Source: an uncultured Clostridia bacterium (GTDB lineage: Bacteria; Bacillota; Limnochordia; Darwinibacteriales; DTU012). Taken from it: 64,000 bases of DNA. The translations under genes and the position numbers were made by a program. Of the stretch, positions 1-64,000 are shown one piece after another (positions within the stretch are counted from its first letter, which is position 1; each line of letters starts with the position of its first letter). The stretch spans positions 1-64,000 of the forward strand of contig FIZJ01000039.1 in NCBI GenBank assembly GCA_900019385.1, in the 5' to 3' direction. The notes below the pieces were generated by a model. It saw only the letters and a program-made list of their open reading frames with translations, was not told the origin of the DNA and did no database searches.

Positions 1-66
1 CAGACAAGCACCGACGACAAGCGGCGGTACCAGGTGGAACAGATCAAGACGGCAGGTGATTCTTGA
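1..66 (+). CDS. 3' end of an upstream gene (partial, unidentified)
   Basis: The first 21 codons of the window read openly in frame 1 and end at a TGA at 64-66. The visible C-terminal residues are polar and charged (ending KTAGDS). The stop overlaps the ATG of the Nudix gene by one base (TGATG), which is the normal look of translational coupling in an operon. The family cannot be recognised from 21 residues. Confidence 0.5.
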   Translation, partial: QTSTDDKRRYQVEQIKTAGDS

Positions 67-593
67 TGTATTTTGACGATACCCTGGGGATACAGGAGCG
101 GACAGGGCAGGCGGTGGTTGCGCGGGAAGCGGTGAGAGGGATTGTGCTTAGAAACGGGCGGATCCTGATGGTTCAATCTGAGCGCGGCGATTATAAGCTC
201 CCCGGCGGCGGTGTGGAACAAGGCGAAGGCCACCACCAGGCATTGGCCAGAGAGATTGCGGAAGAGACTGGCTATCAGTGCCTGCGGGTTGGAGACCTGA
301 TCGGCCGGGTGGTGGAAAGGCGCCCTGACAAGTATGATCCAAGCCTGCTGTTTGAGATGACCTCGTATTACTACCTGTGCGCGGTTGCCGGCGAGGCTGG
401 GGAACAGCGCCTGGATGAGTATGAGCGGGACATGAGGTTCACACCGGCATGGATCAGCATTCCTGATGCTTTGGCTGTCAACCGGGCAGTTCTTGAAAAC
501 TTGGGACAGAAAGACTTGTGGACCCGCAGGGAGAACCATGTCCTCTTGGCTTTGCAGCGGCTTGTCGAATCAGGTGTTGATCTGAAAACATGA
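66..593 (+). CDS. Nudix hydrolase
   Basis: A 175-residue Nudix-family pyrophosphohydrolase, predicted cytosolic. Such enzymes cleave a nucleoside diphosphate linked to another moiety; the substrate cannot be deduced here. The Nudix box lies at about residues 48-70: a glycine, five residues, a glutamate, seven residues, then REIAEETGY, which fits the REUxEExGU consensus completely. The core strand with LPGGG precedes it. The ATG at 66 is preferred over the TTG at 63 because it overlaps the upstream stop in a TGATG junction. A 9-bp hairpin lies directly after the stop. Function beyond the family is inference. Confidence 0.88.
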   Translation: MYFDDTLGIQERTGQAVVAREAVRGIVLRNGRILMVQSERGDYKLPGGGVEQGEGHHQALAREIAEETGYQCLRVGDLIGRVVERRPDKYDPSLLFEMTSYYYLCAVAGEAGEQRLDEYERDMRFTPAWISIPDALAVNRAVLENLGQKDLWTRRENHVLLALQRLVESGVDLKT

Positions 594-623
594 CTGCGCC
601 CCCTGATGTCGGAAGGGGCGCAG
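594..623. terminator. Shared intergenic hairpin between two convergent genes
   Basis: CTGCGCCCC at 594-602 pairs perfectly with GGGGCGCAG at 615-623 across a 12-base loop. It starts one base after the Nudix stop and lies 17 bases beyond the stop of the convergent 31-residue minus-strand gene. Neither side has a strong T-tract, so it may be a weak bidirectional terminator or a 3'-end-protecting stem. Confidence 0.45.
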
Positions 624-640
624 CCGTCTACGAGCCGGTG

Positions 641-736
641 TCAAGCGACAGACCGGATCATGACAAATATGAACAGACAAAACATGACTGCGAGCGTCAA
701 TCTGACCTTGTTGGGCAGTTTTACCGGGTACAACAT
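641..736 (-). CDS. 31-residue single-pass membrane peptide downstream of a c-di-AMP riboswitch
   Basis: Too short for ordinary gene calling. It starts at ATG 736 (minus strand) with GGAGG at 750-746 and a 9-base spacer; an in-frame ATG at 742 sits too close to the ribosome site. The product has a short basic N-terminus (LPNKVR), a roughly 15-residue hydrophobic stretch rich in Leu, Phe, Val, Ile and Met, and a short tail ending RSVA. This is what a single-span inner-membrane peptide looks like. It is the only open frame between the riboswitch terminator (797) and the convergent Nudix gene, so it is the only visible target of the riboswitch. It does not resemble KdpF, the best-known tiny potassium-related membrane peptide. 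The function is unknown. A role in ion or osmotic homeostasis is inference from the riboswitch alone. Confidence 0.6.
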   Translation of the reverse strand: MLYPVKLPNKVRLTLAVMFCLFIFVMIRSVA

Positions 737-796
737 GCACATCAACCTCCTAACCACTTAATCATGCAGCGGTTGGTACAACCGCAGAACAGAAAC

Positions 797-836
797 AAAA
801 AAACGTATGCCCCATCAATTGATGGCCAACATACGC
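797..836 (-). terminator. Intrinsic terminator of the c-di-AMP riboswitch (expression platform)
   Basis: Read on the minus strand, CGTATG and an inner CCATC pair with GATGG and CATACG around an AATT loop. A run of seven T follows at 803-797. It comes directly after the riboswitch aptamer and before the 31-residue gene, so ligand binding can be expected to control read-through. c-di-AMP riboswitches of this class are usually OFF switches acting through such a terminator. Confidence 0.85.
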
Positions 837-837
837 T

Positions 838-962
838 TGGAGCACTCCTACGAGGTTAGCTGCCGGGTTGGGGCACCCAAGTTGCCCTTCCTGCCGTGAG
901 GCAAGATTCACCCCAAAATGATGGTTCCCCCGCTGAGCATATAGCAATTAGGAGATCTCGCA
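838..962 (-). promoter_or_regulatory. c-di-AMP riboswitch (ydaO-yuaA class)
   Basis: On the minus strand the segment contains the conserved blocks of the ydaO-yuaA RNA in the right order: AGCGGGGGAACC, then TTTTGGGGTGAATC, a variable stem, GGGCAAC with a matching GTGCCC, and finally CCCGGCAGCTAACCTCGTAGG. These match the B. subtilis ydaO leader closely by eye. A consensus promoter lies just upstream and a terminator just downstream. The RNA senses cyclic di-AMP; the synthase CdaA is encoded 28 kb away in this same window. The exact 5' and 3' limits are estimates. Confidence 0.93.
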
Positions 963-967
963 CTTCT

Positions 968-996
968 ATTATCCCAGAGTTGGTATGAAGTGTCAA
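968..996 (-). promoter_or_regulatory. Sigma-A-type promoter of the riboswitch transcript
   Basis: On the minus strand there is a perfect -35 TTGACA at 996-991, a 17-base spacer and a -10 GATAAT at 973-968. The predicted transcription start falls near 961, at the first bases of the c-di-AMP aptamer. This makes the riboswitch and small gene an independent transcription unit instead of an extension of the upstream secreted-protein gene. Confidence 0.82.
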
Positions 997-1026
997 GCGG
1001 AATCGTCAGGGTGGCCGGGCAGTCGC

Positions 1027-1515
1027 CTAGCGCCTTCCTGCCCCTGGCCACACTCTGAAGTTCATATAAGGGTTCATGCCGTAGCCTGGATAGAACCGCC
1101 ACAGAGTCCCGATGCCGGTCCTCGGGCGTTGGACACTTCCAGGTGGGAAATAGAACGGCCTACGATTGACGACTGGAGGTTGGATAATAATGGTTTGCCG
1201 ATCGGGGCGGCGTTCGGGAGTTTGGTCTGGCATCTCTTCCCGCTCTTCCTGGCGGCCGCCTTTCAGCCGTTCCCTGAGGCCCTCTTTGAGCTGCTCAATC
1301 CGCTTTGCTGCTGCATTCTTCAGCGCATCCATTAGTTCTTCAGCCTCAATCCCCAGTTCCTCCGCCAAATCGTGCAAGAATGAGCTTGAACTCAGCGGAA
1401 GTTCCTGCGGGGCGATCACTGTCCAGCGCCTGGTTGGTTCCGCCCCACTGGCCGCCGCTCCCACCATCAAGCTCATCAGCAGAGTCAGCACACACATCTT
1501 CAATGCCAGTCTCAT
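1027..1515 (-). CDS. Secreted protein of unknown function
   Basis: A 162-residue protein with a clear signal peptide (basic MRLALK, a hydrophobic core, then a VGAAASGAEP cleavage region) and no lipobox cysteine. After it comes a helical segment at about residues 45-85 with the pattern LAEELGIEAEELMDALKNAA. This resembles the short helix found in DUF2680/YckD-like secreted proteins, but the match is weak. The second half is rich in Arg, Pro, Gln and aromatic residues (FYFPPGS, FYPGYGMNPYMNF). AGGGGGA lies about 7 bases before the ATG. It stops 31 bases before the -35 of the riboswitch promoter. The family was not recognised with confidence. Confidence 0.7.
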   Translation of the reverse strand: MRLALKMCVLTLLMSLMVGAAASGAEPTRRWTVIAPQELPLSSSSFLHDLAEELGIEAEELMDALKNAAAKRIEQLKEGLRERLKGGRQEEREEMPDQTPERRPDRQTIIIQPPVVNRRPFYFPPGSVQRPRTGIGTLWRFYPGYGMNPYMNFRVWPGAGRR

Positions 1516-1684
1516 CGTGATTTCCCCCTTTTGTGTATTTATTGGTCCGCGGCTGGAATAATGCTTCGCCGCACGCCCGGGAAAAAATGTCCGTCACACA
1601 TTCTGTGGCGACAAGGAAGGATGATTGTTCTAGAATCTTGAATAAAAACGTAACCATGGTTTAACCGATTGGGGGAATAGAACG

Positions 1685-2386
1685 GTGGCTGAGAAAACAG
1701 TCGCGACGGCTGGCATACTTGTTATTCTTTTCCTGGTGATGTGGAGTGGAGCCTTTGCTGCCGCAAGTGTGGGTACAGAGCTGATCAGCGCCGAATCCGA
1801 CTATGTGTCCATTCGTTTGGCCGTACCCAGAATCAGAGGCCTGGACGACTGGCTGTTTGAGGAATACCTCAATGCGTCCTGGCGCCTGGATCAGCTTGAG
1901 TTTGCCCATGAGATCCATGAAGCGGCGCTGATGGCGAAATCAGGGCAGCTTGGCGACATTCCCGGCCATTTCTTCCCTTATGTGTGCTGGACAGACTTCG
2001 AGGTCAAATACAACCAAGATGGGATGCTGTCTTTGGTCATCTTGTTCTATGAATACACCGGCGGAGCCCATGGACACACCAGGCAGCAAGCGTTGAACTA
2101 CGACTTTACAACCAAGCGGCAGTTGTCTTTGAATGATGCGGTGGGTCGTCAAGGCGCGGTGGAGATTATTCTTGATGAAATCAACCGCCAGATTGCCGCC
2201 GATCCCGAATGGTATTTCCCTGATGTGCTGCCCCTGAGCCACCTTAACGAGGAGGATTTTTACCTGACTGAAGCGGGGCTTGTGGTTTTCTATCAACTGT
2301 ATGAGATCGCCCCGTACGCGGCGGGGATTCGAGAATTCGTCATTCCGTGGCAGTGTTTTGAAACAGCGGAGTTGGTTGAGCCGTGA
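1685..2386 (+). CDS. Secreted or membrane-anchored DUF3298/DUF4163-like protein (RsiV/PdaC-type domain)
   Basis: A 233-residue protein starting at GTG 1685, with GGGGGA eight bases upstream. Residues 7-28 form a hydrophobic signal or anchor. The rest fits the DUF4163-DUF3298 pair seen in RsiV anti-sigma factors and PdaC-type wall enzymes: a first half with a conserved FFPY region, the hallmark YTGGAHGHT near residue 120, FTTKRQLSLND, and a C-terminal FYQLYEIAPYAAGIREFVIP. No sigma factor or deacetylase domain accompanies it, so the exact role is open; lysozyme or peptidoglycan sensing is only a family-based guess. Its stop overlaps the next gene by four bases (GTGA). Confidence 0.75.
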   Translation: MAEKTVATAGILVILFLVMWSGAFAAASVGTELISAESDYVSIRLAVPRIRGLDDWLFEEYLNASWRLDQLEFAHEIHEAALMAKSGQLGDIPGHFFPYVCWTDFEVKYNQDGMLSLVILFYEYTGGAHGHTRQQALNYDFTTKRQLSLNDAVGRQGAVEIILDEINRQIAADPEWYFPDVLPLSHLNEEDFYLTEAGLVVFYQLYEIAPYAAGIREFVIPWQCFETAELVEP

Positions 2387-2760
2387 AACCTTCGACGCGC
2401 TCGATGCTTGATTCCTACAATCCTGATGGACGTTCATTCATCAACCCCTACAACGCTGTGGTCCAACAGCCGCTGCTGATCCTCCCGCCGAGGCGGTGGA
2501 TTTTCAAACGCTATCGCAGAGTTCTCGCCCTGCTGTTGTTCAGCGCGCTCTTCTCCGTCAATGTTTTTGTTTATCTCAGCATTCCAGTTTACATGATAGC
2601 GTTTTGGTTCTTGTATGAGCTGTCGGCGGTTTGGCGGGCGCACCGCTACTCCGTACTCGTCCTTTGGGGTTTGACCTTGGCGTTCCTGCTGCTTTTCTTG
2701 ACCGCGGGAGGCATATTGAGGACTTGGCTTTGGCAGGCTTTAAGCACTTGGCTTTTCTAA
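2383..2760 (+). CDS. Small multi-pass membrane protein, unknown function
   Basis: A 125-residue protein beginning at the GTG that overlaps the preceding stop. The first 45 residues are polar, with NPDGRSFINPYN and PPRRW. Three hydrophobic segments follow at roughly residues 47-62, 65-80 and 90-120, joined by short basic turns (WRAHRYS). Translational coupling suggests it works with the DUF3298-like protein. No family was recognised. Confidence 0.65.
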   Translation: MKPSTRSMLDSYNPDGRSFINPYNAVVQQPLLILPPRRWIFKRYRRVLALLLFSALFSVNVFVYLSIPVYMIAFWFLYELSAVWRAHRYSVLVLWGLTLAFLLLFLTAGGILRTWLWQALSTWLF

Positions 2761-2782
2761 ACAGGAGCGGAGGTGGGAGCAG

Positions 2783-4411
2783 GTGAATAGAGTCAGTCTT
2801 TTATACCCGGCGGAGTATGCTGAAGAGCGTGACAAGGCCGGGGTCGACCGATCCTTTTACATGCAGCTTGGGTTGGAACGGCTAATCCGGATCCCGGTCA
2901 AGGGGACGCTGCCGTGGATTGACCAGCACGAGCAGTTCGCCCAGCTGTTCACTTCCAACACCGAGGTGATTCAATACCGTCTCGATGTGGTGGAGGATTT
3001 GCTTAAGAATCCAGGGTTGGTGGATGTCCTTATCCAGGCGCTGCCCCAGATCGAGACCATTGCGGCGCTGCGGGCGGACAAGAGCCGGGCTTCCGACGTC
3101 ATATCATGCCTGTACAGTATAGCCGACATCGAGCTGTACACCAACTGTGTGGATTTGCTGCATAAAGCCCTGTCCGAGGCGGAAGTCAGTTCCCAGGGAC
3201 TGAAGGCGCTGTTTGAGATTCTCGACGAGGTTCAGCACAGCGGCGAATACCAAAACCTGAAAGAAAGCTCCCGCCGGCTGATGGACAAGATGCGCGGCAT
3301 CAAGAGTGTGACCATCGGTGTCAACCTCAACGCCCAGCTCCATGCTGTCGAAGCAGGAGTGGTATCGGTCAACTCCGAGTACTTCCGCTCGGGGGACATT
3401 ATTGACCGAATCTTGCGTCTGGACCGCACCGACGACGGTTTCCGCTGCCTGACACCCCTGATCCCTTACGGCGCAAGCCGGGGTGATCACAAGGACACCG
3501 CTTTCAACTCGGCCATTCTCAATGCCTTGGACATTATTTTCAGTTCAGCCGTGCGGAACTGGCGCCCGCTGATCCGCCGGTACCTGGCGCAGAACACGGA
3601 TTACCTGGTCAGCTTGGCTAAGGAAATCAGGCTGCTTTTGGGCGCTGTTGAGCTGGCAAGAAGGATGAGGGCTTTGGGGATGCCTATGTGCAAGCCTGAA
3701 GTGTGCCCAATGGAAGAGAAAGCCTTAAGCCTGAGATCCTTCTACAATCCCCATATAGCCGTGAGCCTCGGGGAAAGCAGGGCGGATGAGATGGTCTTCA
3801 ACAACCTGGATTTCGACAGCGAAGGCATGATTTACGTCCTCACCGGAGCCAACAGGGGAGGAAAAACCGCAGTCACTTATGGGGTAGGGATCATCCAAGC
3901 CCTGTTTCAGCTGGGGTTTTACGTTCCTGCCCGCTCCGCGAGGCTCAGTCCGGTGGACAATATTTTCGTGCACTTTCCTTCCACCGGCGAGTCCATCGGC
4001 AAAGGGCGCCTTGGGGAAGAGTGCGACAACCTGAGGCAGATCGCAGCCCGCGTTTCCGAATACAGCATGGTGCTCATGGATGAGGCACTGTCCAGCACCA
4101 GCGCGGTGGAGGCGGTGTTCATCGCCAGTGAAGTGCTTTTGGGGCTCAGCTCCATTGGTGTCAGAGGCATCTTTTCCACCCATCTTCACGATCTTGCGCA
4201 GCGGGTGGATGAACTGAACCGGCATTCCGCCAATAAGGCGAAAATCGACAATCTCGTGGCAGAAGTCGAACCCGACACAACCAACCGGACGTTCAAAATC
4301 CTGCGGGCTAAACCCGACGGCCTAAGCTATGCCCGCAGTATCGCCGAGCAGTACGGGATTACCCTTGATCAGATCCTCCAAGCCCGGAGGCAGCAGCGGG
4401 CTGGTCGATAG
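2783..4411 (+). CDS. MutS-like ATPase lacking the mismatch-recognition domain
   Basis: A 542-residue cytosolic protein with a C-terminal MutS ABC-type ATPase domain: the Walker A motif GANRGGKT near residue 354, a Walker B LMDEAL near 430, and the STHLHDLA H-loop region near 465. The N-terminal half is helical and resembles the MutS core/clamp region, but there is no N-terminal mismatch-binding domain. There is also no C-terminal Smr nuclease domain, which excludes a standard MutS1 or MutS2. The GTG start at 2783 has a purine-rich GGGAG just upstream. It ends at a strong terminator. Its DNA target and function are not known from sequence. Confidence 0.8.
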   Translation: MNRVSLLYPAEYAEERDKAGVDRSFYMQLGLERLIRIPVKGTLPWIDQHEQFAQLFTSNTEVIQYRLDVVEDLLKNPGLVDVLIQALPQIETIAALRADKSRASDVISCLYSIADIELYTNCVDLLHKALSEAEVSSQGLKALFEILDEVQHSGEYQNLKESSRRLMDKMRGIKSVTIGVNLNAQLHAVEAGVVSVNSEYFRSGDIIDRILRLDRTDDGFRCLTPLIPYGASRGDHKDTAFNSAILNALDIIFSSAVRNWRPLIRRYLAQNTDYLVSLAKEIRLLLGAVELARRMRALGMPMCKPEVCPMEEKALSLRSFYNPHIAVSLGESRADEMVFNNLDFDSEGMIYVLTGANRGGKTAVTYGVGIIQALFQLGFYVPARSARLSPVDNIFVHFPSTGESIGKGRLGEECDNLRQIAARVSEYSMVLMDEALSSTSAVEAVFIASEVLLGLSSIGVRGIFSTHLHDLAQRVDELNRHSANKAKIDNLVAEVEPDTTNRTFKILRAKPDGLSYARSIAEQYGITLDQILQARRQQRAGR

Positions 4412-4420
4412 AGCCAGCAA

Positions 4421-4448
4421 AGCCTCCCGACGGCCGGGAGGCTTTTTT
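4421..4448 (+). terminator. Rho-independent terminator after the MutS-like gene
   Basis: The stem AGCCTCCC with GGGAGGCT around GACGGCC is followed by TTTTTT at 4443-4448. It ends a few bases before the convergent transaldolase stop and may partly serve both strands. Confidence 0.85.
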
Positions 4449-4452
4449 CATG

Positions 4453-5142
4453 TCACGCTTTGTTGTTTTTCGTGTCGATCATCTCAAGTTCGTCATAGTA
4501 CGGGACGCCGTCATGGTAGAAATCCCATACAGCCCGGTCGGTCAATGGATGGTAGAGCAGCGACTCGAACAATTCAGGTGTAATAGTGACGGCATGGGCA
4601 CCGAGCAGGCATACCCTGTGCACCTGCTCCACATTTTTAAAGCTGGCCGCCAGTACTTTGGTGGGCATGCCATAGGCTTTGATGAAGGTCATGATGTCCG
4701 CCACCACCCCAATACCATCCGAGGAAATGTTGTCCAGGCGGTTGACGTACGGGGCCACGAAGTCGGCGCCGGCTTTGGCGGCGATCAAAGCCTGCTGTTG
4801 GGTAAAGATCGCCGTGGCTGTGACTTTCACACCTCGCTGCTTCAGCAGCTGCATCGCCTTGATGCCCTGGGGTGTGACCGGTATTTTGGCGTAATAATTT
4901 CCTTTGCACAGATCGCGGTATTCCATAGCCTCGGCCACAATATCTTCCGCCTTACTGCCGATAGGCTGCACATGAAGCATCGCGTCATCGCCGACGACTC
5001 GGCGGATGTCCACCAGCAAACGCCTCAGCGGCTTTTGTTCCTGAGCGATGATCGTGGGATTGGTAGTCACACCGTCGATGGGGTACAAATCGAACAATCT
5101 CTCGATTTCCTTTATGTTTGCCGTATCAAGCATATAAATCAT
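4453..5142 (-). CDS. Fructose-6-phosphate aldolase / small transaldolase
   Basis: A roughly 229-residue TIM-barrel aldolase of the TalC/FSA class. Features: LDTANIKEI at the N-terminus, DGVTTNPTIIAQE near residue 25, the Schiff-base lysine in YYAKIPVTPQGIKA near residue 85, and a C-terminal LTDRAVWDFYHD. These enzymes interconvert fructose 6-phosphate with dihydroxyacetone and glyceraldehyde 3-phosphate, or act as transaldolases. The length matches the family. There is a GTG followed by two ATGs (5148, 5145, 5142); AAGGAGG is best spaced for an ATG, and 5142 was chosen with 5145 equally possible. It has its own promoter region and is monocistronic. Confidence 0.88.
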   Translation of the reverse strand: MIYMLDTANIKEIERLFDLYPIDGVTTNPTIIAQEQKPLRRLLVDIRRVVGDDAMLHVQPIGSKAEDIVAEAMEYRDLCKGNYYAKIPVTPQGIKAMQLLKQRGVKVTATAIFTQQQALIAAKAGADFVAPYVNRLDNISSDGIGVVADIMTFIKAYGMPTKVLAASFKNVEQVHRVCLLGAHAVTITPELFESLLYHPLTDRAVWDFYHDGVPYYDELEMIDTKNNKA

Positions 5143-5172
5143 CATCACAACCTCCTTCAGCCACTCGTGAAC

Positions 5173-5201
5173 AGTATCACATATTTTTGTGGAAACAACA
5201 A
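5173..5201 (-). promoter_or_regulatory. Possible promoter of the transaldolase gene
   Basis: On the minus strand, TTGTTG at 5201-5196, a 17-base spacer and GATACT at 5178-5173, 31 bases before the start codon. Both hexamers deviate from consensus at two positions. Confidence 0.35.
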
Positions 5202-5290
5202 CGTTGTCCCGGTTACTTTTTAGTTAAATCTTAGGCACTAGGAAAACACCCCTCGATATTGTACAATAAATAGACCAGGGAGGTTGGCCG

Positions 5291-6121
5291 ATGAATAACC
5301 GGTTTAAATTAGTAGCCCTCGATCTCGATGGAACGCTCCTCTCACCCCAGGGAGAACTGCAGCCGGAGGTGAGACAAGCCCTGGCTGCTGTTCAAGCCAA
5401 AGGAATCCACGTTACTTTGGCCACTGGGCGGCGCGCTTGCCGTACACTGCCGTGGGCCAGGGCCTTACATATTGCAGTGCCTGTTGTTGCCCACAATGGG
5501 GCTGTGGTAGTTGATCCCCTGTCGGGGCGGTTCTGCCTGCAGCAAGGAATCTCCTTGCCCGCGGCTAATGAATTAATCAGCGAACTCTGCAGGCTGGATC
5601 TGCCTCATTTGGTCTACCGCGGAGAGGATCGAGGGGAAATGGCGGTGCTCGCCGCCGCATTCGCCGGGCACCGGAGTGAGTTCCTGGCTTACATTGACGA
5701 TCAGTTGGCGGTCGTGGAAAACATTGCTTTGGAGGCGGATCCGATCAAGATTGCTGTCCTGGCCAAAGCAGACAGAATGGAGAAACTGGTGGAGGCATGG
5801 CCCCGCCGCTACGGCGGCGCTGTCAGCATGGTCGTCTACCGGTCCGATGGATATGTCGGCGTTGATTTCATCCCACCCAACTGTTCCAAAGCTTCAGGTG
5901 TCGGTTTCGTGTTAAACATGCTCAAGCTCGGTTTTGACGATGTGCTGGCTGTAGGTGACGATTACAACGATCTGGACCTGATTGAGGCGGCAGGATTCGG
6001 TGTTGCCATGGAGCACGCCCCTGAAGCAGTGAAGCGGCATGCCGACTACATCGCGCCATTCGGAGGCCGGGATGGCTTGGCCTATGTTTTGCACCGGTTT
6101 TTGCTGCGAGAAACGGAGTGA
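5291..6121 (+). CDS. Cof-type HAD superfamily phosphatase
   Basis: A 276-residue cytosolic HAD hydrolase of the Cof/YidA type. Motif I is LDLDGTLL at residues 9-16, with both catalytic aspartates present. The large C2 cap follows, and GDDYNDLDLIEAAG near residue 220 is motif IV with the metal-binding acids. The substrate is likely a sugar phosphate or other phosphometabolite, but this cannot be specified. GGGAGG lies 7 bases before the ATG, and TACAAT at 5262-5267 is a possible -10 box. Its stop overlaps the addB-like start (GTGA), so it heads the operon that continues into the recombination genes. Confidence 0.88.
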   Translation: MNNRFKLVALDLDGTLLSPQGELQPEVRQALAAVQAKGIHVTLATGRRACRTLPWARALHIAVPVVAHNGAVVVDPLSGRFCLQQGISLPAANELISELCRLDLPHLVYRGEDRGEMAVLAAAFAGHRSEFLAYIDDQLAVVENIALEADPIKIAVLAKADRMEKLVEAWPRRYGGAVSMVVYRSDGYVGVDFIPPNCSKASGVGFVLNMLKLGFDDVLAVGDDYNDLDLIEAAGFGVAMEHAPEAVKRHADYIAPFGGRDGLAYVLHRFLLRETE

Positions 6122-8535
6122 AGCGTGTGTCAACATTATGCCTTGTCCCTCATCAACAAGTGGCGTATAAGTGGCGGCAGTCGGCGATCCACGCCCAAAG
6201 CGGCCTGCTGCCGTTTTCCATTAAGGAGCTGGTCTCCCAGCTGCTGAAAGAGGCGGGGATGCCGTACCGCGACAGTGTGTTCCTGGAACAAATCGCTCTT
6301 TGGGAAGCGGTGGAAGAAGCCGGCAGCAAGCTTGCACACTACAGCCCGATGGTGGAGTTTCCAGGGTTCATCGCCGATCTGCATGATCTGTTTTTCCGGT
6401 ACGAGTCGGGCGATGTCATCCTTGAGCATCTTTCCCCGGATGAAGCGCGGGAGCTGAACCTGGTCTATGGCCTGTATCTGGAGAAGCTGTCGGCCAGCCA
6501 TGTGCTCAGTCAAGCCCGGCAAGTCGAAAAGGCTGTGGAATACTGGCCGGAGTCCCGGCTCAACCAAGAAACGGATCGGGTAAAACTGTACTATCTCGGA
6601 CAGTTGACCCGCCTGGAGCGGCGCCTGGTGGATGCCGTCTGCCGGGACAAACACGTCGAACACTGCCTGTTCAGCCCCCAGGACGCCTCTGTGACAGCGG
6701 TCGCGGCCTCTTCACCACAAGACGAAATTGAGCTGGTGGCCCGGGCTATCATCGATCTGCTTAACCAGGGTGTTGAACCCCAGGCAGTTGCCGTCGCGTC
6801 TCCAAATCTCGAAAGTTACCTGCCGCTGATAGCGCCCCTGTTCACTCAGTATGGGCTGCCGTGGCAGCCGCCGATGCCGAAGCTTGCAGACACACCTGTG
6901 GGGAAGGCGGTGGGTACATTAGTACGCCTGATGCAGCCGGCGTGGGCAAAAGTCGATTTGGAGCAGTTGACCGCTCCCGGCTGGGGCCTGCCTTTCGCCC
7001 TGTCCCAGGAGGAACACAAAGCACTGCGGATTGCGCCTCCTACACTCCGCAGCCCGGAGCAGTGGCGGAACCAATTGGACGGGCATCCGGGATGGCGGTG
7101 GATATTAGACATGCTGGATTCAATCCAAGCTGAACCTGGACTGAACCCTGTGCGGCATTACACAGAACGGCTGCGGCGGGTTTTGACGGAACTGCCCCTG
7201 ACCAAGTGGCCGGCTGCCGATCATCATCAGTGGGCGGTTTTGGCCAAGGCCTACGACGGGCTGCAGAACATCCTTGCGGATTTGGCCTTCTGCAAGCGCT
7301 CCATCAATATCGCCCAGTTTGAGCAAATCCTGGCTGACGCCATGTCCGGCTATACCCTGCCCCAGCCCCGGAGCTTCCTGCAGCAGATCTTTGTCGGCGC
7401 TCCGGCTCAGGCGCTGGGCATGGGCTACCACACACTATTCTTGATCGGTATGGCCGAGGCGCATTTCCCGAGGCCGGCAAAAAGAGATTGGCTGAGCAAA
7501 CAGCTGCTTCCTAACAGCGACCATGAACTGTACCACCAGCTGCTTCGGTCCGCGGCCTATGTGCAGCTGTCCTACGCGGAACAGGATCAAGGGGACCGGG
7601 TGCATATCGCCTCGCAGTTCTTCCCGGCGGAGTATGCCCAGGTTGCACCTTTCAATCGCCTTTCTGGGCCTGCCAAGCCTGTAGCCGTTGGCGACGGCAT
7701 TCTCGACGAAGCGGGAATCACAGCGGACATCGCCGCCAGGCTCCAAGGCCGTCAGCTGTCCGTATCCAGGCTGAATCTGTACGCAAGCTGCCCGTTCCGC
7801 TTTCTATGCAGCGAGATCTACAATCTTGAGGCGGAGGACGTCTTGGTTGACGATATCACACCCCAGACGGAAGGGGCGCTGATCCATGAGACTTTGCGCC
7901 TCTATTGGCAGCAGAAGCAGAAGGTCCCTGTGGAAGAGATTCTCGCCGAACAGTATGGGGCAGCGGGTGAAAGGCTGACTAAACGGGTGGTTTCCATGGT
8001 CCTCGCTTTTGTGAGAAAAGACCGGGAACTGGTGGAAACCAGCGGATATTATCCCACTTATCTGGAGCATTTTTTCGAGGGCCTTGCCGTGCAGTCTCAA
8101 GGGAGGACAATCCGGCTCAGGGGTATCATCGACCGTATTGACGTGGACAAGGATGGCAACTATGTGATCTACGACTACAAGACCGGCGCCAATCCTAGTG
8201 TCAAGGATATCAGGCAGGCACACAACCTGCAGCTGCAGGTCTACCTTTTGGCAGCGAGCCGTATGTTACCTGGAAAAGCGCACGGGATTGCGTTTTATAA
8301 CATCAAGGACGGAAGGCGTACCGGGATTTGGCTTGAATCCGCCCGTCAAAGGCTGCGGATCGGCAAAAGCGATGGTATCCTTAGTGATGCGGAATGGCCG
8401 CAGTTGATCGACGAATTCCACCAGTCGCTCAAGGCCTGCTTGGACCAAATATTGAACGGATATTTTCCGGCTGCACCGGTGAGGGAAGATATCTGCAGTT
8501 ACTGCCCTTACCGGGCTATCTGTCGAAAGGAGTAG
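6118..8535 (+). CDS. addB: AddB-like subunit of the helicase-nuclease (PD-(D/E)XK nuclease with Fe-S cysteines)
   Basis: An 805-residue protein, probably the nuclease partner of AddA in double-strand-break end processing. The C-terminal nuclease has IIDRIDVDKDGNYVIYDYKTG around residues 663-687, the RecB-type DYK signature. Four cysteines fit the AddB iron-sulfur pattern: one in YASCPFRFL near 558 and three in CSYCPYRAIC at the C-terminus. The helicase-fold strand FLIGMAEAHFPR near 440 is typical of AddB. It is shorter than B. subtilis AddB (about 1,160 residues) and the N-terminus shows no Walker A, so it is probably an ATP-dead scaffold like RexB. The GTG start overlaps the upstream stop by four bases. 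Confidence 0.85.
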   Translation: MKRVSTLCLVPHQQVAYKWRQSAIHAQSGLLPFSIKELVSQLLKEAGMPYRDSVFLEQIALWEAVEEAGSKLAHYSPMVEFPGFIADLHDLFFRYESGDVILEHLSPDEARELNLVYGLYLEKLSASHVLSQARQVEKAVEYWPESRLNQETDRVKLYYLGQLTRLERRLVDAVCRDKHVEHCLFSPQDASVTAVAASSPQDEIELVARAIIDLLNQGVEPQAVAVASPNLESYLPLIAPLFTQYGLPWQPPMPKLADTPVGKAVGTLVRLMQPAWAKVDLEQLTAPGWGLPFALSQEEHKALRIAPPTLRSPEQWRNQLDGHPGWRWILDMLDSIQAEPGLNPVRHYTERLRRVLTELPLTKWPAADHHQWAVLAKAYDGLQNILADLAFCKRSINIAQFEQILADAMSGYTLPQPRSFLQQIFVGAPAQALGMGYHTLFLIGMAEAHFPRPAKRDWLSKQLLPNSDHELYHQLLRSAAYVQLSYAEQDQGDRVHIASQFFPAEYAQVAPFNRLSGPAKPVAVGDGILDEAGITADIAARLQGRQLSVSRLNLYASCPFRFLCSEIYNLEAEDVLVDDITPQTEGALIHETLRLYWQQKQKVPVEEILAEQYGAAGERLTKRVVSMVLAFVRKDRELVETSGYYPTYLEHFFEGLAVQSQGRTIRLRGIIDRIDVDKDGNYVIYDYKTGANPSVKDIRQAHNLQLQVYLLAASRMLPGKAHGIAFYNIKDGRRTGIWLESARQRLRIGKSDGILSDAEWPQLIDEFHQSLKACLDQILNGYFPAAPVREDICSYCPYRAICRKE

Positions 8536-8540
8536 CCGCC

Positions 8541-11500
8541 GTGTCCCATACCCCTACTCTTGATCAGAAACTGGCAATCGAAACCATTGATCGGAATGTG
8601 GTTGTCGTGGCCGGCGCCGGGTCGGGAAAGACCAGGGTGCTGGTGGACCGCTACCTCTACCTGCTTAGGCAGGGTGTGAGCTTCAACCGGATCCTGGCCA
8701 TCACTTTCACCCGGAAAGCGGCCATGGAAATGAAAGACCGCATCCGCAGCGGGATGGCGCAGATCCCCGGTTTACCGGCGGATCTGATCCGTAATTTCAA
8801 CCAAGCCCAGATCTCCACTATCCACAGCTTTTGTCAGCGCCTGGTCGCGGATCATCCTGACAAAGCCTGTGTCGATCCCCGCTTCCGCACTGCGGAAGAG
8901 TGGGAAAGCCGGGGGCTGTTGGCGCAAGTGGTCCGGCAGCAGGTGGACTGGGCGCTCGCCAGGAAAGAGCCGGGAGTTGCGGCTGTCCGTGAAACATACC
9001 GGCAAACCCAGGCGCTGGTGGAAGACTTGATCGATGTTTATGAACGGGTTATCCAGAAAGGGATCCGCACTTTTACCGTCCCCGACCGCTCCAATCAGCT
9101 GCAGGCTGAAGTCGACGCCCACCGCCGGGAACTGAGGGCCCGGATTTCCCAATGGCTGCAGGCAGTGAGCCAGACTAAACTCACGGAAAGCAAGAAACCG
9201 GTTGCGGCCGAGATCGCAGCCCTGTTCCAGGAATACCAGGGCTCTGTGGAAGGCCGGCCCGATGTGGAACAGGAGATTCTTTCGGAACTTGCCCGCCTTT
9301 TTGGAGGCAATTGGAGCAAAGAACTTAAGGATGAAGTGCAGGGGCTGAAAGATTTGTGCCTTACCCTCAGGCAGGCGCTGATTGATTTGGACGCCAGTCA
9401 AATCGTTGTCGAATTGGGCGAGTTCTTAACCCGGGTGGATCAAGATTACCAAAACCGGAAAAGGAAAGCCGGCATCCTCGATTTCAACGATTTGGAATTG
9501 CTGGCGGTTAAACTCCTTTCCAGCGGAGATGTGGATTCGGCTTACAGGTTCCAGCACGTGATGGTGGATGAGGCTCAGGATATCAACCCCGTGCAGCAGC
9601 AGCTGATTGCGCTTTTGACACGGGATCCTGAAACCAGGCTGTTTATCGTCGGCGATCCCAAACAATCCATATATCGTTTCCGCGGCGCCCAGGTGGAGGT
9701 TTTCATCGATCTGCACAAAGAAATCGTAGATCACGGCGGCAGGCTGGTAATGTTGAAAGACAACTTTAGGTCCCGGCCTCAACTGATCGAATTCGGCAAC
9801 CAGTTTTTCAGTGACCTGTTCGCCGACGAACCGATCAGCTTTACGCCGGCCATATCCACGAGAGAAAGCACCGGGGTGCCGGCAGTGGATCTGCTCTGCG
9901 CGCCCAAAGGTGAAAGCTTAAGCCAGGGACGGGCTGCGGAAGCGCGGCAGATAGCCGCCTGCATCCGCCGGCTGGTGGACGAAGAAGGCTTTGCTTACAA
10001 AGACATTACACTTCTGTTCCGCACCATGAGCGCTGTGGGCATCTACGAGCAGGAGCTTCACAACTGTCAAATCCCGTTTGTGAATCTCTCGGGGCGCGGC
10101 TTTTACGAAAAGCAGGAAATCCAGGATGTTCTCATGTTCATCCAATGGCTGCAGGATTCGGAAAACGGGATTGCCGAGGCGGCTGTTCTCCGCTCTCCCT
10201 TCTTCAGCGTGTCCGATGCGGGGCTTTATTGGTACCGGGCACGAAAATACGATATGATCGACGCTGAAGATCGGGACAAGCTTGAGCTGGCTCGCAGGCT
10301 ATATCCCCAGCTGCAGCAGGACCTGGCCCTTCTGCCCGCGCCGCGGTTTCTGGAAAAACTGCTGGATGCGACGGATTTTTGCCAGCGCACACTGGCTTTG
10401 CCGTTGGGGGCGCAGCGCTTGGCCAATATCAACAAGCTCAAAGAGACCAGCTGGCAGCTGTGGGCCAAGGGCTATGTGTCCATTGCGGAGCAGTTGGCAT
10501 ATATTGGCCAGTTCATCGAACAGCAGGGCCGGGAGGGCGAAGCTTCTCTGGAGCACGATCACAGCAATGTGGTGAAGCTGATGACCGTTCACGGGGCGAA
10601 AGGTTTGGAGTTTCCCGTGGTGATTCTCCCGGACTTGTGCGGATCGATTCACAGGGCTGAACGGGGCGGACTGCATTTTCACCCTGATTTTGGGCTAGCC
10701 CTAAGAGATACCACCGGGCATCAGCAGATCAAGGAAGCAGTGAGAAAGGAGACTGTCGCGGAAGCAAAACGGCTGTTGTACGTAGCGATCACCAGGGCCA
10801 GAGAAAGGTTGATTCTCTCGGGAATCGGGGAGGCGTCGGATTACGAACTGAAACCACCTCTGGATAATTTGCGCACATGGTGGGAATGGATTCTGCTGGG
10901 GTTGGGACGGGTTGATTCTAGTCTGATCCAGGTGGTAAGCGGACTCGAACTGCCCGAGCCTGCCCCGGTGGAAACTGCTGCCGCCGTTGAGATTGAGCCG
11001 GCGGACAAGCCTAGGCTTGCCGCTGCGCCGCGGTACGCCCCAGCCAGATTTTCCGCCACATCCTTGATGATCTACAGCCTATGCCCGAGGCGCTACTATT
11101 ACCGTTACATCCTGCGGGTGCCAGAGCTGGTTTCCAGGCCGGGAACCGTTCATGCCTCAGGCATGGATCCACTCCAGCGGGGCAACATTGTCCACCGGGT
11201 CTGCGAGCATCTTGACAGCCCAGATAATCTTGACAAGCTTCTGGACTGGGCCATCGCCATGGAAGGCGTCTTCGTCAAGGGCACTGAAAGGCGGGAGTTG
11301 AAGGAAACAATTGAAAGATATCTGGAAAGTGAGTATTACCGGCAGAGCTTCAAATTCAGGGTTGACCGGGAAGTGGAGTTTGCCGTACCATTGGATCAGT
11401 TTGTGATAACTGGCACCGTTGATCAAGTGATCCACAGTGATCGGGGATTGGTAATAATTGATCTGAAAACCAATCAGATCAGCGCCGCTGAAATAGAAGA

Positions 11501-11828
11501 GACGGCGGCGGCTTACGGGTGGCAGCTGCGGATTTACGCCTGGGCTCTGCAGGCCATGACCGGCCGGCCGGTGGTTAACACAGGGTTGTACTTTTTGTTT
11601 CCCGATTTGATCTATTACGCTCCTGAGAGTCACTTGGACACCAAAGCCACGGAACAGTGGCTCCTGCAGGTTTGCCGGGAGATTCAGGCCGGAGAACAGG
11701 TTGGCGCCGACGCCTTCCCCATGAGCCTGGACTGTCGGTACTGTCCCTATGACTGCCGGCAAATCGAGCACAGCCAGGCCAGCCTTGCAGAAATCACTGC
11801 CGGAATGGGCAAACTAGAATTCAAGTAA
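8541..11828 (+). CDS. addA: AddA-like UvrD-family helicase/nuclease
   Basis: A 1,095-residue superfamily 1A helicase with a RecB-type nuclease. Walker A AGAGSGKT is at 24-31, motif Ia ITFTRKAA near 54, Walker B DEAQDINPVQ near 343, GDPKQSIYRFRGA near 372, VHGAKGLEFP near 685 and LYVAITRARERL near 745. The C-terminal nuclease has GTVDQVI and LVIIDLKTNQ near 970. With AddB it should unwind and resect broken DNA for RecA loading. GTG 8541 is chosen because GGAG lies eight bases upstream and addB stops at 8535; an open frame extends further upstream but lies inside addB. Unusual: CPRRYYYRY near 848 plus CRYCPYDC near 1064-1071 looks like an additional Fe-S motif. Confidence 0.9.
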   Translation: MSHTPTLDQKLAIETIDRNVVVVAGAGSGKTRVLVDRYLYLLRQGVSFNRILAITFTRKAAMEMKDRIRSGMAQIPGLPADLIRNFNQAQISTIHSFCQRLVADHPDKACVDPRFRTAEEWESRGLLAQVVRQQVDWALARKEPGVAAVRETYRQTQALVEDLIDVYERVIQKGIRTFTVPDRSNQLQAEVDAHRRELRARISQWLQAVSQTKLTESKKPVAAEIAALFQEYQGSVEGRPDVEQEILSELARLFGGNWSKELKDEVQGLKDLCLTLRQALIDLDASQIVVELGEFLTRVDQDYQNRKRKAGILDFNDLELLAVKLLSSGDVDSAYRFQHVMVDEAQDINPVQQQLIALLTRDPETRLFIVGDPKQSIYRFRGAQVEVFIDLHKEIVDHGGRLVMLKDNFRSRPQLIEFGNQFFSDLFADEPISFTPAISTRESTGVPAVDLLCAPKGESLSQGRAAEARQIAACIRRLVDEEGFAYKDITLLFRTMSAVGIYEQELHNCQIPFVNLSGRGFYEKQEIQDVLMFIQWLQDSENGIAEAAVLRSPFFSVSDAGLYWYRARKYDMIDAEDRDKLELARRLYPQLQQDLALLPAPRFLEKLLDATDFCQRTLALPLGAQRLANINKLKETSWQLWAKGYVSIAEQLAYIGQFIEQQGREGEASLEHDHSNVVKLMTVHGAKGLEFPVVILPDLCGSIHRAERGGLHFHPDFGLALRDTTGHQQIKEAVRKETVAEAKRLLYVAITRARERLILSGIGEASDYELKPPLDNLRTWWEWILLGLGRVDSSLIQVVSGLELPEPAPVETAAAVEIEPADKPRLAAAPRYAPARFSATSLMIYSLCPRRYYYRYILRVPELVSRPGTVHASGMDPLQRGNIVHRVCEHLDSPDNLDKLLDWAIAMEGVFVKGTERRELKETIERYLESEYYRQSFKFRVDREVEFAVPLDQFVITGTVDQVIHSDRGLVIIDLKTNQISAAEIEETAAAYGWQLRIYAWALQAMTGRPVVNTGLYFLFPDLIYYAPESHLDTKATEQWLLQVCREIQAGEQVGADAFPMSLDCRYCPYDCRQIEHSQASLAEITAGMGKLEFK

Positions 11829-11851
11829 CAGCCGGACATGGAGGGATTGCT

Positions 11852-13120
11852 GTGGATTTTGTCCACTACAAGATAGCTGAAGGGGTCAATCTTTACCTGG
11901 GCGAAACGGAGAAGTTCACCACATTGACTGTGAAAGTGTTCATTCAAGACAGCCTGGCGCCGGAAACGGTCGCAGCCAACGCTTTGATCCCCTCGGTTTT
12001 GATCCAGGGGACCAAATCTTATCCCACAAGGACGGCTTTGGTGCAAAAAATGGAGAGCCTCTATGGGTGCGCATTCTGGACCGATGTAAGCAAAATCGGC
12101 GAAAGGCAGATTCTGGAATTCTATTTCGACGCTGTCTCACCCCGCTTGATCCCCAACGGAAAACAAGTACTCAAGGAAGGGCTGATGGCTTTTGGCGAGC
12201 TGATCACCGATCCCTTGGTAGAGGACGGTGCCTTTCGCCGGGACTATTTTCACAAGGAAAAGAGAAATCTGGCGAAAATGGTGGACGGCCTGATCAACGA
12301 CAAACAGGCTTATGCTGTCTACCAAGCAGTCAAGGCTATGTGCAAAGGCGAGCCGTACAGTCTGTACAAGTACGGGGAGCGGGATCAGATCGAGCGGCTG
12401 GAGCCGGAGGAAGCCTTGAGGCATTATCAAGAACTGCTGCGGTCGAACCCTATCGATGTTTTTGCCGTCGGGCCCAACCTGGAGGATCTGCCAGAACTGA
12501 TCGGGGCCTGGCCTTGGCAGCGGAAGAGCCTGAGAGAACTGCCGCCGGTTTCGGTAAAAGAGGAAGTCCAGGAGCAGGAAGTATTCGAAACGCAGGATGT
12601 GCAGCAGGCGATTCTTGTCATGGGCTACCGTACTGCCCAGCGTTATCTCTCGCCCGATTACTACGGGCTGCTGGTGGCCAACGGCATCCTGGGGGTGTTC
12701 CCCCATTCGAAACTTTTTGTCAATGTACGCGAGAAGGCAAGCCTGGCTTATTACGTCGATTCCAGCCTGGAAGGCAGCAAAGGCCTTTTGACCGTCACTG
12801 CCGGGATTGCGCCTCAGAGCTACGGCCAGGCGGTGGAAATTGTCCGCAGACAAGTGGCGGAACTGCAAGACGGGGTCATCACCGACGAAGAGCTGACCCG
12901 CACCAAAATAGGGTTGATCAGCGGGATCAAAAAGATGCTGGACAATCCAGCCGCGGTCATCGACCGCAACTTGATCGGCATCGTCCACCATGAGCTGCGT
13001 TCACCGCAGACCGTCTTGGAAAGTATTGCCGCTGTCACCAAGGAGCAGGTGCGAAAAGCCGCCCAAGGGCTGCGGCTGGACACGATCTACTGCCTTTCAG
13101 GGCCAAAGGGGGAAGCCTGA
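11852..13120 (+). CDS. yfmF: M16 family peptidase-like protein YfmF (non-catalytic subunit)
   Basis: A 422-residue M16 (pitrilysin/processing peptidase-like) protein. It has the two-domain M16 layout, with LYGCAFWTDVSKIGERQILEFYFD near residues 70-95 and the C-terminal NVREKASLAYYVDSSLEGSKGLLTVTAGI, the R/Y substrate-holding region. The zinc motif HxxEH is absent, so it should be the inactive partner. The next gene carries the motif and overlaps by one base. Together they match YfmF-YfmH, which in B. subtilis has been linked to EF-P modification. The start is GTG 11852, preceded by GGAGG. Confidence 0.82.
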   Translation: MDFVHYKIAEGVNLYLGETEKFTTLTVKVFIQDSLAPETVAANALIPSVLIQGTKSYPTRTALVQKMESLYGCAFWTDVSKIGERQILEFYFDAVSPRLIPNGKQVLKEGLMAFGELITDPLVEDGAFRRDYFHKEKRNLAKMVDGLINDKQAYAVYQAVKAMCKGEPYSLYKYGERDQIERLEPEEALRHYQELLRSNPIDVFAVGPNLEDLPELIGAWPWQRKSLRELPPVSVKEEVQEQEVFETQDVQQAILVMGYRTAQRYLSPDYYGLLVANGILGVFPHSKLFVNVREKASLAYYVDSSLEGSKGLLTVTAGIAPQSYGQAVEIVRRQVAELQDGVITDEELTRTKIGLISGIKKMLDNPAAVIDRNLIGIVHHELRSPQTVLESIAAVTKEQVRKAAQGLRLDTIYCLSGPKGEA

Positions 13121-14391
13121 TGCAGGTTATAGAGACAATCACCAATGAACCGCTGCACTTTACGCAAATGGCCAACGGTTTGCCCGTGTTGATCCTTCCC
13201 AAGCAGGGATTTCAGAAGAAATACGCAGTGTTCGCCGTCCACTACGGCTCCTTGGATTCCGAGTTTGAAGTGGCGGGTAAAGGAGTCGTCAAAGTTCCTG
13301 ACGGCATCGCCCACTTTTTGGAGCACAAACTCTTTGAGGATGCGACTATACCGGTATTCGAACGGTTCGCCAAGTTCGGGGCCAGTGTCAATGCTTACAC
13401 CAGCTACAATTTGACAGCGTACCTGTTTTCCATCATCGACTTTTTCCCCGAAGCCCTCCGGGAGCTTCTTCACTTTGTCCAGAATCCCTATCTGACTGAA
13501 GAAAACGTGGCTAAGGAACGGGGGATCATCGAGCAGGAACTGCGTATGTACGACGATCATCCCGACCGCCGCATTTATCGCAATCTGCTCAACGCCCTGT
13601 ATCACAGGCATCCTATTCGCATCGATGTGGGGGGTACGTTCGAATCGATCGGGGAAATCACGGTGGACCTCCTCTGGGAATGCTATCGGCTGTTTTACCA
13701 ACCAGCGAATATGGCCCTGGCGGTGGTCGGAGATGTCAATCCCGCCGAGGTCTTGGATATCGCAGCAAGACAGATGGAAGAGTGGCAGTACCAGGCGCAG
13801 GATATCAAACGGTTGCTCCCCGATGAACCAGACACGGTCAACAAGCCGTGGATCGAAGAAAGAATGAGCATTTCGCAGCCCCGCTGTTACCTTGGTTTCA
13901 AACATAACCAGCACCTCACCGGCAGGCGGCTGCTCAAACAGCAGTTGGCCATGAACATGATCTGGCACAGCTTGGGAGCGAGAAGCTCGCCGGTGTTTGC
14001 CGGCCTTTATGACAGCGGGCTGATCAACGACTCGTTCGAGGCAGGTTTTCACGGCACGCCGCAGTATGCCTTTTCCATGGCCGGCGGCGAGACAGACGAT
14101 CCACAACAGCTGGACAAGGCACTGCGGGAAGCAATCGCCGATCTCCAAAAAAAGCTGCTCAACACCGAACAGGTGGAAAGAATCAAGCGCCACATCCTGG
14201 GCGGCTACCTGGCGGCGTTCAATTCCTTGGATTACTTGGCCAACAGCTTGATTTCCCATTTGTTCCATGGAACGAGCTATCTGGATGTGCCGGAAGTGCT
14301 GGAAAGCCTCACTGTCGATGAGGTCAATCAATACATCTGCGAAGCATTTGATCTGGATCGGAGCGCAGTATCGGTCTTATTACCGGAATAG
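13120..14391 (+). CDS. yfmH: M16 family zinc metallopeptidase YfmH (catalytic subunit)
   Basis: A 423-residue cytosolic M16 peptidase. The zinc-binding inverted motif HFLEH is near residue 66, followed by the downstream glutamate region ERGIIEQELRMYDD near 135. The C-terminal M16 half contains RSSPVFAGLYDSGLI. Its ATG overlaps the stop of the non-catalytic subunit (TGATG), which implies equal production of the two halves. No signal peptide is present. Confidence 0.87.
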   Translation: MQVIETITNEPLHFTQMANGLPVLILPKQGFQKKYAVFAVHYGSLDSEFEVAGKGVVKVPDGIAHFLEHKLFEDATIPVFERFAKFGASVNAYTSYNLTAYLFSIIDFFPEALRELLHFVQNPYLTEENVAKERGIIEQELRMYDDHPDRRIYRNLLNALYHRHPIRIDVGGTFESIGEITVDLLWECYRLFYQPANMALAVVGDVNPAEVLDIAARQMEEWQYQAQDIKRLLPDEPDTVNKPWIEERMSISQPRCYLGFKHNQHLTGRRLLKQQLAMNMIWHSLGARSSPVFAGLYDSGLINDSFEAGFHGTPQYAFSMAGGETDDPQQLDKALREAIADLQKKLLNTEQVERIKRHILGGYLAAFNSLDYLANSLISHLFHGTSYLDVPEVLESLTVDEVNQYICEAFDLDRSAVSVLLPE

Positions 14392-14405
14392 TGGGTGGGG
14401 AAGCA

Positions 14406-14945
14406 ATGGAGAAACCGAAGCCAGTGCTGCGGGAACTTCTGAAAAAGATGCGGGATCAGCTGGATCCAGAGCTTGTCAAAAAGTGGAATCACAGCCTGCA
14501 CCAAAAACTCTGGCGGCTGCCCCAATACCGCAACGCCGAAGTAGTCATGCTCTATTTGTCATTTGGCAGCGAAGTGGATACCTGGCCGCTGTTGGAACAG
14601 GCTTGGACAGACGGAAAGAGGACATTGGCCCCGAAAGTGCGCCGCTACCCCAAAGAGCTGCTGGCGGTGGAAATTACAGCTAAAACCGACCTGGAACCGA
14701 GCTTTTGGGGGGTATACGAGCCTGTCAGCGACCAAGCTTTCGATCCTGCCGCGATCGATCTGGTGGTCGTCCCCGGTTTGGCATTCAACCACAAAGGATA
14801 CCGGTTGGGTTACGGCGGCGGCTATTATGATCGGTTCCTGCCTCAAGTGAAAGGATTCAAGGTTGGGCTCTGTTACCCGCCGTTTTTGCAGGAAATCCCT
14901 GTGGAACCCTGGGATCAGGCAGTGGACTGCGTGCTGATCCCGTAA
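14406..14945 (+). CDS. 5-formyltetrahydrofolate cyclo-ligase
   Basis: A 179-residue enzyme that converts 5-formyl-THF to 5,10-methenyl-THF using ATP. The family signature is the C-terminal GYRLGYGGGYYDRFL near residues 135-149, with the folate and ATP-binding LSFGSEVDTWPLL earlier and LVVVPGLAF near 122. ATG 14406 is preferred over GTG 14391 because GGTGGGG is well spaced from it and the GTG lies on the stop of yfmH. It is the last closely packed gene before a 86-base gap. Confidence 0.9.
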   Translation: MEKPKPVLRELLKKMRDQLDPELVKKWNHSLHQKLWRLPQYRNAEVVMLYLSFGSEVDTWPLLEQAWTDGKRTLAPKVRRYPKELLAVEITAKTDLEPSFWGVYEPVSDQAFDPAAIDLVVVPGLAFNHKGYRLGYGGGYYDRFLPQVKGFKVGLCYPPFLQEIPVEPWDQAVDCVLIP

Positions 14946-15031
14946 CCGGGCAAAAGAGGATTATCTTGCCAAAATGCCGAAGCATAACTTAAATGGGCCG
15001 TGCGGCAAGCTGTTTCAGGGAGGAATGGCAG

Positions 15032-15799
15032 ATGGACTTACTATGGCTCAACGAGCAAGTCGAAGTGTTGAACAAAGCACTGCAGCCACATCATCTTGTG
15101 TTCCCTGAGCTGTATCCGGTTGAGTGCCAGCCCGAAATCCCAACCGATCTGGCTGTGGTGATCGATCACACACTGCTCAGGCCTGAAGCCACCTATGAGC
15201 AGATTAAGAAGGAACTGGAACGGGCCGGAGGGTACAGATTCGCCTCTGTCTGCATTCATCCGCGGTACGTTTCTCTAGCTGCGGAAATGCTCTGCGGAAC
15301 CGGTATCAAAGTCTGCACGGTCATCGGATTTCCCCTGGGAGCAAACACAACCCTGACCAAAGTCAACGAGGCGCGGGACGCAATCGCCGCCGGAGCCGAG
15401 GAATTGGACATGGTGCTGCCGATAGGGGCCCTAAAGAGCGAAGACTACCACAGTGTCTACGAAGACATCGCGTCTGTCAAGGCCGCCGCCGGCAGCCGGA
15501 TTGTGAAAGTGATTCTGGAGACCCCGCTGCTGTCTGATGCTGAAATAGTCAAGGCGTCGCTTTTGGCAAAAGCCGCCGGGGCTGATTTTGTTAAGACAGC
15601 AACCGGCTTCGCGGGAGGAGGCGCTACCATCAGAGCGGTGGAATTGATGCGCCAGGCTGTAGGGAAAAGCTGCGGTGTCAAAGCTTCCGGCGGCATCCGG
15701 GATCGAAGCCAGGTTATAGCTTTTCTCAAGGCCGGTGCCGACAGGATCGGCACCAGTGCCGGCGTCGCCATTGCCGACATGAGTGCAGGTGAGGAGTAA
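15032..15799 (+). CDS. deoC: Deoxyribose-phosphate aldolase
   Basis: A 255-residue class I aldolase cleaving 2-deoxyribose 5-phosphate to acetaldehyde and glyceraldehyde 3-phosphate. Key sites: VIDHTLLRPEAT near residue 43, VCTVIGFPLGANTT near 93, VKVILETPLLSDAEI near 160 (proton-relay lysine) and DFVKTATGFAGGGAT near 190 (Schiff-base lysine). It carries about 35 extra N-terminal residues compared with typical DeoC (about 220 residues). ATG 15032 has GGGAGG eight bases upstream and is used instead of an earlier in-frame start at 14993. Its stop overlaps the next start. Confidence 0.92.
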   Translation: MDLLWLNEQVEVLNKALQPHHLVFPELYPVECQPEIPTDLAVVIDHTLLRPEATYEQIKKELERAGGYRFASVCIHPRYVSLAAEMLCGTGIKVCTVIGFPLGANTTLTKVNEARDAIAAGAEELDMVLPIGALKSEDYHSVYEDIASVKAAAGSRIVKVILETPLLSDAEIVKASLLAKAAGADFVKTATGFAGGGATIRAVELMRQAVGKSCGVKASGGIRDRSQVIAFLKAGADRIGTSAGVAIADMSAGEE

Positions 15800-17046
15800 T
15801 GGAGTATAAAATCGGGATTGTTCTGGCCCTGATAGCGATAGTGTACGCCGGCTGCGCCGAAACCGGGCAGGCAGCCGTCGCGTCTTTTGTCGATTACCAT
15901 ACCGCCAGCGCCGATGTTACCTGGCGTTATATCAACACTTACAAGGAGCAGACTGTGACAGGCGTGTTCACCGTTTCCCTGCCTGACAGGTTCAGCCTGC
16001 GGACCAATGATCACTCGGTCAATTGGCAGAGGATCTACGGATATGGTGAATTGACAGCAGTAGTGGCCAGATCTGGGCAAGTGGAGTACAAGTATGAATC
16101 AGTCCAACCGTTCACAGTCTATCAGGCACTGTTTGGCGAGCTGATCGCAGCCGGCTCCAAGGCTGTCACCTATGTGAGCGACGAGGTGGTGGGCGGACGG
16201 CCGGTAGCCCGTTATCTGAGTGCCGAACTGACGACATATTGGTTCGACCGGGAAACGAATATCCCCCTGCGCATCACTGATGAGACTGGACGCAATATCT
16301 TGTCGCTGCGCCAGTACCAGGTTGACGCCGACCACAAGCAGGGAGTCGAGTTCTTCACGCTCGCCCTGCGGGAGGAGGCCTGGGAAGGCACCATCAGGAT
16401 CGGCCGCAGCGGCGGGCATTGGTTCCCCTTGGAGCTAAGAGTCAGCGATGCCCAATCAGAGATTGTGATCAGTTTCTCCAATTGGCGGGTTGATGAGCAG
16501 CCCCTGGCCTTGAAAGACTTGGAACAGCTGAAGCAGTCATTGGCCGAAGGGAAAGCCGCTGTGGAGCAGGGCGATCATCACCGGGCGATCTACTATTTCC
16601 GGCAGCTCTTGAATATTGATCCGTTCTACGTCCCGGCATACCGGGAACTCGCCCACAGTTACTTAAGCATCGGCAGCTATCTTGGCGCTGTGGAAAACTA
16701 CCAGCAATGGCTGATGCTGGAGCCGGACAACCCCGTGGCCATGAACAACCTGGCTTACACATTCATGCTGGCCCAATCGAACCTTCCGCAGGCGATCAAC
16801 CTGGCCTACCAGGCGGTGAGCCGAGAGCCTAGAGCCAGCTTTCTGGATACCCTCGGCTACGGCTATTATCTGGTCGGGGATTACGGCAAAGCGCTCCATT
16901 ACCTGCTCCAGGCTGAAGCAAAAGCCGATGATCACGAGCTGCCTGAAGTGTTCGGCCACCTGATCCTGGTCTACGAAGCCTTGGATGACCAGGTTCAAGC
17001 TGGCCTCTATCGGGAAAGATTACTGGCATTGACAGTCGGGGAATGA
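15799..17046 (+). CDS. Lipoprotein with LolA-like N-terminal domain and TPR repeats
   Basis: A 415-residue exported protein. The N-terminus has a hydrophobic segment ending VYAGC near residue 19, a plausible lipobox. Residues about 30-235 are a beta-rich region resembling outer-membrane-lipoprotein-sorting (LolA/sigma-E sensor type) domains, including YWFDRETNIPLRITDETG. From about 240 there are three to four tetratricopeptide repeats (AAVEQGDHHRAIYYFRQLLNIDP, then GSYLGAVENYQQWLMLEPDNP and GDYGKALHYLLQAEAKADD). Function is unknown; TPRs suggest protein binding at the envelope. It overlaps deoC upstream and the methyltransferase downstream by a few bases. Confidence 0.75.
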   Translation: MEYKIGIVLALIAIVYAGCAETGQAAVASFVDYHTASADVTWRYINTYKEQTVTGVFTVSLPDRFSLRTNDHSVNWQRIYGYGELTAVVARSGQVEYKYESVQPFTVYQALFGELIAAGSKAVTYVSDEVVGGRPVARYLSAELTTYWFDRETNIPLRITDETGRNILSLRQYQVDADHKQGVEFFTLALREEAWEGTIRIGRSGGHWFPLELRVSDAQSEIVISFSNWRVDEQPLALKDLEQLKQSLAEGKAAVEQGDHHRAIYYFRQLLNIDPFYVPAYRELAHSYLSIGSYLGAVENYQQWLMLEPDNPVAMNNLAYTFMLAQSNLPQAINLAYQAVSREPRASFLDTLGYGYYLVGDYGKALHYLLQAEAKADDHELPEVFGHLILVYEALDDQVQAGLYRERLLALTVGE

Positions 17047-17645
17047 CTATGGAACATTACTTCACCGCCAAACCTCAGTCTCGGCGCGAAACGCTCCAGT
17101 TTACGGTGGAGCTTTTTCATCGAGAGTTCATATTCAAGACTGACGCCGGCGTGTTTTCCCGGACGGAAATTGATCCGGGGACACGGCTTTTGATTTCTGC
17201 GCTGCCTGTCAAACCCGGCGACCGGGTTCTCGACTTTGGCTGCGGTTATGGGCCGATCGGCATCGCCGCCGCGTATTTGGCGGGGCCCGAGGGCTTAGTG
17301 GACATGATCGACATCAATGAAAGAGCGGTGGAACTTGCCAGGGAGAACGCAGCGCTGAACGGGATGGACAATGTCCGTGTCTGGCAGAGCGACGGCTTCG
17401 CCGGTGTCGACGCCAGTTATGACTGGATAGTTACCAATCCGCCGATCCGAGCCGGTAAGAAAGTGATCTATCCCATGGTCGACGACGCATTTAGTCACCT
17501 CAACCCCGGAGGTGGGCTTATGCTGGTGATCCGGACAAAACAGGGAGCAAAAAGTATGGAGAAAAAGATGGAAGCTGTTTTTGGCAGTGTGGAAACTGTG
17601 AGAATCAAGCAAGGGTATCGAGTCCTGAAGAGCGTCAAATATTGA
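17043..17645 (+). CDS. Class I SAM methyltransferase, RsmC-like
   Basis: A 200-residue methyltransferase of the type related to 16S rRNA guanine-N2 methyltransferase RsmC. Motif I is VLDFGCGYGPIGIAAA near residue 60, the acidic loop DMIDINERAVELAREN near 90, and the catalytic NPP motif appears as VTNPPIRAGK near 135. The N-terminus HYFTAKPQSRRE is typical of the short Bacillota form. It overlaps the previous stop by four bases (ATGA). The rRNA target is inferred from family only. Confidence 0.85.
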   Translation: MTMEHYFTAKPQSRRETLQFTVELFHREFIFKTDAGVFSRTEIDPGTRLLISALPVKPGDRVLDFGCGYGPIGIAAAYLAGPEGLVDMIDINERAVELARENAALNGMDNVRVWQSDGFAGVDASYDWIVTNPPIRAGKKVIYPMVDDAFSHLNPGGGLMLVIRTKQGAKSMEKKMEAVFGSVETVRIKQGYRVLKSVKY

Positions 17646-17663
17646 TCTTTCTGTCTGGGAGCG

Positions 17664-18689
17664 GTGGAATTGTGGCCGAAGCTGGTGCTGAACCTGGCAA
17701 AACTAAAGCATAATACTGAAGTCATCGCCGGCATGGTTGGACAAGCCGGGGGAACGGTTTTTGGAGTGACCAAAGTAGTGGGAGGCGATCCCCGATGCGC
17801 CCGGGCCATGCTCGCTGGCGGCGCGTCCGGCATTGCCGATTCCCGGTTGGAAAACATACGCAGGCTGAGGGGGGCAGGTATAGATGCCCCCATATTATTG
17901 CTGCGTTCCCCTGCCTTGTCCGAGGTGGGGGAAGTAGTCCGTCTTGCGGATTTCAGCCTTGTGAGCGATCGGACCGTTCTTAAAGCTCTGGATCGAGAGG
18001 CGGCCTTGGCGGGTGTCGTTCATCGGATTATCATAATGACCGACCTGGGAGAAGGGAGAGAAGGAGTGGCGCCGCAGGATTTGCCGGATCTGGCGGCGTT
18101 TGCCCGCGGGTTAATAAATCTAAAGCTTGTGGGAATAGGGACGAATTTTGCCTGCCTGAACAAAGCCTGGCCTTCGGTGGCGAAACTCAAAGCTCTGGTT
18201 GGCCTTTATCAAAAGGTCGACGACGGCAGCATGGCCTATTTGTCCGGATCCAACAGCAGCAGCCTGCACCTGCTTCTCAACGGCCAGTGGCGTCCGCCGC
18301 TGTTGGCGATCAATCACTGGCGTGTCGGCGAAAGCATCTTTCTGGGTTGGGATTTGGTGACAAAATCACCGCTTCCCGGATGCTACCAGGATGTTTGCCG
18401 GCTGGAACTGGAAGTGATCGAGGCCAGGCGGGAGGTTGTCAGGATGCGGCCGGCTGCCAGGATTCTGCTTGCGGGCGGAACGGAAGAGATCGGCTGCGGC
18501 AGAGTAAGTCCCGTGGATCCAGCCATCAAGATCACCGGTGTCAGCAGCGATCACCTGGTGGCGTTTATTGAGGGCGAGCATACCATTGAAGTAGGCAGCT
18601 CACTCGCATTCAGCCTGGACTACCAGGCTCTGCTGGCTGCCGCTAATTCCACCTATGTGAAGGTGGAATACAAGGATCGGTTGTCTTAA
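17664..18689 (+). CDS. PLP-dependent amino-acid racemase (alanine/ornithine racemase family)
   Basis: A 341-residue alanine-racemase N-terminal-fold enzyme of the YhfX/ornithine racemase type. The PLP lysine is in FGVTKVVGG near residue 36, followed by SGIADSRLENIRRLR. LVGIGTNFACLN near 158 and YLSGSNSSSLHLL near 190 bind cofactor phosphate in this family. A second, standard alanine racemase is encoded at 33.8 kb, so this one probably acts on another amino acid, but the substrate cannot be read from sequence. The GTG at 17664 is close to GGGAG; a TTG at 17670 is better spaced. Confidence 0.78.
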   Translation: MELWPKLVLNLAKLKHNTEVIAGMVGQAGGTVFGVTKVVGGDPRCARAMLAGGASGIADSRLENIRRLRGAGIDAPILLLRSPALSEVGEVVRLADFSLVSDRTVLKALDREAALAGVVHRIIIMTDLGEGREGVAPQDLPDLAAFARGLINLKLVGIGTNFACLNKAWPSVAKLKALVGLYQKVDDGSMAYLSGSNSSSLHLLLNGQWRPPLLAINHWRVGESIFLGWDLVTKSPLPGCYQDVCRLELEVIEARREVVRMRPAARILLAGGTEEIGCGRVSPVDPAIKITGVSSDHLVAFIEGEHTIEVGSSLAFSLDYQALLAAANSTYVKVEYKDRLS

Positions 18690-18756
18690 CTTGGAAACTA
18701 TGATATCATATTACAAGCTCTAATGTACTATTATGACGGAGTGCGGAGGTAATGTC

Positions 18757-20187
18757 ATGGAAACAGTGTGGCAGCGCCGGGTGGAAAGCGCGGTAAACAA
18801 ATCTATTCGGTGCAGTGTTTTTGCAGGGTTTAACACCAACGTCGACGCAGTCGTACATTGCAGCGGCGAGAGTATTGCCAGGCTGATTCAGGATCCGGAT
18901 GTGTCTTTGGACGCGGCCAATGCTCTCGATGTCAGCCAGATTGAAACCATCAAAGAGAAGAACGAGTTCGTCGCAGTCCTCAAAGACGCGCTCGGGAAAG
19001 GCAAATCATTCTACATTGTCCTGGAAAACCTGGATTTGCTGGAATGGTTGGACGAGATCTTCGCCAACCGCCAGGAACTCATGGGCGGCCAGGCCGGAAT
19101 CATTGCCAACCAGATGGCTGCGCTTGAAGCCCAAACGATTGTCTACACTTCACTGCTGTCCAAGAAGCAGGCTTCGCTGTTTTTCCCGGAAGTGCTCTAT
19201 CCAGTTTTCGATGAGGAAGTGCGGTTGATCCCGGTGCATCAGGCTTACAAACCGGACGATCAGCTGAAGATCAACTGGATTTTCGAGTATGCCAAAGGTA
19301 TTGAGCTTGATTTCGGCGGTGAGAAGGTAGTCACACCCCGGGCCAACCGGGTTATTCTGGCGACCAGGCCGCCTGGAGTTGTGATGGGTTTCGCCGGCGA
19401 GCTTCATGATCACCTGCCGGAGCTGGGCGGCAATATCGATGTCGCTTTCCTGGCGGGGTATCATTACGCGCCCAGCGAAGAGCCAAGCCTGACAGAGTAC
19501 CTGGATGAAATCACCAACAGCATTCGGATGTTGAAAGCCGGCAACCCCAATCTCCGGCTACATTACGAGTATGTGCCCATGGCTGACCAGGTGGCGGAAA
19601 AACGAGTCCTGGCCACAATCAGCAAAGGGTTCGATTCTTTTGGAATCAACGAGAACGAGATCCGGAGGGTGCTGACCGGGTTCGGATATACAGAGGAATG
19701 CAAGGATATTGTGGAGAATGAGCGGGCGTTTTCCCTTTACCGCGGAGCATTGAGGCTCATGGAGCAGCTGCATTTTTCCCGCTTTCACGTTCACAACCTC
19801 GGCTATTATGTCCTGGTTCTGAAGAAACCCTACCCGGTGGCGCCAGAGGTTGTCCGGGACTGCTGCCTGTTCGGTTCTTCGGTAAACGCCATCAAAGCCA
19901 AATACGGCGGTTATGTCACCAAGGCGCAGCTCGCCGAAGCGGCGTCGTTCGGCCTGTCCGACCTTGGGCTGCGACAGCTGCGGCTGTTCTATGAAGAAGC
20001 CAAGCAGCTGGGGTTGGACATCCCCGACAGTTTCTGCGAAGAAGGAATCTGGGATCACGGCGGCTGTTATGTGCTGGTCGTCCCGGCGCATGTGATCCCC
20101 AATCCGGTCAGTACGGTCGGCATGGGAGACACTATATCCTCATCATGCTATGCCAGTGAGTATGCCAGTGTCTTGGCGAGCCGCTGA
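18757..20187 (+). CDS. ADP-dependent sugar kinase (ADP-glucokinase/phosphofructokinase family)
   Basis: A 476-residue ribokinase-fold enzyme of the ADP_PFK_GK family, which phosphorylates glucose or fructose 6-phosphate with ADP as donor. The N-terminus has AGFNTNVDAVV near residue 23, a Mg-site-like region appears as HYEYVPMAD near 270, and the catalytic GxGD motif is VSTVGMGDTISS near residue 453. The length fits the roughly 450-residue archaeal enzymes. ATG 18757 has GGAGG seven bases upstream and is preferred to ATG 18733. The family is best known from Euryarchaeota and animals, so its presence here suggests ancient transfer. Its exact sugar is undetermined. Confidence 0.83.
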   Translation: METVWQRRVESAVNKSIRCSVFAGFNTNVDAVVHCSGESIARLIQDPDVSLDAANALDVSQIETIKEKNEFVAVLKDALGKGKSFYIVLENLDLLEWLDEIFANRQELMGGQAGIIANQMAALEAQTIVYTSLLSKKQASLFFPEVLYPVFDEEVRLIPVHQAYKPDDQLKINWIFEYAKGIELDFGGEKVVTPRANRVILATRPPGVVMGFAGELHDHLPELGGNIDVAFLAGYHYAPSEEPSLTEYLDEITNSIRMLKAGNPNLRLHYEYVPMADQVAEKRVLATISKGFDSFGINENEIRRVLTGFGYTEECKDIVENERAFSLYRGALRLMEQLHFSRFHVHNLGYYVLVLKKPYPVAPEVVRDCCLFGSSVNAIKAKYGGYVTKAQLAEAASFGLSDLGLRQLRLFYEEAKQLGLDIPDSFCEEGIWDHGGCYVLVVPAHVIPNPVSTVGMGDTISSSCYASEYASVLASR

Positions 20188-20207
20188 GCGAGAACTAGTA
20201 TATGCAG

Positions 20208-20237
20208 GGGCCTTGATTACGCAGCAAGGCCCTTTAT
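20208..20237 (+). terminator. Intrinsic terminator after the ADP-dependent kinase gene
   Basis: GGGCCTTG at 20208-20215 pairs with CAAGGCCC at 20225-20232, followed by TTTATT. Confidence 0.75.
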
Positions 20238-20333
20238 TGTACTTGCCGGTGTAAAAGCGGAAAACAATGGAGGAAAATGCAGTCGATTCACGAACTTTTA
20301 ATGTACAGAGCAAGTGAAGAGTGTTGACGGCTT

Positions 20334-20783
20334 GTGAGAACGATTGGGAGGGTGTGTAACGGAGTGCGCGTATTAATCCTGCATCAGGCCGAGCCAAAAA
20401 TGACGGAATGGGCGAAAAACCTCCAAGGTGCACTGCAGAACCAAAAGTGCCAAGTGAACTTGATCGATACCAACAACAGTGGGGCGGCGCCAATCAGCAC
20501 AGCACCCTATGATTTGGTTGTGGTGATGTCAACGTTCAGGGGCTGGTGGCGGCCGATAATTCCCATTGCCGTGGATGAGCTTCTGAAGCGGTGCACGAGG
20601 TTGGAAGGGAGAAGAAGCGCGGCCATCGTCGCCAACCGGTTCAATGCCGGCAGGGCTCTCCGTTTCCTGATGCACTTGATGGAAGCCCAGGGGATGATGG
20701 TTGAAGACTTTGCCACGGTCAGGACTGCCGCGGAAATCCCGAGGCTGGCAGAACGCCTTGCCCGGCTGGGGAGGCGCGATTGA
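20334..20783 (+). CDS. Small flavodoxin-fold protein, unknown function
   Basis: A protein of about 139-149 residues. The start is uncertain: GTG 20334, GTG 20352 or GTG 20364 are in frame, and the last would start at the first beta strand (VRVLILHQ). The alternating pattern of hydrophobic strands (RVLILH, YDLVVVMSTFRGWW, SAAIVANRF) and helices resembles a flavodoxin-like fold. The canonical FMN phosphate loop T/SxTGxT is missing, so FMN binding is doubtful. It ends at a bidirectional terminator facing the rhamnosidase gene. Confidence 0.6.
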   Translation: MRTIGRVCNGVRVLILHQAEPKMTEWAKNLQGALQNQKCQVNLIDTNNSGAAPISTAPYDLVVVMSTFRGWWRPIIPIAVDELLKRCTRLEGRRSAAIVANRFNAGRALRFLMHLMEAQGMMVEDFATVRTAAEIPRLAERLARLGRRD

Positions 20784-20799
20784 CAGACCGACTGACTGG

Positions 20800-20830
20800 A
20801 AACGGGCTGATCGTTATGATCAGCCCGTTT
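20800..20830. terminator. Bidirectional terminator between convergent genes
   Basis: AAACGGGCTGATC at 20800-20812 pairs perfectly over 13 bp with GATCAGCCCGTTT at 20818-20830. T-rich flanks follow on the plus strand, and AAACGG on the left gives Ts to the minus strand. The stop codon of the rhamnosidase (20820-20822) lies inside the stem. Confidence 0.82.
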
Positions 20831-23800
20831 TGCTTTGGGTGATTGAAAAGCGGTAGCTGCCCGGCTGGAGGTGAAAGACGGTTTTGCCGTCCTTGATTTC
20901 CACGAATGTCACTCCCGGCGCCTGCTCTGCCGGCACACCACTTTCGATCACAGCCTCTTTTTGAGCGGCGGGAAGATAAATGGTCGCGGTGGTGTTCGGC
21001 GGCACGGTGGCATGGATGATCAACCCGTCGTTCGCATAATGCCAGCAGCTTTCGATTTTGCCGTAGACCGACTTGTACCAGCCTCGGGCGTAGGCCATCT
21101 GTCTGTCTGGATCAGGTGTTGGCTTGAGATAAAAATGCTTGAAGCCTGGATGTTCTTCATCGCGCTGAATGCCCAGGGAATGGGCGATCAGCCACTGACC
21201 GACCGCTCCGAAGGAATAGTGGTTGAATGAGTTCATGCCGTTGTGCCCGCCGAAGCCATTCTCCGCGGTGAAGCCGTCCAAGCGTTCCCAGATCGTGGTC
21301 GCGCCGTGGATCACCGGGTACAGCCACGATGGATAGTCTGTCTGCTGCAGCAGACGGTAAGCTTCCCCATCGGCGCCGGCATTTGACAAAGCGGTGCTGA
21401 TCCAGGCTGTCCCGATAAACCCGGTCATAAGGCTGTAGGCTGGGCGCAGTATGCCTTGGTCATCCAGGTTTTGCCTGCTTACCGCTTCCACCAAGTACCG
21501 CTTGGCGTCGGATACAACCTCATCGGCGAATGCCCCAAGCGCCAGGGCTACAGCGTACGAGGCCTGGGTATCGATGAGCGTTTCGCCGTCAGATCTGACA
21601 GTGCGGTGTTCTTGGTTGACGAAGCGGCTGTTGAAGAAGTCTTTACGTTCGTCGTACTTCGCCCGGAAGCGAGCTGCGTCTTTGACGTACCCCAAGATCC
21701 GGGCGGTTTCGGCCATGATTCGCAGATCATACACATGATAGGCTGTAACCAGAAAATGAGTCTCGTTCTTGCTGTTTTCCGGCCCCAGCCAGTCGCCCAG
21801 CAGGCAGTCGGTGATCAAGCCGTCGGGGCCGGTCACTGTGTCGAGGTAATCCATGTACGCCTTCATCGCTAGATAGTTCTCCTCCAGGAACCTGGGATCA
21901 CCGTACTGCTGATAGAGTTCCCATGGAATGATAACGCCGGCGCTGCCCCACAGCAGCCCGCCAAAGCCTTCTCCGTACATCGGCGCTGTGTCGCCGAACC
22001 TGCCGCCGGCGGACTGGGTGTCCCGCATGTTCAGCATGTGCCTGGAGAGAAAGCCCGCTGCATCGGCTATATACACCGCTGTGCGGGAAAAGACGGAAAT
22101 GTCGCCGCTCCAGCCCATCCGTTCATTCCGCTGCGGGCAGTCGGTTGGGATCGACAGGAAATTGCCCAGCGTTGACCAGACGATATTCTGCCACAAGCGG
22201 TTCACCAAAGGGCTAGATGTCCGGTAATCCGCTGTCAGGCCGGGAACCGAGCTGATCACCAGCCCTTGGACCGCATCAAGGGGGAGAGGCTGAGCAATGC
22301 CGGTGATCTCGATGTAGCGGTAACCGTGGAAGGTAAAGTGCGGCTGGATTGTCTCCAGACCGCCCTTGGCGATGTAGACATCGTGAGAATGGGCCGCCCG
22401 GTAATTTTCCATCATCACCATGCCCACGTTCGCCCCGGAATCCGGCAGATCTGGATAGAGCATCTCGCCGTAGCGGAGGGTGACCTTTGTCCCAGGGCTG
22501 ATGTTTTTCAGAGTGATCCTGGGAATCCCCACCATGTTCTGCCCCATGTCATAGACAAAGACGCCCGGCCGCGGTTCGTGCATGCTCTCCGCGGTAAGCA
22601 CTGTGAAGACTCGCGGGCTTGGCCCGATTTGTCCGACCAGTTTTAAATCCTTGTAAGTGAACGAAAAATCGCCGGAGTATTCGGTGGTGATTGTTCCCAG
22701 GAAGGCTGACTCTTCCAGCGGCACTTCCTGTGCCGGCTTCCATCGGGAAGCATCATAGCCGGGCGAAGCCCAACCGGCGACATCCGCCTCTTTGAGTGCG
22801 TTGTAGGTCTCTCCCTGGAAAAAGCTGGAGTAGATGATCGGCCCATCGTGGAAATACTGCCAGGTGCGGGGATCGGTAGTGACAACCTGCCGGCGCCCGT
22901 CTTGATAATCAATCACCAACTTGGCCAAAAGGGACTGGCGGTCGCCGAAGTAGTTCCAATTGCGGCTGTCATAGCTGATATACCCGCTCCACCAGCCTTC
23001 TCCCAGCATCACGCCGACCGCGTTTCCGGCACCGGCTTCGATCAAGGCGGTGACATCGTAGGTTTGATACATGTGCGTGCGGTCGTACTGAGTAAAGTCA
23101 GGGGTAAAGAACAGATCGCCCACCTGACTGCCGTTGATGTGCGCCCGGTAAACCCCCCGGGCGGTGATATAGAGCCGGGCTGTAGCGATTTCACCGGCAA
23201 GGGCGGTGAATTCAGTCCGAAGCATAGGCATGGCATTGCGGCTAGGATCAGCAGTGATGATCACACCATCGCTGCCGCCGTCCACCAGGTAACACCCATC
23301 GGCGATAGTCAGGCCGGCGGCGCCAAACGCATAATCTCTAAAGATACCACTGTACGGTGCCTGGTTCAGGTCCTCCCCGAACAGAACCGCATTGGGGCTG
23401 CGGTAGTTCTCAATGGTTAGATCCCTAAACAGCGCTTGCTGGCCGCGCTCAGCGGCAAAGCCGATGTCCGCCGCCATAGGAAAACAGATGAAATCATAGC
23501 CTGCGCGGCTCGGATCAACCATTGGGTTGACGATGAAGTCTGGGACGATGCAGTGCCGCTGCCCGCGGCTGTCGAGATAGATTGAGAGGACTCCAGTAAG
23601 GCAGTCGATTTCGATTTGATGCTCATCATACTGATTGGCTGCATTGATCAGTTCCAGCGGAACAGCGAACGAGGCCAGGGGGCGCCGGGGATCGTCGTCG
23701 GGGTGGTATCCAGCCCGGTAGAGGTTGAGCCGTGCCAGGCCTTCGCCTCCGGTGAGCCCGGATATGTCCAGTTCCAGCTGCAGGTAGCTTTGATTCTTAC

Positions 23801-24335
23801 CGGCACAGAGATTGTGGATGTTCAGGCCGCTGTTCATCAGGCGGCAGTCATTTGCGCCGAAAACAACGCTTGCCTTGGTGCTTCCCGGAAGCAGTCTTTG
23901 CTTGTATTTCAGTCGGAAAACCGGAAACACCTGGGAGTGGAAAGGCAGATCCTTCTCAGTGCCGCCGATCCATTTGGCCCCTTCCCATGCCTCAATCGAT
24001 GGATTCATCAGTCCTGTCTCAAACCAGGATGAGGCTGATGCCGCTGCCCCGGTTTGGTCCCATACGGTCACAGCCCAGGTATAGCGGGTAGCCGCTTCCA
24101 GCGGCAGCCCATCATAGCGAATCCCAACCGAAATCCCGCCGGCAGTTTTTCCGGAATCCCAGACTACCTCCTGCTTCGGGTTTAAAACTACAATTCGGTA
24201 GGCTGTCTGGCAGTAACCGCGGCTTTCGGGGGGAGCTTCCATCTGCCAGCCGAAACGAGGCTGGGCAGTATCGATCCCCAATGGCTGTTCCAGGTACTCT
24301 ACAGTAAGGCGGGTAAGTCTGGCCTTTGAGTCCAT
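20820..24335 (-). CDS. GH78 alpha-L-rhamnosidase
   Basis: A 1,171-residue glycoside hydrolase releasing terminal alpha-L-rhamnose. The N-terminus has the family's fibronectin-like domain (LTVEYLEQPLGID, PRFGWQ). The catalytic (alpha/alpha)6 barrel holds DCPQRNERMGWSGD near residues 730-743, the hallmark acidic loop, and GATTIWERLDGF near 1010 with the second conserved glutamate. A C-terminal beta-sandwich ends the protein. It has no signal peptide, so it acts on imported rhamnosides. It is longer than many GH78 enzymes because of a beta-rich insertion at about residues 125-330. AAAGGAG precedes the ATG by nine bases. A terminator separates it from nadE. Confidence 0.92.
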   Translation of the reverse strand: MDSKARLTRLTVEYLEQPLGIDTAQPRFGWQMEAPPESRGYCQTAYRIVVLNPKQEVVWDSGKTAGGISVGIRYDGLPLEAATRYTWAVTVWDQTGAAASASSWFETGLMNPSIEAWEGAKWIGGTEKDLPFHSQVFPVFRLKYKQRLLPGSTKASVVFGANDCRLMNSGLNIHNLCAGKNQSYLQLELDISGLTGGEGLARLNLYRAGYHPDDDPRRPLASFAVPLELINAANQYDEHQIEIDCLTGVLSIYLDSRGQRHCIVPDFIVNPMVDPSRAGYDFICFPMAADIGFAAERGQQALFRDLTIENYRSPNAVLFGEDLNQAPYSGIFRDYAFGAAGLTIADGCYLVDGGSDGVIITADPSRNAMPMLRTEFTALAGEIATARLYITARGVYRAHINGSQVGDLFFTPDFTQYDRTHMYQTYDVTALIEAGAGNAVGVMLGEGWWSGYISYDSRNWNYFGDRQSLLAKLVIDYQDGRRQVVTTDPRTWQYFHDGPIIYSSFFQGETYNALKEADVAGWASPGYDASRWKPAQEVPLEESAFLGTITTEYSGDFSFTYKDLKLVGQIGPSPRVFTVLTAESMHEPRPGVFVYDMGQNMVGIPRITLKNISPGTKVTLRYGEMLYPDLPDSGANVGMVMMENYRAAHSHDVYIAKGGLETIQPHFTFHGYRYIEITGIAQPLPLDAVQGLVISSVPGLTADYRTSSPLVNRLWQNIVWSTLGNFLSIPTDCPQRNERMGWSGDISVFSRTAVYIADAAGFLSRHMLNMRDTQSAGGRFGDTAPMYGEGFGGLLWGSAGVIIPWELYQQYGDPRFLEENYLAMKAYMDYLDTVTGPDGLITDCLLGDWLGPENSKNETHFLVTAYHVYDLRIMAETARILGYVKDAARFRAKYDERKDFFNSRFVNQEHRTVRSDGETLIDTQASYAVALALGAFADEVVSDAKRYLVEAVSRQNLDDQGILRPAYSLMTGFIGTAWISTALSNAGADGEAYRLLQQTDYPSWLYPVIHGATTIWERLDGFTAENGFGGHNGMNSFNHYSFGAVGQWLIAHSLGIQRDEEHPGFKHFYLKPTPDPDRQMAYARGWYKSVYGKIESCWHYANDGLIIHATVPPNTTATIYLPAAQKEAVIESGVPAEQAPGVTFVEIKDGKTVFHLQPGSYRFSITQSKTG

Positions 24336-24352
24336 GCGCAGTCACTCCTTTC

Positions 24353-24392
24353 AAAAAAAACACTGCCGCAAGGCGGTACGCCTCAGGCAGTG
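24353..24392 (-). terminator. Terminator after nadE
   Basis: On the minus strand CACTGCC pairs with GGCAGTG at the two ends of 24361-24392, with an inner AGGCG/CGCCT stem, followed by eight T at 24360-24353. The rhamnosidase ribosome site begins immediately after. Confidence 0.9.
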
Positions 24393-24406
24393 TGATCGAT
24401 CAACCA

Positions 24407-25156
24407 TTACACTGTGTGTCGGCGGTAAGCCGCCGGCAGGGATCGCTTGTGTCTGGACCGTTCATGCATCCTTTCAATGATTTCCCGGTCGGGATCGGGT
24501 ATCCGCTGCCCGCTGAGGAAGGCATCGATCATGGCGTAAGTTGTGCCCATCTCGCCTTCGTCTGTTTGTCCTGCCCACAACCCGGCGGAAGGTTTCTTGA
24601 CGATGATTTGCTCCGGAATCCCCAGAATCTTGGCCATGGCATAGACTTCACCCTTGGTGAATTCCACCAAAGGCAAGAGGTCACATGCGCCGTCGCCGTA
24701 TTTGGTGAAGTAGCCGGTATAGTATTCCGCTTTGTTGTCAGTGCCGACGACAAGGTAATCAAGAGCGTTGGCGGCCGTATACAGCGCGCACATCCGCAGC
24801 CTGGCCCTTAGATTGGCGTCGGCGCTCCGCCGGTTGAGCCCGGATGAAGCATACTGCTGGTTGAGGGCGTCCCAGACCTTGGCCAGCATTTTGGCGTGTT
24901 CTTCGGTCAAATCCATCTCAGCATAGGCCAAGCCCAGCTTTTCCACCACCAGCCGAGCGTCGGCCGCATCCTGCGGATCCGAGCTGATGGGAAGAATCAG
25001 CCCCAGTGATCTGTCGGGAAATGCCCGCTTGATCAAGGCTGCGGCCACTGCCGAGTCAATCCCGCCGCTCACACCTACAACCAAACCGTTGGCATTGGCG
25101 GCATCCACCTGCTCCTGCAGCCAACCTGTGACCTTGTCAATCTCACGCTCCAGCAT
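24407..25156 (-). CDS. nadE: NH3-dependent NAD+ synthetase
   Basis: A 249-residue ATP-pyrophosphatase-loop enzyme completing NAD synthesis from nicotinate adenine dinucleotide and ammonia. The SGGIDSAVAAALI P-loop is near residue 31, YLVVGTDNKAEYYTGYFTKYGDGACDLLPL near 128-157 is the substrate loop, and KPSAGLWAGQTDEGEMG near 188 is the family C-terminal loop. There is no glutaminase domain, so it depends on free ammonia. ATG 25156 has GGAGG seven bases upstream; the GTG at 25162 merely overlaps the glnA stop. Coupling to glnA joins two ammonia-using reactions. Confidence 0.93.
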   Translation of the reverse strand: MLEREIDKVTGWLQEQVDAANANGLVVGVSGGIDSAVAAALIKRAFPDRSLGLILPISSDPQDAADARLVVEKLGLAYAEMDLTEEHAKMLAKVWDALNQQYASSGLNRRSADANLRARLRMCALYTAANALDYLVVGTDNKAEYYTGYFTKYGDGACDLLPLVEFTKGEVYAMAKILGIPEQIIVKKPSAGLWAGQTDEGEMGTTYAMIDAFLSGQRIPDPDREIIERMHERSRHKRSLPAAYRRHTV

Positions 25157-25158
25157 GT

Positions 25159-26487
25159 TCACACCTCCAGGTATTTATCGATTTCCCATTGGTGCACTTG
25201 ACGGGTGTATTCATTCCAATCCTGCATTTTCGCCCTCAGGAAGAAGGTAAGGATATGATCGCCGAGGACGGATTTGATCACCTCGTCTTGCTTGAGGCAT
25301 TCGATGGCCTCCTGCAGGGAGGCCGGCAGTGAGGCGATATCCAGCCGTTTCCGCTCTTCTTCACTCATTAGGTAGACGTTCTGGCTCAGGGACGGCGGTG
25401 GTTCAATGCTGTTGGTGATGCCGTCCAACCCGGCCTTGATGATCGCGGCGAAGGCAAGATACGGATTGCACGAGGGATCAGGCGAACGGAGCTCGATCCT
25501 GGTGTTGGCTTTACGGCTGGCAGGAACGCGCACCAAAGCCGAGCGGTTGTGGGCGGACCAGGAAATGTGCACCGGAGCTTCATAGCCGGTGATCAGCCGC
25601 TTGTAGGAATTGACCAAAGGATTGGTGATCGCCGTGTACCCGGGGGCATGGCGGAGCAGCCCGCCGATAAAGTACAAGGCTGTTTTGCTCAACTGGTACT
25701 GCTCGTTGGGATCGTAGAAGAGATTGCTGCCGTCGTGATCCACCAAGGATAGGTGGGTGTGCATGCCGGAACCGGCCGCATTGAAGATTGGTTTAGGCAT
25801 AAAGCTCGCCACCAAGCCGTGGCGGCGGGCGATGGTTTTGGCGACGAATTTCGCAGTGGCGACACGATCAGCGCTGCACAGGGCATGATCATACTTGAAG
25901 CCGATTTCATGCTGCCCCGGAGCGTTTTCATGGTGGGAAGCCTCCACTTCGAACCCCATTTCCTCCAAGGTGACAACAATGTCCCGGCGCGCCATCTCGC
26001 CGCTGTCGACAGGCGCCATGTCGAAATAGCTGGCTTTGTCGGTGAAAGCGGGGGTTGCCCGCCCATATTCGTCCAATGGGAAGAGGAAAAATTCAAACTC
26101 TGGGCCGGCCATCACCGAATAACCCAGGCTTTCTGCTTCCTGAAGCACTTTTTTGAGAACATACCGGGGATCGCCCACAAAGGGCTGCCCGTTGGGATAG
26201 TAGACATCGCAGATCAGCCGGGCTTCGCGCATTTCCGGATCGCACCATGGGAACACGGCGAAGGTATCCAGGTCGGGGCGGAGATTCATGTCCGATTCTT
26301 CAACGCGTGCGTATCCTTCAATAGCCGAGCCGTCGAACATGATCTCGTTGTCAAGGGCCTTGGGAAGCTGTTTGATGGGGATGGCGACGTTTTTCACCAC
26401 TCCCAGGATATCGGAAAACTGCAGCCGGATAAACTTGATTTTCAGTTCTTTCGCCAGGGCGAGAATGTCTGTCTTTGTCTTGGCCAT
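25159..26487 (-). CDS. glnA: Glutamine synthetase type I
   Basis: A 442-residue type I-alpha glutamine synthetase making glutamine from glutamate, ammonia and ATP. FVGDPR, GPEFEFFLFP near 115, the HHENAPGQHEI metal site near 195, FMPKPIFNAAGSGMHTHLSL near 235 and NPLVNSYKRLI with ARIELRSPDPSCNPYLAF are all present. The length matches the alpha type and no adenylylation-type extension is visible. ATG 26487 has AGAGGA about ten bases upstream; a longer in-frame extension to 26538 covers the leader and is rejected. A consensus promoter lies 42 bases upstream. No clear GlnR operator was seen. Confidence 0.94.
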   Translation of the reverse strand: MAKTKTDILALAKELKIKFIRLQFSDILGVVKNVAIPIKQLPKALDNEIMFDGSAIEGYARVEESDMNLRPDLDTFAVFPWCDPEMREARLICDVYYPNGQPFVGDPRYVLKKVLQEAESLGYSVMAGPEFEFFLFPLDEYGRATPAFTDKASYFDMAPVDSGEMARRDIVVTLEEMGFEVEASHHENAPGQHEIGFKYDHALCSADRVATAKFVAKTIARRHGLVASFMPKPIFNAAGSGMHTHLSLVDHDGSNLFYDPNEQYQLSKTALYFIGGLLRHAPGYTAITNPLVNSYKRLITGYEAPVHISWSAHNRSALVRVPASRKANTRIELRSPDPSCNPYLAFAAIIKAGLDGITNSIEPPPSLSQNVYLMSEEERKRLDIASLPASLQEAIECLKQDEVIKSVLGDHILTFFLRAKMQDWNEYTRQVHQWEIDKYLEV

Positions 26488-26528
26488 CGGCGCTCGTTCC
26501 TCTTTAATGAAAATTGTAATCTTATGCA

Positions 26529-26558
26529 ATAATACCACTAAGCTGAGGCTATTGTCAA
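26529..26558 (-). promoter_or_regulatory. Promoter of glnA-nadE
   Basis: On the minus strand a perfect TTGACA at 26558-26553, an 18-base spacer and TATTAT at 26534-26529. The leader to the glnA ATG is about 35-40 bases. Confidence 0.78.
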
Positions 26559-26625
26559 TCTAAGATAGAGGAATTGAATCTGCGGCGGCGAAAAAGATGG
26601 TAAGATATTCTTGGAGGTGTCCACC

Positions 26626-27798
26626 ATGGCCTTTGACCAAAAACAGATGCGCATACCCGGGCCCACTCCCGTACCGCACGAGGTGGCGGCTGCCTCTGCC
26701 AGGCCGATGGTCAATCACCGCGGCCCGGTGTTTAAAAAAGTGATGATGGATGTACTAGAACGGCTGAAACCGATCTTCCAGACCCAGAACACAATCCTGG
26801 CCTTGACGGGCTCCGGTACCTCCGCAATGGAGGCCAGCGTCGCCAACTTGGTCAACCCCGATGATGAAGTTTTGGTTTTGGTGGGCGGCACTTTCGGCGA
26901 GCGGTGGGCGAAAATCTGCCGCGCTTATCAGGCTAAAGTGCATGTCCTGGATTACACTTGGGGAGAAGGTGCGGATCCGGCACAGATCGCCGACTTTCTC
27001 CGGCGCAATCCGCGGACGGTGGCGGTATTTGCCACGCACAACGAATCATCGACTGGTGTTCTCAATGACCTGGAAGGAATCGGGGCGGCAGTCAGGGAAT
27101 CGGGAGCTCTTCTCGTCGTCGATGCCGTAAGTTCTCTCGGCGGAGTGGAACTGAAGACCGACGCATGGGGGATCGACGTGGTGTGCACAGCCTCCCAAAA
27201 GTGTTTGATGGCACCTCCGGGCTTGGCATTCCTCAGCCTTTCCCAACGGGCGGAGCAGCGCGTTTTCGAGGTTTCCAGCCCCCGTTTCTATTTTGATCTC
27301 CGGGTTTATCTTGAATGGTTGAAAAAGCACGAGCCGCCGTTTACGCCAAACATTTCCTGCTTTTTCGCGTTGGAAAAGAGCTTGAGCTTGATTGAGTCCG
27401 AGGGGTTGGGCAGCGTTTTCGCCCGGCACCTGCTCCTGCGGGACATGGTCCGCGCCGGGCTGCAGGCGCTTGACCTTCCCCTATTGGTCGAGGATAAATG
27501 GGCATCCCCGACCGTTACTGCTGTAAAACCGGGCTTCTCTGACATCGGCCGGTTCTTGGCCGCTCTCAGGGAAACCGGAGTGGAACTGGCCGGCGGCCAA
27601 GGCCGGCTGGCGGGGCAGATTTTCCGCATCGGCCATATGGGCAGCGCCGCGCCTGTGGATATGCTGGCCACTTTGGCAGCGATCGAGGCGCAGCTTGGTG
27701 GCGGCGGCAAAGCGGTCAGTGCGGCAGAACAAGTGTGGAACAGAGCCCGGCAGGGCAAGCATGTGGGAGGGCAAGGCAGTGAAGGCCATTTTATTTGA
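26626..27798 (+). CDS. Class V aminotransferase (alanine-glyoxylate / serine-pyruvate type)
   Basis: A 390-residue PLP enzyme. N-terminal IPGPTPVPHEV and MVNHRGPVF are typical of the AGXT/PucG/SPT group. ALTGSGTSAMEASVAN near 62 binds the cofactor phosphate, VVDAVSSLGGVELKTD near 165 carries the aspartate, and the Schiff-base lysine is in ASQKCLMAPPGLA near 190. The amino donor and acceptor cannot be told from sequence. ATG 26626 has GGAGG eight bases upstream. The final 20 bases overlap the next gene. Confidence 0.9.
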   Translation: MAFDQKQMRIPGPTPVPHEVAAASARPMVNHRGPVFKKVMMDVLERLKPIFQTQNTILALTGSGTSAMEASVANLVNPDDEVLVLVGGTFGERWAKICRAYQAKVHVLDYTWGEGADPAQIADFLRRNPRTVAVFATHNESSTGVLNDLEGIGAAVRESGALLVVDAVSSLGGVELKTDAWGIDVVCTASQKCLMAPPGLAFLSLSQRAEQRVFEVSSPRFYFDLRVYLEWLKKHEPPFTPNISCFFALEKSLSLIESEGLGSVFARHLLLRDMVRAGLQALDLPLLVEDKWASPTVTAVKPGFSDIGRFLAALRETGVELAGGQGRLAGQIFRIGHMGSAAPVDMLATLAAIEAQLGGGGKAVSAAEQVWNRARQGKHVGGQGSEGHFI

Positions 27799-28441
27799 TC
27801 TGGACGGCACTTTGTTGGACTCGAGTTTCGACACACTGATCCAAGAGTATTTTCAGGGCATATCGGCGTTTTTTTCCGAATGGCTGCCGCCGGAACAGTT
27901 TGTCAAGCATCTTATGGCCTCGACCCATGTGATGCTGGCAGACAATGATCCCAACCGCACCAACATCCAAGTCTTCGCCGACGATTTTTTCCCGCGGACT
28001 AACCTCGATCCTGGCTTGATCAATCTCTTTGACCGTTATTACCAGGAAGAGTTTCCCAAATTGAAGTGTCTGGCAAAGGCCAACCCACTGGCGAAAGAAA
28101 TAGTGGAACTGGCATTTGCCAATAATACCAAAGTAGTGATCGCCACCAATCCAGTGTTCCCTCTTGCGCCGATAGCGGAGCGGCTGCGCTGGGCAGGTGT
28201 TCTTGATTACGCCTATAGTTTGATCACCCACGGTGACATTATGCATTACTGCAAGCCGAACCCCAATTACTTCCTGGAGATCAGCGAACTTATTGGTGTC
28301 GCTCCAGAGGACTGCCTGATGATCGGAGACGATCCCGAGTTCGACAGCCCGGCGGCAGCGGTGGGGATGGATCTGTTCCTGCTTGAGGAGGGCAGGTCGC
28401 TGGCGGACGCTATGGAGTACATCTCGGCGAAAAGGAGATAA
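27779..28441 (+). CDS. HAD-family phosphatase
   Basis: A 220-residue haloacid-dehalogenase-type hydrolase. Motif I LFDLDGTLLDS is at the N-terminus, motif II around VVIATNP near 115, and MIGDDPEFDSPAAAVGMD near 180 is motif IV. GTG 27779 is used because GGGAGGG lies seven bases upstream and the motif starts five residues later. It overlaps the aminotransferase and sits six bases before cdaA. The substrate is unknown. Confidence 0.83.
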   Translation: MKAILFDLDGTLLDSSFDTLIQEYFQGISAFFSEWLPPEQFVKHLMASTHVMLADNDPNRTNIQVFADDFFPRTNLDPGLINLFDRYYQEEFPKLKCLAKANPLAKEIVELAFANNTKVVIATNPVFPLAPIAERLRWAGVLDYAYSLITHGDIMHYCKPNPNYFLEISELIGVAPEDCLMIGDDPEFDSPAAAVGMDLFLLEEGRSLADAMEYISAKRR

Positions 28442-28447
28442 AACACG

Positions 28448-29227
28448 GTGAGTTTCACGGTGCTGGACGCCATAGACATCCTGATTGTGGCTTTTGTGAT
28501 CTTCAAGCTGCTTAATGCCATTCGCCATACCAGGGCAGTGACTCTAATCAAAGGTTTGGCCGTTGTCGTGCTTGCAGGGGCTGCCGCCCAGGCATTCGGC
28601 TTGAAGACCGTCAATTGGCTGCTTGATCAAGCCACCACCACAGTTTTTGTGGCCCTGCCCATCGTGTTTTATCCGGAGCTGAGGCGGGCATTGGAGCAGC
28701 TGGGCCAGGGGACCTTGTTCGCCAAAGCGGTTTCCACTGACAAAGCCGATGCCGACATGGTCATCAGCGCAGTGGTTCAAGCCGCTTTTAAACTGAGCTC
28801 CCGGAAAGTGGGCGCTTTGATCGCCATCGAAAGAGAGCTTGGTCTTATGGAGTACGCCGATACCGGCGTCCACCTCGACGCAGTACTCTCGGAACAGCTT
28901 TTGGCAAACATTTTCGAGCCCAACTCACCGCTCCATGACGGTGCGGTGATCATCCGCAAGAAAAGGATCCAGGCAGCGTCATGCCTCTTGCCCCTGACGG
29001 AAACAAGGCTTGAGTCCCAACTTGGCACTAGGCACCGGGCCGCGGTCGGTTTGACAGAGCAGACCGACGCGGTGGTTGTCGTTGTTTCGGAAGAAACAGG
29101 CGCTGTTTCCCTGGCGGTGGGGGGCCGTTTGAGCCGCTATCTCACCGAGAGCAGGCTGCGGGAGCAGCTGCAGGCGTATCTTTACAGGCATGAGCATGCC
29201 CTCGGTTCCAGGGGGATGTGGAGATGA
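28448..29227 (+). CDS. cdaA: Diadenylate cyclase CdaA (c-di-AMP synthase)
   Basis: A 259-residue membrane-bound diadenylate cyclase forming c-di-AMP from two ATP. Three N-terminal transmembrane helices span about residues 5-75, and the DisA_N catalytic domain follows. Both signatures are intact: PLHDGAVII near 160 (DGA) and GTRHRAAVG near 193 (RHR). The GTG start has AAAGGAG nine bases upstream. The order cdaA-cdaR-glmM is the conserved Bacillota arrangement, and CdaR and GlmM modulate CdaA in studied species. The product is the ligand of the riboswitch at 838-962, so synthesis and one sensor are both in this window. Confidence 0.96.
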   Translation: MSFTVLDAIDILIVAFVIFKLLNAIRHTRAVTLIKGLAVVVLAGAAAQAFGLKTVNWLLDQATTTVFVALPIVFYPELRRALEQLGQGTLFAKAVSTDKADADMVISAVVQAAFKLSSRKVGALIAIERELGLMEYADTGVHLDAVLSEQLLANIFEPNSPLHDGAVIIRKKRIQAASCLLPLTETRLESQLGTRHRAAVGLTEQTDAVVVVVSEETGAVSLAVGGRLSRYLTESRLREQLQAYLYRHEHALGSRGMWR

Positions 29228-29925
29228 GGAAGATTGGATGGAGCAGGCTGGCGGGCCATTGGTTTATGCGGCTCAGGGCGTGGTTTAAGGATGAAAACCT
29301 TTATTTCCGGTTTTTCGCACTTTTCTTGGCAGTCATCTTGTGGTTTTTCGCCGGCGGCCACAGCCGCCTGATTCCAGCAGAACCGGCTGCCGCCAAGCGC
29401 CAGCTGGCTGTGGTTGCAAGATTCGCCGGTGAACTCTCACCTGGGCTGGGGCTTAGATCCTTCGCTGTCGAACCTGAAACCCTTGATGCCAGCATTCCTC
29501 CGGAACTGGCCGGGACCGTGGAGGCTTTGGTCACCGAACCAATCTGGTTAACGGGACTGGCCGCTGGTGAATATGATCTGATGATCGGCGTAGTCAAACC
29601 TCCCAAGGTTGAGCTTGCCGTCCCTGCGGTGGTCCGGGTGAAGCTGGTTATTGCCTGGATCGGAGCGCCGTTTGTACAAGAACAGATGCCGTCACCTGTT
29701 CCGCCGGCACCGTTCCCCGAACCGGAGCCTGAACCTGAGCCGGCACCGGAACCGCAGCAGCCCGAGGAGCCTGCGCCCGGCGAACCGATTCTACCTGTCG
29801 AGCCCGAACCGGAGCCGCGGCAGCCCGAGGAGCCTGCGCCCGGCGAACCGATTATACCTGTCGAGCCCGAACCGAATCACAGCAACCGCTGGATTCCTCC
29901 GCCGAAGATCCCTGATTCGCAGTAA
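29224..29925 (+). CDS. cdaR: CdaR-like YbbR-domain regulator of CdaA with a proline-rich tail
   Basis: A 233-residue membrane-anchored protein. One transmembrane helix (FFALFLAVILWFFAGG near 25-42) is followed by an extracytoplasmic beta-rich region resembling YbbR units, probably one or two against four in B. subtilis CdaR (about 480 residues). From about residue 160 the protein is almost all Pro, Glu and Ala, including a 21-residue unit repeated twice. Such tails often span peptidoglycan. ATG 29224 overlaps the cdaA stop (ATGA). Family assignment rests on position, topology and weak YbbR features. Confidence 0.8.
   Translation: MRKIGWSRLAGHWFMRLRAWFKDENLYFRFFALFLAVILWFFAGGHSRLIPAEPAAAKRQLAVVARFAGELSPGLGLRSFAVEPETLDASIPPELAGTVEALVTEPIWLTGLAAGEYDLMIGVVKPPKVELAVPAVVRVKLVIAWIGAPFVQEQMPSPVPPAPFPEPEPEPEPAPEPQQPEEPAPGEPILPVEPEPEPRQPEEPAPGEPIIPVEPEPNHSNRWIPPPKIPDSQ
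29758..29880 (+). repeat. 63-bp tandem repeat in the cdaR proline-rich tail
   Basis: Two adjacent copies (29758-29820 and 29821-29880) are nearly identical over their first 54 bases, with one visible C/A difference. They encode QPEEPAPGEP followed by ILPVEPEPE or IIPVEPEPN. Confidence 0.88.
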
Positions 29926-29973
29926 AGCCGCGGGGTGAAACAGGAATAGAGTCAGATGAGGAGGTTTTGGAAA

Positions 29974-31314
29974 ATGGCAAGATTATTTGGTACTGACGGA
30001 GTTCGCGGAGTGGCGAACAAGGAACTTACACCGGAACTGGCGCTTAAGCTGGGGAGAGCGGGGGCAGTTGTCCTGGCTGAAAAAGCGAAGCGGCGTCCGA
30101 AAGTCCTGATCGGCAAAGACACCCGCATCTCAGGCGACATGCTCGAAGCCGCGCTCATCGCCGGCACCACCTCGACTGGGGCGGACGTTTACCTTTTAGG
30201 AGTGCTGCCCACCCCGGCGGTGGCTTACTTGACCAAGCTGCTCAAGGCAGATGCCGGAATCATGATCTCCGCATCCCACAATCCTGTTGAGGACAACGGC
30301 ATCAAGTTTTTCGCCGATACTGGATTCAAACTTTCGGATCAGACCGAAGATCAAATCGAAGAGCTGATCAAGACCGGAGTGGGCTCGTGTCCGGTCGGTG
30401 CTGACCTGGGCAGGGTGTACCATCAGGAGAACGCTCTGGATTTATATATCGACTATCTATTAAGCACTGTTGATCTGAATCTGGAAGGGCTGCACATCGC
30501 AGTTGACTGTGCCAACGGCGCGGCGTCCATTGCCGCCCCGGCCGTACTGAAAAAGCTGGGCGCCCGGGTTTCGGTGATCAATAATCAGCCCAACGGGATC
30601 AATATCAACGTCAACTGTGGTTCGACCCACATTGAAGTGCTGCAGGAATATGTAAGGCAGGTCAAGGCCGACTTCGGCTTCAGCTATGATGGTGACGCCG
30701 ATCGGGTCCTGGCCGTAGATGAACAGGGCAATATAGTGGACGGCGATCAGATCATGGCCGTCTGCGGGATGCATTTACTTACCCAAGGGCGTCTGCCTCA
30801 CAGAAAGATAGCGGCCACTGTTTATTCCAACGGCGGGTTGAGCCAAGCCTTGGAACAGGCAGGCGGCGAAGTAGTCACCACCGCCGCCGGCGATCGGTAT
30901 GTCCTGGAGGCTATGCTTGAGCACGGGCTGGCTCTCGGTGGCGAACAGTCGGGGCATATCATTTTCCTTGAACACGGCACCACCGGAGACGGAATTCTCA
31001 CTACGCTTCAGCTTTTGTCGGTGGTGGAACAGTCAGGCAAAAAACTGTCAGAATTGGCACAAGTCATGCCTATCTATCCCCAACTGTTGAAAAATGTCAG
31101 GGTGACGTCGAAAGAGGGTTGGGATCAGAACCCGCGGATCTGCCAGGCCATCGACGATGCCAAGGCCCAGCTTGGGCCGAAAGGCCGGATTTTTGTCAGA
31201 GCCAGCGGCACAGAACCGAAAATCCGCGTGATGGGGGAACACCCCGACGCTGAGCTGCTTTCCCAAGCGGTTGACAAAGTAGTGGAGGCAATCCAGGCTG
31301 AATTGGGGGCTTGA
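29974..31314 (+). CDS. glmM: Phosphoglucosamine mutase
   Basis: A 446-residue enzyme converting glucosamine 6-phosphate to glucosamine 1-phosphate for peptidoglycan precursors. LFGTDGVRGVAN starts the protein, the phosphorylated serine lies in ISASHNPVEDNGIKFF near 100, the Mg-binding DGDADR is near 240, GEQSGHI near 325, and the phosphate loop RASGTEPKIRVM near 410. ATG 29974 has GAGGAGG nine bases upstream, which excludes ATG 29956. It closes the cdaA-cdaR-glmM cluster. Confidence 0.95.
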   Translation: MARLFGTDGVRGVANKELTPELALKLGRAGAVVLAEKAKRRPKVLIGKDTRISGDMLEAALIAGTTSTGADVYLLGVLPTPAVAYLTKLLKADAGIMISASHNPVEDNGIKFFADTGFKLSDQTEDQIEELIKTGVGSCPVGADLGRVYHQENALDLYIDYLLSTVDLNLEGLHIAVDCANGAASIAAPAVLKKLGARVSVINNQPNGININVNCGSTHIEVLQEYVRQVKADFGFSYDGDADRVLAVDEQGNIVDGDQIMAVCGMHLLTQGRLPHRKIAATVYSNGGLSQALEQAGGEVVTTAAGDRYVLEAMLEHGLALGGEQSGHIIFLEHGTTGDGILTTLQLLSVVEQSGKKLSELAQVMPIYPQLLKNVRVTSKEGWDQNPRICQAIDDAKAQLGPKGRIFVRASGTEPKIRVMGEHPDAELLSQAVDKVVEAIQAELGA

Positions 31315-31320
31315 GCCGGC

Positions 31321-31351
31321 TGGAGGAGGGCGTGAAGGGATTGCCTCCTCC
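31321..31351 (+). other. Hairpin after glmM without T-tract
   Basis: GGAGGAGG near 31322 can pair with CCTCCTCC near 31344. No T-run follows, so it is more likely an mRNA-stabilising stem than a terminator. Confidence 0.4.
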
Positions 31352-31429
31352 GATCAAGAATGAGTAAAAAGTGAAAAAAACCGAGATTGCCCATTAGGCC
31401 GGATTGGCGGGCAGATGGAGTGAAGGTGG

Positions 31430-31810
31430 ATGGCCGAGGTCATCAAAGGTTGCGGGGTGGACATCATCGAAATTGACCGCATCGCCCGGGCGATGCGGAA
31501 ACCCAGGTTTATCCAGCGCGTGTTCACAGCTGAAGAACAGCGGCTCCTTAGTTCCCGGCCAGTACAATCATGGGCTGCGCGTTTTGCCGCCAAAGAGGCC
31601 GTGATGAAAGCTTTGGGCTGCGGCTGGCGGCACGGCGTGGGCTTTCAGGATATCGCGATCCTGCGGGATCAGAACGGGAAACCGTTAGTCGAGCTGAGGG
31701 GACAGGCTCAGGAGATCGCCCGCAGGCAAGGGGTGGCTGTAGTCCACCTCAGTCTGTCCCACAGCCGGAGTGTTGCCGTTGCTTATGCTGTCTGTGTAGG
31801 AAGGGGATGA
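31430..31810 (+). CDS. acpS: Holo-[acyl-carrier-protein] synthase
   Basis: A 126-residue phosphopantetheinyl transferase that activates acyl carrier protein. The Mg-binding aspartate is in GCGVDIIEIDRI at the N-terminus and the glutamate in WAARFAAKEAVMKALGCG near 47-64. VVHLSLSHSRSVAVAYAV ends the fold. The length is typical of AcpS. The stop overlaps the start of nnr by four bases (ATGA). Confidence 0.93.
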   Translation: MAEVIKGCGVDIIEIDRIARAMRKPRFIQRVFTAEEQRLLSSRPVQSWAARFAAKEAVMKALGCGWRHGVGFQDIAILRDQNGKPLVELRGQAQEIARRQGVAVVHLSLSHSRSVAVAYAVCVGRG

Positions 31811-33384
31811 GGCCAGTGGTGCTGGTGACAGCAAAGGAGATGCAGGCAATTGACAGGCGGGCCATTTCTGAACTGGGGATTCCCAGCCTGGTGCTGATGG
31901 AGAACGCGGGAGTGGCTGTGGTCAGAGAACTGGAACGTGAATTCGGCGACCTTGAGGGCAAAAGATGCCTGATTCTGGCCGGAAGGGGCAACAATGGCGG
32001 CGACGGACTGGTTATTGCCCGCCATCTCCTCAACCGCGACGCGAAGGTCAAGGTGTTTCTGGTTGCGGAAGAACGGGATCTGAGCCAGGACTGCAGGGTC
32101 AACCTGGAAATATTCAAGAAACTCCAGGGCGAAATCCATGTGATCAGCCCGCCGGTCCTGTCTAAGCTGAAAATCAACCTGGCTCTGAATGATCTGGTGA
32201 TCGATGCCATGGTGGGTACAGGATTCTCCGGCCAGTTGAGGGGCGTCCTGCCGGAAGTGGTGGAAATGGTTAACGAGTGCCGCACGCCAGTTGTTTCTGT
32301 CGATATCCCCTCAGGTGTCGACCCCACAACCGGCGCAGTGCAGGGGCAGGCTGTGCGCGCGTCGCTCACAGTGGCCCTTGGGTTCATGAAAACCGGCCTG
32401 GTGCTGTACCCCGGCCGCGAGTACTGCGGTAAAACCTGTGTTGTGGACATCGGCCTTCCCAAGAACTTGGCCGGGGACATCAAACGCCGGCTGACAAGCG
32501 GACAGATCATGAGCGAGCTGCCTAAGCGCCCGGCTTGGGGCCATAAAGGAACTTTCGGGCACTGCCTGGTGGTGGCCGGCTCGAAACCGATGACGGGCGC
32601 CGCCTATCTTGCCAGCCAAGCTCTTTTGCGGGCTGGCGCGGGTTTGGTTACCCTCGCGGTCCCAGAATCGATCCGGCATCTGTTCCCGCCGGGCGAGGTG
32701 ATTACAGTACCAGTGGCCGAAACAGGCGCCGGGTGTTTTGGGATTTCCAGCATCGAGCCGCTGCTTAAAATCATGGAGAGAAAAGATGTACTTGTGGTTG
32801 GGCCCGGGCTGGGTTCCAACCCTGAATTGGAAAATGTGATCAGGGCCTTGCTGGAGAGTTGGCAGGGGCCGTTGGTCTTGGATGCCGACGGGTTGAACCA
32901 TATCGGCGATCGGTCCCGGCTGCAGTCCATACCGGAGAAGGTGCGTCGCAAATGGGTGTTCACACCTCATCCCGGCGAACTGTCGCGCCTTCTGAAGGTA
33001 CCGGCGGCGGAAATCAATGCCAACCGCATGGACACAGCCTGGTCGGCCCATCAGGAGCTCGGTGTGAACCTTGTTCTTAAAGGAGCACCGACCATCATCG
33101 CCGGTGACAACCGAATGTATATAAACAGTACCGGCAATCCGGCCATGGGCACCGCCGGGATGGGCGATGTGCTCACCGGCATCATCGGTGGGCTGCTGGC
33201 CCAAGGCATGGATCCGTTCTTGGCCGCCGCCGCGGGAGTATACGCCCACGGCAGGGCAGGCGACCACTTGAGCTCTAGATACGGCAAGCGGGGGATCATC
33301 GCATCGGACATGCTCAAAGTGATTCCCCTGATGCTCAGCGCCGAGGAGGGAGAATATGCAGGCCAAAGACATTATGACCACTGA
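31807..33384 (+). CDS. nnr: Bifunctional NAD(P)H-hydrate epimerase / ADP-dependent dehydratase
   Basis: A 525-residue metabolite-repair enzyme restoring damaged NAD(P)H. The N-terminal YjeF epimerase domain (1-215) has MENAGVAVVREL and AGRGNNGGDGLVIARHL near 55. The C-terminal ribokinase-like dehydratase (225-520) has WGHKGTFGHCLVVAGS, FTPHPGELSRLL near 385 and GTAGMGDVLTGIIGG near 450 with the catalytic GxGD aspartate. ATG 31807 overlaps acpS; a longer open frame from 31570 is a shadow inside acpS. Its 3' end overlaps the CBS gene by 29 bases. Confidence 0.94.
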   Translation: MRPVVLVTAKEMQAIDRRAISELGIPSLVLMENAGVAVVRELEREFGDLEGKRCLILAGRGNNGGDGLVIARHLLNRDAKVKVFLVAEERDLSQDCRVNLEIFKKLQGEIHVISPPVLSKLKINLALNDLVIDAMVGTGFSGQLRGVLPEVVEMVNECRTPVVSVDIPSGVDPTTGAVQGQAVRASLTVALGFMKTGLVLYPGREYCGKTCVVDIGLPKNLAGDIKRRLTSGQIMSELPKRPAWGHKGTFGHCLVVAGSKPMTGAAYLASQALLRAGAGLVTLAVPESIRHLFPPGEVITVPVAETGAGCFGISSIEPLLKIMERKDVLVVGPGLGSNPELENVIRALLESWQGPLVLDADGLNHIGDRSRLQSIPEKVRRKWVFTPHPGELSRLLKVPAAEINANRMDTAWSAHQELGVNLVLKGAPTIIAGDNRMYINSTGNPAMGTAGMGDVLTGIIGGLLAQGMDPFLAAAAGVYAHGRAGDHLSSRYGKRGIIASDMLKVIPLMLSAEEGEYAGQRHYDH

Positions 33385-33808
33385 ACTGATTGCGGTAGGC
33401 AAGGATGCTTCCCTGAAAGAAGTGGCGGATTTGATGGTTAAGCACGGAATCAGCGGCATCCCGGTGGTTGACGGGGACCGGCTGCTGGGCATTGTCACCG
33501 AAAGCGATTTGATGGTGCGGGCCAAGAAACTGCGCCTTCCCACCCTTTTGCCGCTGATCGGAGGTGTGATCTATCTGGAAGGGCCCGCCCGGTTGGAAGA
33601 AGAAATCCGAAAGATGACCGCGCTCAAAGCGGAAGAGATTATGACAACCAATGTGCATACAATCGGACCGGAAGAATCGCTGGAAGCCATCGCCACCCTG
33701 ATGGTTGAGCGGAAGGTGAACCGTTTGCCAGTGGTGGAAGATGGGAGAATAATCGGCATGATTACCCGTTCCGATGTGGTCAGAGCAGTAGCGGCTGAAT
33801 TGGAGTGA
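33356..33808 (+). CDS. Tandem CBS-domain protein
   Basis: A 150-residue stand-alone pair of CBS domains, a cytosolic adenine-nucleotide-sensing module. The first covers about residues 1-62 (AKDIMTTELIAVGKDASL, GIPVVDGDRLLGIVTESDL) and the second about 88-147 (AEEIMTTNVHTIGPEESL, RLPVVEDGRIIGMITRSDV). No effector domain is attached, so it probably acts on a partner. GAGGAGG precedes the ATG. CBS proteins can bind ATP, AMP or c-di-AMP; which applies here is unknown. Confidence 0.88.
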   Translation: MQAKDIMTTELIAVGKDASLKEVADLMVKHGISGIPVVDGDRLLGIVTESDLMVRAKKLRLPTLLPLIGGVIYLEGPARLEEEIRKMTALKAEEIMTTNVHTIGPEESLEAIATLMVERKVNRLPVVEDGRIIGMITRSDVVRAVAAELE

Positions 33809-33816
33809 TCAGTACA

Positions 33817-34941
33817 ATGGAGAAGCCCTCAAGGCCTGTGTGGGCTGAAATAAGTCTGGGCAACGCAGCACACAACGCTGGGGAGTTCAAGCGTTTGATC
33901 GGCCCTGACTGTCAACTGATGGCCGTAATCAAAGCCAATGGCTACGGGCATGGTGATTTGCCAATGGCGCAGGCTGTTTTGGCCAGCGGTGCGTCATGGC
34001 TGGCTGTGGCTCTGCCTGAAGAAGGCGCGAAACTGCGCCGGGCAGGAATCGCCGCGCCGATTTTGGTGCTGGGCGCGGTATCTCCACCACAGCTTGAGCT
34101 TTGCGCCGCCAAGGATTTGGTGGTGACCGTTTTCCAGTGGGATATCGCCCAGGCTTTGTCCAATCTGTCACGCAGGCTGAATAAGACAGTTAAAGTACAT
34201 GTGAAAGTCGATACTGGCATGACCAGGCTTGGCCTCATGCCAGAGGAGACAGTGGAGTTTGTCAAACGGCTGCGTGGGCTGCCCGGAATCGAAGTGCAGG
34301 GAATATATACCCATTTCGCCTGCGCGGATCAACCGCATGATTCCTACACCCAATGGCAGTGGCAGCGGTTTTCCTGGGTCTTGATGGAACTTGAAAAAGA
34401 GAAGATCCACATTCCCCTCAAGCACTGCGCCAATACTGCTGCTGCCGTACTCATGCCTGAGACCCGCCTGGATCTTGTCCGAGTGGGCATTGGCCTTTAC
34501 GGGCTGCACCCCTGCTCCCACACAAAAGCGATCATGAATGATCTACGGCCGGTGATGAGCCTCCACACACAGGTAATGGCAGTGAAACAAGTGGCCAAAG
34601 GTACGGGTGTCAGTTACGGGAGAGCTTTTGTCACCTGGAAAGACACAGCCATCGCTGTTTTGCCGATCGGGTATGCCGACGGGCTCCTGCGGCGGCTGGG
34701 CGAGCGAGGCGAAGTCTTAATCAACGGACGCAGGTATCCTTTTGCCGGCAGGATCACCATGGACCACTGCATGGTTGACGTCGGCGGCGGGGTTGTGGAG
34801 ATCGGGGATGTGGTGACCTTGATCGGCCGGCAGGGAGAGGAAACGATCACTGCTGATGACTGGGCGGAATGGATCGGGACGATCAATTACGAGATTCCCT
34901 GCATGATCAGTGAACGTGTGGAGCGGATCTACTGCAGGTGA
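33817..34941 (+). CDS. alr: Alanine racemase
   Basis: A 374-residue PLP enzyme producing D-alanine for peptidoglycan. The PLP lysine is K39 in VIKANGYGHGD, IYTHFACADQ lies near 162, and the second catalytic base is the tyrosine of GVSYGRAF near 264. GRITMDHCMVDVG near 308 is the C-terminal domain signature. ATG 33817 was chosen, with GTG 33805 as an alternative; both have only modest ribosome sites. The 3' end overlaps a convergent small gene by 13 bases. Confidence 0.94.
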   Translation: MEKPSRPVWAEISLGNAAHNAGEFKRLIGPDCQLMAVIKANGYGHGDLPMAQAVLASGASWLAVALPEEGAKLRRAGIAAPILVLGAVSPPQLELCAAKDLVVTVFQWDIAQALSNLSRRLNKTVKVHVKVDTGMTRLGLMPEETVEFVKRLRGLPGIEVQGIYTHFACADQPHDSYTQWQWQRFSWVLMELEKEKIHIPLKHCANTAAAVLMPETRLDLVRVGIGLYGLHPCSHTKAIMNDLRPVMSLHTQVMAVKQVAKGTGVSYGRAFVTWKDTAIAVLPIGYADGLLRRLGERGEVLINGRRYPFAGRITMDHCMVDVGGGVVEIGDVVTLIGRQGEETITADDWAEWIGTINYEIPCMISERVERIYCR

Positions 34942-35108
34942 GCCCGGGAGGAATCGGGTGTGATCGTCTGCTTGATGATCGGCTTTTCAAACAGCTGATT
35001 CAACTGCTCGCGGATTTTCTTGGCTTCGGCTTCATTTTGCAGATACTTGTCACTGAAGGGCAGGCGCACATAAACTCGGCTCTGGAATTGGTCTGGCTGT
35101 TGGATCAT
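34929..35108 (-). CDS. Small hypothetical protein (59 residues)
   Basis: A short minus-strand gene with a strong ribosome site (GAGGAGG eight bases before ATG 35108). The protein is soluble and charged: RVYVRLPFSDKYLQNEAEAKKIREQLNQLF suggests a strand followed by an amphipathic helix. It lies convergent to alr, overlapping its stop by 13 bases, and divergent from the DnaD-like gene with an 87-base gap. Composition and ribosome site favour a real gene over a shadow. Function unknown. Confidence 0.6.
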   Translation of the reverse strand: MIQQPDQFQSRVYVRLPFSDKYLQNEAEAKKIREQLNQLFEKPIIKQTITPDSSRAHLQ

Positions 35109-35195
35109 CAACGATTCCTCCTCGCTATCAGCATATTCGACATGCTTTCCGGCAGCAACAGGAACCGGAACCTAATTTCAGGAGGATTGAACGCT

Positions 35196-35612
35196 GTGGA
35201 GCATCCTGACATGCATGATGTGATTCAGCTCTACCAGATGCGGATCGGACTTTTATCCGCAAGTCAGAGGGATAAACTGTATCAAGCTTATGATCAAGGA
35301 ATGTCCCCCTTTGTGATCGGCTGCGCCATTCTGCGCACCAGCCAGGAAAGGCGGCGGAAAAACATTAAGGGGCAGCATAAAAGGATTTCATTCAATTATC
35401 TGTGGGGCATCATCCAGGATTGGCTGGCCAAGGGTATTACCGATGAAGCGGCTTTTCGGGCTTATTGGCAGGCGGAGCAGCGGCAGAGAGCGGGGCAGAA
35501 TGGAGGTAAAAATGCTGAGACTAAGATCAGGAGGCAAGTTTTCGGCCGCGATTACGAATATAAGAAGCGAGAACCGGCAGCGAAAGGTTTTTTCTCGTTC
35601 CTGGATGATTAG
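35196..35612 (+). CDS. DnaD-like replication/primosome protein
   Basis: A 138-residue protein that looks like the C-terminal DnaD/DnaB_2 domain: a helical bundle with YQAYDQGMSPFVIGCAILRT near residue 30, KRISFNYLWGIIQDWLAKGITD near 60, then a charged tail ending FFSFLDD. These domains bind DNA and help load the replicative helicase. The adjacent DnaC/DnaI-like ATPase supports this. The GTG 35196 start has GGAGG about ten bases upstream; the long in-frame extension upstream is antisense to the 59-residue gene and is rejected. The N-terminal DnaD oligomerisation domain is absent. Confidence 0.75.
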   Translation: MEHPDMHDVIQLYQMRIGLLSASQRDKLYQAYDQGMSPFVIGCAILRTSQERRRKNIKGQHKRISFNYLWGIIQDWLAKGITDEAAFRAYWQAEQRQRAGQNGGKNAETKIRRQVFGRDYEYKKREPAAKGFFSFLDD

Positions 35613-36369
35613 TCACGGCGTTCGGCGCTATTATGCATCGAGCCGTATGCCCATTTGCTCTGAGTGTCGACAAGCGGTCAACCGGATCTACCGGCTGCAC
35701 CCGTTCGCGGTGCCCAAAAACCTGGGACGGGGATTGTGGCTGAATGCCGACTGCCAATGCAGGATTGCCGAACGCAGGGCTTTGCGTGAGCGGTTGGAAC
35801 GGGTCGCTGTCAAACCCGCCCTCAACTTGCCCATGCCGCCGGCGCTGCGCAATCACAGCTTTGAAAATTTTGTCGTCAAAGATTTCAACCGCGAAGCATA
35901 CACTGTCTGCCTCAAATTTGCCGCCAATTTTGCGAAGATCACCGACGGCAAAGGAGTGCTGATCTGCGGGAAAGCAGGGAGAGGCAAAACCCATTTAGCC
36001 TGCGCTGTCCTGAATTCCCTCAAAGACCGGCATACTATCGGGTTTGCCCATGTACCCACTCTTCTGGAGCTGCTGCGCCGGGGAGAAGGAGACATACAGC
36101 AGCTGATCGCTGTTGATTTGCTGGCACTGGACGATCTGGGCAGTGAGCGGGAAAGCGATTGGGCGCTGGAAAAACTGCTGGTGATTGTGGACGGCAGGCT
36201 GAATCAGTATAAACCGACGATCTACACAACCAATTTCAATATTGATGAGCTTGAACTGCGTTTGGGATCAAGGCTGGCGTCCAGAATACTCTACAACTCC
36301 CATGACACAGCTGTGCTGGGCCCGGACTGGCGGGAGATTAAGTACCGGGGCCACGGCGCCTTCGCATAG
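35605..36369 (+). CDS. DnaC/DnaI-like helicase-loader ATPase
   Basis: A AAA+ ATPase of about 254 residues. An N-terminal cysteine cluster (CSECRQ and later DCQC) resembles the zinc-binding region of DnaI. The ATPase has Walker A GKAGRGKTHLACAVL near 125, Walker B LLALDDLGSE near 170 and sensor I TIYTTNFN near 203. It probably loads the replicative helicase with the DnaD-like protein upstream. The start is uncertain: ATG 35512 has a good GGAGG but would overlap dnaD by 101 bases, ATG 35605 overlaps by eight, and ATG 35648 starts just before the cysteines. Confidence 0.82.
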   Translation: MISHGVRRYYASSRMPICSECRQAVNRIYRLHPFAVPKNLGRGLWLNADCQCRIAERRALRERLERVAVKPALNLPMPPALRNHSFENFVVKDFNREAYTVCLKFAANFAKITDGKGVLICGKAGRGKTHLACAVLNSLKDRHTIGFAHVPTLLELLRRGEGDIQQLIAVDLLALDDLGSERESDWALEKLLVIVDGRLNQYKPTIYTTNFNIDELELRLGSRLASRILYNSHDTAVLGPDWREIKYRGHGAFA

Positions 36370-36377
36370 AAACAACA

Positions 36378-36411
36378 AAACGTCTATGCCGTTCGCCAGG
36401 CATAGACGTTT
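36378..36411. terminator. Bidirectional terminator
   Basis: AAACGTCTATGCC at 36378-36390 pairs perfectly over 13 bp with GGCATAGACGTTT at 36399-36411. T-rich tails follow on both strands. It separates the convergent DnaI-like gene and the amino-acid transporter operon. Confidence 0.88.
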
Positions 36412-36431
36412 GTCATTTTCGGCAGGATGTT

Positions 36432-37154
36432 TTATAGAATCTTGCTTAAAAAGCTCTTGGTGCGGGGATGCTGAGGATCGCCGAAGATTTGGTCAGGCTT
36501 GTTTTCCTCGACCAACATGCCGTCGTCAAGAAAGATTACCCGATCGCTCACTTCACGGGCAAAGCCCATCTCATGGGTGACCACCACCATCGTCATGCCG
36601 TCGGCGGCAAGACTCTTCATCACATCCAGCACTTCGCCGATCATCTCCGGATCCAGAGCCGACGTTGGCTCGTCGAAAAGCATCACTTTCGGCCGCATGG
36701 CAAGCGCCCGAGCGATAGCCACCCGCTGCTGCTGGCCTCCCGAGAGTTGATCGGGAAAGGCGTTGGCCTTGTCGCTGAGGCCCACTCGTTCCAGCAGGGC
36801 GTAGGCCTGGCCTTTGGCTTCGTCAGGGTCAAGTTTGCGCACCAACCTTGGCGCCAGAGTGATGTTGTCTATAACCCTCATGTGAGGGAAGAGGTTGAAG
36901 CGCTGGAACACCATCCCCATTTCCCTGCGGACCACCTGCAGGTTGTGGTGGGTGATCAGGTTGCCCTCAAATCTGATCTCGCCGCTGGTGGGCAGCTCCA
37001 GGAAGTTGAGGCAGCGAAGAAACGTACTTTTGCCGCTTCCGGATGGCCCGATGATCACCACCACTTCGCCCTGTTCTATGTTGGTGGTGATTCCCTTAAG
37101 GACGTGCAGGTCCTTGAATTTTTTGTGCAGATCGGTCACTTCGATGATCGCCAT
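36432..37154 (-). CDS. Polar amino-acid ABC transporter, ATP-binding protein
   Basis: A 240-residue ABC ATPase of the GlnQ/HisP type. Walker A is [12 protein letters not shown] near 36, the signature [15 protein letters not shown] near 133, Walker [15 protein letters not shown] near 155, and the H-loop [10 protein letters not shown] near 190. It energises the permease and binding protein encoded upstream. ATG 37154 was chosen over GTG 37163, which overlaps the permease stop. Confidence 0.94.
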
Positions 37155-37155
37155 T

Positions 37156-37812
37156 TCACTCACCTACCCTCAACCGGCGTTCCAGGATGCTCACGATCCG
37201 GGAGACGGCCACAGTCATGATTAAGTACATGATGGCTACGACAAACCAAACTTCAAAAGGCCTGAATGTCCGCCCGGCAACGATTTGGGCTTTACGGACC
37301 AGTTCTTCCAGGGCTATGGCCGACACCAGGGATGAGTCCTTCAAGAGAGCGATGAATTCGTTTCCCAAAGGCGGAATGATGCGTTTAAACGCCTGGGGCA
37401 GAATGATATGAATCATAGTGGCCGAACTGCTCAAGCCCAAAGACAAAGCTGCCTCTGTTTGCCCTTTTTCGATCGACTGAATCCCAGCCCGCACAATTTC
37501 GGCGACATAAGCGCCGCTGTTGATGCTCAGGGCGATCAAGGCGGCGATGTAAGGCGGGATAGCCGTCCCGATGAAGGGAGGCATACCGTAGTAAATGATA
37601 AAAATCTGGACCAAGAGCGGTGTCCCCCGGATAAAATCTATGTACCCTACTGCCAGGTAGCGCAGGGGAGTGCGGCTCAAGCGCATGATACCAAAGACAG
37701 TGCCCAGCACAACTCCAATGGAGACGGCTATGGTTGTCAGCTTCAGTGTGAGAATCGCGCCGTCCAGCAGCGTGGGGACCGAATCCCAGACCAGATTCCA
37801 CTGAAAGTCCAT
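37156..37812 (-). CDS. Polar amino-acid ABC transporter, permease
   Basis: A 218-residue HisMQ-family inner-membrane permease with about five helices. [17 protein letters not shown] near 62 is the family signature, and [29 protein letters not shown] near 122-150 is the EAA loop that contacts the ATPase. AAGGAGG precedes ATG 37812. A hairpin lies between this gene and the binding-protein gene. The substrate class is polar amino acid; the exact one is not resolved. Confidence 0.93.
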
Positions 37813-37834
37813 CTTTGCCCTCCTTCAACGCATC

Positions 37835-37870
37835 AAAAAAGGTGCGCTGTTCGGGAAACGCACCTTTTTA
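37835..37870 (-). terminator. Attenuating terminator between binding-protein and permease genes
   Basis: On the minus strand AAAAAGGTGCG pairs with CGCACCTTTTTT around TTTCCCGAACAG. Such a hairpin would allow only partial read-through and give more binding protein than membrane components. Confidence 0.8.
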
Positions 37871-37889
37871 GCGTTATTCTGACGGTTTA

Positions 37890-38633
37890 TTACATTCCCG
37901 AAAACCATTTGTTGTATATTTTATCATAAGTGCCGTCTTCTTTCAACTGCTTCAAAGCGGCGTTGACCTTGGCCAAAAGCTCTGTGTCTTCCTTGCGGAT
38001 AGCCAGCCCGAAGTAGTCGTCCTCCGATACTTTGCCCACATGCTTAAGAGGGGCGTTGGGGTTGGCGGCAAAGAAGGCGTCGGCTACCGGCATGTCGATT
38101 ACGGCAGCGTCGATAATGCCGAGGACAATATTTTGCAGTGTTTCGGGAACAGTGTTGTAGCGGCTGACTTTCGCACCATCTATTTCGGATGCTGCAAAAT
38201 CGCCTGTAGTGTTGATCTGGACCCCCACTTTCTTGCCAGCCAGATCATCAAGTGTTTTGATGTCATTGTTGTTTTTATGTACAACAATGGTCAATACCGA
38301 GGTAAAATAGGGATCGGAGAAATTGACTTGCTTGGCCCTCTCTTCGGTGATGGACATTCCGGAAGCGATCATGTCGATGTTCTTGTTCAGCAGGCTGGGG
38401 ATCAAACCTTCCCAAGCCAGGTTGAGGAACTGGACTTCGTAGCCGATCGCTTCACCGATGGCCATGGCCAGATCCACGTCGAAACCGACAATCTTGTTGT
38501 TCTCATCGACGAACTCAAAAGGAACGAAAGCGCAGTCGGCGGCCACTTTCAAGACAGGTTTTTGGGCCAGGACCGGCGAAACTGTCCCTAGGAACACCAC
38601 GAGCATCAGTCCGACTAAAGCAAGCTTTTTCAT
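37890..38633 (-). CDS. Polar amino-acid ABC transporter, substrate-binding protein
   Basis: A 247-residue family 3 solute-binding protein. The signal peptide MKKLALVGLMLVVFLGTVSPVLAQ has no lipobox cysteine, so the mature protein should be soluble. ADCAFVPFEFVDENNKIVGFDVDLA near 35-58, IDMIASGMSITEERAKQVNFSDPYF near 88-112 and GKKVGVQINTTGDF near 133 are typical binding-site regions. ATG 38633 follows AAGGTGG; the 14 upstream in-frame residues are leader. Absence of an anchor is unusual for a monoderm Bacillota. Confidence 0.93.
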   Translation of the reverse strand: MKKLALVGLMLVVFLGTVSPVLAQKPVLKVAADCAFVPFEFVDENNKIVGFDVDLAMAIGEAIGYEVQFLNLAWEGLIPSLLNKNIDMIASGMSITEERAKQVNFSDPYFTSVLTIVVHKNNNDIKTLDDLAGKKVGVQINTTGDFAASEIDGAKVSRYNTVPETLQNIVLGIIDAAVIDMPVADAFFAANPNAPLKHVGKVSEDDYFGLAIRKEDTELLAKVNAALKQLKEDGTYDKIYNKWFSGM

Positions 38634-38729
38634 AATTTTCCACCTTTCGTTTCTTAATGTTGGTTTTAACATCAATTTGTCAAATACCGCATGAATATAT
38701 ATGCATTATAGCGGTAAATTGATACATTG

Positions 38730-38758
38730 ATTATAGCAAGGGAACGGGATTTGGGCAA
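38730..38758 (-). promoter_or_regulatory. Promoter of the amino-acid transporter operon
   Basis: On the minus strand TTGCCC at 38758-38753, a 17-base spacer and a perfect TATAAT at 38735-38730. A second TATAAT-like box lies closer to the gene within an AT-rich leader, but without a good -35. Confidence 0.6.
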
Positions 38759-38820
38759 TACCCAGTTTGTTAAATTAATGTAATGTTTGCGTTTGGTTAT
38801 ATTAGACAGGGTGATCAAAC

Positions 38821-39555
38821 ATGGAACTGTTCGCAGACTACCACACGCACACCAGGCACAGCCACGGCAAAGGCACCGTACTGGACAATGTGGCCAGAGC
38901 GGCCCAGATTGGATTGGAGGAGATCGCCATCACCGATCACGGCCCAAGGCACATGCTCGGCATCGGTATTAGAAGCCTGGCGGTCCTCGACAAGACACGC
39001 TCTGAGATAGAAGCAGCCGCGGCGGTATATCCCCATGTGAAGGTTAAACTGGGGGTTGAGGCCAATGTCACCAGCATCCGCGGCGACATCGATGTCGCGC
39101 CGGAATACATCGAAAAGCTTGACCTGCTGCTGGTCGGGCTCCACCTGATGGTAAAGCCGGAACAGTGGCTGGACGGCCTCAACCGGGCCGCGGCACATTT
39201 CCTGCGGGGCTTGACGCCGGGTTTGAAGCGCAAAGCGCGGCTTTTGAACACCGAGGCGCTTGTAAACGCGGTGAACCGCCACCCAATTCAGATAGTCACG
39301 CACCCAGGCCATCGGTTTGACATCGACACCAGAGCTTTGGCCAGAGCTTGTGCCGCCAGGGGCGCCGCTTTCGAGATCAACACCAGTCATCAACATATGA
39401 CAGTCTCGTTGATTAAGACGGCGGCCAACGAAGGAGTGAAGTTTGCGATCAGCAGTGATGCCCATCAGCCCAGCCGGGTAGGTGACTTTGCATACGGCGT
39501 TTGGCTTGCGGGGCAGGCAGGGCTGACCCCTGAAATGATCGTGAACGCCAGGTGA
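38821..39555 (+). CDS. PHP-domain phosphoesterase
   Basis: A 244-residue polymerase-and-histidinol-phosphatase fold metalloenzyme. Metal ligands appear in ADYHTHTRHSHGKG (residues 5-18), AITDHGPRH near 38 and GVEANVTSI near 78; IVTHPGHRF near 160 and AISSDAHQPSRVGDF near 205 supply the last histidines. Bacillota commonly carry such a PHP gene just upstream of the yvcK-whiA cluster, as here. The substrate is unknown. It is not part of a histidine operon. Confidence 0.88.
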   Translation: MELFADYHTHTRHSHGKGTVLDNVARAAQIGLEEIAITDHGPRHMLGIGIRSLAVLDKTRSEIEAAAAVYPHVKVKLGVEANVTSIRGDIDVAPEYIEKLDLLLVGLHLMVKPEQWLDGLNRAAAHFLRGLTPGLKRKARLLNTEALVNAVNRHPIQIVTHPGHRFDIDTRALARACAARGAAFEINTSHQHMTVSLIKTAANEGVKFAISSDAHQPSRVGDFAYGVWLAGQAGLTPEMIVNAR

Positions 39556-39600
39556 CAAGGGCGGTTTTAGAGGAAGATCGTTTGATGGAGGGGATTGCAC

Positions 39601-40884
39601 ATGAAGGGCAGATATCGGTGGTTGATTCCGGGAATGGGGGTCAAACGCTGGATTGCTTTGATGATCCTGGGCGTGCTGCTGTTTACCTTGGGCATAATAA
39701 TATGGGATTACCGGGTGTCATCGCCGGCCGAAGCCAGACTGCTGCGGCTCTTGAACCAGTACGTAAGCAGCGTGCCCGCTGCCGCCGCAGTCTTGATTGT
39801 TGTCGGCGTCGGCCTCGGCTGCTTGGGTGTGCGCAATCTGATCCGCTCCATCATAGAAGTGGTCTCGCCGGATGAAGTCGACGACCTTGCGGAAGTTGTC
39901 TACCGCAGGCGGAGCCTGGGGCGGGGGCCGCGGATCGTGGTCATCGGCGGAGGCACAGGCCTAAGCACACTGCTGCGGGGCTTGAAAGACTACTCCAGCA
40001 ACATTACAGCAGTAGTGACTGTGGCCGATGACGGAGGCAGTTCGGGCCGGATTCGGGAAGAATTGGGGATTCTTCCGCCCGGTGATATCCGCAACACCCT
40101 TGTGGCTTTGGCCGATACTGAGCCGTTGATGGAGCGTTTGTTCCAGTACCGGTTTTCCTGGGGAGAGGGCTTGACCGGCCACAGTTTTGGAAACCTGTTT
40201 ATTGCGGCCATGACCGACATTACCGGGGATTTCGAAACGGCAATCAGGCAGTTCAGCAAAGTTTTGGCGGTGCGGGGCGTTGTCCTGCCGTCTACGCTGG
40301 CCAAAGTAAAACTTAAGGCTACCTACACCGACGGCTCGGAAGTGATCGGCGAAAGTAAGATTCCAGAGGCCGGAAAAAGAATCGCGAGCGTAAGTTTGGT
40401 GCCGAGGAACGCCGAAGCGCACCCAGAGGCCTTGGAAGCCATCGAAAACGCTGACATGATTGTGCTTGGGCCGGGAAGCTTGTACACCAGTGTGATTCCC
40501 AACCTTTTGGTGGGCAGAGTCTGCGAGGTCTTGGAAAGAAGCAAGGCTGTGAAAGTCTATGTCTGCAATGTCATGACCCAGCCCGGCGAAACAGACCAGA
40601 TGTCGGCGGCTGATCATGTACGGGCTGTGCTGCAGCACGCCGGGCAGCGGAAGATCATTGATTATGTCTTGATCAACAATCAAAGCTTGACACCGGATCA
40701 AGCCCGCAAATACGGTAGTGAAGACTCGTATCCGGTCAAGGCTGATGTCAGCCAGGTCAAGAAGCATGGCGTGATCCCGATCGTCGCGCCGATGCTGGAC
40801 CAAGGAGAGTTTGTGCGGCATGACTCGCAAGCCCTGGCCAAAGCCTTGATCAATCTTGTGATCGAGTCGAAATATTTGCGCTAA
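39601..40884 (+). CDS. yvcK: YvcK/CofD-like protein (gluconeogenesis factor)
   Basis: A 427-residue protein of the CofD-like YvcK family, needed for growth on gluconeogenic carbon and normal cell-wall synthesis in B. subtilis. Two N-terminal membrane helices (about 15-35 and 58-78) precede the Rossmann-like domain. VVIGGGTGLSTLLRGLK near 116 binds a UDP-sugar or nucleotide, with VADDGGSSGRIREELG near 142 and GDIRNTLVALAD near 160. ATG 39601 has GGAGGGG seven bases upstream. rapZ, usually adjacent, is not here. In B. subtilis YvcK is cytosolic, so the membrane anchor is a lineage variation seen in many Clostridia. Confidence 0.92.
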   Translation: MKGRYRWLIPGMGVKRWIALMILGVLLFTLGIIIWDYRVSSPAEARLLRLLNQYVSSVPAAAAVLIVVGVGLGCLGVRNLIRSIIEVVSPDEVDDLAEVVYRRRSLGRGPRIVVIGGGTGLSTLLRGLKDYSSNITAVVTVADDGGSSGRIREELGILPPGDIRNTLVALADTEPLMERLFQYRFSWGEGLTGHSFGNLFIAAMTDITGDFETAIRQFSKVLAVRGVVLPSTLAKVKLKATYTDGSEVIGESKIPEAGKRIASVSLVPRNAEAHPEALEAIENADMIVLGPGSLYTSVIPNLLVGRVCEVLERSKAVKVYVCNVMTQPGETDQMSAADHVRAVLQHAGQRKIIDYVLINNQSLTPDQARKYGSEDSYPVKADVSQVKKHGVIPIVAPMLDQGEFVRHDSQALAKALINLVIESKYLR

Positions 40885-40927
40885 ATCCCAATACCGCCTC
40901 ATATGATTTCTTGGGGAGGCGGTGGGG

Positions 40928-41743
40928 TTGAAACGCTGGATCTCAGTCTTCGTGCTCATCGGTTTCGTGGGAGTGTTGGCGCCATTTCTGCGCCAGGTGG
41001 AACGGCGGCTCGTCGGTGTCGAGCCCGGTGTCCGCCTGGGCAACCGGAAGATGGAGTACTACTTCGAAGATGAGGTCAGGACGATCGTCCGGCAGCTCGC
41101 TAGAGAGATCGACCAGCCGGAAGTGAATGCCAGCATCCACAAGCAAACAGGGGCGGTCATACCAGAGCAAAACGGCATTCATGTCGACATTGAAGCGACG
41201 GTGGAGGCGGTGATCAACGCTCCGGCCAACGCCCAGTTGGAGCCGGTGCTGATTGAGACAGTGCCTTTGGTCCGGGCGGAACACCTGGAACCTCTCCAGG
41301 TTGTGATTGGGGACTTCAGCACATCGGTGATGGGCTCTCCCGGAAGAGTCTCGAACCTGCGGCTGGCCTTGGCCGCGATTAATAACACTTTGGTGCTTCC
41401 GGGGGAAGTGTTCTCTTTCAACGAGGTGGTAGGGGAACGGACACCGGAGAAAGGATATAAGCCGGCTCCAGTCATATACGGTGAAGCAGTGGCCGACGCG
41501 GTTGGCGGGGGAGTGTGCCAGGTTTCTACCACTCTGTACAATGCGGTAAGAAGGGCTGGATTGGAGGTTGTGGAGCGGCGGATGCATTCCATCGCCCCAA
41601 GCTACATCCGCCATGGGATGGATGCGACGGTTGCCTGGCCGCATACGGACTTTAAATTCCGCAACAACAGCGAATATCCTATTATAGTAAAGGGTGAAAT
41701 TCAAGGCTGGCGCGTGCGCGTATGGATCGTTGGGAGGGAATAG
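40928..41743 (+). CDS. VanW-family protein
   Basis: A protein of about 271 residues with an N-terminal membrane segment (WISVFVLIGFVGVLAP) and a VanW domain: LPGEVFSFNEVVGERTPEKGY near 162, the GGGVCQVSTTLYNAV near 196, and MDATVAWPHTDFKFRN near 238. VanW proteins are extracytoplasmic and of unknown activity. No attached peptidoglycan-binding domain is present. TTG 40928 is best spaced from GGGGAGG, but GTG 40922 is possible. It sits between yvcK and whiA, where rapZ might be expected. Confidence 0.82.
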   Translation: MKRWISVFVLIGFVGVLAPFLRQVERRLVGVEPGVRLGNRKMEYYFEDEVRTIVRQLAREIDQPEVNASIHKQTGAVIPEQNGIHVDIEATVEAVINAPANAQLEPVLIETVPLVRAEHLEPLQVVIGDFSTSVMGSPGRVSNLRLALAAINNTLVLPGEVFSFNEVVGERTPEKGYKPAPVIYGEAVADAVGGGVCQVSTTLYNAVRRAGLEVVERRMHSIAPSYIRHGMDATVAWPHTDFKFRNNSEYPIIVKGEIQGWRVRVWIVGRE

Positions 41744-41744
41744 G

Positions 41745-42653
41745 GTGGCATTCTCAGAGGACACCAAACGGGAACTGGCTCGAGTTATTCCAGAGGAACG
41801 CTGCTGCCGTGTCGCTGAGCTGAGCGCATACTACGACTTTGACGGATTTCTCTTTGGCGATGGCAAGTACCTGGATTTTTACCATTTCACGCCGTTGATC
41901 GCCCGGAAGATTCTCACCCTGGTCAAATCAGTGTTCCCTACGGCTCAGACCCACGTCCTGGCCCACAGGGCCAGGGCCCGGAAAAATCAAGTCTATACCG
42001 TCAGGGTGTCGGGGCCGGAAGAAGCCCGCATGATCCACGCAGCCTTCCGCAATCAGAGTTTCGCGGACGCAGAGCGGAGAATCCTGGCTTCCGTCTGCTG
42101 CCGGAGGGCTTATATCCGGGGCGCGTTTTTGGGCCGCGGATCGGTGACCAATCCGAAAAAAGCCTACCATTTGGAGATTTTCACAGAAAAATACGAGGTT
42201 GCCGAGAAAGTCCTCCACAATATCAACGCTTTTGGACTTGAGGCCAGAATGACCACCCGCAAAGGTGATCTCCTGGTCTATCTAAAAGACGGGGATGACA
42301 TCGTCACCCTCCTCAACCTGATGGGCGCCCATAATGCGCTGATGCACCTGGAGAATGTCCGCGTCGAAAAAGACATGCGCAACCGCATCAACCGCCTTGT
42401 CAACTGTGAGACAGCCAACGTGGAGAAAACGATTCAGGCGGCGGTGGAGCAGATCGATGCGGTGGAGAGGATCCGAAAACACATGAACTTGTCGGATTTG
42501 CCGCCGAAGTTGGCGGAGATCGCCGCCCTCAGGATAGAGAACCCGTACGCCACACTCAAAGAACTCGGTGAGATGGCGAATCCCCCCATCAGCAAATCCG
42601 GTGTCAATTACCGCCTGCAGCAGCTGATCAAGTTGAGCAAGAGCCTCGGATAA
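41745..42653 (+). CDS. whiA: WhiA-type DNA-binding protein
   Basis: A 302-residue WhiA homologue. The N-terminal LAGLIDADG-endonuclease-like domain begins FSEDTKRELARV and contains YIRGAFLGRGSVTNPKKAYHLEI near 122. The C-terminal helix-turn-helix has AALRIENPYATLKELGEMANPPISKSGVNYRL near 262-293. In Bacillota it affects cell division and chromosome segregation. GTG 41745 follows GGGAGGG; the upstream in-frame extension lies inside the vanW-like gene. Confidence 0.93.
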   Translation: MAFSEDTKRELARVIPEERCCRVAELSAYYDFDGFLFGDGKYLDFYHFTPLIARKILTLVKSVFPTAQTHVLAHRARARKNQVYTVRVSGPEEARMIHAAFRNQSFADAERRILASVCCRRAYIRGAFLGRGSVTNPKKAYHLEIFTEKYEVAEKVLHNINAFGLEARMTTRKGDLLVYLKDGDDIVTLLNLMGAHNALMHLENVRVEKDMRNRINRLVNCETANVEKTIQAAVEQIDAVERIRKHMNLSDLPPKLAEIAALRIENPYATLKELGEMANPPISKSGVNYRLQQLIKLSKSLG

Positions 42654-42744
42654 TATTACCAATTTTTTACATCTGGCGGCAGGAAGCAGTTGGCGGATTC
42701 ACGAATATACTAACTGTAGTATGAAACGTTTTCTTTGGGCCATG

Positions 42745-42780
42745 CGGGACAAAAACGATGTTGTCGGGACAAAAACGATC
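42745..42780 (+). promoter_or_regulatory. CggR operator (two direct repeats)
   Basis: Two identical CGGGACAAAAACGAT blocks start at 42745 and 42765, a 20-base period. B. subtilis CggR binds two CGGGACN6TGTC units with exactly this period. CGGGAC is perfect in both units, while the TGTC halves read GATG and GATC. It lies 20 bases before the cggR start, between a possible -10 TATACT near 42706 and the gene. Confidence 0.85.
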
Positions 42781-42799
42781 CCTCGGGGGAGTCTAACCT

Positions 42800-43837
42800 G
42801 TGAACCCAATCCTAATTTTACATCAAATAGCGCCGGAGATCACAGCCATCGTCGAACAGCGCTACGCTGTGCTCAGGGCAATCGGATACAAAGGACCTGT
42901 CGGGCGCAGAGCGCTAGCCCAGGAACTTCACTGCCCGGAACGGCTGATTAGGAACGAACTCGAACTCCTGTCGGAGTTGGGGTTTGTGGTCAAAAGCAGT
43001 TCCGGTGTTGCCTTGAGTGCTGCCGGTGAGCGGATCCTGCAGCAGCTTGCGGAGTACATCCACCAGATGCGGGGCTTAAGTGATCTGGAGCAGGAACTGG
43101 CATGCCGGTTGAACCTGAATGCGGCAATCGTCGTTCCCGGAAATTCGGACGAGGATCCTATCGTCAAACAGGATCTGGCCAAAGCGGCTGTCCGCTTTCT
43201 GCGCCGCTGTCTCAAAAACGGCGACACGCTGGCAGTCAGCGGAGGAACTACCCTGGCTGAGGTGGCGAAATGGGTAAGCCAAGACGGGCCCAGACGCAGT
43301 GTGACAGTAGTCCCGGCCCGAGGCGGGTTGGGCGAGGACGTGGAGCTGCAGGCCAACACCATAGCTGCCAAACTGGCCCAAGGCTTGGGGGGATCATACC
43401 GCCTGCTTCACGCACCCGACAATGTCGAGCCGCAGCTGGTGAACACCATTCTGCAGGAGCCAAGCATCCGGGAGGTGGTTTCACTGTGCCGGCGGGCCAA
43501 CGTGCTGCTGCACGGTATCGGCACTGCCGAGGAAATGGCCAAGCGCCGCGGCCTGGACGACGACCAGGTCATGCAGCTGATTGCCGGTGGCGCAGTGGGC
43601 GAAGCCTTTGGGTATTATTTCAACACCCAGGGAGAAGTGGTGTACTCAACCGCCTCGGTCGGGATACGAATGGAGGATTTGGCTACAATACCATTGATCA
43701 TCGGAGTCGGTGGAGGCAAAAGCAAAGCTTGGGCCCTGCTGTCAGTCATCCGGCTGGGGTATTGCGATGTCTGTATCACTGATGAAGGGGCAGCCCGGAG
43801 GGTGATCCAAATACTAAAAAGCAAGGAGGAAATGTAA
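42800..43837 (+). CDS. cggR: Central glycolytic genes regulator CggR (SorC family)
   Basis: A 345-residue repressor. An N-terminal winged-helix (about 15-75: RRALAQELHCPERLIRNELELLSELGFV) precedes a SorC-type sugar-phosphate-binding domain with DTLAVSGGTTLAEVAKWV near 142, VPARGGLGEDVELQANTIAAKLA near 168 and LLHGIGTAEEMAKRRG near 233. In B. subtilis it represses the gapA operon and is released by fructose 1,6-bisphosphate. It precedes gapA with its operator in front, so autoregulation of the whole glycolytic operon is expected. The start is GTG 42800. Confidence 0.93.
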   Translation: MNPILILHQIAPEITAIVEQRYAVLRAIGYKGPVGRRALAQELHCPERLIRNELELLSELGFVVKSSSGVALSAAGERILQQLAEYIHQMRGLSDLEQELACRLNLNAAIVVPGNSDEDPIVKQDLAKAAVRFLRRCLKNGDTLAVSGGTTLAEVAKWVSQDGPRRSVTVVPARGGLGEDVELQANTIAAKLAQGLGGSYRLLHAPDNVEPQLVNTILQEPSIREVVSLCRRANVLLHGIGTAEEMAKRRGLDDDQVMQLIAGGAVGEAFGYYFNTQGEVVYSTASVGIRMEDLATIPLIIGVGGGKSKAWALLSVIRLGYCDVCITDEGAARRVIQILKSKEEM

Positions 43838-44842
<1,005 letters not shown>

Positions 44843-44847
44843 CGCGG

Positions 44848-44869
44848 TGAGGGGGGCTTTCCCCCCTCA
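44848..44869 (+). other. Stable hairpin between gapA and pgk
   Basis: TGAGGGGGG at 44848-44856 pairs perfectly over 9 bp with CCCCCCTCA at 44861-44869 around CTTT. Only TTATT follows, so full termination is unlikely. It probably protects the upstream cggR-gapA message or reduces read-through. Confidence 0.65.
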
Positions 44870-44893
44870 TTATTGAGTAAGGGGGTTGCGAAG

Positions 44894-46078
44894 ATGAATA
44901 AGAAGATGATTCAGGACGTGGATGTCAAGGGTAAACGTGTTTTGATGCGGGTGGATTTCAACGTTCCCATGAATGAGCAGGGGGAAATCACTGACGATAC
45001 GCGCATCAAAGCCGCCCTGCCCAGCATTCGGTACCTATTGGAGCATGGGGCGAAGCTGATCCTCATGTCCCATCTGGGGCGCCCCGACGGCAAGGTTGTG
45101 GAGTCGATGCGAATGAATCCAGTGGCCAAGCGTCTAGGCGAACTCCTGAACAAATCTGTGGCCAAGGTGGACGACTGCGTCGGCCCAGAAGTGGAAGCAG
45201 CCGCCGCAAAGCTGCAGGATGGCGAAGTGCTGCTGCTGGAGAATGTCCGCTTCCATGCTGAAGAGGAAAAGAATGATCAGGAGTTTGCCAAGAAGCTTGC
45301 GTCGTTGGGAGACATCTACGTCAACGACGCCTTTGGCACGGCACACCGCGCCCATGCTTCCACCGAGGGAGTGGCCCGGTATTTGCCGGCTGTGGCGGGC
45401 TTCTTGATGGAAAAGGAACTGCAGTTCCTCGGCAACGCGGTAAATGATCCGAAACGCCCGTTCGTCGCTATACTGGGCGGCGCCAAAGTCAAGGACAAGA
45501 TCAAAGTGATTGAGTCACTGCTGAATAAAGTCGACACGCTGATTATCGGCGGCGGCATGGCCTACACTTTCCTTAAGGCCAAAGGTTTGGAAGTGGGCAA
45601 TTCCCTTCTGGATGCTGAGCGCATCGATTTCTGCCGTAAGGTGATGGAGCAGGCCGAGGCTAAAGGTGTCAAGCTGCTTCTGCCCGTGGATGTTGTGGCC
45701 GCCAGGAATTATGCCGCCGATGCCGAACACAAAGTGGTTCCGGCGGATCAGATCCCGGCGGATTGGGAAGGTTTGGATATCGGCCCGAAGACAGTCGAGC
45801 TGTTCTCCGCGGCAATCAAGTCTGCTGCCACAGTGGTGTGGAACGGGCCGATGGGTGTCTTCGAATGGGAAGCCTTCGCCAATGGTACACGGCAGATTGC
45901 CCAAGCGCTTGCTGACAGCAGCGCTGTCACCATCATCGGCGGCGGTGATTCGGCTTCGGCAGTGGAGCAGTTCGGGCTGGCCGACCGGATGTCCCACGTC
46001 TCAACGGGAGGCGGCGCGTCCCTGGAATTCCTGGAAGGGAAAGAACTTCCCGGCGTGGCTGCCCTGAACGACAAATAG
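44894..46078 (+). CDS. pgk: Phosphoglycerate kinase
   Basis: A 394-residue kinase forming ATP and 3-phosphoglycerate. [13 protein letters not shown] near 17, [11 protein letters not shown] near 55, [16 protein letters not shown] near 160, [11 protein letters not shown] near 197 and the C-terminal [14 protein letters not shown] near 350 are present. ATG 44894 has AAGGGGG eight bases upstream; an earlier TTG at 44873 is rejected. The next gene starts 12 bases after the stop. Confidence 0.97.
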
Positions 46079-46090
46079 GAGGATGTAGGA

Positions 46091-46852
46091 GTGCGCAAAC
46101 CGATTATTGCCGGTAACTGGAAAATGCACAAAACAGTCTCAGAATCCGTCGGACTTTGCGAGGCACTGGACCGGGCGGTGCAGGATGTGGACATAGAGGT
46201 AGTGGTATGCCCACCGTTTACAGCACTGTCGGCAGTATGCGCCCTGGCCATGCGCAAAGTCAAGATCGGCGCCCAAAATGTCAGCATCGCCGAAAGCGGG
46301 GCGTTCACCGGCGAGATTTCCCCGCTGATGCTGGTTGATGTCTGCTGCTCATACGTAATCATCGGCCATTCGGAGCGGCGGCAGCATTTTGGCGAGACAG
46401 ACGCCATGGTGAATAAGAAGGTGCACCTGGCCCTGCAACATGGTCTTAGGCCGATTGTCTGTGTCGGTGAAAGTCTGATGCAGCGCCGGGCCGGAGAAAC
46501 AGAAGCCGTGGTTGTCAGCCAGACCAAGGCGGCTCTGGCCGGTATTGCCCAGGAGCAGGTGCCGGATATTGTAATCGCCTACGAACCAATCTGGGCCATA
46601 GGTACCGGTGAGACAGCCAGCGCCGATGACGCCAATGAAGTGATCGGCACCATCAGAAAGACCATTGCTGAAATCTACGGCCAGGAAACCGCCGGCCGGA
46701 TCCGCATTCAATATGGAGGCAGCGTGAAGCCTGACAACATCCGGGAATTGATGGCGCAACCTGAGATAGACGGAGCGTTGGTTGGCGGTGCCAGTCTGGA
46801 TCTGAAGGGCTTTACCGCAATTGTCCGCTATCACGAACAGCAGCAGAGTTGA
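46091..46852 (+). CDS. tpiA: Triosephosphate isomerase
   Basis: A 253-residue TIM-barrel enzyme interconverting the two triose phosphates. AGNWKMHKT near 9, the catalytic histidine in IGHSERRQHFGE near 95, the glutamate in AYEPIWAIGTG near 167, and the phosphate loop IQYGGSVKPDNI near 212. The start is GTG 46091, preceded by GGAGG. Confidence 0.96.
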   Translation: MRKPIIAGNWKMHKTVSESVGLCEALDRAVQDVDIEVVVCPPFTALSAVCALAMRKVKIGAQNVSIAESGAFTGEISPLMLVDVCCSYVIIGHSERRQHFGETDAMVNKKVHLALQHGLRPIVCVGESLMQRRAGETEAVVVSQTKAALAGIAQEQVPDIVIAYEPIWAIGTGETASADDANEVIGTIRKTIAEIYGQETAGRIRIQYGGSVKPDNIRELMAQPEIDGALVGGASLDLKGFTAIVRYHEQQQS

Positions 46853-46866
46853 TAGGAGGCTATTCC

Positions 46867-48408
46867 ATGAAAAACAGACGACCTGTCGCTCTAATCATTC
46901 TCGATGGAATCGGCTTGAGCGGCTTTCCAGAGGGTGATGCCACCAAAATGGCCCGCACACCCACGATCGACTGGCTGTGGGCGAACTGCCCCCATGCCAG
47001 GCTTCAGGCCAGCGGAGAAGCTGTCGGCCTGATGGAAGGGCAGATGGGCGATTCCAATGTCGGCCACCTGAACCTGGGCGCCGGCAGAATTGTCTATCAG
47101 TATGTGGCCCTGATTTCCAAATCCATCAGGGAAGGGGATTTCTTTCAAAACGAGCAGCTGCTCCAAGCTGTCAATCATGCCAAAAAACACGGCACCAAGC
47201 TGCACCTGATGGGTTTGGTCTCGCCAGGGGGTGTGCACAGCCATTCCACTCATCTGTACGCGCTGCTGAAGATGGCCAAGGACCACGGGCTGGAAAAAGT
47301 CTATGTCCATGCCTTCCTTGACGGCCGGGATGTGCCGCCCTCCAGCGCCAAGGAATACTTGGAAGAACTGGAAGCGGAAATGGCAAATATCGGTGTCGGC
47401 CGAACCGCCACCATTTCCGGCCGCTATTACGCCATGGACCGGGACAACCGCTGGGATCGGGTGGAGAAAGCATACCTTGCCCTGACAGAAGGGAAAGGGC
47501 GCACCGCTGTATCGAGCGCAGACGCCATCACCTATGCTTATGAGCATGGGGAGACGGACGAGTTTGTGATCCCGACTGTGATTGTCGGTGAAGATCGACG
47601 GCCGGCAGCCACCATCGGCAGCGGCGACGCTGTGATCTTTTTCAACTTCCGGGCCGACCGGGCCAGAGAGCTGACTTGGGCCTTCACAAACGACGAGTTC
47701 GACGGTTTTGAGCGGCCTGGCGGCAAGCTGGATCTGTGCTTTGTGACTATGGCTCAATATGATGTCAAGGTGCAGGCGCCGTTTGCCTACCCGCCGCAGA
47801 ACCTCGACAACACACTCGGGGAATACCTGTCCAAGCTGGGATATAGGCAGCTGCGCATCGCGGAAACAGAGAAGTACGCCCACGTGACGTACTTCTTCAA
47901 CGGCGGGATTGAGAAGCCCTATCCGGGTGAAGACCGGAAACTGATCCCCTCGCCCAAGGTGGCGACATACGATCTTAAGCCGGAAATGAGCGCGCCGGAA
48001 GTCACCGCAGAGGTAGTGGAGCGGATCAATAGTGATCAATATGATCTGATTGTCCTCAACTACGCCAATGGCGACATGGTGGGCCATACCGGGGTGCTGG
48101 AGGCCGCTGTCAAGGCGGTGGAGGCAGTGGATACCGGATTGGGCAGGGTGCTGGCGGCTATCAAGGAGAAGAATGGGACCGCTATTGTCACCGCCGATCA
48201 CGGCAATGCGGAGCAGATGGTCGATCCGGTCACCAAGGAGCCTTATACGGCTCACACTACCAATCTGGTCCCGATTTGGCTTTTCAACGCCGAACCCAAT
48301 TACAAGCTGAAAGACGGAATCCTGGCAGACATCGCCCCTACTCTGCTGGAGCTGATGGGTATTGAGAAACCGGCGGAGATGACCGGGACTAGTCTGCTTG
48401 TCAAATAA
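46867..48408 (+). CDS. gpmI: 2,3-bisphosphoglycerate-independent phosphoglycerate mutase
   Basis: A 513-residue alkaline-phosphatase-superfamily mutase using two Mn ions. LIILDGIGLS near 9, the phospho-serine in MGDSNVGHLNLGAGR near 62, FLDGRDVPPSSA near 153, and metal sites in NYANGDMVGHTG near 402 and TADHGNAEQM near 443. ATG 46867 has AGGAGG seven bases upstream; TTG 46849 overlaps the tpiA stop and is rejected. The enzyme's Mn and pH dependence is a family property. Confidence 0.96.
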   Translation: MKNRRPVALIILDGIGLSGFPEGDATKMARTPTIDWLWANCPHARLQASGEAVGLMEGQMGDSNVGHLNLGAGRIVYQYVALISKSIREGDFFQNEQLLQAVNHAKKHGTKLHLMGLVSPGGVHSHSTHLYALLKMAKDHGLEKVYVHAFLDGRDVPPSSAKEYLEELEAEMANIGVGRTATISGRYYAMDRDNRWDRVEKAYLALTEGKGRTAVSSADAITYAYEHGETDEFVIPTVIVGEDRRPAATIGSGDAVIFFNFRADRARELTWAFTNDEFDGFERPGGKLDLCFVTMAQYDVKVQAPFAYPPQNLDNTLGEYLSKLGYRQLRIAETEKYAHVTYFFNGGIEKPYPGEDRKLIPSPKVATYDLKPEMSAPEVTAEVVERINSDQYDLIVLNYANGDMVGHTGVLEAAVKAVEAVDTGLGRVLAAIKEKNGTAIVTADHGNAEQMVDPVTKEPYTAHTTNLVPIWLFNAEPNYKLKDGILADIAPTLLELMGIEKPAEMTGTSLLVK

Positions 48409-49719
<1,311 letters not shown>

Positions 49720-49776
49720 TCTGCGGCCAAAAATGGCCTATTAAGGCTTAAACAGCTGTTACAACCCATAAGTTGA

Positions 49777-49808
49777 GGCTGTCGCCAATACGGCGACGGC
49801 CTTTTTTT
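49777..49808 (+). terminator. Terminator of the glycolytic operon
   Basis: GGCTGTCGCC pairs with GGCGACGGCC around AATAC, with a T-tract at 49802-49808. Confidence 0.92.
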
Positions 49809-49867
49809 CTAATTATGGAAAATTTATGCAGGATATTTGTTAAGAAAGGAGAAAACTTCAATTGACC

Positions 49868-49880
49868 GGAAACGTTTACG
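49868..49880 (+). promoter_or_regulatory. Candidate LacI-family operator
   Basis: GGAAACGTTTACG contains the 8-bp palindrome AAACGTTT with a central CG, the usual form of LacI/GalR-type operators. It lies 74 bases before the LacI-type gene and directly after a TTGACC that could be a -35 box. Autoregulation is inferred. No second copy was seen near the transporter genes. Confidence 0.5.
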
Positions 49881-49953
49881 TGTTAAGTTTACTGCAAAAA
49901 GTCACTGCTTTGGCTAGAACTATGGAAATGTGCAAGTGAAAAGGAGAATTAGG

Positions 49954-50943
49954 ATGGCACCTGCTACTCTTAAAGATGTGGCCAAACGGTGTGGTGTATC
50001 GGTGGCTACTGCATCAAGGGCGCTCAACAACCGCAATGAGGTCAGCCCGGCCACACGGGCAAAAGTGCTGAAAGCAGCAGATGAAATTGGTTATGTGCCC
50101 AGTTCCCTTGCGAAAGGGCTTTGGTCCGGGGAAACTAAAGTGATCGGTGTCTTGATCACCACCATCGAAAACCCATTTTACGCCAATGTGGTGTCGGGTA
50201 TCGAAAAAGTGGTTAAAGACCATGGTTACAATATTCTGCTCTGCAGTTCGTATGAGGAAGTGCAACAAGAATTTGCGGCCTTAACGGTTTTATTGGAACA
50301 GCGGGTTGACGGCTTGATACTTGCACCTGTCCAGAGCAAACCAGAAGTACTTGAGCGGCTGCAAAAAAACAACGTTCCTTTTGTCTTGGTAGGCCGCAAT
50401 ATTCCCAGTATTGAGTCCAGCTATGTTGTGAGCGATGATTTCAAGGTGGGGGCTATGGCTGCGGAGCATCTTTTGCAGCAGGGCCACAACAGGGTTTTGT
50501 TTATCAACTCATCCCGCAACTACAGTGCAGAGCTTAGGCTTAAGGGCTTTCTGCAGACAATGCGGCAGCACGGAGTGGAACTAGGCCCTGAATGGGTGAA
50601 AACAGTGCCTGTCCACCAGGATGCCAAGTACAGCCTGTTTGAAGCATTGGATCAAGGGCTTAAGCCCAGTGCCGTCTTTTGTTTTTGTGACTGCATGGCC
50701 TTGGAGATACTAGGCGGGCTTAAAGAACGGAGTTTCAAGGTTCCAGAAGACGTTGCGGTGATGGGCGTGGACAACCTTAATGTCACCGCACTTACTGATC
50801 CACCCTTGACCACAATTGATATTCAAAACTACGAAATGGGAATCCGCAGCGCCGAAATACTCCTTAAGAAACTGCAAGAACCTGAGACGCAGCATATGCA
50901 AATCATCCTGCCGCCGAAGTTGGTCAAGAGAAACTCAACATAA
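49954..50943 (+). CDS. LacI-family transcriptional regulator of the sugar locus
   Basis: A 329-residue repressor. The helix-turn-helix and hinge helix occupy about residues 4-55 (TLKDVAKRCGVSVATASRALNN, then SSLAKGLWSGETK). The periplasmic-binding-like effector domain follows, with GVLITTIENPFYANVVSGIE near 63, VDGLILAPVQS near 118 and VMGVDNLNVTALTDPPLTTIDI near 270. ATG 49954 has AAGGAG seven bases upstream. It heads the plus-strand sugar uptake locus and probably controls it in response to an imported sugar. Confidence 0.92.
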   Translation: MAPATLKDVAKRCGVSVATASRALNNRNEVSPATRAKVLKAADEIGYVPSSLAKGLWSGETKVIGVLITTIENPFYANVVSGIEKVVKDHGYNILLCSSYEEVQQEFAALTVLLEQRVDGLILAPVQSKPEVLERLQKNNVPFVLVGRNIPSIESSYVVSDDFKVGAMAAEHLLQQGHNRVLFINSSRNYSAELRLKGFLQTMRQHGVELGPEWVKTVPVHQDAKYSLFEALDQGLKPSAVFCFCDCMALEILGGLKERSFKVPEDVAVMGVDNLNVTALTDPPLTTIDIQNYEMGIRSAEILLKKLQEPETQHMQIILPPKLVKRNST

Positions 50944-50960
50944 ATGGAGGTGGTTAACTT

Positions 50961-50995
50961 AAGGTAAAGCAGTTTCTTGAGCCGACAGTTACCTT
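50961..50995 (+). other. Inverted repeat in the leader of the first sugar-binding protein
   Basis: AAGGTAA at 50961-50967 is the exact reverse complement of TTACCTT at 50989-50995, 21 bases apart. It could be a small leader stem or a regulator half-site pair. It does not match the LacI-type site upstream. Confidence 0.35.
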
Positions 50996-51026
50996 GGTGA
51001 ATTTCAGTTTCAGAAAGGAGATTCCT

Positions 51027-52385
51027 ATGACAAGGAAAACAGTGTGGCTGGTACTGGTTCTAGGGTTAGTGCTGGGCATTGCCGGTATCGTCAATGCCCA
51101 GGGTGATGTTGTGGAGTTGTGGTACATGGGCTGGGCTTGGCCGGGCGATCAACCGCAGGAGCCGCGGCTTGAAGCATTTATGCAGCAATATCAGAATATT
51201 ATTGTCACGTATGAGTATGTGGATGCTGGCCAGTTCAACGACCGGATCACCGCATTGGCGGCTGCCGGGACCCTTCCTGATGTACTGTGGGTCATGGACA
51301 ACAATATGTATGTCTACAATCAATGGGTAGCAGATATTACTGAATTTCTGAACAACGATCCAACTTTTGATGAATCCAAATTCTGGGGCAACTCCCTCGA
51401 TCCGATGCGGATCCAGGGGCGCTTCTTTGGTTTGCCGTTCCAGCTCCAAGCCAGCTTCCTCGTGGCCAACTTGGATGTTTTGAACTACTTCGGCCTGCGC
51501 ATGCCGCAGCCTCCTTGGACGTGGGACGATCTGTGGGCCTTGTGCCAGCGGATGAATAGGCCGGCACAAAACTATTACGGTATGGAAGATCCCTGGATGT
51601 TCTGGGCGTTTATGCCTGCTGCTTACCTTGAGGGTATCACCTGGGATGCTTTAACCTATGACGGCAGGCGGTTGATGATGGATGATCCAGTTATAGCTGA
51701 GGTATTGAAAACAGCAATTCGTTGGGAAAGGGAAAACTCTGCCGTCAGTATCGGTTTGGCTGATGGCACTTCCCCCAACCCTTGGGAGAATCCGGCCTTT
51801 AATGATGCTTACGGCAACACCTCGCCGTGGATGCAGAACAAGGCTGCTTTCCACGTAGGCTGGAGCTGGTCATTATCCTGGTGGACTGAAAACTACGAGT
51901 CGAAGTGGGATATCGTTCCCTACCCAAGCGGGCCGGTGCGCCAAGCTACACCGTTGATCGTAGACCACATGGGGATTTCACCGACGACGAAGCATCCTGA
52001 AGAAGCATTCGCTTTCCTGCGCTGGATGAGTTATGATCCTGACGGCTGGATTGCCAGGATGCAGGTGGAGGCCCCATGCCCTTACAGTATGCCCACAGTG
52101 GATGTACCAGAAGCTTGGGAACTGTATTTCAACAACGAGAATGTGCCGCCGGGCATGCGGTTGGTGTATGAGACCTTGGAAGGCGGGATCGTCGATCCTA
52201 ACCGCTATACACCTGAGCTGGGGTATGTCTGGGACAACTTCATCACACCAGCCCGGCACCAAGTACGCCTTGGCGCTGCTGCCTTTGATGATGTCATGCC
52301 TATTGCCGTTGAACAGGCCAACAAGTATCTGCAGGAAGCCAGGGCTCGTGCTGATGAAAAACTCGATGCTGTACTCGGAAAATAA
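51027..52385 (+). CDS. Sugar ABC transporter, extracellular solute-binding protein (family 1)
   Basis: A 452-residue family 1 binding protein. A signal peptide ends IAGIVNAQG, without lipobox cysteine. The mature part has the usual ELWYMGWAW start, LPDVLWVMDNNMYVYNQWVADITEF near 88-112, FFGLPFQLQASFLVANLDVLNYFG near 135 and MGISPTTKHPEEAFAFLRWMS near 320. AAAGGAG lies six bases before ATG 51027. The abundance of Trp and Tyr fits stacking onto sugar rings. Two tandem hairpins follow its stop. Ligand unknown; GH51 in the locus suggests an arabinose-containing oligosaccharide. Confidence 0.9.
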   Translation: MTRKTVWLVLVLGLVLGIAGIVNAQGDVVELWYMGWAWPGDQPQEPRLEAFMQQYQNIIVTYEYVDAGQFNDRITALAAAGTLPDVLWVMDNNMYVYNQWVADITEFLNNDPTFDESKFWGNSLDPMRIQGRFFGLPFQLQASFLVANLDVLNYFGLRMPQPPWTWDDLWALCQRMNRPAQNYYGMEDPWMFWAFMPAAYLEGITWDALTYDGRRLMMDDPVIAEVLKTAIRWERENSAVSIGLADGTSPNPWENPAFNDAYGNTSPWMQNKAAFHVGWSWSLSWWTENYESKWDIVPYPSGPVRQATPLIVDHMGISPTTKHPEEAFAFLRWMSYDPDGWIARMQVEAPCPYSMPTVDVPEAWELYFNNENVPPGMRLVYETLEGGIVDPNRYTPELGYVWDNFITPARHQVRLGAAAFDDVMPIAVEQANKYLQEARARADEKLDAVLGK

Positions 52386-52392
52386 CGGCCTT

Positions 52393-52423
52393 GCGTTCGC
52401 TCTCCCTTATGGAGAGCGAACGC
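52393..52423 (+). other. Perfect 13-bp hairpin after the sugar-binding-protein gene
   Basis: GCGTTCGCTCTCC at 52393-52405 pairs perfectly with GGAGAGCGAACGC at 52411-52423 around CTTAT. No T-tract follows. This is the usual position for a stem that stabilises the binding-protein message relative to the rest of the operon. Confidence 0.75.
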
Positions 52424-52446
52424 TTACCAGCTGCGGTTCTGGTAAG
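52423..52446 (+). other. Second hairpin abutting the ribosome site of the large binding protein
   Basis: CTTACCAG at 52423-52430 pairs with CTGGTAAG at 52439-52446 around CTGCGGTT. Its 3' arm runs into AAGGAGG (52444-52450), so it may mask part of the ribosome site. It directly adjoins the 13-bp hairpin and the two share one base. Confidence 0.6.
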
Positions 52447-52457
52447 GAGGATGCACA

Positions 52458-55370
52458 ATGCGGAGGTTCTGGCAGATCATTTGGGCACTGATTCTAGCGG
52501 GGTTCCTAGCCTTAAGTGCTCAAGCGGGAGTAGGGGCAGCCGTTTATCAAGAGCCAAAATATGGGGAATATCTCCAGCATTGGCTGGATCAAGGTATTGA
52601 TGCTGCCAAGCCTGAGACAGAAATACGGGTATTGGCTGTTAATTACCATGCCTTATCTGATCCGCTTAAGTTTTCTGCCGAAGACGGGCTTTTATACTGG
52701 CACGCAGATGATGGCTGGGTTGAGTATCAATTCGAAGTGAACCAACCGGGCTTATATAATATTGTTGTTGAATACATGCCGCTGGAAACCCAGATGTTTA
52801 ACATTGAGCGGGGAATCATGATCGATGGCGAATACCCTTTTAAAGAAGCCCGCAGGCTGGCCTTGGACCGGCAGTGGCGCAACAGCACTTATCCCTTTGC
52901 AAGGGATGATTTTAACAACGAGCGGCGGGCATTTCAGGAACAGGTTATTACCCTGCAAACAATGACCTTATCCGATATTGACGGCAGGTATGAACTGCCG
53001 TTTCAATGGTATTTTTCTGGGGGCACCCATACAATCACCATTACCGGTCTGCGTTCCCAAGTGATCCTCAAGGGCATTGCCCTAACCGCCCCGCAGGTGA
53101 TTCCGGAGTATCAACGGCCCACTTTAGATTTGGGTGAGGTTGAGCGGTGGAAGCTTGAGATCGAGGCGGAGAACCCTGCCAGCAAGTCCCATTCTTCTGT
53201 AATGGTCAATGCCAGCGGAGATCCGGGAGTCACTCCCCGCGAAGACGGAGTAACCATTTACAATACACTCTATTGGCATGCTGGCGGCGAGTGGGCTGAA
53301 TGGGAATTTACTGTGCCTGAAGATGGGTACTACCAGATCGGCTTGAAGTTTTTGCAGAGCTTTAAGCACAACATGCCTACCTATCGCAGAGTGGAGATCG
53401 ATGGGCAGATTATTTGCAAGGAACTGCTGCTGTACCCGTTTGATTACGATCACCAGTGGCAGTCCACATACTTTGAGGATGCAGCAGGAGAGCCGATTCT
53501 GTTTTATTTAACCAAGGGTACTCACCGGCTGCGCTTAACCGCCATTAATTCGGTGGTCCAGCCAACAGTGAATACCATCTTGGAAGTTATTGCTGATTTA
53601 AGGGATTTATCCATCAGTATTTCTATGGCAACCGGCAATAATCAGGACCGGTTCCGCGATTGGGATCTGGATCAGCAGATACCCGATGCGCTGGACCGGA
53701 TTGCCGGTAGCGCCGCTAAACTAAGGCGGGAGTACCAACGGCTCAAAGATCTGACCGGGAAGGCCCCTGATGCGGCCGCAAATTTGCTGGTGAGCGCGGA
53801 TCAGCTTGATGCCTTGGCCAAAAAGCCAGAGCTTCTGCCTTTGCGCTATACCCAATTGTCCATTGATGCCGGCTCCATTAGTGAAGTGATCGGTAATGTG
53901 ATTCTTTCACTGCAGTATGAACCGCTGCAGATCGACAGGATCTTTATCACATCTCCCGGCCACCCCCTGCCTCAGGGCCGTTCGCCGTTTGCGGCCCGGG
54001 TTTGGGTGACCATTAAGAACTTTGTCCAATCGTTCTTTAAAAATTATAATGCCGTGGGCAAAGGCGATGATGATACCCTGCAGATTTGGGTCGGGCGGGG
54101 CCGCGATTTCGTTTCCATCATGCAGCAGCTTACTGACGAGCATTTCACCCCCAAAACCGGGATTAAGGTGGCCTTCAGCCTGATGCCCAGGGAAGATCAG
54201 CTGATTCTTGCCAACTCAAATGGTACACCTCCAGATTTGGCTACTAGTGTCTGGTATACCACACCCTTTAACCTCGCCAGCCGTGGTGCCTTGGTGGATT
54301 TGACCCAGTTTCCGGATTTTGATGAAGTGGCATCCCGCTTCCATCCAGGGGCATTTCTATCTTACCACTATCTTGACGGGATTTATGCAATCCCTGAGAC
54401 ACAGAATTTTTGGGTGCTGTTCTACCGCAAAGATATCATTGCTGAACTAGGCATTGAGCTGCCCTCTACCTGGGATGAAGTCGTGGAACTGCTGCCGCTT
54501 CTGCAGCAGCGGGGCATGAACTTCTATATTCCCGTATCTGCCGGGACTGGGATTAAGGCTTTGAATGTCATGGCGCCGTTTTTCTATCAGGAGGGAGCGG
54601 AGCTCTATTCTCCTGATGGATTGCGGACCAGCCTGATGACACCGGCAGCCCTGGCTGGGTTCAAACGTCTGACAGATCTATATACCGTGTATGCCCTTGA
54701 CAACTTTGTTGCCTGGTTTTTCCAAAACTTCCGTTCAGGGGACATCCCCTTGGGCGTTTCGGATTACAACACCTATGTACAGCTGAAGTCTGCTGCTCCG
54801 GAGCTTAGGGAACTATGGGGGATTGCACCTATGCCAGGAGTGATCGATGGGAATGGAGAGATTGTCCGCTGGGCTCCCGGCGCTATGCAGGCGGTCATCA
54901 TGTTTGAACTCAGCGACAAGAAAGAAGAAGCATGGGAATGGGTTAAATGGTGGACCTCGGCCGAAATCCAAGCTCGCTTCGGCAATGAAGTTGAGGCCAT
55001 GTTCAGTGTGGCCTACCGCTGGAATACGGCAAACCTTGAAGCTATCTCCCAGATTCCGTGGACGCTGGAGGAGCTAAACACCATCAAAGAGCAGTGGCGG
55101 TGGCTGAAAGATATACCGCAAGTCCCCGGCGGCTATATTCTCGAAAGAGAACTGTCCTTTGCCTGGAACCGGGTGGTGATCGGGACTGCGTCCGGAACCC
55201 AAAACCCAAGATTGGCGCTGCAGGAAGCGGACCGCAATACCAGGCGGGAACTGCTCCGCAAGCAGCTTGAGTTCGGCCTGATTGATGAGGATGCCACACG
55301 CTTGATTGAGTTTACCATCCCCACCGTCAATCAGCCTTGGGATTGGGAAAAGGGGGTTAGAGCCAGATGA
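52458..55370 (+). CDS. Fusion of two carbohydrate-binding-like modules with a sugar-binding protein
   Basis: A 970-residue exported protein. A signal peptide ([23 protein letters not shown], no cysteine) is followed by two related beta-sandwich modules at about 55-215 and 228-385. Both contain LYWHA and a W-x-E-[YF]-x-[FV] strand ([16 protein letters not shown]) and look like CBM6/35-type modules. A helical linker runs about 395-530. The last 430 residues are a complete family 1 solute-binding protein, starting [12 protein letters not shown] and containing [32 protein letters not shown] precedes ATG 52458. It probably captures a polysaccharide or long oligosaccharide and presents it to the permeases. 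Similar long proteins are known beside YIP1 and DUF5696 genes in Paenibacillus-type genomes, but no function is assigned to them as far as I know. Confidence 0.82.
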
Positions 55371-56344
55371 AAATGGAAACACCACTGCAGCGGGCCTGGC
55401 GTGTGCGCATCAAGCCCCATTCTGTGTGGGCGAAGCTGAATCTGGTGGCAAAACGCATATGGCAGGATCGCGTGTCTTACCTAATGGCAGCGCCTTATGT
55501 GCTTGCTTTTGTGACGTTTATCCTTTTGCCTGTGTTGGGAGCAATTGGCCTTTCGTTTACTTTCTACAACATGATTGAAACACCCCGCTATGTTGGGCTT
55601 ATGAATTATATTTACTTGTTCACTGAAGATGATGTCTTCATGACCCATGTGCTGCCCAATACGTTCACCTTTGCGGTAATTGTTGGGCCCGGCGGTTACC
55701 TGCTGGCCTTCTTGCTGGCATGGGTCATTGCCCAGCTGCCCCGCCGCATACGGACGGTGTTCAGTTTGGCATTGTACACGCCATCCATGGCAGCGGCGGT
55801 GGCCATGTCCACTATTTGGCTGGTATTGTTCAGCGGCGATCGGGTGGGCTATTTGAACAGTTTTCTCCTTGGCCTGGGAGTTATTACTGAGCCGATCAAC
55901 TGGCTTCACAGCACCCAGTGGTTGATGCCGGTAATGATTATTGTCACCTTGTGGAGCAGTATGGGCGTAGGGTTTTTAGCAATGCTGGCGGGGATTTTGA
56001 ACGTGGATCCGCAGCTCTATGAAGCAGGCAAGATTGATGGGGTCAAAAACCGTATGCAGGAGATTTACTACATCACGATCCCTTCGGTCAAGCCGCAGAT
56101 GCTGTTTGGTGCCGTTATGGCTATTGTCAACACTCTCCAGGCAGGTGCCATCGGCGTGACCTTATCAGGCCAGAATCCGACACCGAACTATGCCGGGCAG
56201 CTGATCCTGAACCATATCGATGATTTTGCCTTCCAGCGGTTTGAAATGGGGTATGCAGCCGCCATTTCTGTGGTGCTGTTGATTATTGTCTACATTTCCA
56301 GCAAACTGGCCTGGGCACTGTTCGGGCCGAAGGAGGGTGAATGA
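55367..56344 (+). CDS. Sugar ABC transporter permease (first pair, MalF/UgpA-like)
   Basis: A 325-residue inner-membrane permease with six predicted helices after a long basic N-terminus (residues 1-35). The EAA loop is [28 protein letters not shown] near 218-245, where a G replaces the second A of EAA. It overlaps the large binding-protein gene by four bases (ATGA), which points to the large fusion protein as its partner. No ATPase is encoded in the locus. Confidence 0.9.
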
Positions 56345-57198
56345 TGCGCCGCTTGTTGCGAATGGATCTGACGCAGCTCGTGTTCACTGCCGTTTTAAGC
56401 TTTTTGGCCGCCTTTATGCTGCTGCCTATCGTGTTCATCTTTATGCAGGCCTTTAAGCCTTTAAGTGAACTGTTCTTGTACCCTCCCAGGTTCTATGTGA
56501 TGAACCCCACTTTGGACAATTTCTCGCAGCTCTTGATGTCTGTGGATGCGTCGGTGGTCCCGGCTGTCCGGTATTTGTTCAACAGTGTGTTTACCTCGGT
56601 GGTAACAGTCGCCGTGGTGGTTGTGGTGAGCACCATGGTTGCTTATGCCCTGTCCAAACACAATTTCATCGGCAAGAGTACAATTCTGAACATGACAATC
56701 ATGGCCTTGATGTTTGCACCGCAGGCAGTGATTATTCCCAGGTACATCATCGTGCAGCGGTTAGGGATTATTGATACCTATTTTGCCCATGTCCTGCCGT
56801 TGGTTGCTGCTCCTGTCAGCGTATTTTTATTCAAGCAATTCGTGGATCAAGTCCCAGATGATCTATTGGCAGCGGCCCGGATTGACGGGGCCTCCGAGTG
56901 GCACATCCTGTTTCGCTTGATTTACCCTATCTGCCGCCCAGCCTTAAGTACCATCGCTCTGCTCACATTCCAATCGGCATGGAATACCATGGAGCCGTCC
57001 ATCTATTACATTGAAAACGAGGCAATGCGTACACTGCCTTTCTTCCTCGGCACTTTGACATCGGGATTGGCCAATAATGTTGCCGGCCAGGGGGCCGCAG
57101 CTGCCGCCGGCCTTTTGATGTTCCTGCCGAACTTAATCTTTTTCCTGGTAATGCAGAACCGTGTTATTCAAACCATGGCATATTCAGGCATTAAGTGA
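56344..57198 (+). CDS. Sugar ABC transporter permease (first pair, MalG/UgpE-like)
   Basis: A 284-residue permease with six helices. AAARIDGASEWHILFRLIYPICRPALS near 178-204 is the EAA loop. VVSTMVAYALSKHNFIGKS near 95 and FAPQAVIIPRYIIVQRLGIIDTYFAHVLPL near 120-150 are typical of the MalG side. ATG 56344 directly follows the previous stop (ATG 56341 overlaps it). It forms a heterodimer with the preceding permease. Confidence 0.9.
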   Translation: MRRLLRMDLTQLVFTAVLSFLAAFMLLPIVFIFMQAFKPLSELFLYPPRFYVMNPTLDNFSQLLMSVDASVVPAVRYLFNSVFTSVVTVAVVVVVSTMVAYALSKHNFIGKSTILNMTIMALMFAPQAVIIPRYIIVQRLGIIDTYFAHVLPLVAAPVSVFLFKQFVDQVPDDLLAAARIDGASEWHILFRLIYPICRPALSTIALLTFQSAWNTMEPSIYYIENEAMRTLPFFLGTLTSGLANNVAGQGAAAAAGLLMFLPNLIFFLVMQNRVIQTMAYSGIK

Positions 57199-57208
57199 GG
57201 TGGATTGG

Positions 57209-59311
57209 ATGCGGCGCTTGTTCAACCTGCCAACCGGTGTAGTGATTATGTGCATGATTCTTGCCCTCTATTGCATACCAGTATCTGGAGCAGTCCCTTA
57301 CCCCAGCTACAGCTTTGATGCTTGGGGCCAGCCGGTGGTCTGCCCGGCTCCCTATGCTCCAATAATGATGCTCGATGGCTTTGACATCCTTCAAGAGGAC
57401 CGCTGGTCGCTGACGGGCTATTCTGTAGTCCCGTTCAGCCAGCCCAGCGGTTTGGCAGTGGATTTAAAGGATCATCTTTACATCGCTGATGCCGGCAATA
57501 ACCGGGTGGTGGAATATGACAGCCAGTTTAACTATGTCCGTTCCATCGGTGACAGTTCCGGCCCGGGCAGGCTTTCCCGCCCCCAAGGAGTGTTTGTCCA
57601 TGAAGACGGGCGGATCTTTGTGGCAGATACCGGCAACAACCGGGTGGCCGTCTTCAGCCATGAGGGTGAGTTCATTCAGGCCTACGGGAAACCGGCATCG
57701 CAGATCTTTGGCACTGATTACCGCTTTGCGCCGGTGGCTGTTGCGGTGGACCACCGAGGTACTTTGTTTGTGGCTACCGAGGGAGGGTACCGCGGTTTGG
57801 TACAGCTGGCTGCCTCGGGCGAATTCCTAGGCTTCATCGGCGGCAACCAGGCGGGGTTTGATCTTTTGTGGGTGCTCAAGCAAATCTTCTTCACGGAAGA
57901 GCAGTTAAGCCGGGAAGCCAGGCGTGTGCCCCGTTCGCCAAGTTCAGTTACAATCGATCGGCAAGGGTTAATCTATACCACCACCATCTCAACCAACAAC
58001 GGCCAGATAAAGCGTTTTAACATTGGAGGCGTCAATACCCTGCCGGAAAAGGATTATGGTGCCTGGTACTTCAGGACAGGTGTATCCATGTTTTCTGGTG
58101 TGGTGGTTAACGATCAAGGCTTGATTACTGCGGTGGATACCGCATCCGGGCAAGTGTACCAGTACACTCCCGGCGGCGATCTACTGTTTGTTTTTGGCGG
58201 CCGGGGTATTGCCGCAGTTGAGCGCATGGGCGTGATTCACCAGGCCGCAGGTATTGCCATGCGTTCCGACGGCACACTCATTGTTTCCGACTCCCGCAGC
58301 AACACGCTCCATGTCTTCCAGCCAACAGAATTTGCCAATCTGGTGCATCAAGCAGTGTACTTGTTTGAAGAAGGCAAATATGACGAGAGCGCCGAGTACT
58401 GGCGGGAAGTACTGCGGCGCAATTCCAATTTCGACTTTGCCCACCGGGGCCTTGGTATGGCCGCCTACCAGAATGAGGAGTATCACGAAGCAATGAAACA
58501 CTTTTATCTGGCTCAATACGCCGATGGCTATTCCGATGCCTTTTGGTGGGCAAGAAGGGCATGGCTGTTGGAGCACTTTGATACGGTGATCATGATCCTG
58601 TTCTGTTTGTGGATCGGTTATCAGGTGATCAATAGGCTGTTTTTGCGGCATCGGCCAAAAAAGAAACGAGATTGGTACCAGGCCAACCGGCTTTTGGGAG
58701 ATCTGATGCACGCAAAGGCAGTGATTACCAGCCCCTCTAATGGCTTCTATGATGTCCGCTGGTCAGGCAAAGGATCGTGGCTTGCAGCGGTGGTTATTGT
58801 GTTATTAGCCTTTGCCACAAAGCTTTTCACCCTTTACTATACCAACTTGGTTTTTATGAGTGTGGACCGGAACCGGATTAATTTAACTTATGAAGCCTTA
58901 ACGTTTATTCTCCCCTGGCTGATCTGGGTGATCGCCAACTACCTGGTCAGCGCCCTTAAAGAAGGTGAAGGGCACTTCAGGGATGTGTTCATTGCCAGTT
59001 CGTATGCTCTGGTGCCGTACATCCTGATCATGATTCCCCTGACCATTATCTCTAATGTGATGACAAACTACGAAGCAACAGTCTATCACTTTTTCCATAA
59101 TGTCGCTTTGCTTTGGTGCGGGCTGCTGTTCTTTATCATGGTCTACACAGTCCACAACTATGAAGTCTTGGAAGCAATCCCCAACTGTGTGCTCTCCGTA
59201 ATTATGATGGTGGTTCTTGGGGCAATCGGTGGGTTAGTAATCGGAATGACCTTCAATGTCGCTGATTTTGCTTTGGGGCTGTATAAAGAGGTGATCTTCC
59301 GTGTGTTCTAG
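57209..59311 (+). CDS. NHL-repeat, TPR and Yip1-like membrane protein
   Basis: A 700-residue envelope protein with an unusual order. A signal peptide (about 1-30) leads into NHL beta-propeller repeats, about 75-360, with GLAVDLKDHLYIADAGNNRVVEYD near 81 and GVFVHEDGRIFVADTGNNRVAVF near 127. Two TPR-like helices follow at about 380-445 (FEEGKYDESAEYWREVLRRN), then a transmembrane helix near 458-478, a basic cytoplasmic stretch (RHRPKKKRDW), and a Yip1-like bundle of about five helices at 525-695. The propeller should face outside. ATG 57209 follows GAGGTGG. Its place between permease pair 1 and the DUF5696 gene implies a scaffold or sensor role in glycan uptake, which is inference. Confidence 0.8.
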   Translation: MRRLFNLPTGVVIMCMILALYCIPVSGAVPYPSYSFDAWGQPVVCPAPYAPIMMLDGFDILQEDRWSLTGYSVVPFSQPSGLAVDLKDHLYIADAGNNRVVEYDSQFNYVRSIGDSSGPGRLSRPQGVFVHEDGRIFVADTGNNRVAVFSHEGEFIQAYGKPASQIFGTDYRFAPVAVAVDHRGTLFVATEGGYRGLVQLAASGEFLGFIGGNQAGFDLLWVLKQIFFTEEQLSREARRVPRSPSSVTIDRQGLIYTTTISTNNGQIKRFNIGGVNTLPEKDYGAWYFRTGVSMFSGVVVNDQGLITAVDTASGQVYQYTPGGDLLFVFGGRGIAAVERMGVIHQAAGIAMRSDGTLIVSDSRSNTLHVFQPTEFANLVHQAVYLFEEGKYDESAEYWREVLRRNSNFDFAHRGLGMAAYQNEEYHEAMKHFYLAQYADGYSDAFWWARRAWLLEHFDTVIMILFCLWIGYQVINRLFLRHRPKKKRDWYQANRLLGDLMHAKAVITSPSNGFYDVRWSGKGSWLAAVVIVLLAFATKLFTLYYTNLVFMSVDRNRINLTYEALTFILPWLIWVIANYLVSALKEGEGHFRDVFIASSYALVPYILIMIPLTIISNVMTNYEATVYHFFHNVALLWCGLLFFIMVYTVHNYEVLEAIPNCVLSVIMMVVLGAIGGLVIGMTFNVADFALGLYKEVIFRVF

Positions 59312-61490
59312 AAAAAGCTTGAGTACATGGCTGCTTTTGTTGCTGCTGTTATTTATGGCTGCTGCCGAAACCCTGGCCCAGGCAATACCGGATGATTTTC
59401 AACCTGTTGCCAAGAATGAGTGGTTGCAGCTTTATGCCCGGCCCAGCGATGGGCAGCTGATTCTTCATGATTTAGTTCACGATCAGTATTGGCGTTCAAA
59501 TCCCGATACCACAAAGATCAGCGGCTTTATGATGCTTTCAGATATTTGGCAGGGAAACCTCCAGTCCCCGGTTTATGTGGACTACTTTGACAAAAGGCGC
59601 AATGTGAGAGCGGCCAATGCCTATTACGGCAGCCCTGAGATCGAATTTCGTTTGATTCCCCATGGGTTTGCCTGCAGTTATTATTTTGAGACAACAGGCA
59701 TCGGCTTTACTGTCGAATACACATTGGATCAAAACACTCTGCTGGCGGTGGTGCCGTGGGATTCTGTCAAGATCGGCAACGGTGAGCTGCAGCTGTTAGC
59801 CCTTAGGATTCTGCCGTTTCTTGGGGCAGTACCAAGCGAGGCCGATCCCCATGGGTATATGATTGTCCCCGATGGTTCGGGAGGGTTGGTGAGATTTAAA
59901 GAGCAGGTGGCCTTATCGCAAACAGGGTTTAACCAGTGGATTTATGGTTTGGATCCTGCCGCGGCGGAGCCTGTTTATGATCCTTACCGAGAGCCGGTCG
60001 TCATGCCCATCTTTGGGATCAAAGCCGGCAGCCAGGCTCTGCTGGGGGTGGTGGAGCAGGGGCAGGAGGCGGCGAAGATAATTGCGACGCCAGCCGGGGT
60101 GATTACCAGCCTTAATTGGATAACCGCGGAGTTTTGGTACAGCCAATGGATTATTATGCGCACATCCCGGCAGGGCAGCGGGATTCGGATATTTGATGAA
60201 AACCCGATCCCGGGAGATCGCTCCGTGAGGTTCTATTTTCTCGCAGGTGAGGATGCCAATTACGTGGGGATGGCCAAGGCATACCGCAGCTATTTAATGG
60301 AAAAACAAGGCGCCCGCAGAATATCACAGGAGTTTGGTGCCCCAATGCTGATTGAGGTCTTGGGAGCGGATTATGAGACCAATATCTTTGGCCCGGTGAT
60401 CAAGGCGGTGACCACTTTTGACCAAGCCGGCCAGATTGCCGCTGAACTGCTGGATCACGGCGTGGATCAGCTGATCCTGAGCTATAAAGGTTGGAACCGG
60501 ATGGGGATCCACGGCAATTTGCCCCGCCGCCTGCCGCCGGAAGCGGCTTTAGGGGGAAGTGAAGGCCTGAGGGGTTTGGTGGATTATCTGCACCAGCGGG
60601 GAGTTAGGGTTCTGCTGCAGGATGATTACACCATTGCCCGCGGTGCCAATAACGGCTTTCAGCCTTCCACGCAGGCCAGCCGCACTACCTTTAACGATTT
60701 GGTGAAAATACGGTCATTAGGCTTTGCCGTAGGAGCGCCTGATGTGACAACCTATTTAATTTCTCCGAAGATCAGCCTCGATTACGCCCGGCGGGACATC
60801 CCGCAGCTTGCTGGTTTTGGTGTGGATGGGCTGGTGCATTTATCCATAGGATCTAATTTGAACAGTGATCACAACCCGTACCTGCCGGAGCAGACGCACC
60901 GCCGCGATACCAGAGCGATTTACAGCCAACTCATTGAGCTGACGCGGGAGCACTTTGATCTTGTTGGCGTTAACACCGGCAACGCCTATCTTGTGGGCTT
61001 GGTTGACTTGATTGCCGGTGTGCCGATGCAGGCTACACTTGATTCTTTTATTGACCAATCGGTACCATTCTATCAGATTGCAGTCCATGGTTTGGTTGCT
61101 TACTATGCTGAACCGTTCAATTTAAGCATCAATCCAGCCAAGGATCTCTTGAGGGCTGTGGAGTACGGCGCTTTGCCCAGCTTTACCGTCTCAGCGGAAC
61201 CATCATGGAATTTGCGGTATACACTGTCTAGTTATCTGTACAGCACTTATTTTGCTGATTGGTTTGAGGAGATAGTGGAGCAGTACCAGAACATCAACCG
61301 CAAAATGCAGCTAGTCAGCGGGAAGTTCATTGTCGATCACAAACAGCTGGGGGCAAACGTCTACTTGACCAAATATGAGAACGGCATTCATTTTGTGGTC
61401 AACTATGGGCCTGATGCCTATGAATACCGAGGGGTGATGGTGGCGGGCAATTCATTTGCCGTATTCGATGAGGAGGGGTTAGTCCAATGA
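59301..61490 (+). CDS. Secreted DUF5696-type protein with a probable TIM barrel
   Basis: A 729-residue protein. A signal peptide (eight consecutive Leu region, then FMAAAETLAQA) precedes an N-terminal beta-sandwich at about 30-335, rich in strand patterns like those before glycosidase barrels. From about 345 a barrel-like domain has PMLIEVLGADYE, VDQLILSYKGWNRMG near 395, GVRVLLQDDYTIARG near 436 and VGVNTGNAYLVGLVDL near 553. A C-terminal beta domain has ANVYLTKYENGIHFVVNYG near 690. The assignment to DUF5696 is from memory of family features. Acidic residues at strand ends suggest glycan hydrolysis or binding. GTG 59301 overlaps the previous gene by 11 bases. Confidence 0.72.
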   Translation: MCSRKSLSTWLLLLLLLFMAAAETLAQAIPDDFQPVAKNEWLQLYARPSDGQLILHDLVHDQYWRSNPDTTKISGFMMLSDIWQGNLQSPVYVDYFDKRRNVRAANAYYGSPEIEFRLIPHGFACSYYFETTGIGFTVEYTLDQNTLLAVVPWDSVKIGNGELQLLALRILPFLGAVPSEADPHGYMIVPDGSGGLVRFKEQVALSQTGFNQWIYGLDPAAAEPVYDPYREPVVMPIFGIKAGSQALLGVVEQGQEAAKIIATPAGVITSLNWITAEFWYSQWIIMRTSRQGSGIRIFDENPIPGDRSVRFYFLAGEDANYVGMAKAYRSYLMEKQGARRISQEFGAPMLIEVLGADYETNIFGPVIKAVTTFDQAGQIAAELLDHGVDQLILSYKGWNRMGIHGNLPRRLPPEAALGGSEGLRGLVDYLHQRGVRVLLQDDYTIARGANNGFQPSTQASRTTFNDLVKIRSLGFAVGAPDVTTYLISPKISLDYARRDIPQLAGFGVDGLVHLSIGSNLNSDHNPYLPEQTHRRDTRAIYSQLIELTREHFDLVGVNTGNAYLVGLVDLIAGVPMQATLDSFIDQSVPFYQIAVHGLVAYYAEPFNLSINPAKDLLRAVEYGALPSFTVSAEPSWNLRYTLSSYLYSTYFADWFEEIVEQYQNINRKMQLVSGKFIVDHKQLGANVYLTKYENGIHFVVNYGPDAYEYRGVMVAGNSFAVFDEEGLVQ

Positions 61491-62350
61491 AACTGAAGTT
61501 GTCTTTGGCTGCCAAGCGGTCGCTGGAAGGGTTAGGCTTCGTAACACCTTGGTTAATCGGGTTTCTCATCTTCATGGCCTTCCCCTTAGGCTACTCCTTA
61601 TATATGAGCTTTACCGAAGTTCAGGTAACGGCAACATCCATAAATTTCACCTTTGTTAGCTGGGACAACTATGTTCACGCCTTCCTCGGCGATAATGTAT
61701 TCCCGGTTCAATTGGCCAATTTTGTGAAAGAGTCGCTGATCAGTGTGCCGATCATTGTAATCTTTTCGCTCTTGGTTGGCCTCTTAATCAACGAAGATGT
61801 TTGGGGCAGAGGTGTTTTCCGGGCAATCTTCTTTCTACCCGTGATTTTCTCAACCAGCCAGGTCATTACCACCCTGTTTGATTTGGGAGCAGGAGGGGGC
61901 AGTTTTATCCAGCGGTTTAATGTCTTCAGCATGCTGATCAATGCTCTGCCGCCTTCCTTAAATGAGCCCATATCAGCGGTGTTATCCCGGTTTACCTTGG
62001 TGCTGTGGAGCTCAGGGGTGCAGATTCTTTTGGTATTGGCTGCACTAAAGACCATCGGCAGCAATGTCTATGAGGCAGCGGCCATTGACGGAGCCGGCCG
62101 TTGGGAAGCTTTTTGGAAGATCACGCTTCCAGCATTACGGCCGTTTATCGTCTTGATCACCGTCTACACCATCGTGGAGCTCTCGGTTTCACCTTTTAAC
62201 CAAATGCTGGGCTTGATCAACAGCCACATGTTCAGTGTTAGGACCGGTATGGGTTATGCCGCCGCTTTAGGCTGGATCTACTTTGCATTGATCCTAGTGG
62301 CGTTAGTGATCGTCTACACCGTGGGCATGCGCAAAGTCCAGCGGTATTAA
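61487..62350 (+). CDS. Sugar ABC transporter permease (second pair, MalF/UgpA-like)
   Basis: A 287-residue permease with six helices: FVTPWLIGFLIFMAFPLGYSLYMSF begins the first, and the EAA loop is YEAAAIDGAGRWEAFWKITLPALRPF near 195-221. It overlaps the DUF5696 gene by four bases (ATGA). The EAA sequence is closer to consensus than in the first pair, so the two pairs are not recent duplicates. Confidence 0.92.
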   Translation: MKLKLSLAAKRSLEGLGFVTPWLIGFLIFMAFPLGYSLYMSFTEVQVTATSINFTFVSWDNYVHAFLGDNVFPVQLANFVKESLISVPIIVIFSLLVGLLINEDVWGRGVFRAIFFLPVIFSTSQVITTLFDLGAGGGSFIQRFNVFSMLINALPPSLNEPISAVLSRFTLVLWSSGVQILLVLAALKTIGSNVYEAAAIDGAGRWEAFWKITLPALRPFIVLITVYTIVELSVSPFNQMLGLINSHMFSVRTGMGYAAALGWIYFALILVALVIVYTVGMRKVQRY

Positions 62351-62362
62351 GGAGGGAGCCAG

Positions 62363-63337
62363 ATGGTTAGCAGATCGACGATCAGCACCAAAGCGGCTGA
62401 ACTGAAACAGAGGGTGATGCCGAGGTGGCTTTGGCTGCGGAGCCTGCTGATGGGAAGAGGCATGCGCTCCGGCCTGATTGCCAAACTGATTGTCCTGATT
62501 CTTCTAATTGATGTGGCGCTGATCTACGTTTATCCGATTTTGTACATGCTGTCTACAATGATGATGAGCACTTTGGATTTAGTCGATCCCACTATTCGCT
62601 GGATCCCTACGGAGCTGTATTGGGACAATCTGGCTAAAGCTTTTGAAGGCCTTGAGTACTGGAGCGTGCTTGGGCGGACAGTGGGGATTACCCTGATTGC
62701 CACCGCGGTCCAGACTTTATCCTGTGCTGTTGCCGGGTACGGCTTTGCCCGGTATCGTTTCCCCGGTAAGAATATCCTGTTTATGCTCGTGTTCCTGACT
62801 TTTATTGTGCCGCCGCAGACCATTGTAATCCCTTTGTACCTGCTTTACCGGCAGTTCGGGTGGCTGAACACATATTACCCGTTGATTGTCCCTGAAATGC
62901 TGGGCCTAGGATTAAAAGGAAGTCTGTTTATTATTATCTACCGGCAGTTTTTCTTGGGCCAGCCCCAGTCGCTGGAGGAAGCGGCCCGGCTGGATGGGGC
63001 CAATTCGATTACGATTTTTGCCCGGATTATGCTGCCGCTGGCAAAACCAGCCGTGCTGGTGGTAAGCCTCTTTTCCTTTGTCTGGCACTGGAATGACTAC
63101 TATCTGCCGTCGATGTTCATTTCCCATCAGGACATGTGGTCATTGGTAAGAAGGCTGCAGGGGCTGCAGCAGACCCTGGATGCAATATATGATGTTAACC
63201 CTTATGGGCTGAGCACCATGACAGAACCGGTGCGGATGGCTGGGGCTTTTCTGGTGATCGCACCAATACTGCTGTTGTATTTTGTCGCTCAGCGCTGGTT
63301 TACTGAAAGTATTGAGAGAACGGGCTTGGTGGAATAG
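62363..63337 (+). CDS. Sugar ABC transporter permease (second pair, MalG/UgpE-like)
   Basis: A 324-residue permease with a 45-residue basic N-terminus and six helices. VDPTIRWIPTELYWDNLAKAFEG near 73 is a typical external loop, IVPPQTIVIPLYLLYRQFGWLNTYYPLIVPE near 150-180, and the EAA loop EEAARLDGANSITIFARIMLPLAKPA near 207-232. AAGGAGG precedes the ATG by 8 bases. It completes the second importer channel, 105 bases before the arabinofuranosidase. Confidence 0.92.
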   Translation: MVSRSTISTKAAELKQRVMPRWLWLRSLLMGRGMRSGLIAKLIVLILLIDVALIYVYPILYMLSTMMMSTLDLVDPTIRWIPTELYWDNLAKAFEGLEYWSVLGRTVGITLIATAVQTLSCAVAGYGFARYRFPGKNILFMLVFLTFIVPPQTIVIPLYLLYRQFGWLNTYYPLIVPEMLGLGLKGSLFIIIYRQFFLGQPQSLEEAARLDGANSITIFARIMLPLAKPAVLVVSLFSFVWHWNDYYLPSMFISHQDMWSLVRRLQGLQQTLDAIYDVNPYGLSTMTEPVRMAGAFLVIAPILLLYFVAQRWFTESIERTGLVE

Positions 63338-63442
63338 GAAGAGTAAGGGGGAGAGGCAGGAAGGACACTCAGGCGCTGACGTTTAACCTAATAGGTAGGG
63401 AATAATTGGAAAAAGACTTTTAATACTAGAAGGAGGATGGCT

Positions 63443-64000
63443 ATGCCAGCGAAGCTGATTCTTAATGCTGATGTGAAGCAGGGCAAAATTAGCAAACATA
63501 TCTATGGGCATTTTGCCGAACACTTAGGGCGCTGTGTCTACGGCGGCATTTGGGTGGGTGAAGATTCAGATATACCCAATACCCATGGAATCCGCAGCGA
63601 TGTGATTGAGGCGCTGCGGCAGATCCGGATACCGGTGCTGCGCTGGCCCGGCGGGTGTTTTGCCGACGAATACCACTGGCAGGACGGCATCGGCCCCCGG
63701 GAGGAGCGGCCGCGGATGATCAACACTCATTGGGGCGGAGTGGTGGAGAACAACCACTTCGGGACCCATGAGTTTATGCTCCTGTGCGAGCTGACTGGGG
63801 CTGAACCGTACATCTGCGGCAATGTGGGCAGCGGCACTGTTCATGAGATGCAGCAGTGGATCGAGTACCTTACCTTCGACGGCAGTTCACCCATGGCGGA
63901 GCTGCGCCGGGCCAACGGCCGCAATGAACCTTGGAAGCTCACTTATTTCGGTGTCGGCAACGAGAACTGGGGCTGCGGCGGGCATATGCGGCCGGAGTAC
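63443..64000 (+). CDS. GH51 alpha-L-arabinofuranosidase (partial, runs off the window)
   Basis: The first 186 codons of a GH51-type alpha-L-arabinofuranosidase, open to the end of the window. [25 protein letters not shown] near 15-39 is the classic N-terminus, followed by [21 protein letters not shown] near 70 and [20 protein letters not shown] near 127. The acid/base glutamate is in [12 protein letters not shown] near 170-181. It has no signal peptide, so it should act on imported arabinosides and release terminal L-arabinose. AGGAGG lies upstream of ATG 63443. The nucleophile glutamate is beyond the window. Confidence 0.93.

Follow-up and report, generated by a model that had tools for sequence, protein, structure and literature searches.

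A conserved c-di-AMP riboswitch unit encoding a 31-residue, probably membrane-spanning peptide, with a ribosome site co-adapted to the aptamer

The window (the whole stretch of 64,000 nucleotides that was analysed) carries close to its beginning a compact unit on the minus strand, in which a promoter, a c-di-AMP riboswitch, an intrinsic terminator and a ribosome site precede a gene of only 31 codons (Table 1). The riboswitch is in leader position with a promoter before it and an expression platform behind it, and the promoter is the sole promoter-like site that a consensus scan finds within positions 500-1100. The match to RF00379 is full length (model positions 1-134 of 134) at a cut-off of 38 bits, and it is the only match in the whole genome (2.17 Mb, 97.7% complete). 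An earlier note on this DNA had placed the promoter, aptamer, terminator, ribosome site, frame and downstream hairpin where they are listed here, and all six were recovered.

Table 1. Features of the riboswitch-peptide unit and of the c-di-AMP synthase region in the window
Feature	Positions	Strand	Details
Nudix gene	63-593	+	convergent with the riboswitch unit
Hairpin able to end the peptide transcript	592-625	-	13 pairs, tail ATGTTTTC
31-codon gene MLYPVKLPNKVRLTLAVMFCLFIFVMIRSVA	641-736	-	ATG at 736 to TGA at 641; basic N-terminus, one membrane-type helix
Ribosome-site element AGTGGTTAGGAGGTT	744-758	-	SD GGAGG at 750-746; reverse complement of 957-943, G-U pairs included
Intrinsic terminator	797-835	-	hairpin at 835-804, followed by a run of seven T (803-797); -13.6 kcal/mol, z -3.8
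c-di-AMP (ydaO/yuaA) riboswitch aptamer	829-964	-	RF00379, 84.6 bits, E 2.9e-18
Aptamer 5' strand GATCTCCTAATTGCT	943-957	-	able to pair with the ribosome-site element at 758-744
Sigma-70-type promoter	968-996	-	TTGACA-17-GATAAT, TG before the second hexamer; 11/12 matches
cdaA, c-di-AMP synthase (DAC domain)	28448-29227	+	PF02457, 149.6 bits at 28778-29128
cdaR-like gene	29218-29925	+	after cdaA; assigned by eye on gene order and sequence
glmM	29956-31314	+	after the cdaR-like gene; likewise assigned by eye on gene order and sequence

Two further observations were made around the unit. CUUGG in the loop of the GGGCAACTTGGGTGCCC hairpin can pair with CCAAG before the terminator (CCAAGCG behind P1, window 840-834); this was seen by eye throughout the class and is likely a tertiary aptamer contact abutting the terminator. 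Upstream of the unit and on the same strand, at 1027-1515, lies a gene for a 162-amino acid secreted-type protein, which is kept beside the peptide unit in two species of the genus (G002 and G004).

A search for the riboswitch covered 40 relatives, and the DNA downstream of about 70 riboswitches was inspected. The peptide gene was found at eight loci in seven species, at each of them immediately following a c-di-AMP riboswitch: five are in the genus, one in each of its genomes (the window genome G000 and G001-G004), two in a species of another genus (G005) and one in another family (G011). A profile search through 73 genomes of the class gave the same eight loci, all at riboswitches, and otherwise one weak, chance-like match (E 0.003) within a frame of 165 amino acids. 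A protein search of a wider collection of genome contigs yielded unconfirmed stretches only, and a DNA pattern combining ribosome site and N-terminus hit three contigs, equal in length to the peptide contigs of G004, G003 and G002. Terminators homologous to that of the window are present at all eight loci (z -3.0 to -6.4). The neighbours of the unit vary between species; within the genus it is bracketed by MutS-like genes (a family named by eye), and the genes in between vary. In the f1 species the peptide gene has no co-directional gene close behind it, and a second small gene comes after it in one of the seven species (G011). The two loci in G005 (L072 on C129 and L079 on C51) have near-identical peptide genes behind different aptamers, both near contig ends, and may reflect a recent duplication, a strain mixture or an assembly artefact.

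The consensus of the peptide is MLxPVKLSNKVRLxLAxLFCLFxFxxxRFxx, in which L7 and R12 are invariant. Ratios of pN/pS, which leave out the mis-anchored rows of L035 (G003), range from about 0.17 to 0.62 for pairs within the family, where synonymous sites are near saturation, and reach 0.81 when the distant G011 is one of the pair. The stretch behind the terminator was shuffled 2000 times with its dinucleotides kept, and no shuffle contained an SD-preceded frame of 25 or more amino acids with an equally hydrophobic span. On these sequence comparisons the 31-codon frame is to be regarded as a real gene under purifying selection. That the frame is untranslated and the unit makes a short regulatory RNA only is a reading with hardly any probability left, as amino acids are conserved despite near-saturated synonymous changes and the SD and the start are conserved as well. 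The earlier note had proposed that a c-di-AMP riboswitch serves a single tiny membrane peptide. This arrangement holds: riboswitch, ribosome site and frame are kept together in relatives from two genera of the family and from a second family, and the proposal thereby withstands two of the refutation tests that the note had set. The riboswitch-peptide unit is real, conserved and unusual.

The AlphaFold2 model of the peptide consists of one helix at residues 9-30 (mean pLDDT 86). The maximum hydropathy over 15 residues is 2.97 in the window peptide and 2.6-3.3 in six homologues, with a basic N-terminal part. By prediction there is thus one hydrophobic helix of membrane length, as in single-span membrane peptides, and the peptide is probably single-pass and N-in. 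Searches of Pfam, NCBIfam, PHROGs and the PDB gave no credible family match. The sub-threshold Pfam matches (TrkA_TMD, Fung_rhodopsin and CbtB) are explained by hydrophobicity alone, and viral contigs gave no confirmed homologue that would point to a viral origin. SpoVM is presumably alike in being a short peptide with a KLP motif; this resemblance is set aside in view of the long hydrophobic span of the window peptide and the negative NCBIfam search.

Size, the one hydrophobic span and the basic N-terminus would also suit a product of the type I toxin kind, which acts on the membrane and reduces its potential or the growth of the cell. This is quite improbable: the consensus scan of 500-1100 shows no promoter-like site on the plus strand for an antisense RNA, so the locus does not qualify as a type I toxin system, toxin and phage families give no match, and the gene is single copy and kept throughout the genus behind a riboswitch.

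The host has what is needed to produce c-di-AMP, with two DAC-domain proteins (CdaA on the contig of the window, C39, and a DisA-type protein on C7) and a PgpH-type phosphodiesterase domain, and its genome also encodes TrkA/TrkH. The cdaA gene is a source of the ligand and lies outside the riboswitch-peptide unit. In another genome of the same family (G006) a riboswitch precedes a TrkH/KtrB-type gene, therefore K+ control by this class of riboswitch exists nearby, and in two genomes of the genus (G000 and G003) the peptide unit is all that the c-di-AMP riboswitches lead to. TrkH was considered as an obligate partner of the peptide and this is weakened by G004, which bears the peptide with no TrkH match.

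A target in c-di-AMP turnover itself was weighed as well, with the peptide as a feedback modulator of CdaA or of the membrane phosphodiesterase PgpH and not of an ion transporter. Both membrane proteins are encoded in all nine family genomes, TrkH is missing from one that bears the peptide, and cdaA is on the same contig as the unit, about 28-33 kb away, in G000, G001 and G004. This linkage is loose, however, and CdaA and PgpH are also found in three family genomes that lack the peptide, so that this role is considered unlikely. The idea that the peptide is a KdpF-like stabilising subunit of a K+ pump draws on its similar size and on the published arrangement of riboswitch and kdpF in the riboswitch-kdpFABC operon of B. 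thuringiensis. It is the least probable of the readings, close to negligible, and is rejected, since KdpA was found in none of the nine family genomes and neither Pfam nor NCBIfam gives a credible match of the peptide sequence.

Folding of the full-length leaders points to a second feature of the unit, which the earlier note did not mention: the SD pairs with the 5' strand of the aptamer. In the window, 957-943 lies opposite 758-744 with 15 consecutive pairs, several of them G-U, and five further pairs extend this helix to the start codon. The duplex reaches -24 kcal/mol and ranks first of 63 ribosome sites tried against the window aptamer. In the other relatives that bear the U, 9-12 pairs of the helix are kept. 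The aptamer strand at 943-957 contains CCTAAT in place of the CCGAA(T) that other copies in the class have. Six of the eight peptide loci combine CCTAAT with a matching TTAGGAG at the SD, and the T occurs at no other locus of the class; it is also present in some aptamers elsewhere in the phylum. At G005:C129 a U-G pair has become U-A and a G-U pair A-U within the helix, and pairing stays complete.

A rival account is a terminator-only OFF switch, in which c-di-AMP ends transcription and the complementarity of SD and aptamer is a by-product of CUCC in P1, GGAG in every SD and shared descent. It agrees with the studied ydaO switches of Bacillota, which work by termination, with the strong terminators at the peptide loci and with the two outlying peptide copies (G011 and G005:C51), which have no extended SD pairing. 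The universal CUCC/GGAG match was separated by pairing each aptamer 5' strand with its own ribosome site and with exchanged ones. Own pairs in the class stand at -12.75 kcal/mol as compared with -10.64 for swapped pairs (z -7.0 by permutation, related loci taken as independent). With the same treatment of related loci, own pairs also fit better within genomes (p 0.0004, and p 0.009 without the peptide loci) and within gene families (p 0.0002, whether or not the peptide loci are included). CUCC and GGAG are common to own and swapped pairs and yet own pairs fit better, whereas in the rest of the phylum they are no better than swapped pairs (p 0.40). Furthermore, a conserved AAGTNGTTAGGAG element upstream of the gene and CCTAAT occur together at six peptide loci and at no other locus of the class. 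A switch by termination alone is for these reasons somewhat unlikely, although it is the strongest of the rival accounts.

The advantage of own over swapped pairs is greatest near the aptamer's 5' terminus, where z is -6.0 and -5.5, and weakens further in. Neither arm of the terminator shows a clear fit signal, and no co-adapted antiterminator was found between the terminator arms and any window of the aptamer. The energies of P1 and of the SD helix refer to stretches of unequal length and their comparison is a hint only. An SD-sequestering riboswitch would have its SD paired with the aptamer in one ligand state; here the complementarity of the two computed from sequence is strong and co-adapted. 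The better fit of own over swapped pairs of aptamer and ribosome site makes a second gate, at the level of translation, likely.

The preferred reading, to which about an even chance is given, is that the locus is a self-contained c-di-AMP response unit with two regulatory layers, whose sole product is a peptide of 31 residues, probably crossing the membrane once with its N-terminus inside, that has a membrane target in K+/turgor or c-di-AMP homeostasis. In the first layer, the aptamer with bound c-di-AMP would favour the terminator as in studied ydaO switches. From this analogy we infer that the window aptamer binds c-di-AMP and that c-di-AMP promotes termination, as has been published for kdp in B. 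thuringiensis (PMC6488665). Full-length mRNA would then be made mainly at low c-di-AMP, that is at low K+ or high osmolarity.

The second layer would act in the full-length mRNA, where the SD region and the 3' strand of P1 may compete for the 5' strand of the aptamer, so that the ribosome site would stay partly covered as long as the aptamer is not folded around its ligand. Judging from the geometry, the SD helix would exclude P1; the SD would thus be hidden when the aptamer is unfolded and freed when the ligand holds P1. With termination in the first layer and release of the SD in the second, the two layers would be opposite in sign. A translational c-di-AMP riboswitch has been published for nlpC in C. 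glutamicum, whose authors suggest the reverse sign for the CTCC/GGAG pairing (PMC9960051), and a precedent for an incoherent riboswitch is SAM-II of metA in S. meliloti (PMC9373788).

The peptide itself might insert in the membrane and adjust a protein there that serves K+/turgor or c-di-AMP homeostasis, which is plausible from its size, its topology and its regulon. The earlier note's suggestion of a regulator of a transporter or of turgor is neither favoured nor contradicted by these findings. The unit suggests a little-studied route linking tiny proteins to c-di-AMP signalling, and with SD and aptamer co-adapted, a translational layer in c-di-AMP riboswitches of the terminator type can be put to a direct test.

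The peptide is one of several small proteins encoded behind c-di-AMP riboswitches in the order, and the others were likewise absent from the earlier note. An SD-preceded frame of less than 100 amino acids stands ahead of any longer gene at 33 of 64 riboswitches in the order as compared with 2 of 59 elsewhere in the phylum. Short frames of membrane type number eight in the order, equal to the number of peptide loci, and none elsewhere. In a sister family (f3), each of 17 genomes has one gene for a small soluble protein of about 47-59 amino acids with the motif E.HPR[QH]K. These genes are located 25-130 bases behind RF00379 matches at L064, L048, L017, L019, L023, L046, L043, L014, L006, L013 and others (G010-G034); most loci were inspected directly, and the remaining ones are no more than 250 bases away from RF00379 matches. 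One member was scanned and has no match in Pfam or NCBIfam, and the family was never found together with the membrane peptide in one genome. Compared with the remainder of the phylum, the order places far more of its c-di-AMP riboswitches in front of small proteins, and this provides a short list of unstudied effectors.

Other genes were also seen behind c-di-AMP riboswitches. Zinc-ribbon-like small proteins of about 55-63 amino acids with two CxxC pairs are encoded singly at L026, L029, L058, L059, L061 and L070 and as the first of two genes at L011, L018, L022 and L060, where the second encodes a conserved protein of about 100 amino acids with LPDPKPGN and ETVYDVCY motifs and no Pfam family match. 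Veg-like genes (PF06257, one member) are found at L009, L010, L032, L044, L021, L028, L052, L054, L056 and L068; at such loci in f1 a conserved SD and ATG, which open short, non-conserved frames, come first behind the switch.

It is tempting to extend the two opposed levels to the class as a whole, with termination at high ligand and release of the SD when ligand binds the completed mRNA. Transcripts made at low c-di-AMP would then be translated as c-di-AMP rises, a pulse gate driving small effectors such as the membrane peptide in the genus and the HPRQK proteins in the sister family. This generalisation is speculative and considered doubtful.

Several known systems resemble the unit in part. 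Single-span regulatory micropeptides such as KdpF and MgrB resemble the window peptide in size, and KdpF is also linked to K+, but no sequence relation was found. In B. thuringiensis a c-di-AMP riboswitch with a terminator likewise stands directly before the gene of a short membrane peptide, kdpF, which however opens a K+ pump operon, whereas the window peptide stands alone in a genome without KdpA (PMC6488665). The leader of metA in S. meliloti also combines a terminator and an SD, and there mRNA stability and translation are reported to be regulated oppositely; aptamer, ligand and geometry differ from the window switch (PMC9373788). The nlpC riboswitch of C. glutamicum is similar in its proposed control of translation, with CTCC of the riboswitch pairing with GGAG of the ribosome site, but it lacks a canonical terminator, is proposed to turn OFF by exposure of CTCC and has a wall peptidase as target (PMC9960051). 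With the c-di-AMP (ydaO/kimA) riboswitches of RF00379 the window switch shares the aptamer score and core, the sigma-70 promoter and the intrinsic terminator as expression platform. Their targets are a transporter, a wall hydrolase or an enzyme, whereas the window switch has a single 31-residue peptide as its target, CCTAAT instead of CCGAAT in its aptamer and an SD that is co-adapted with the aptamer 5' strand.
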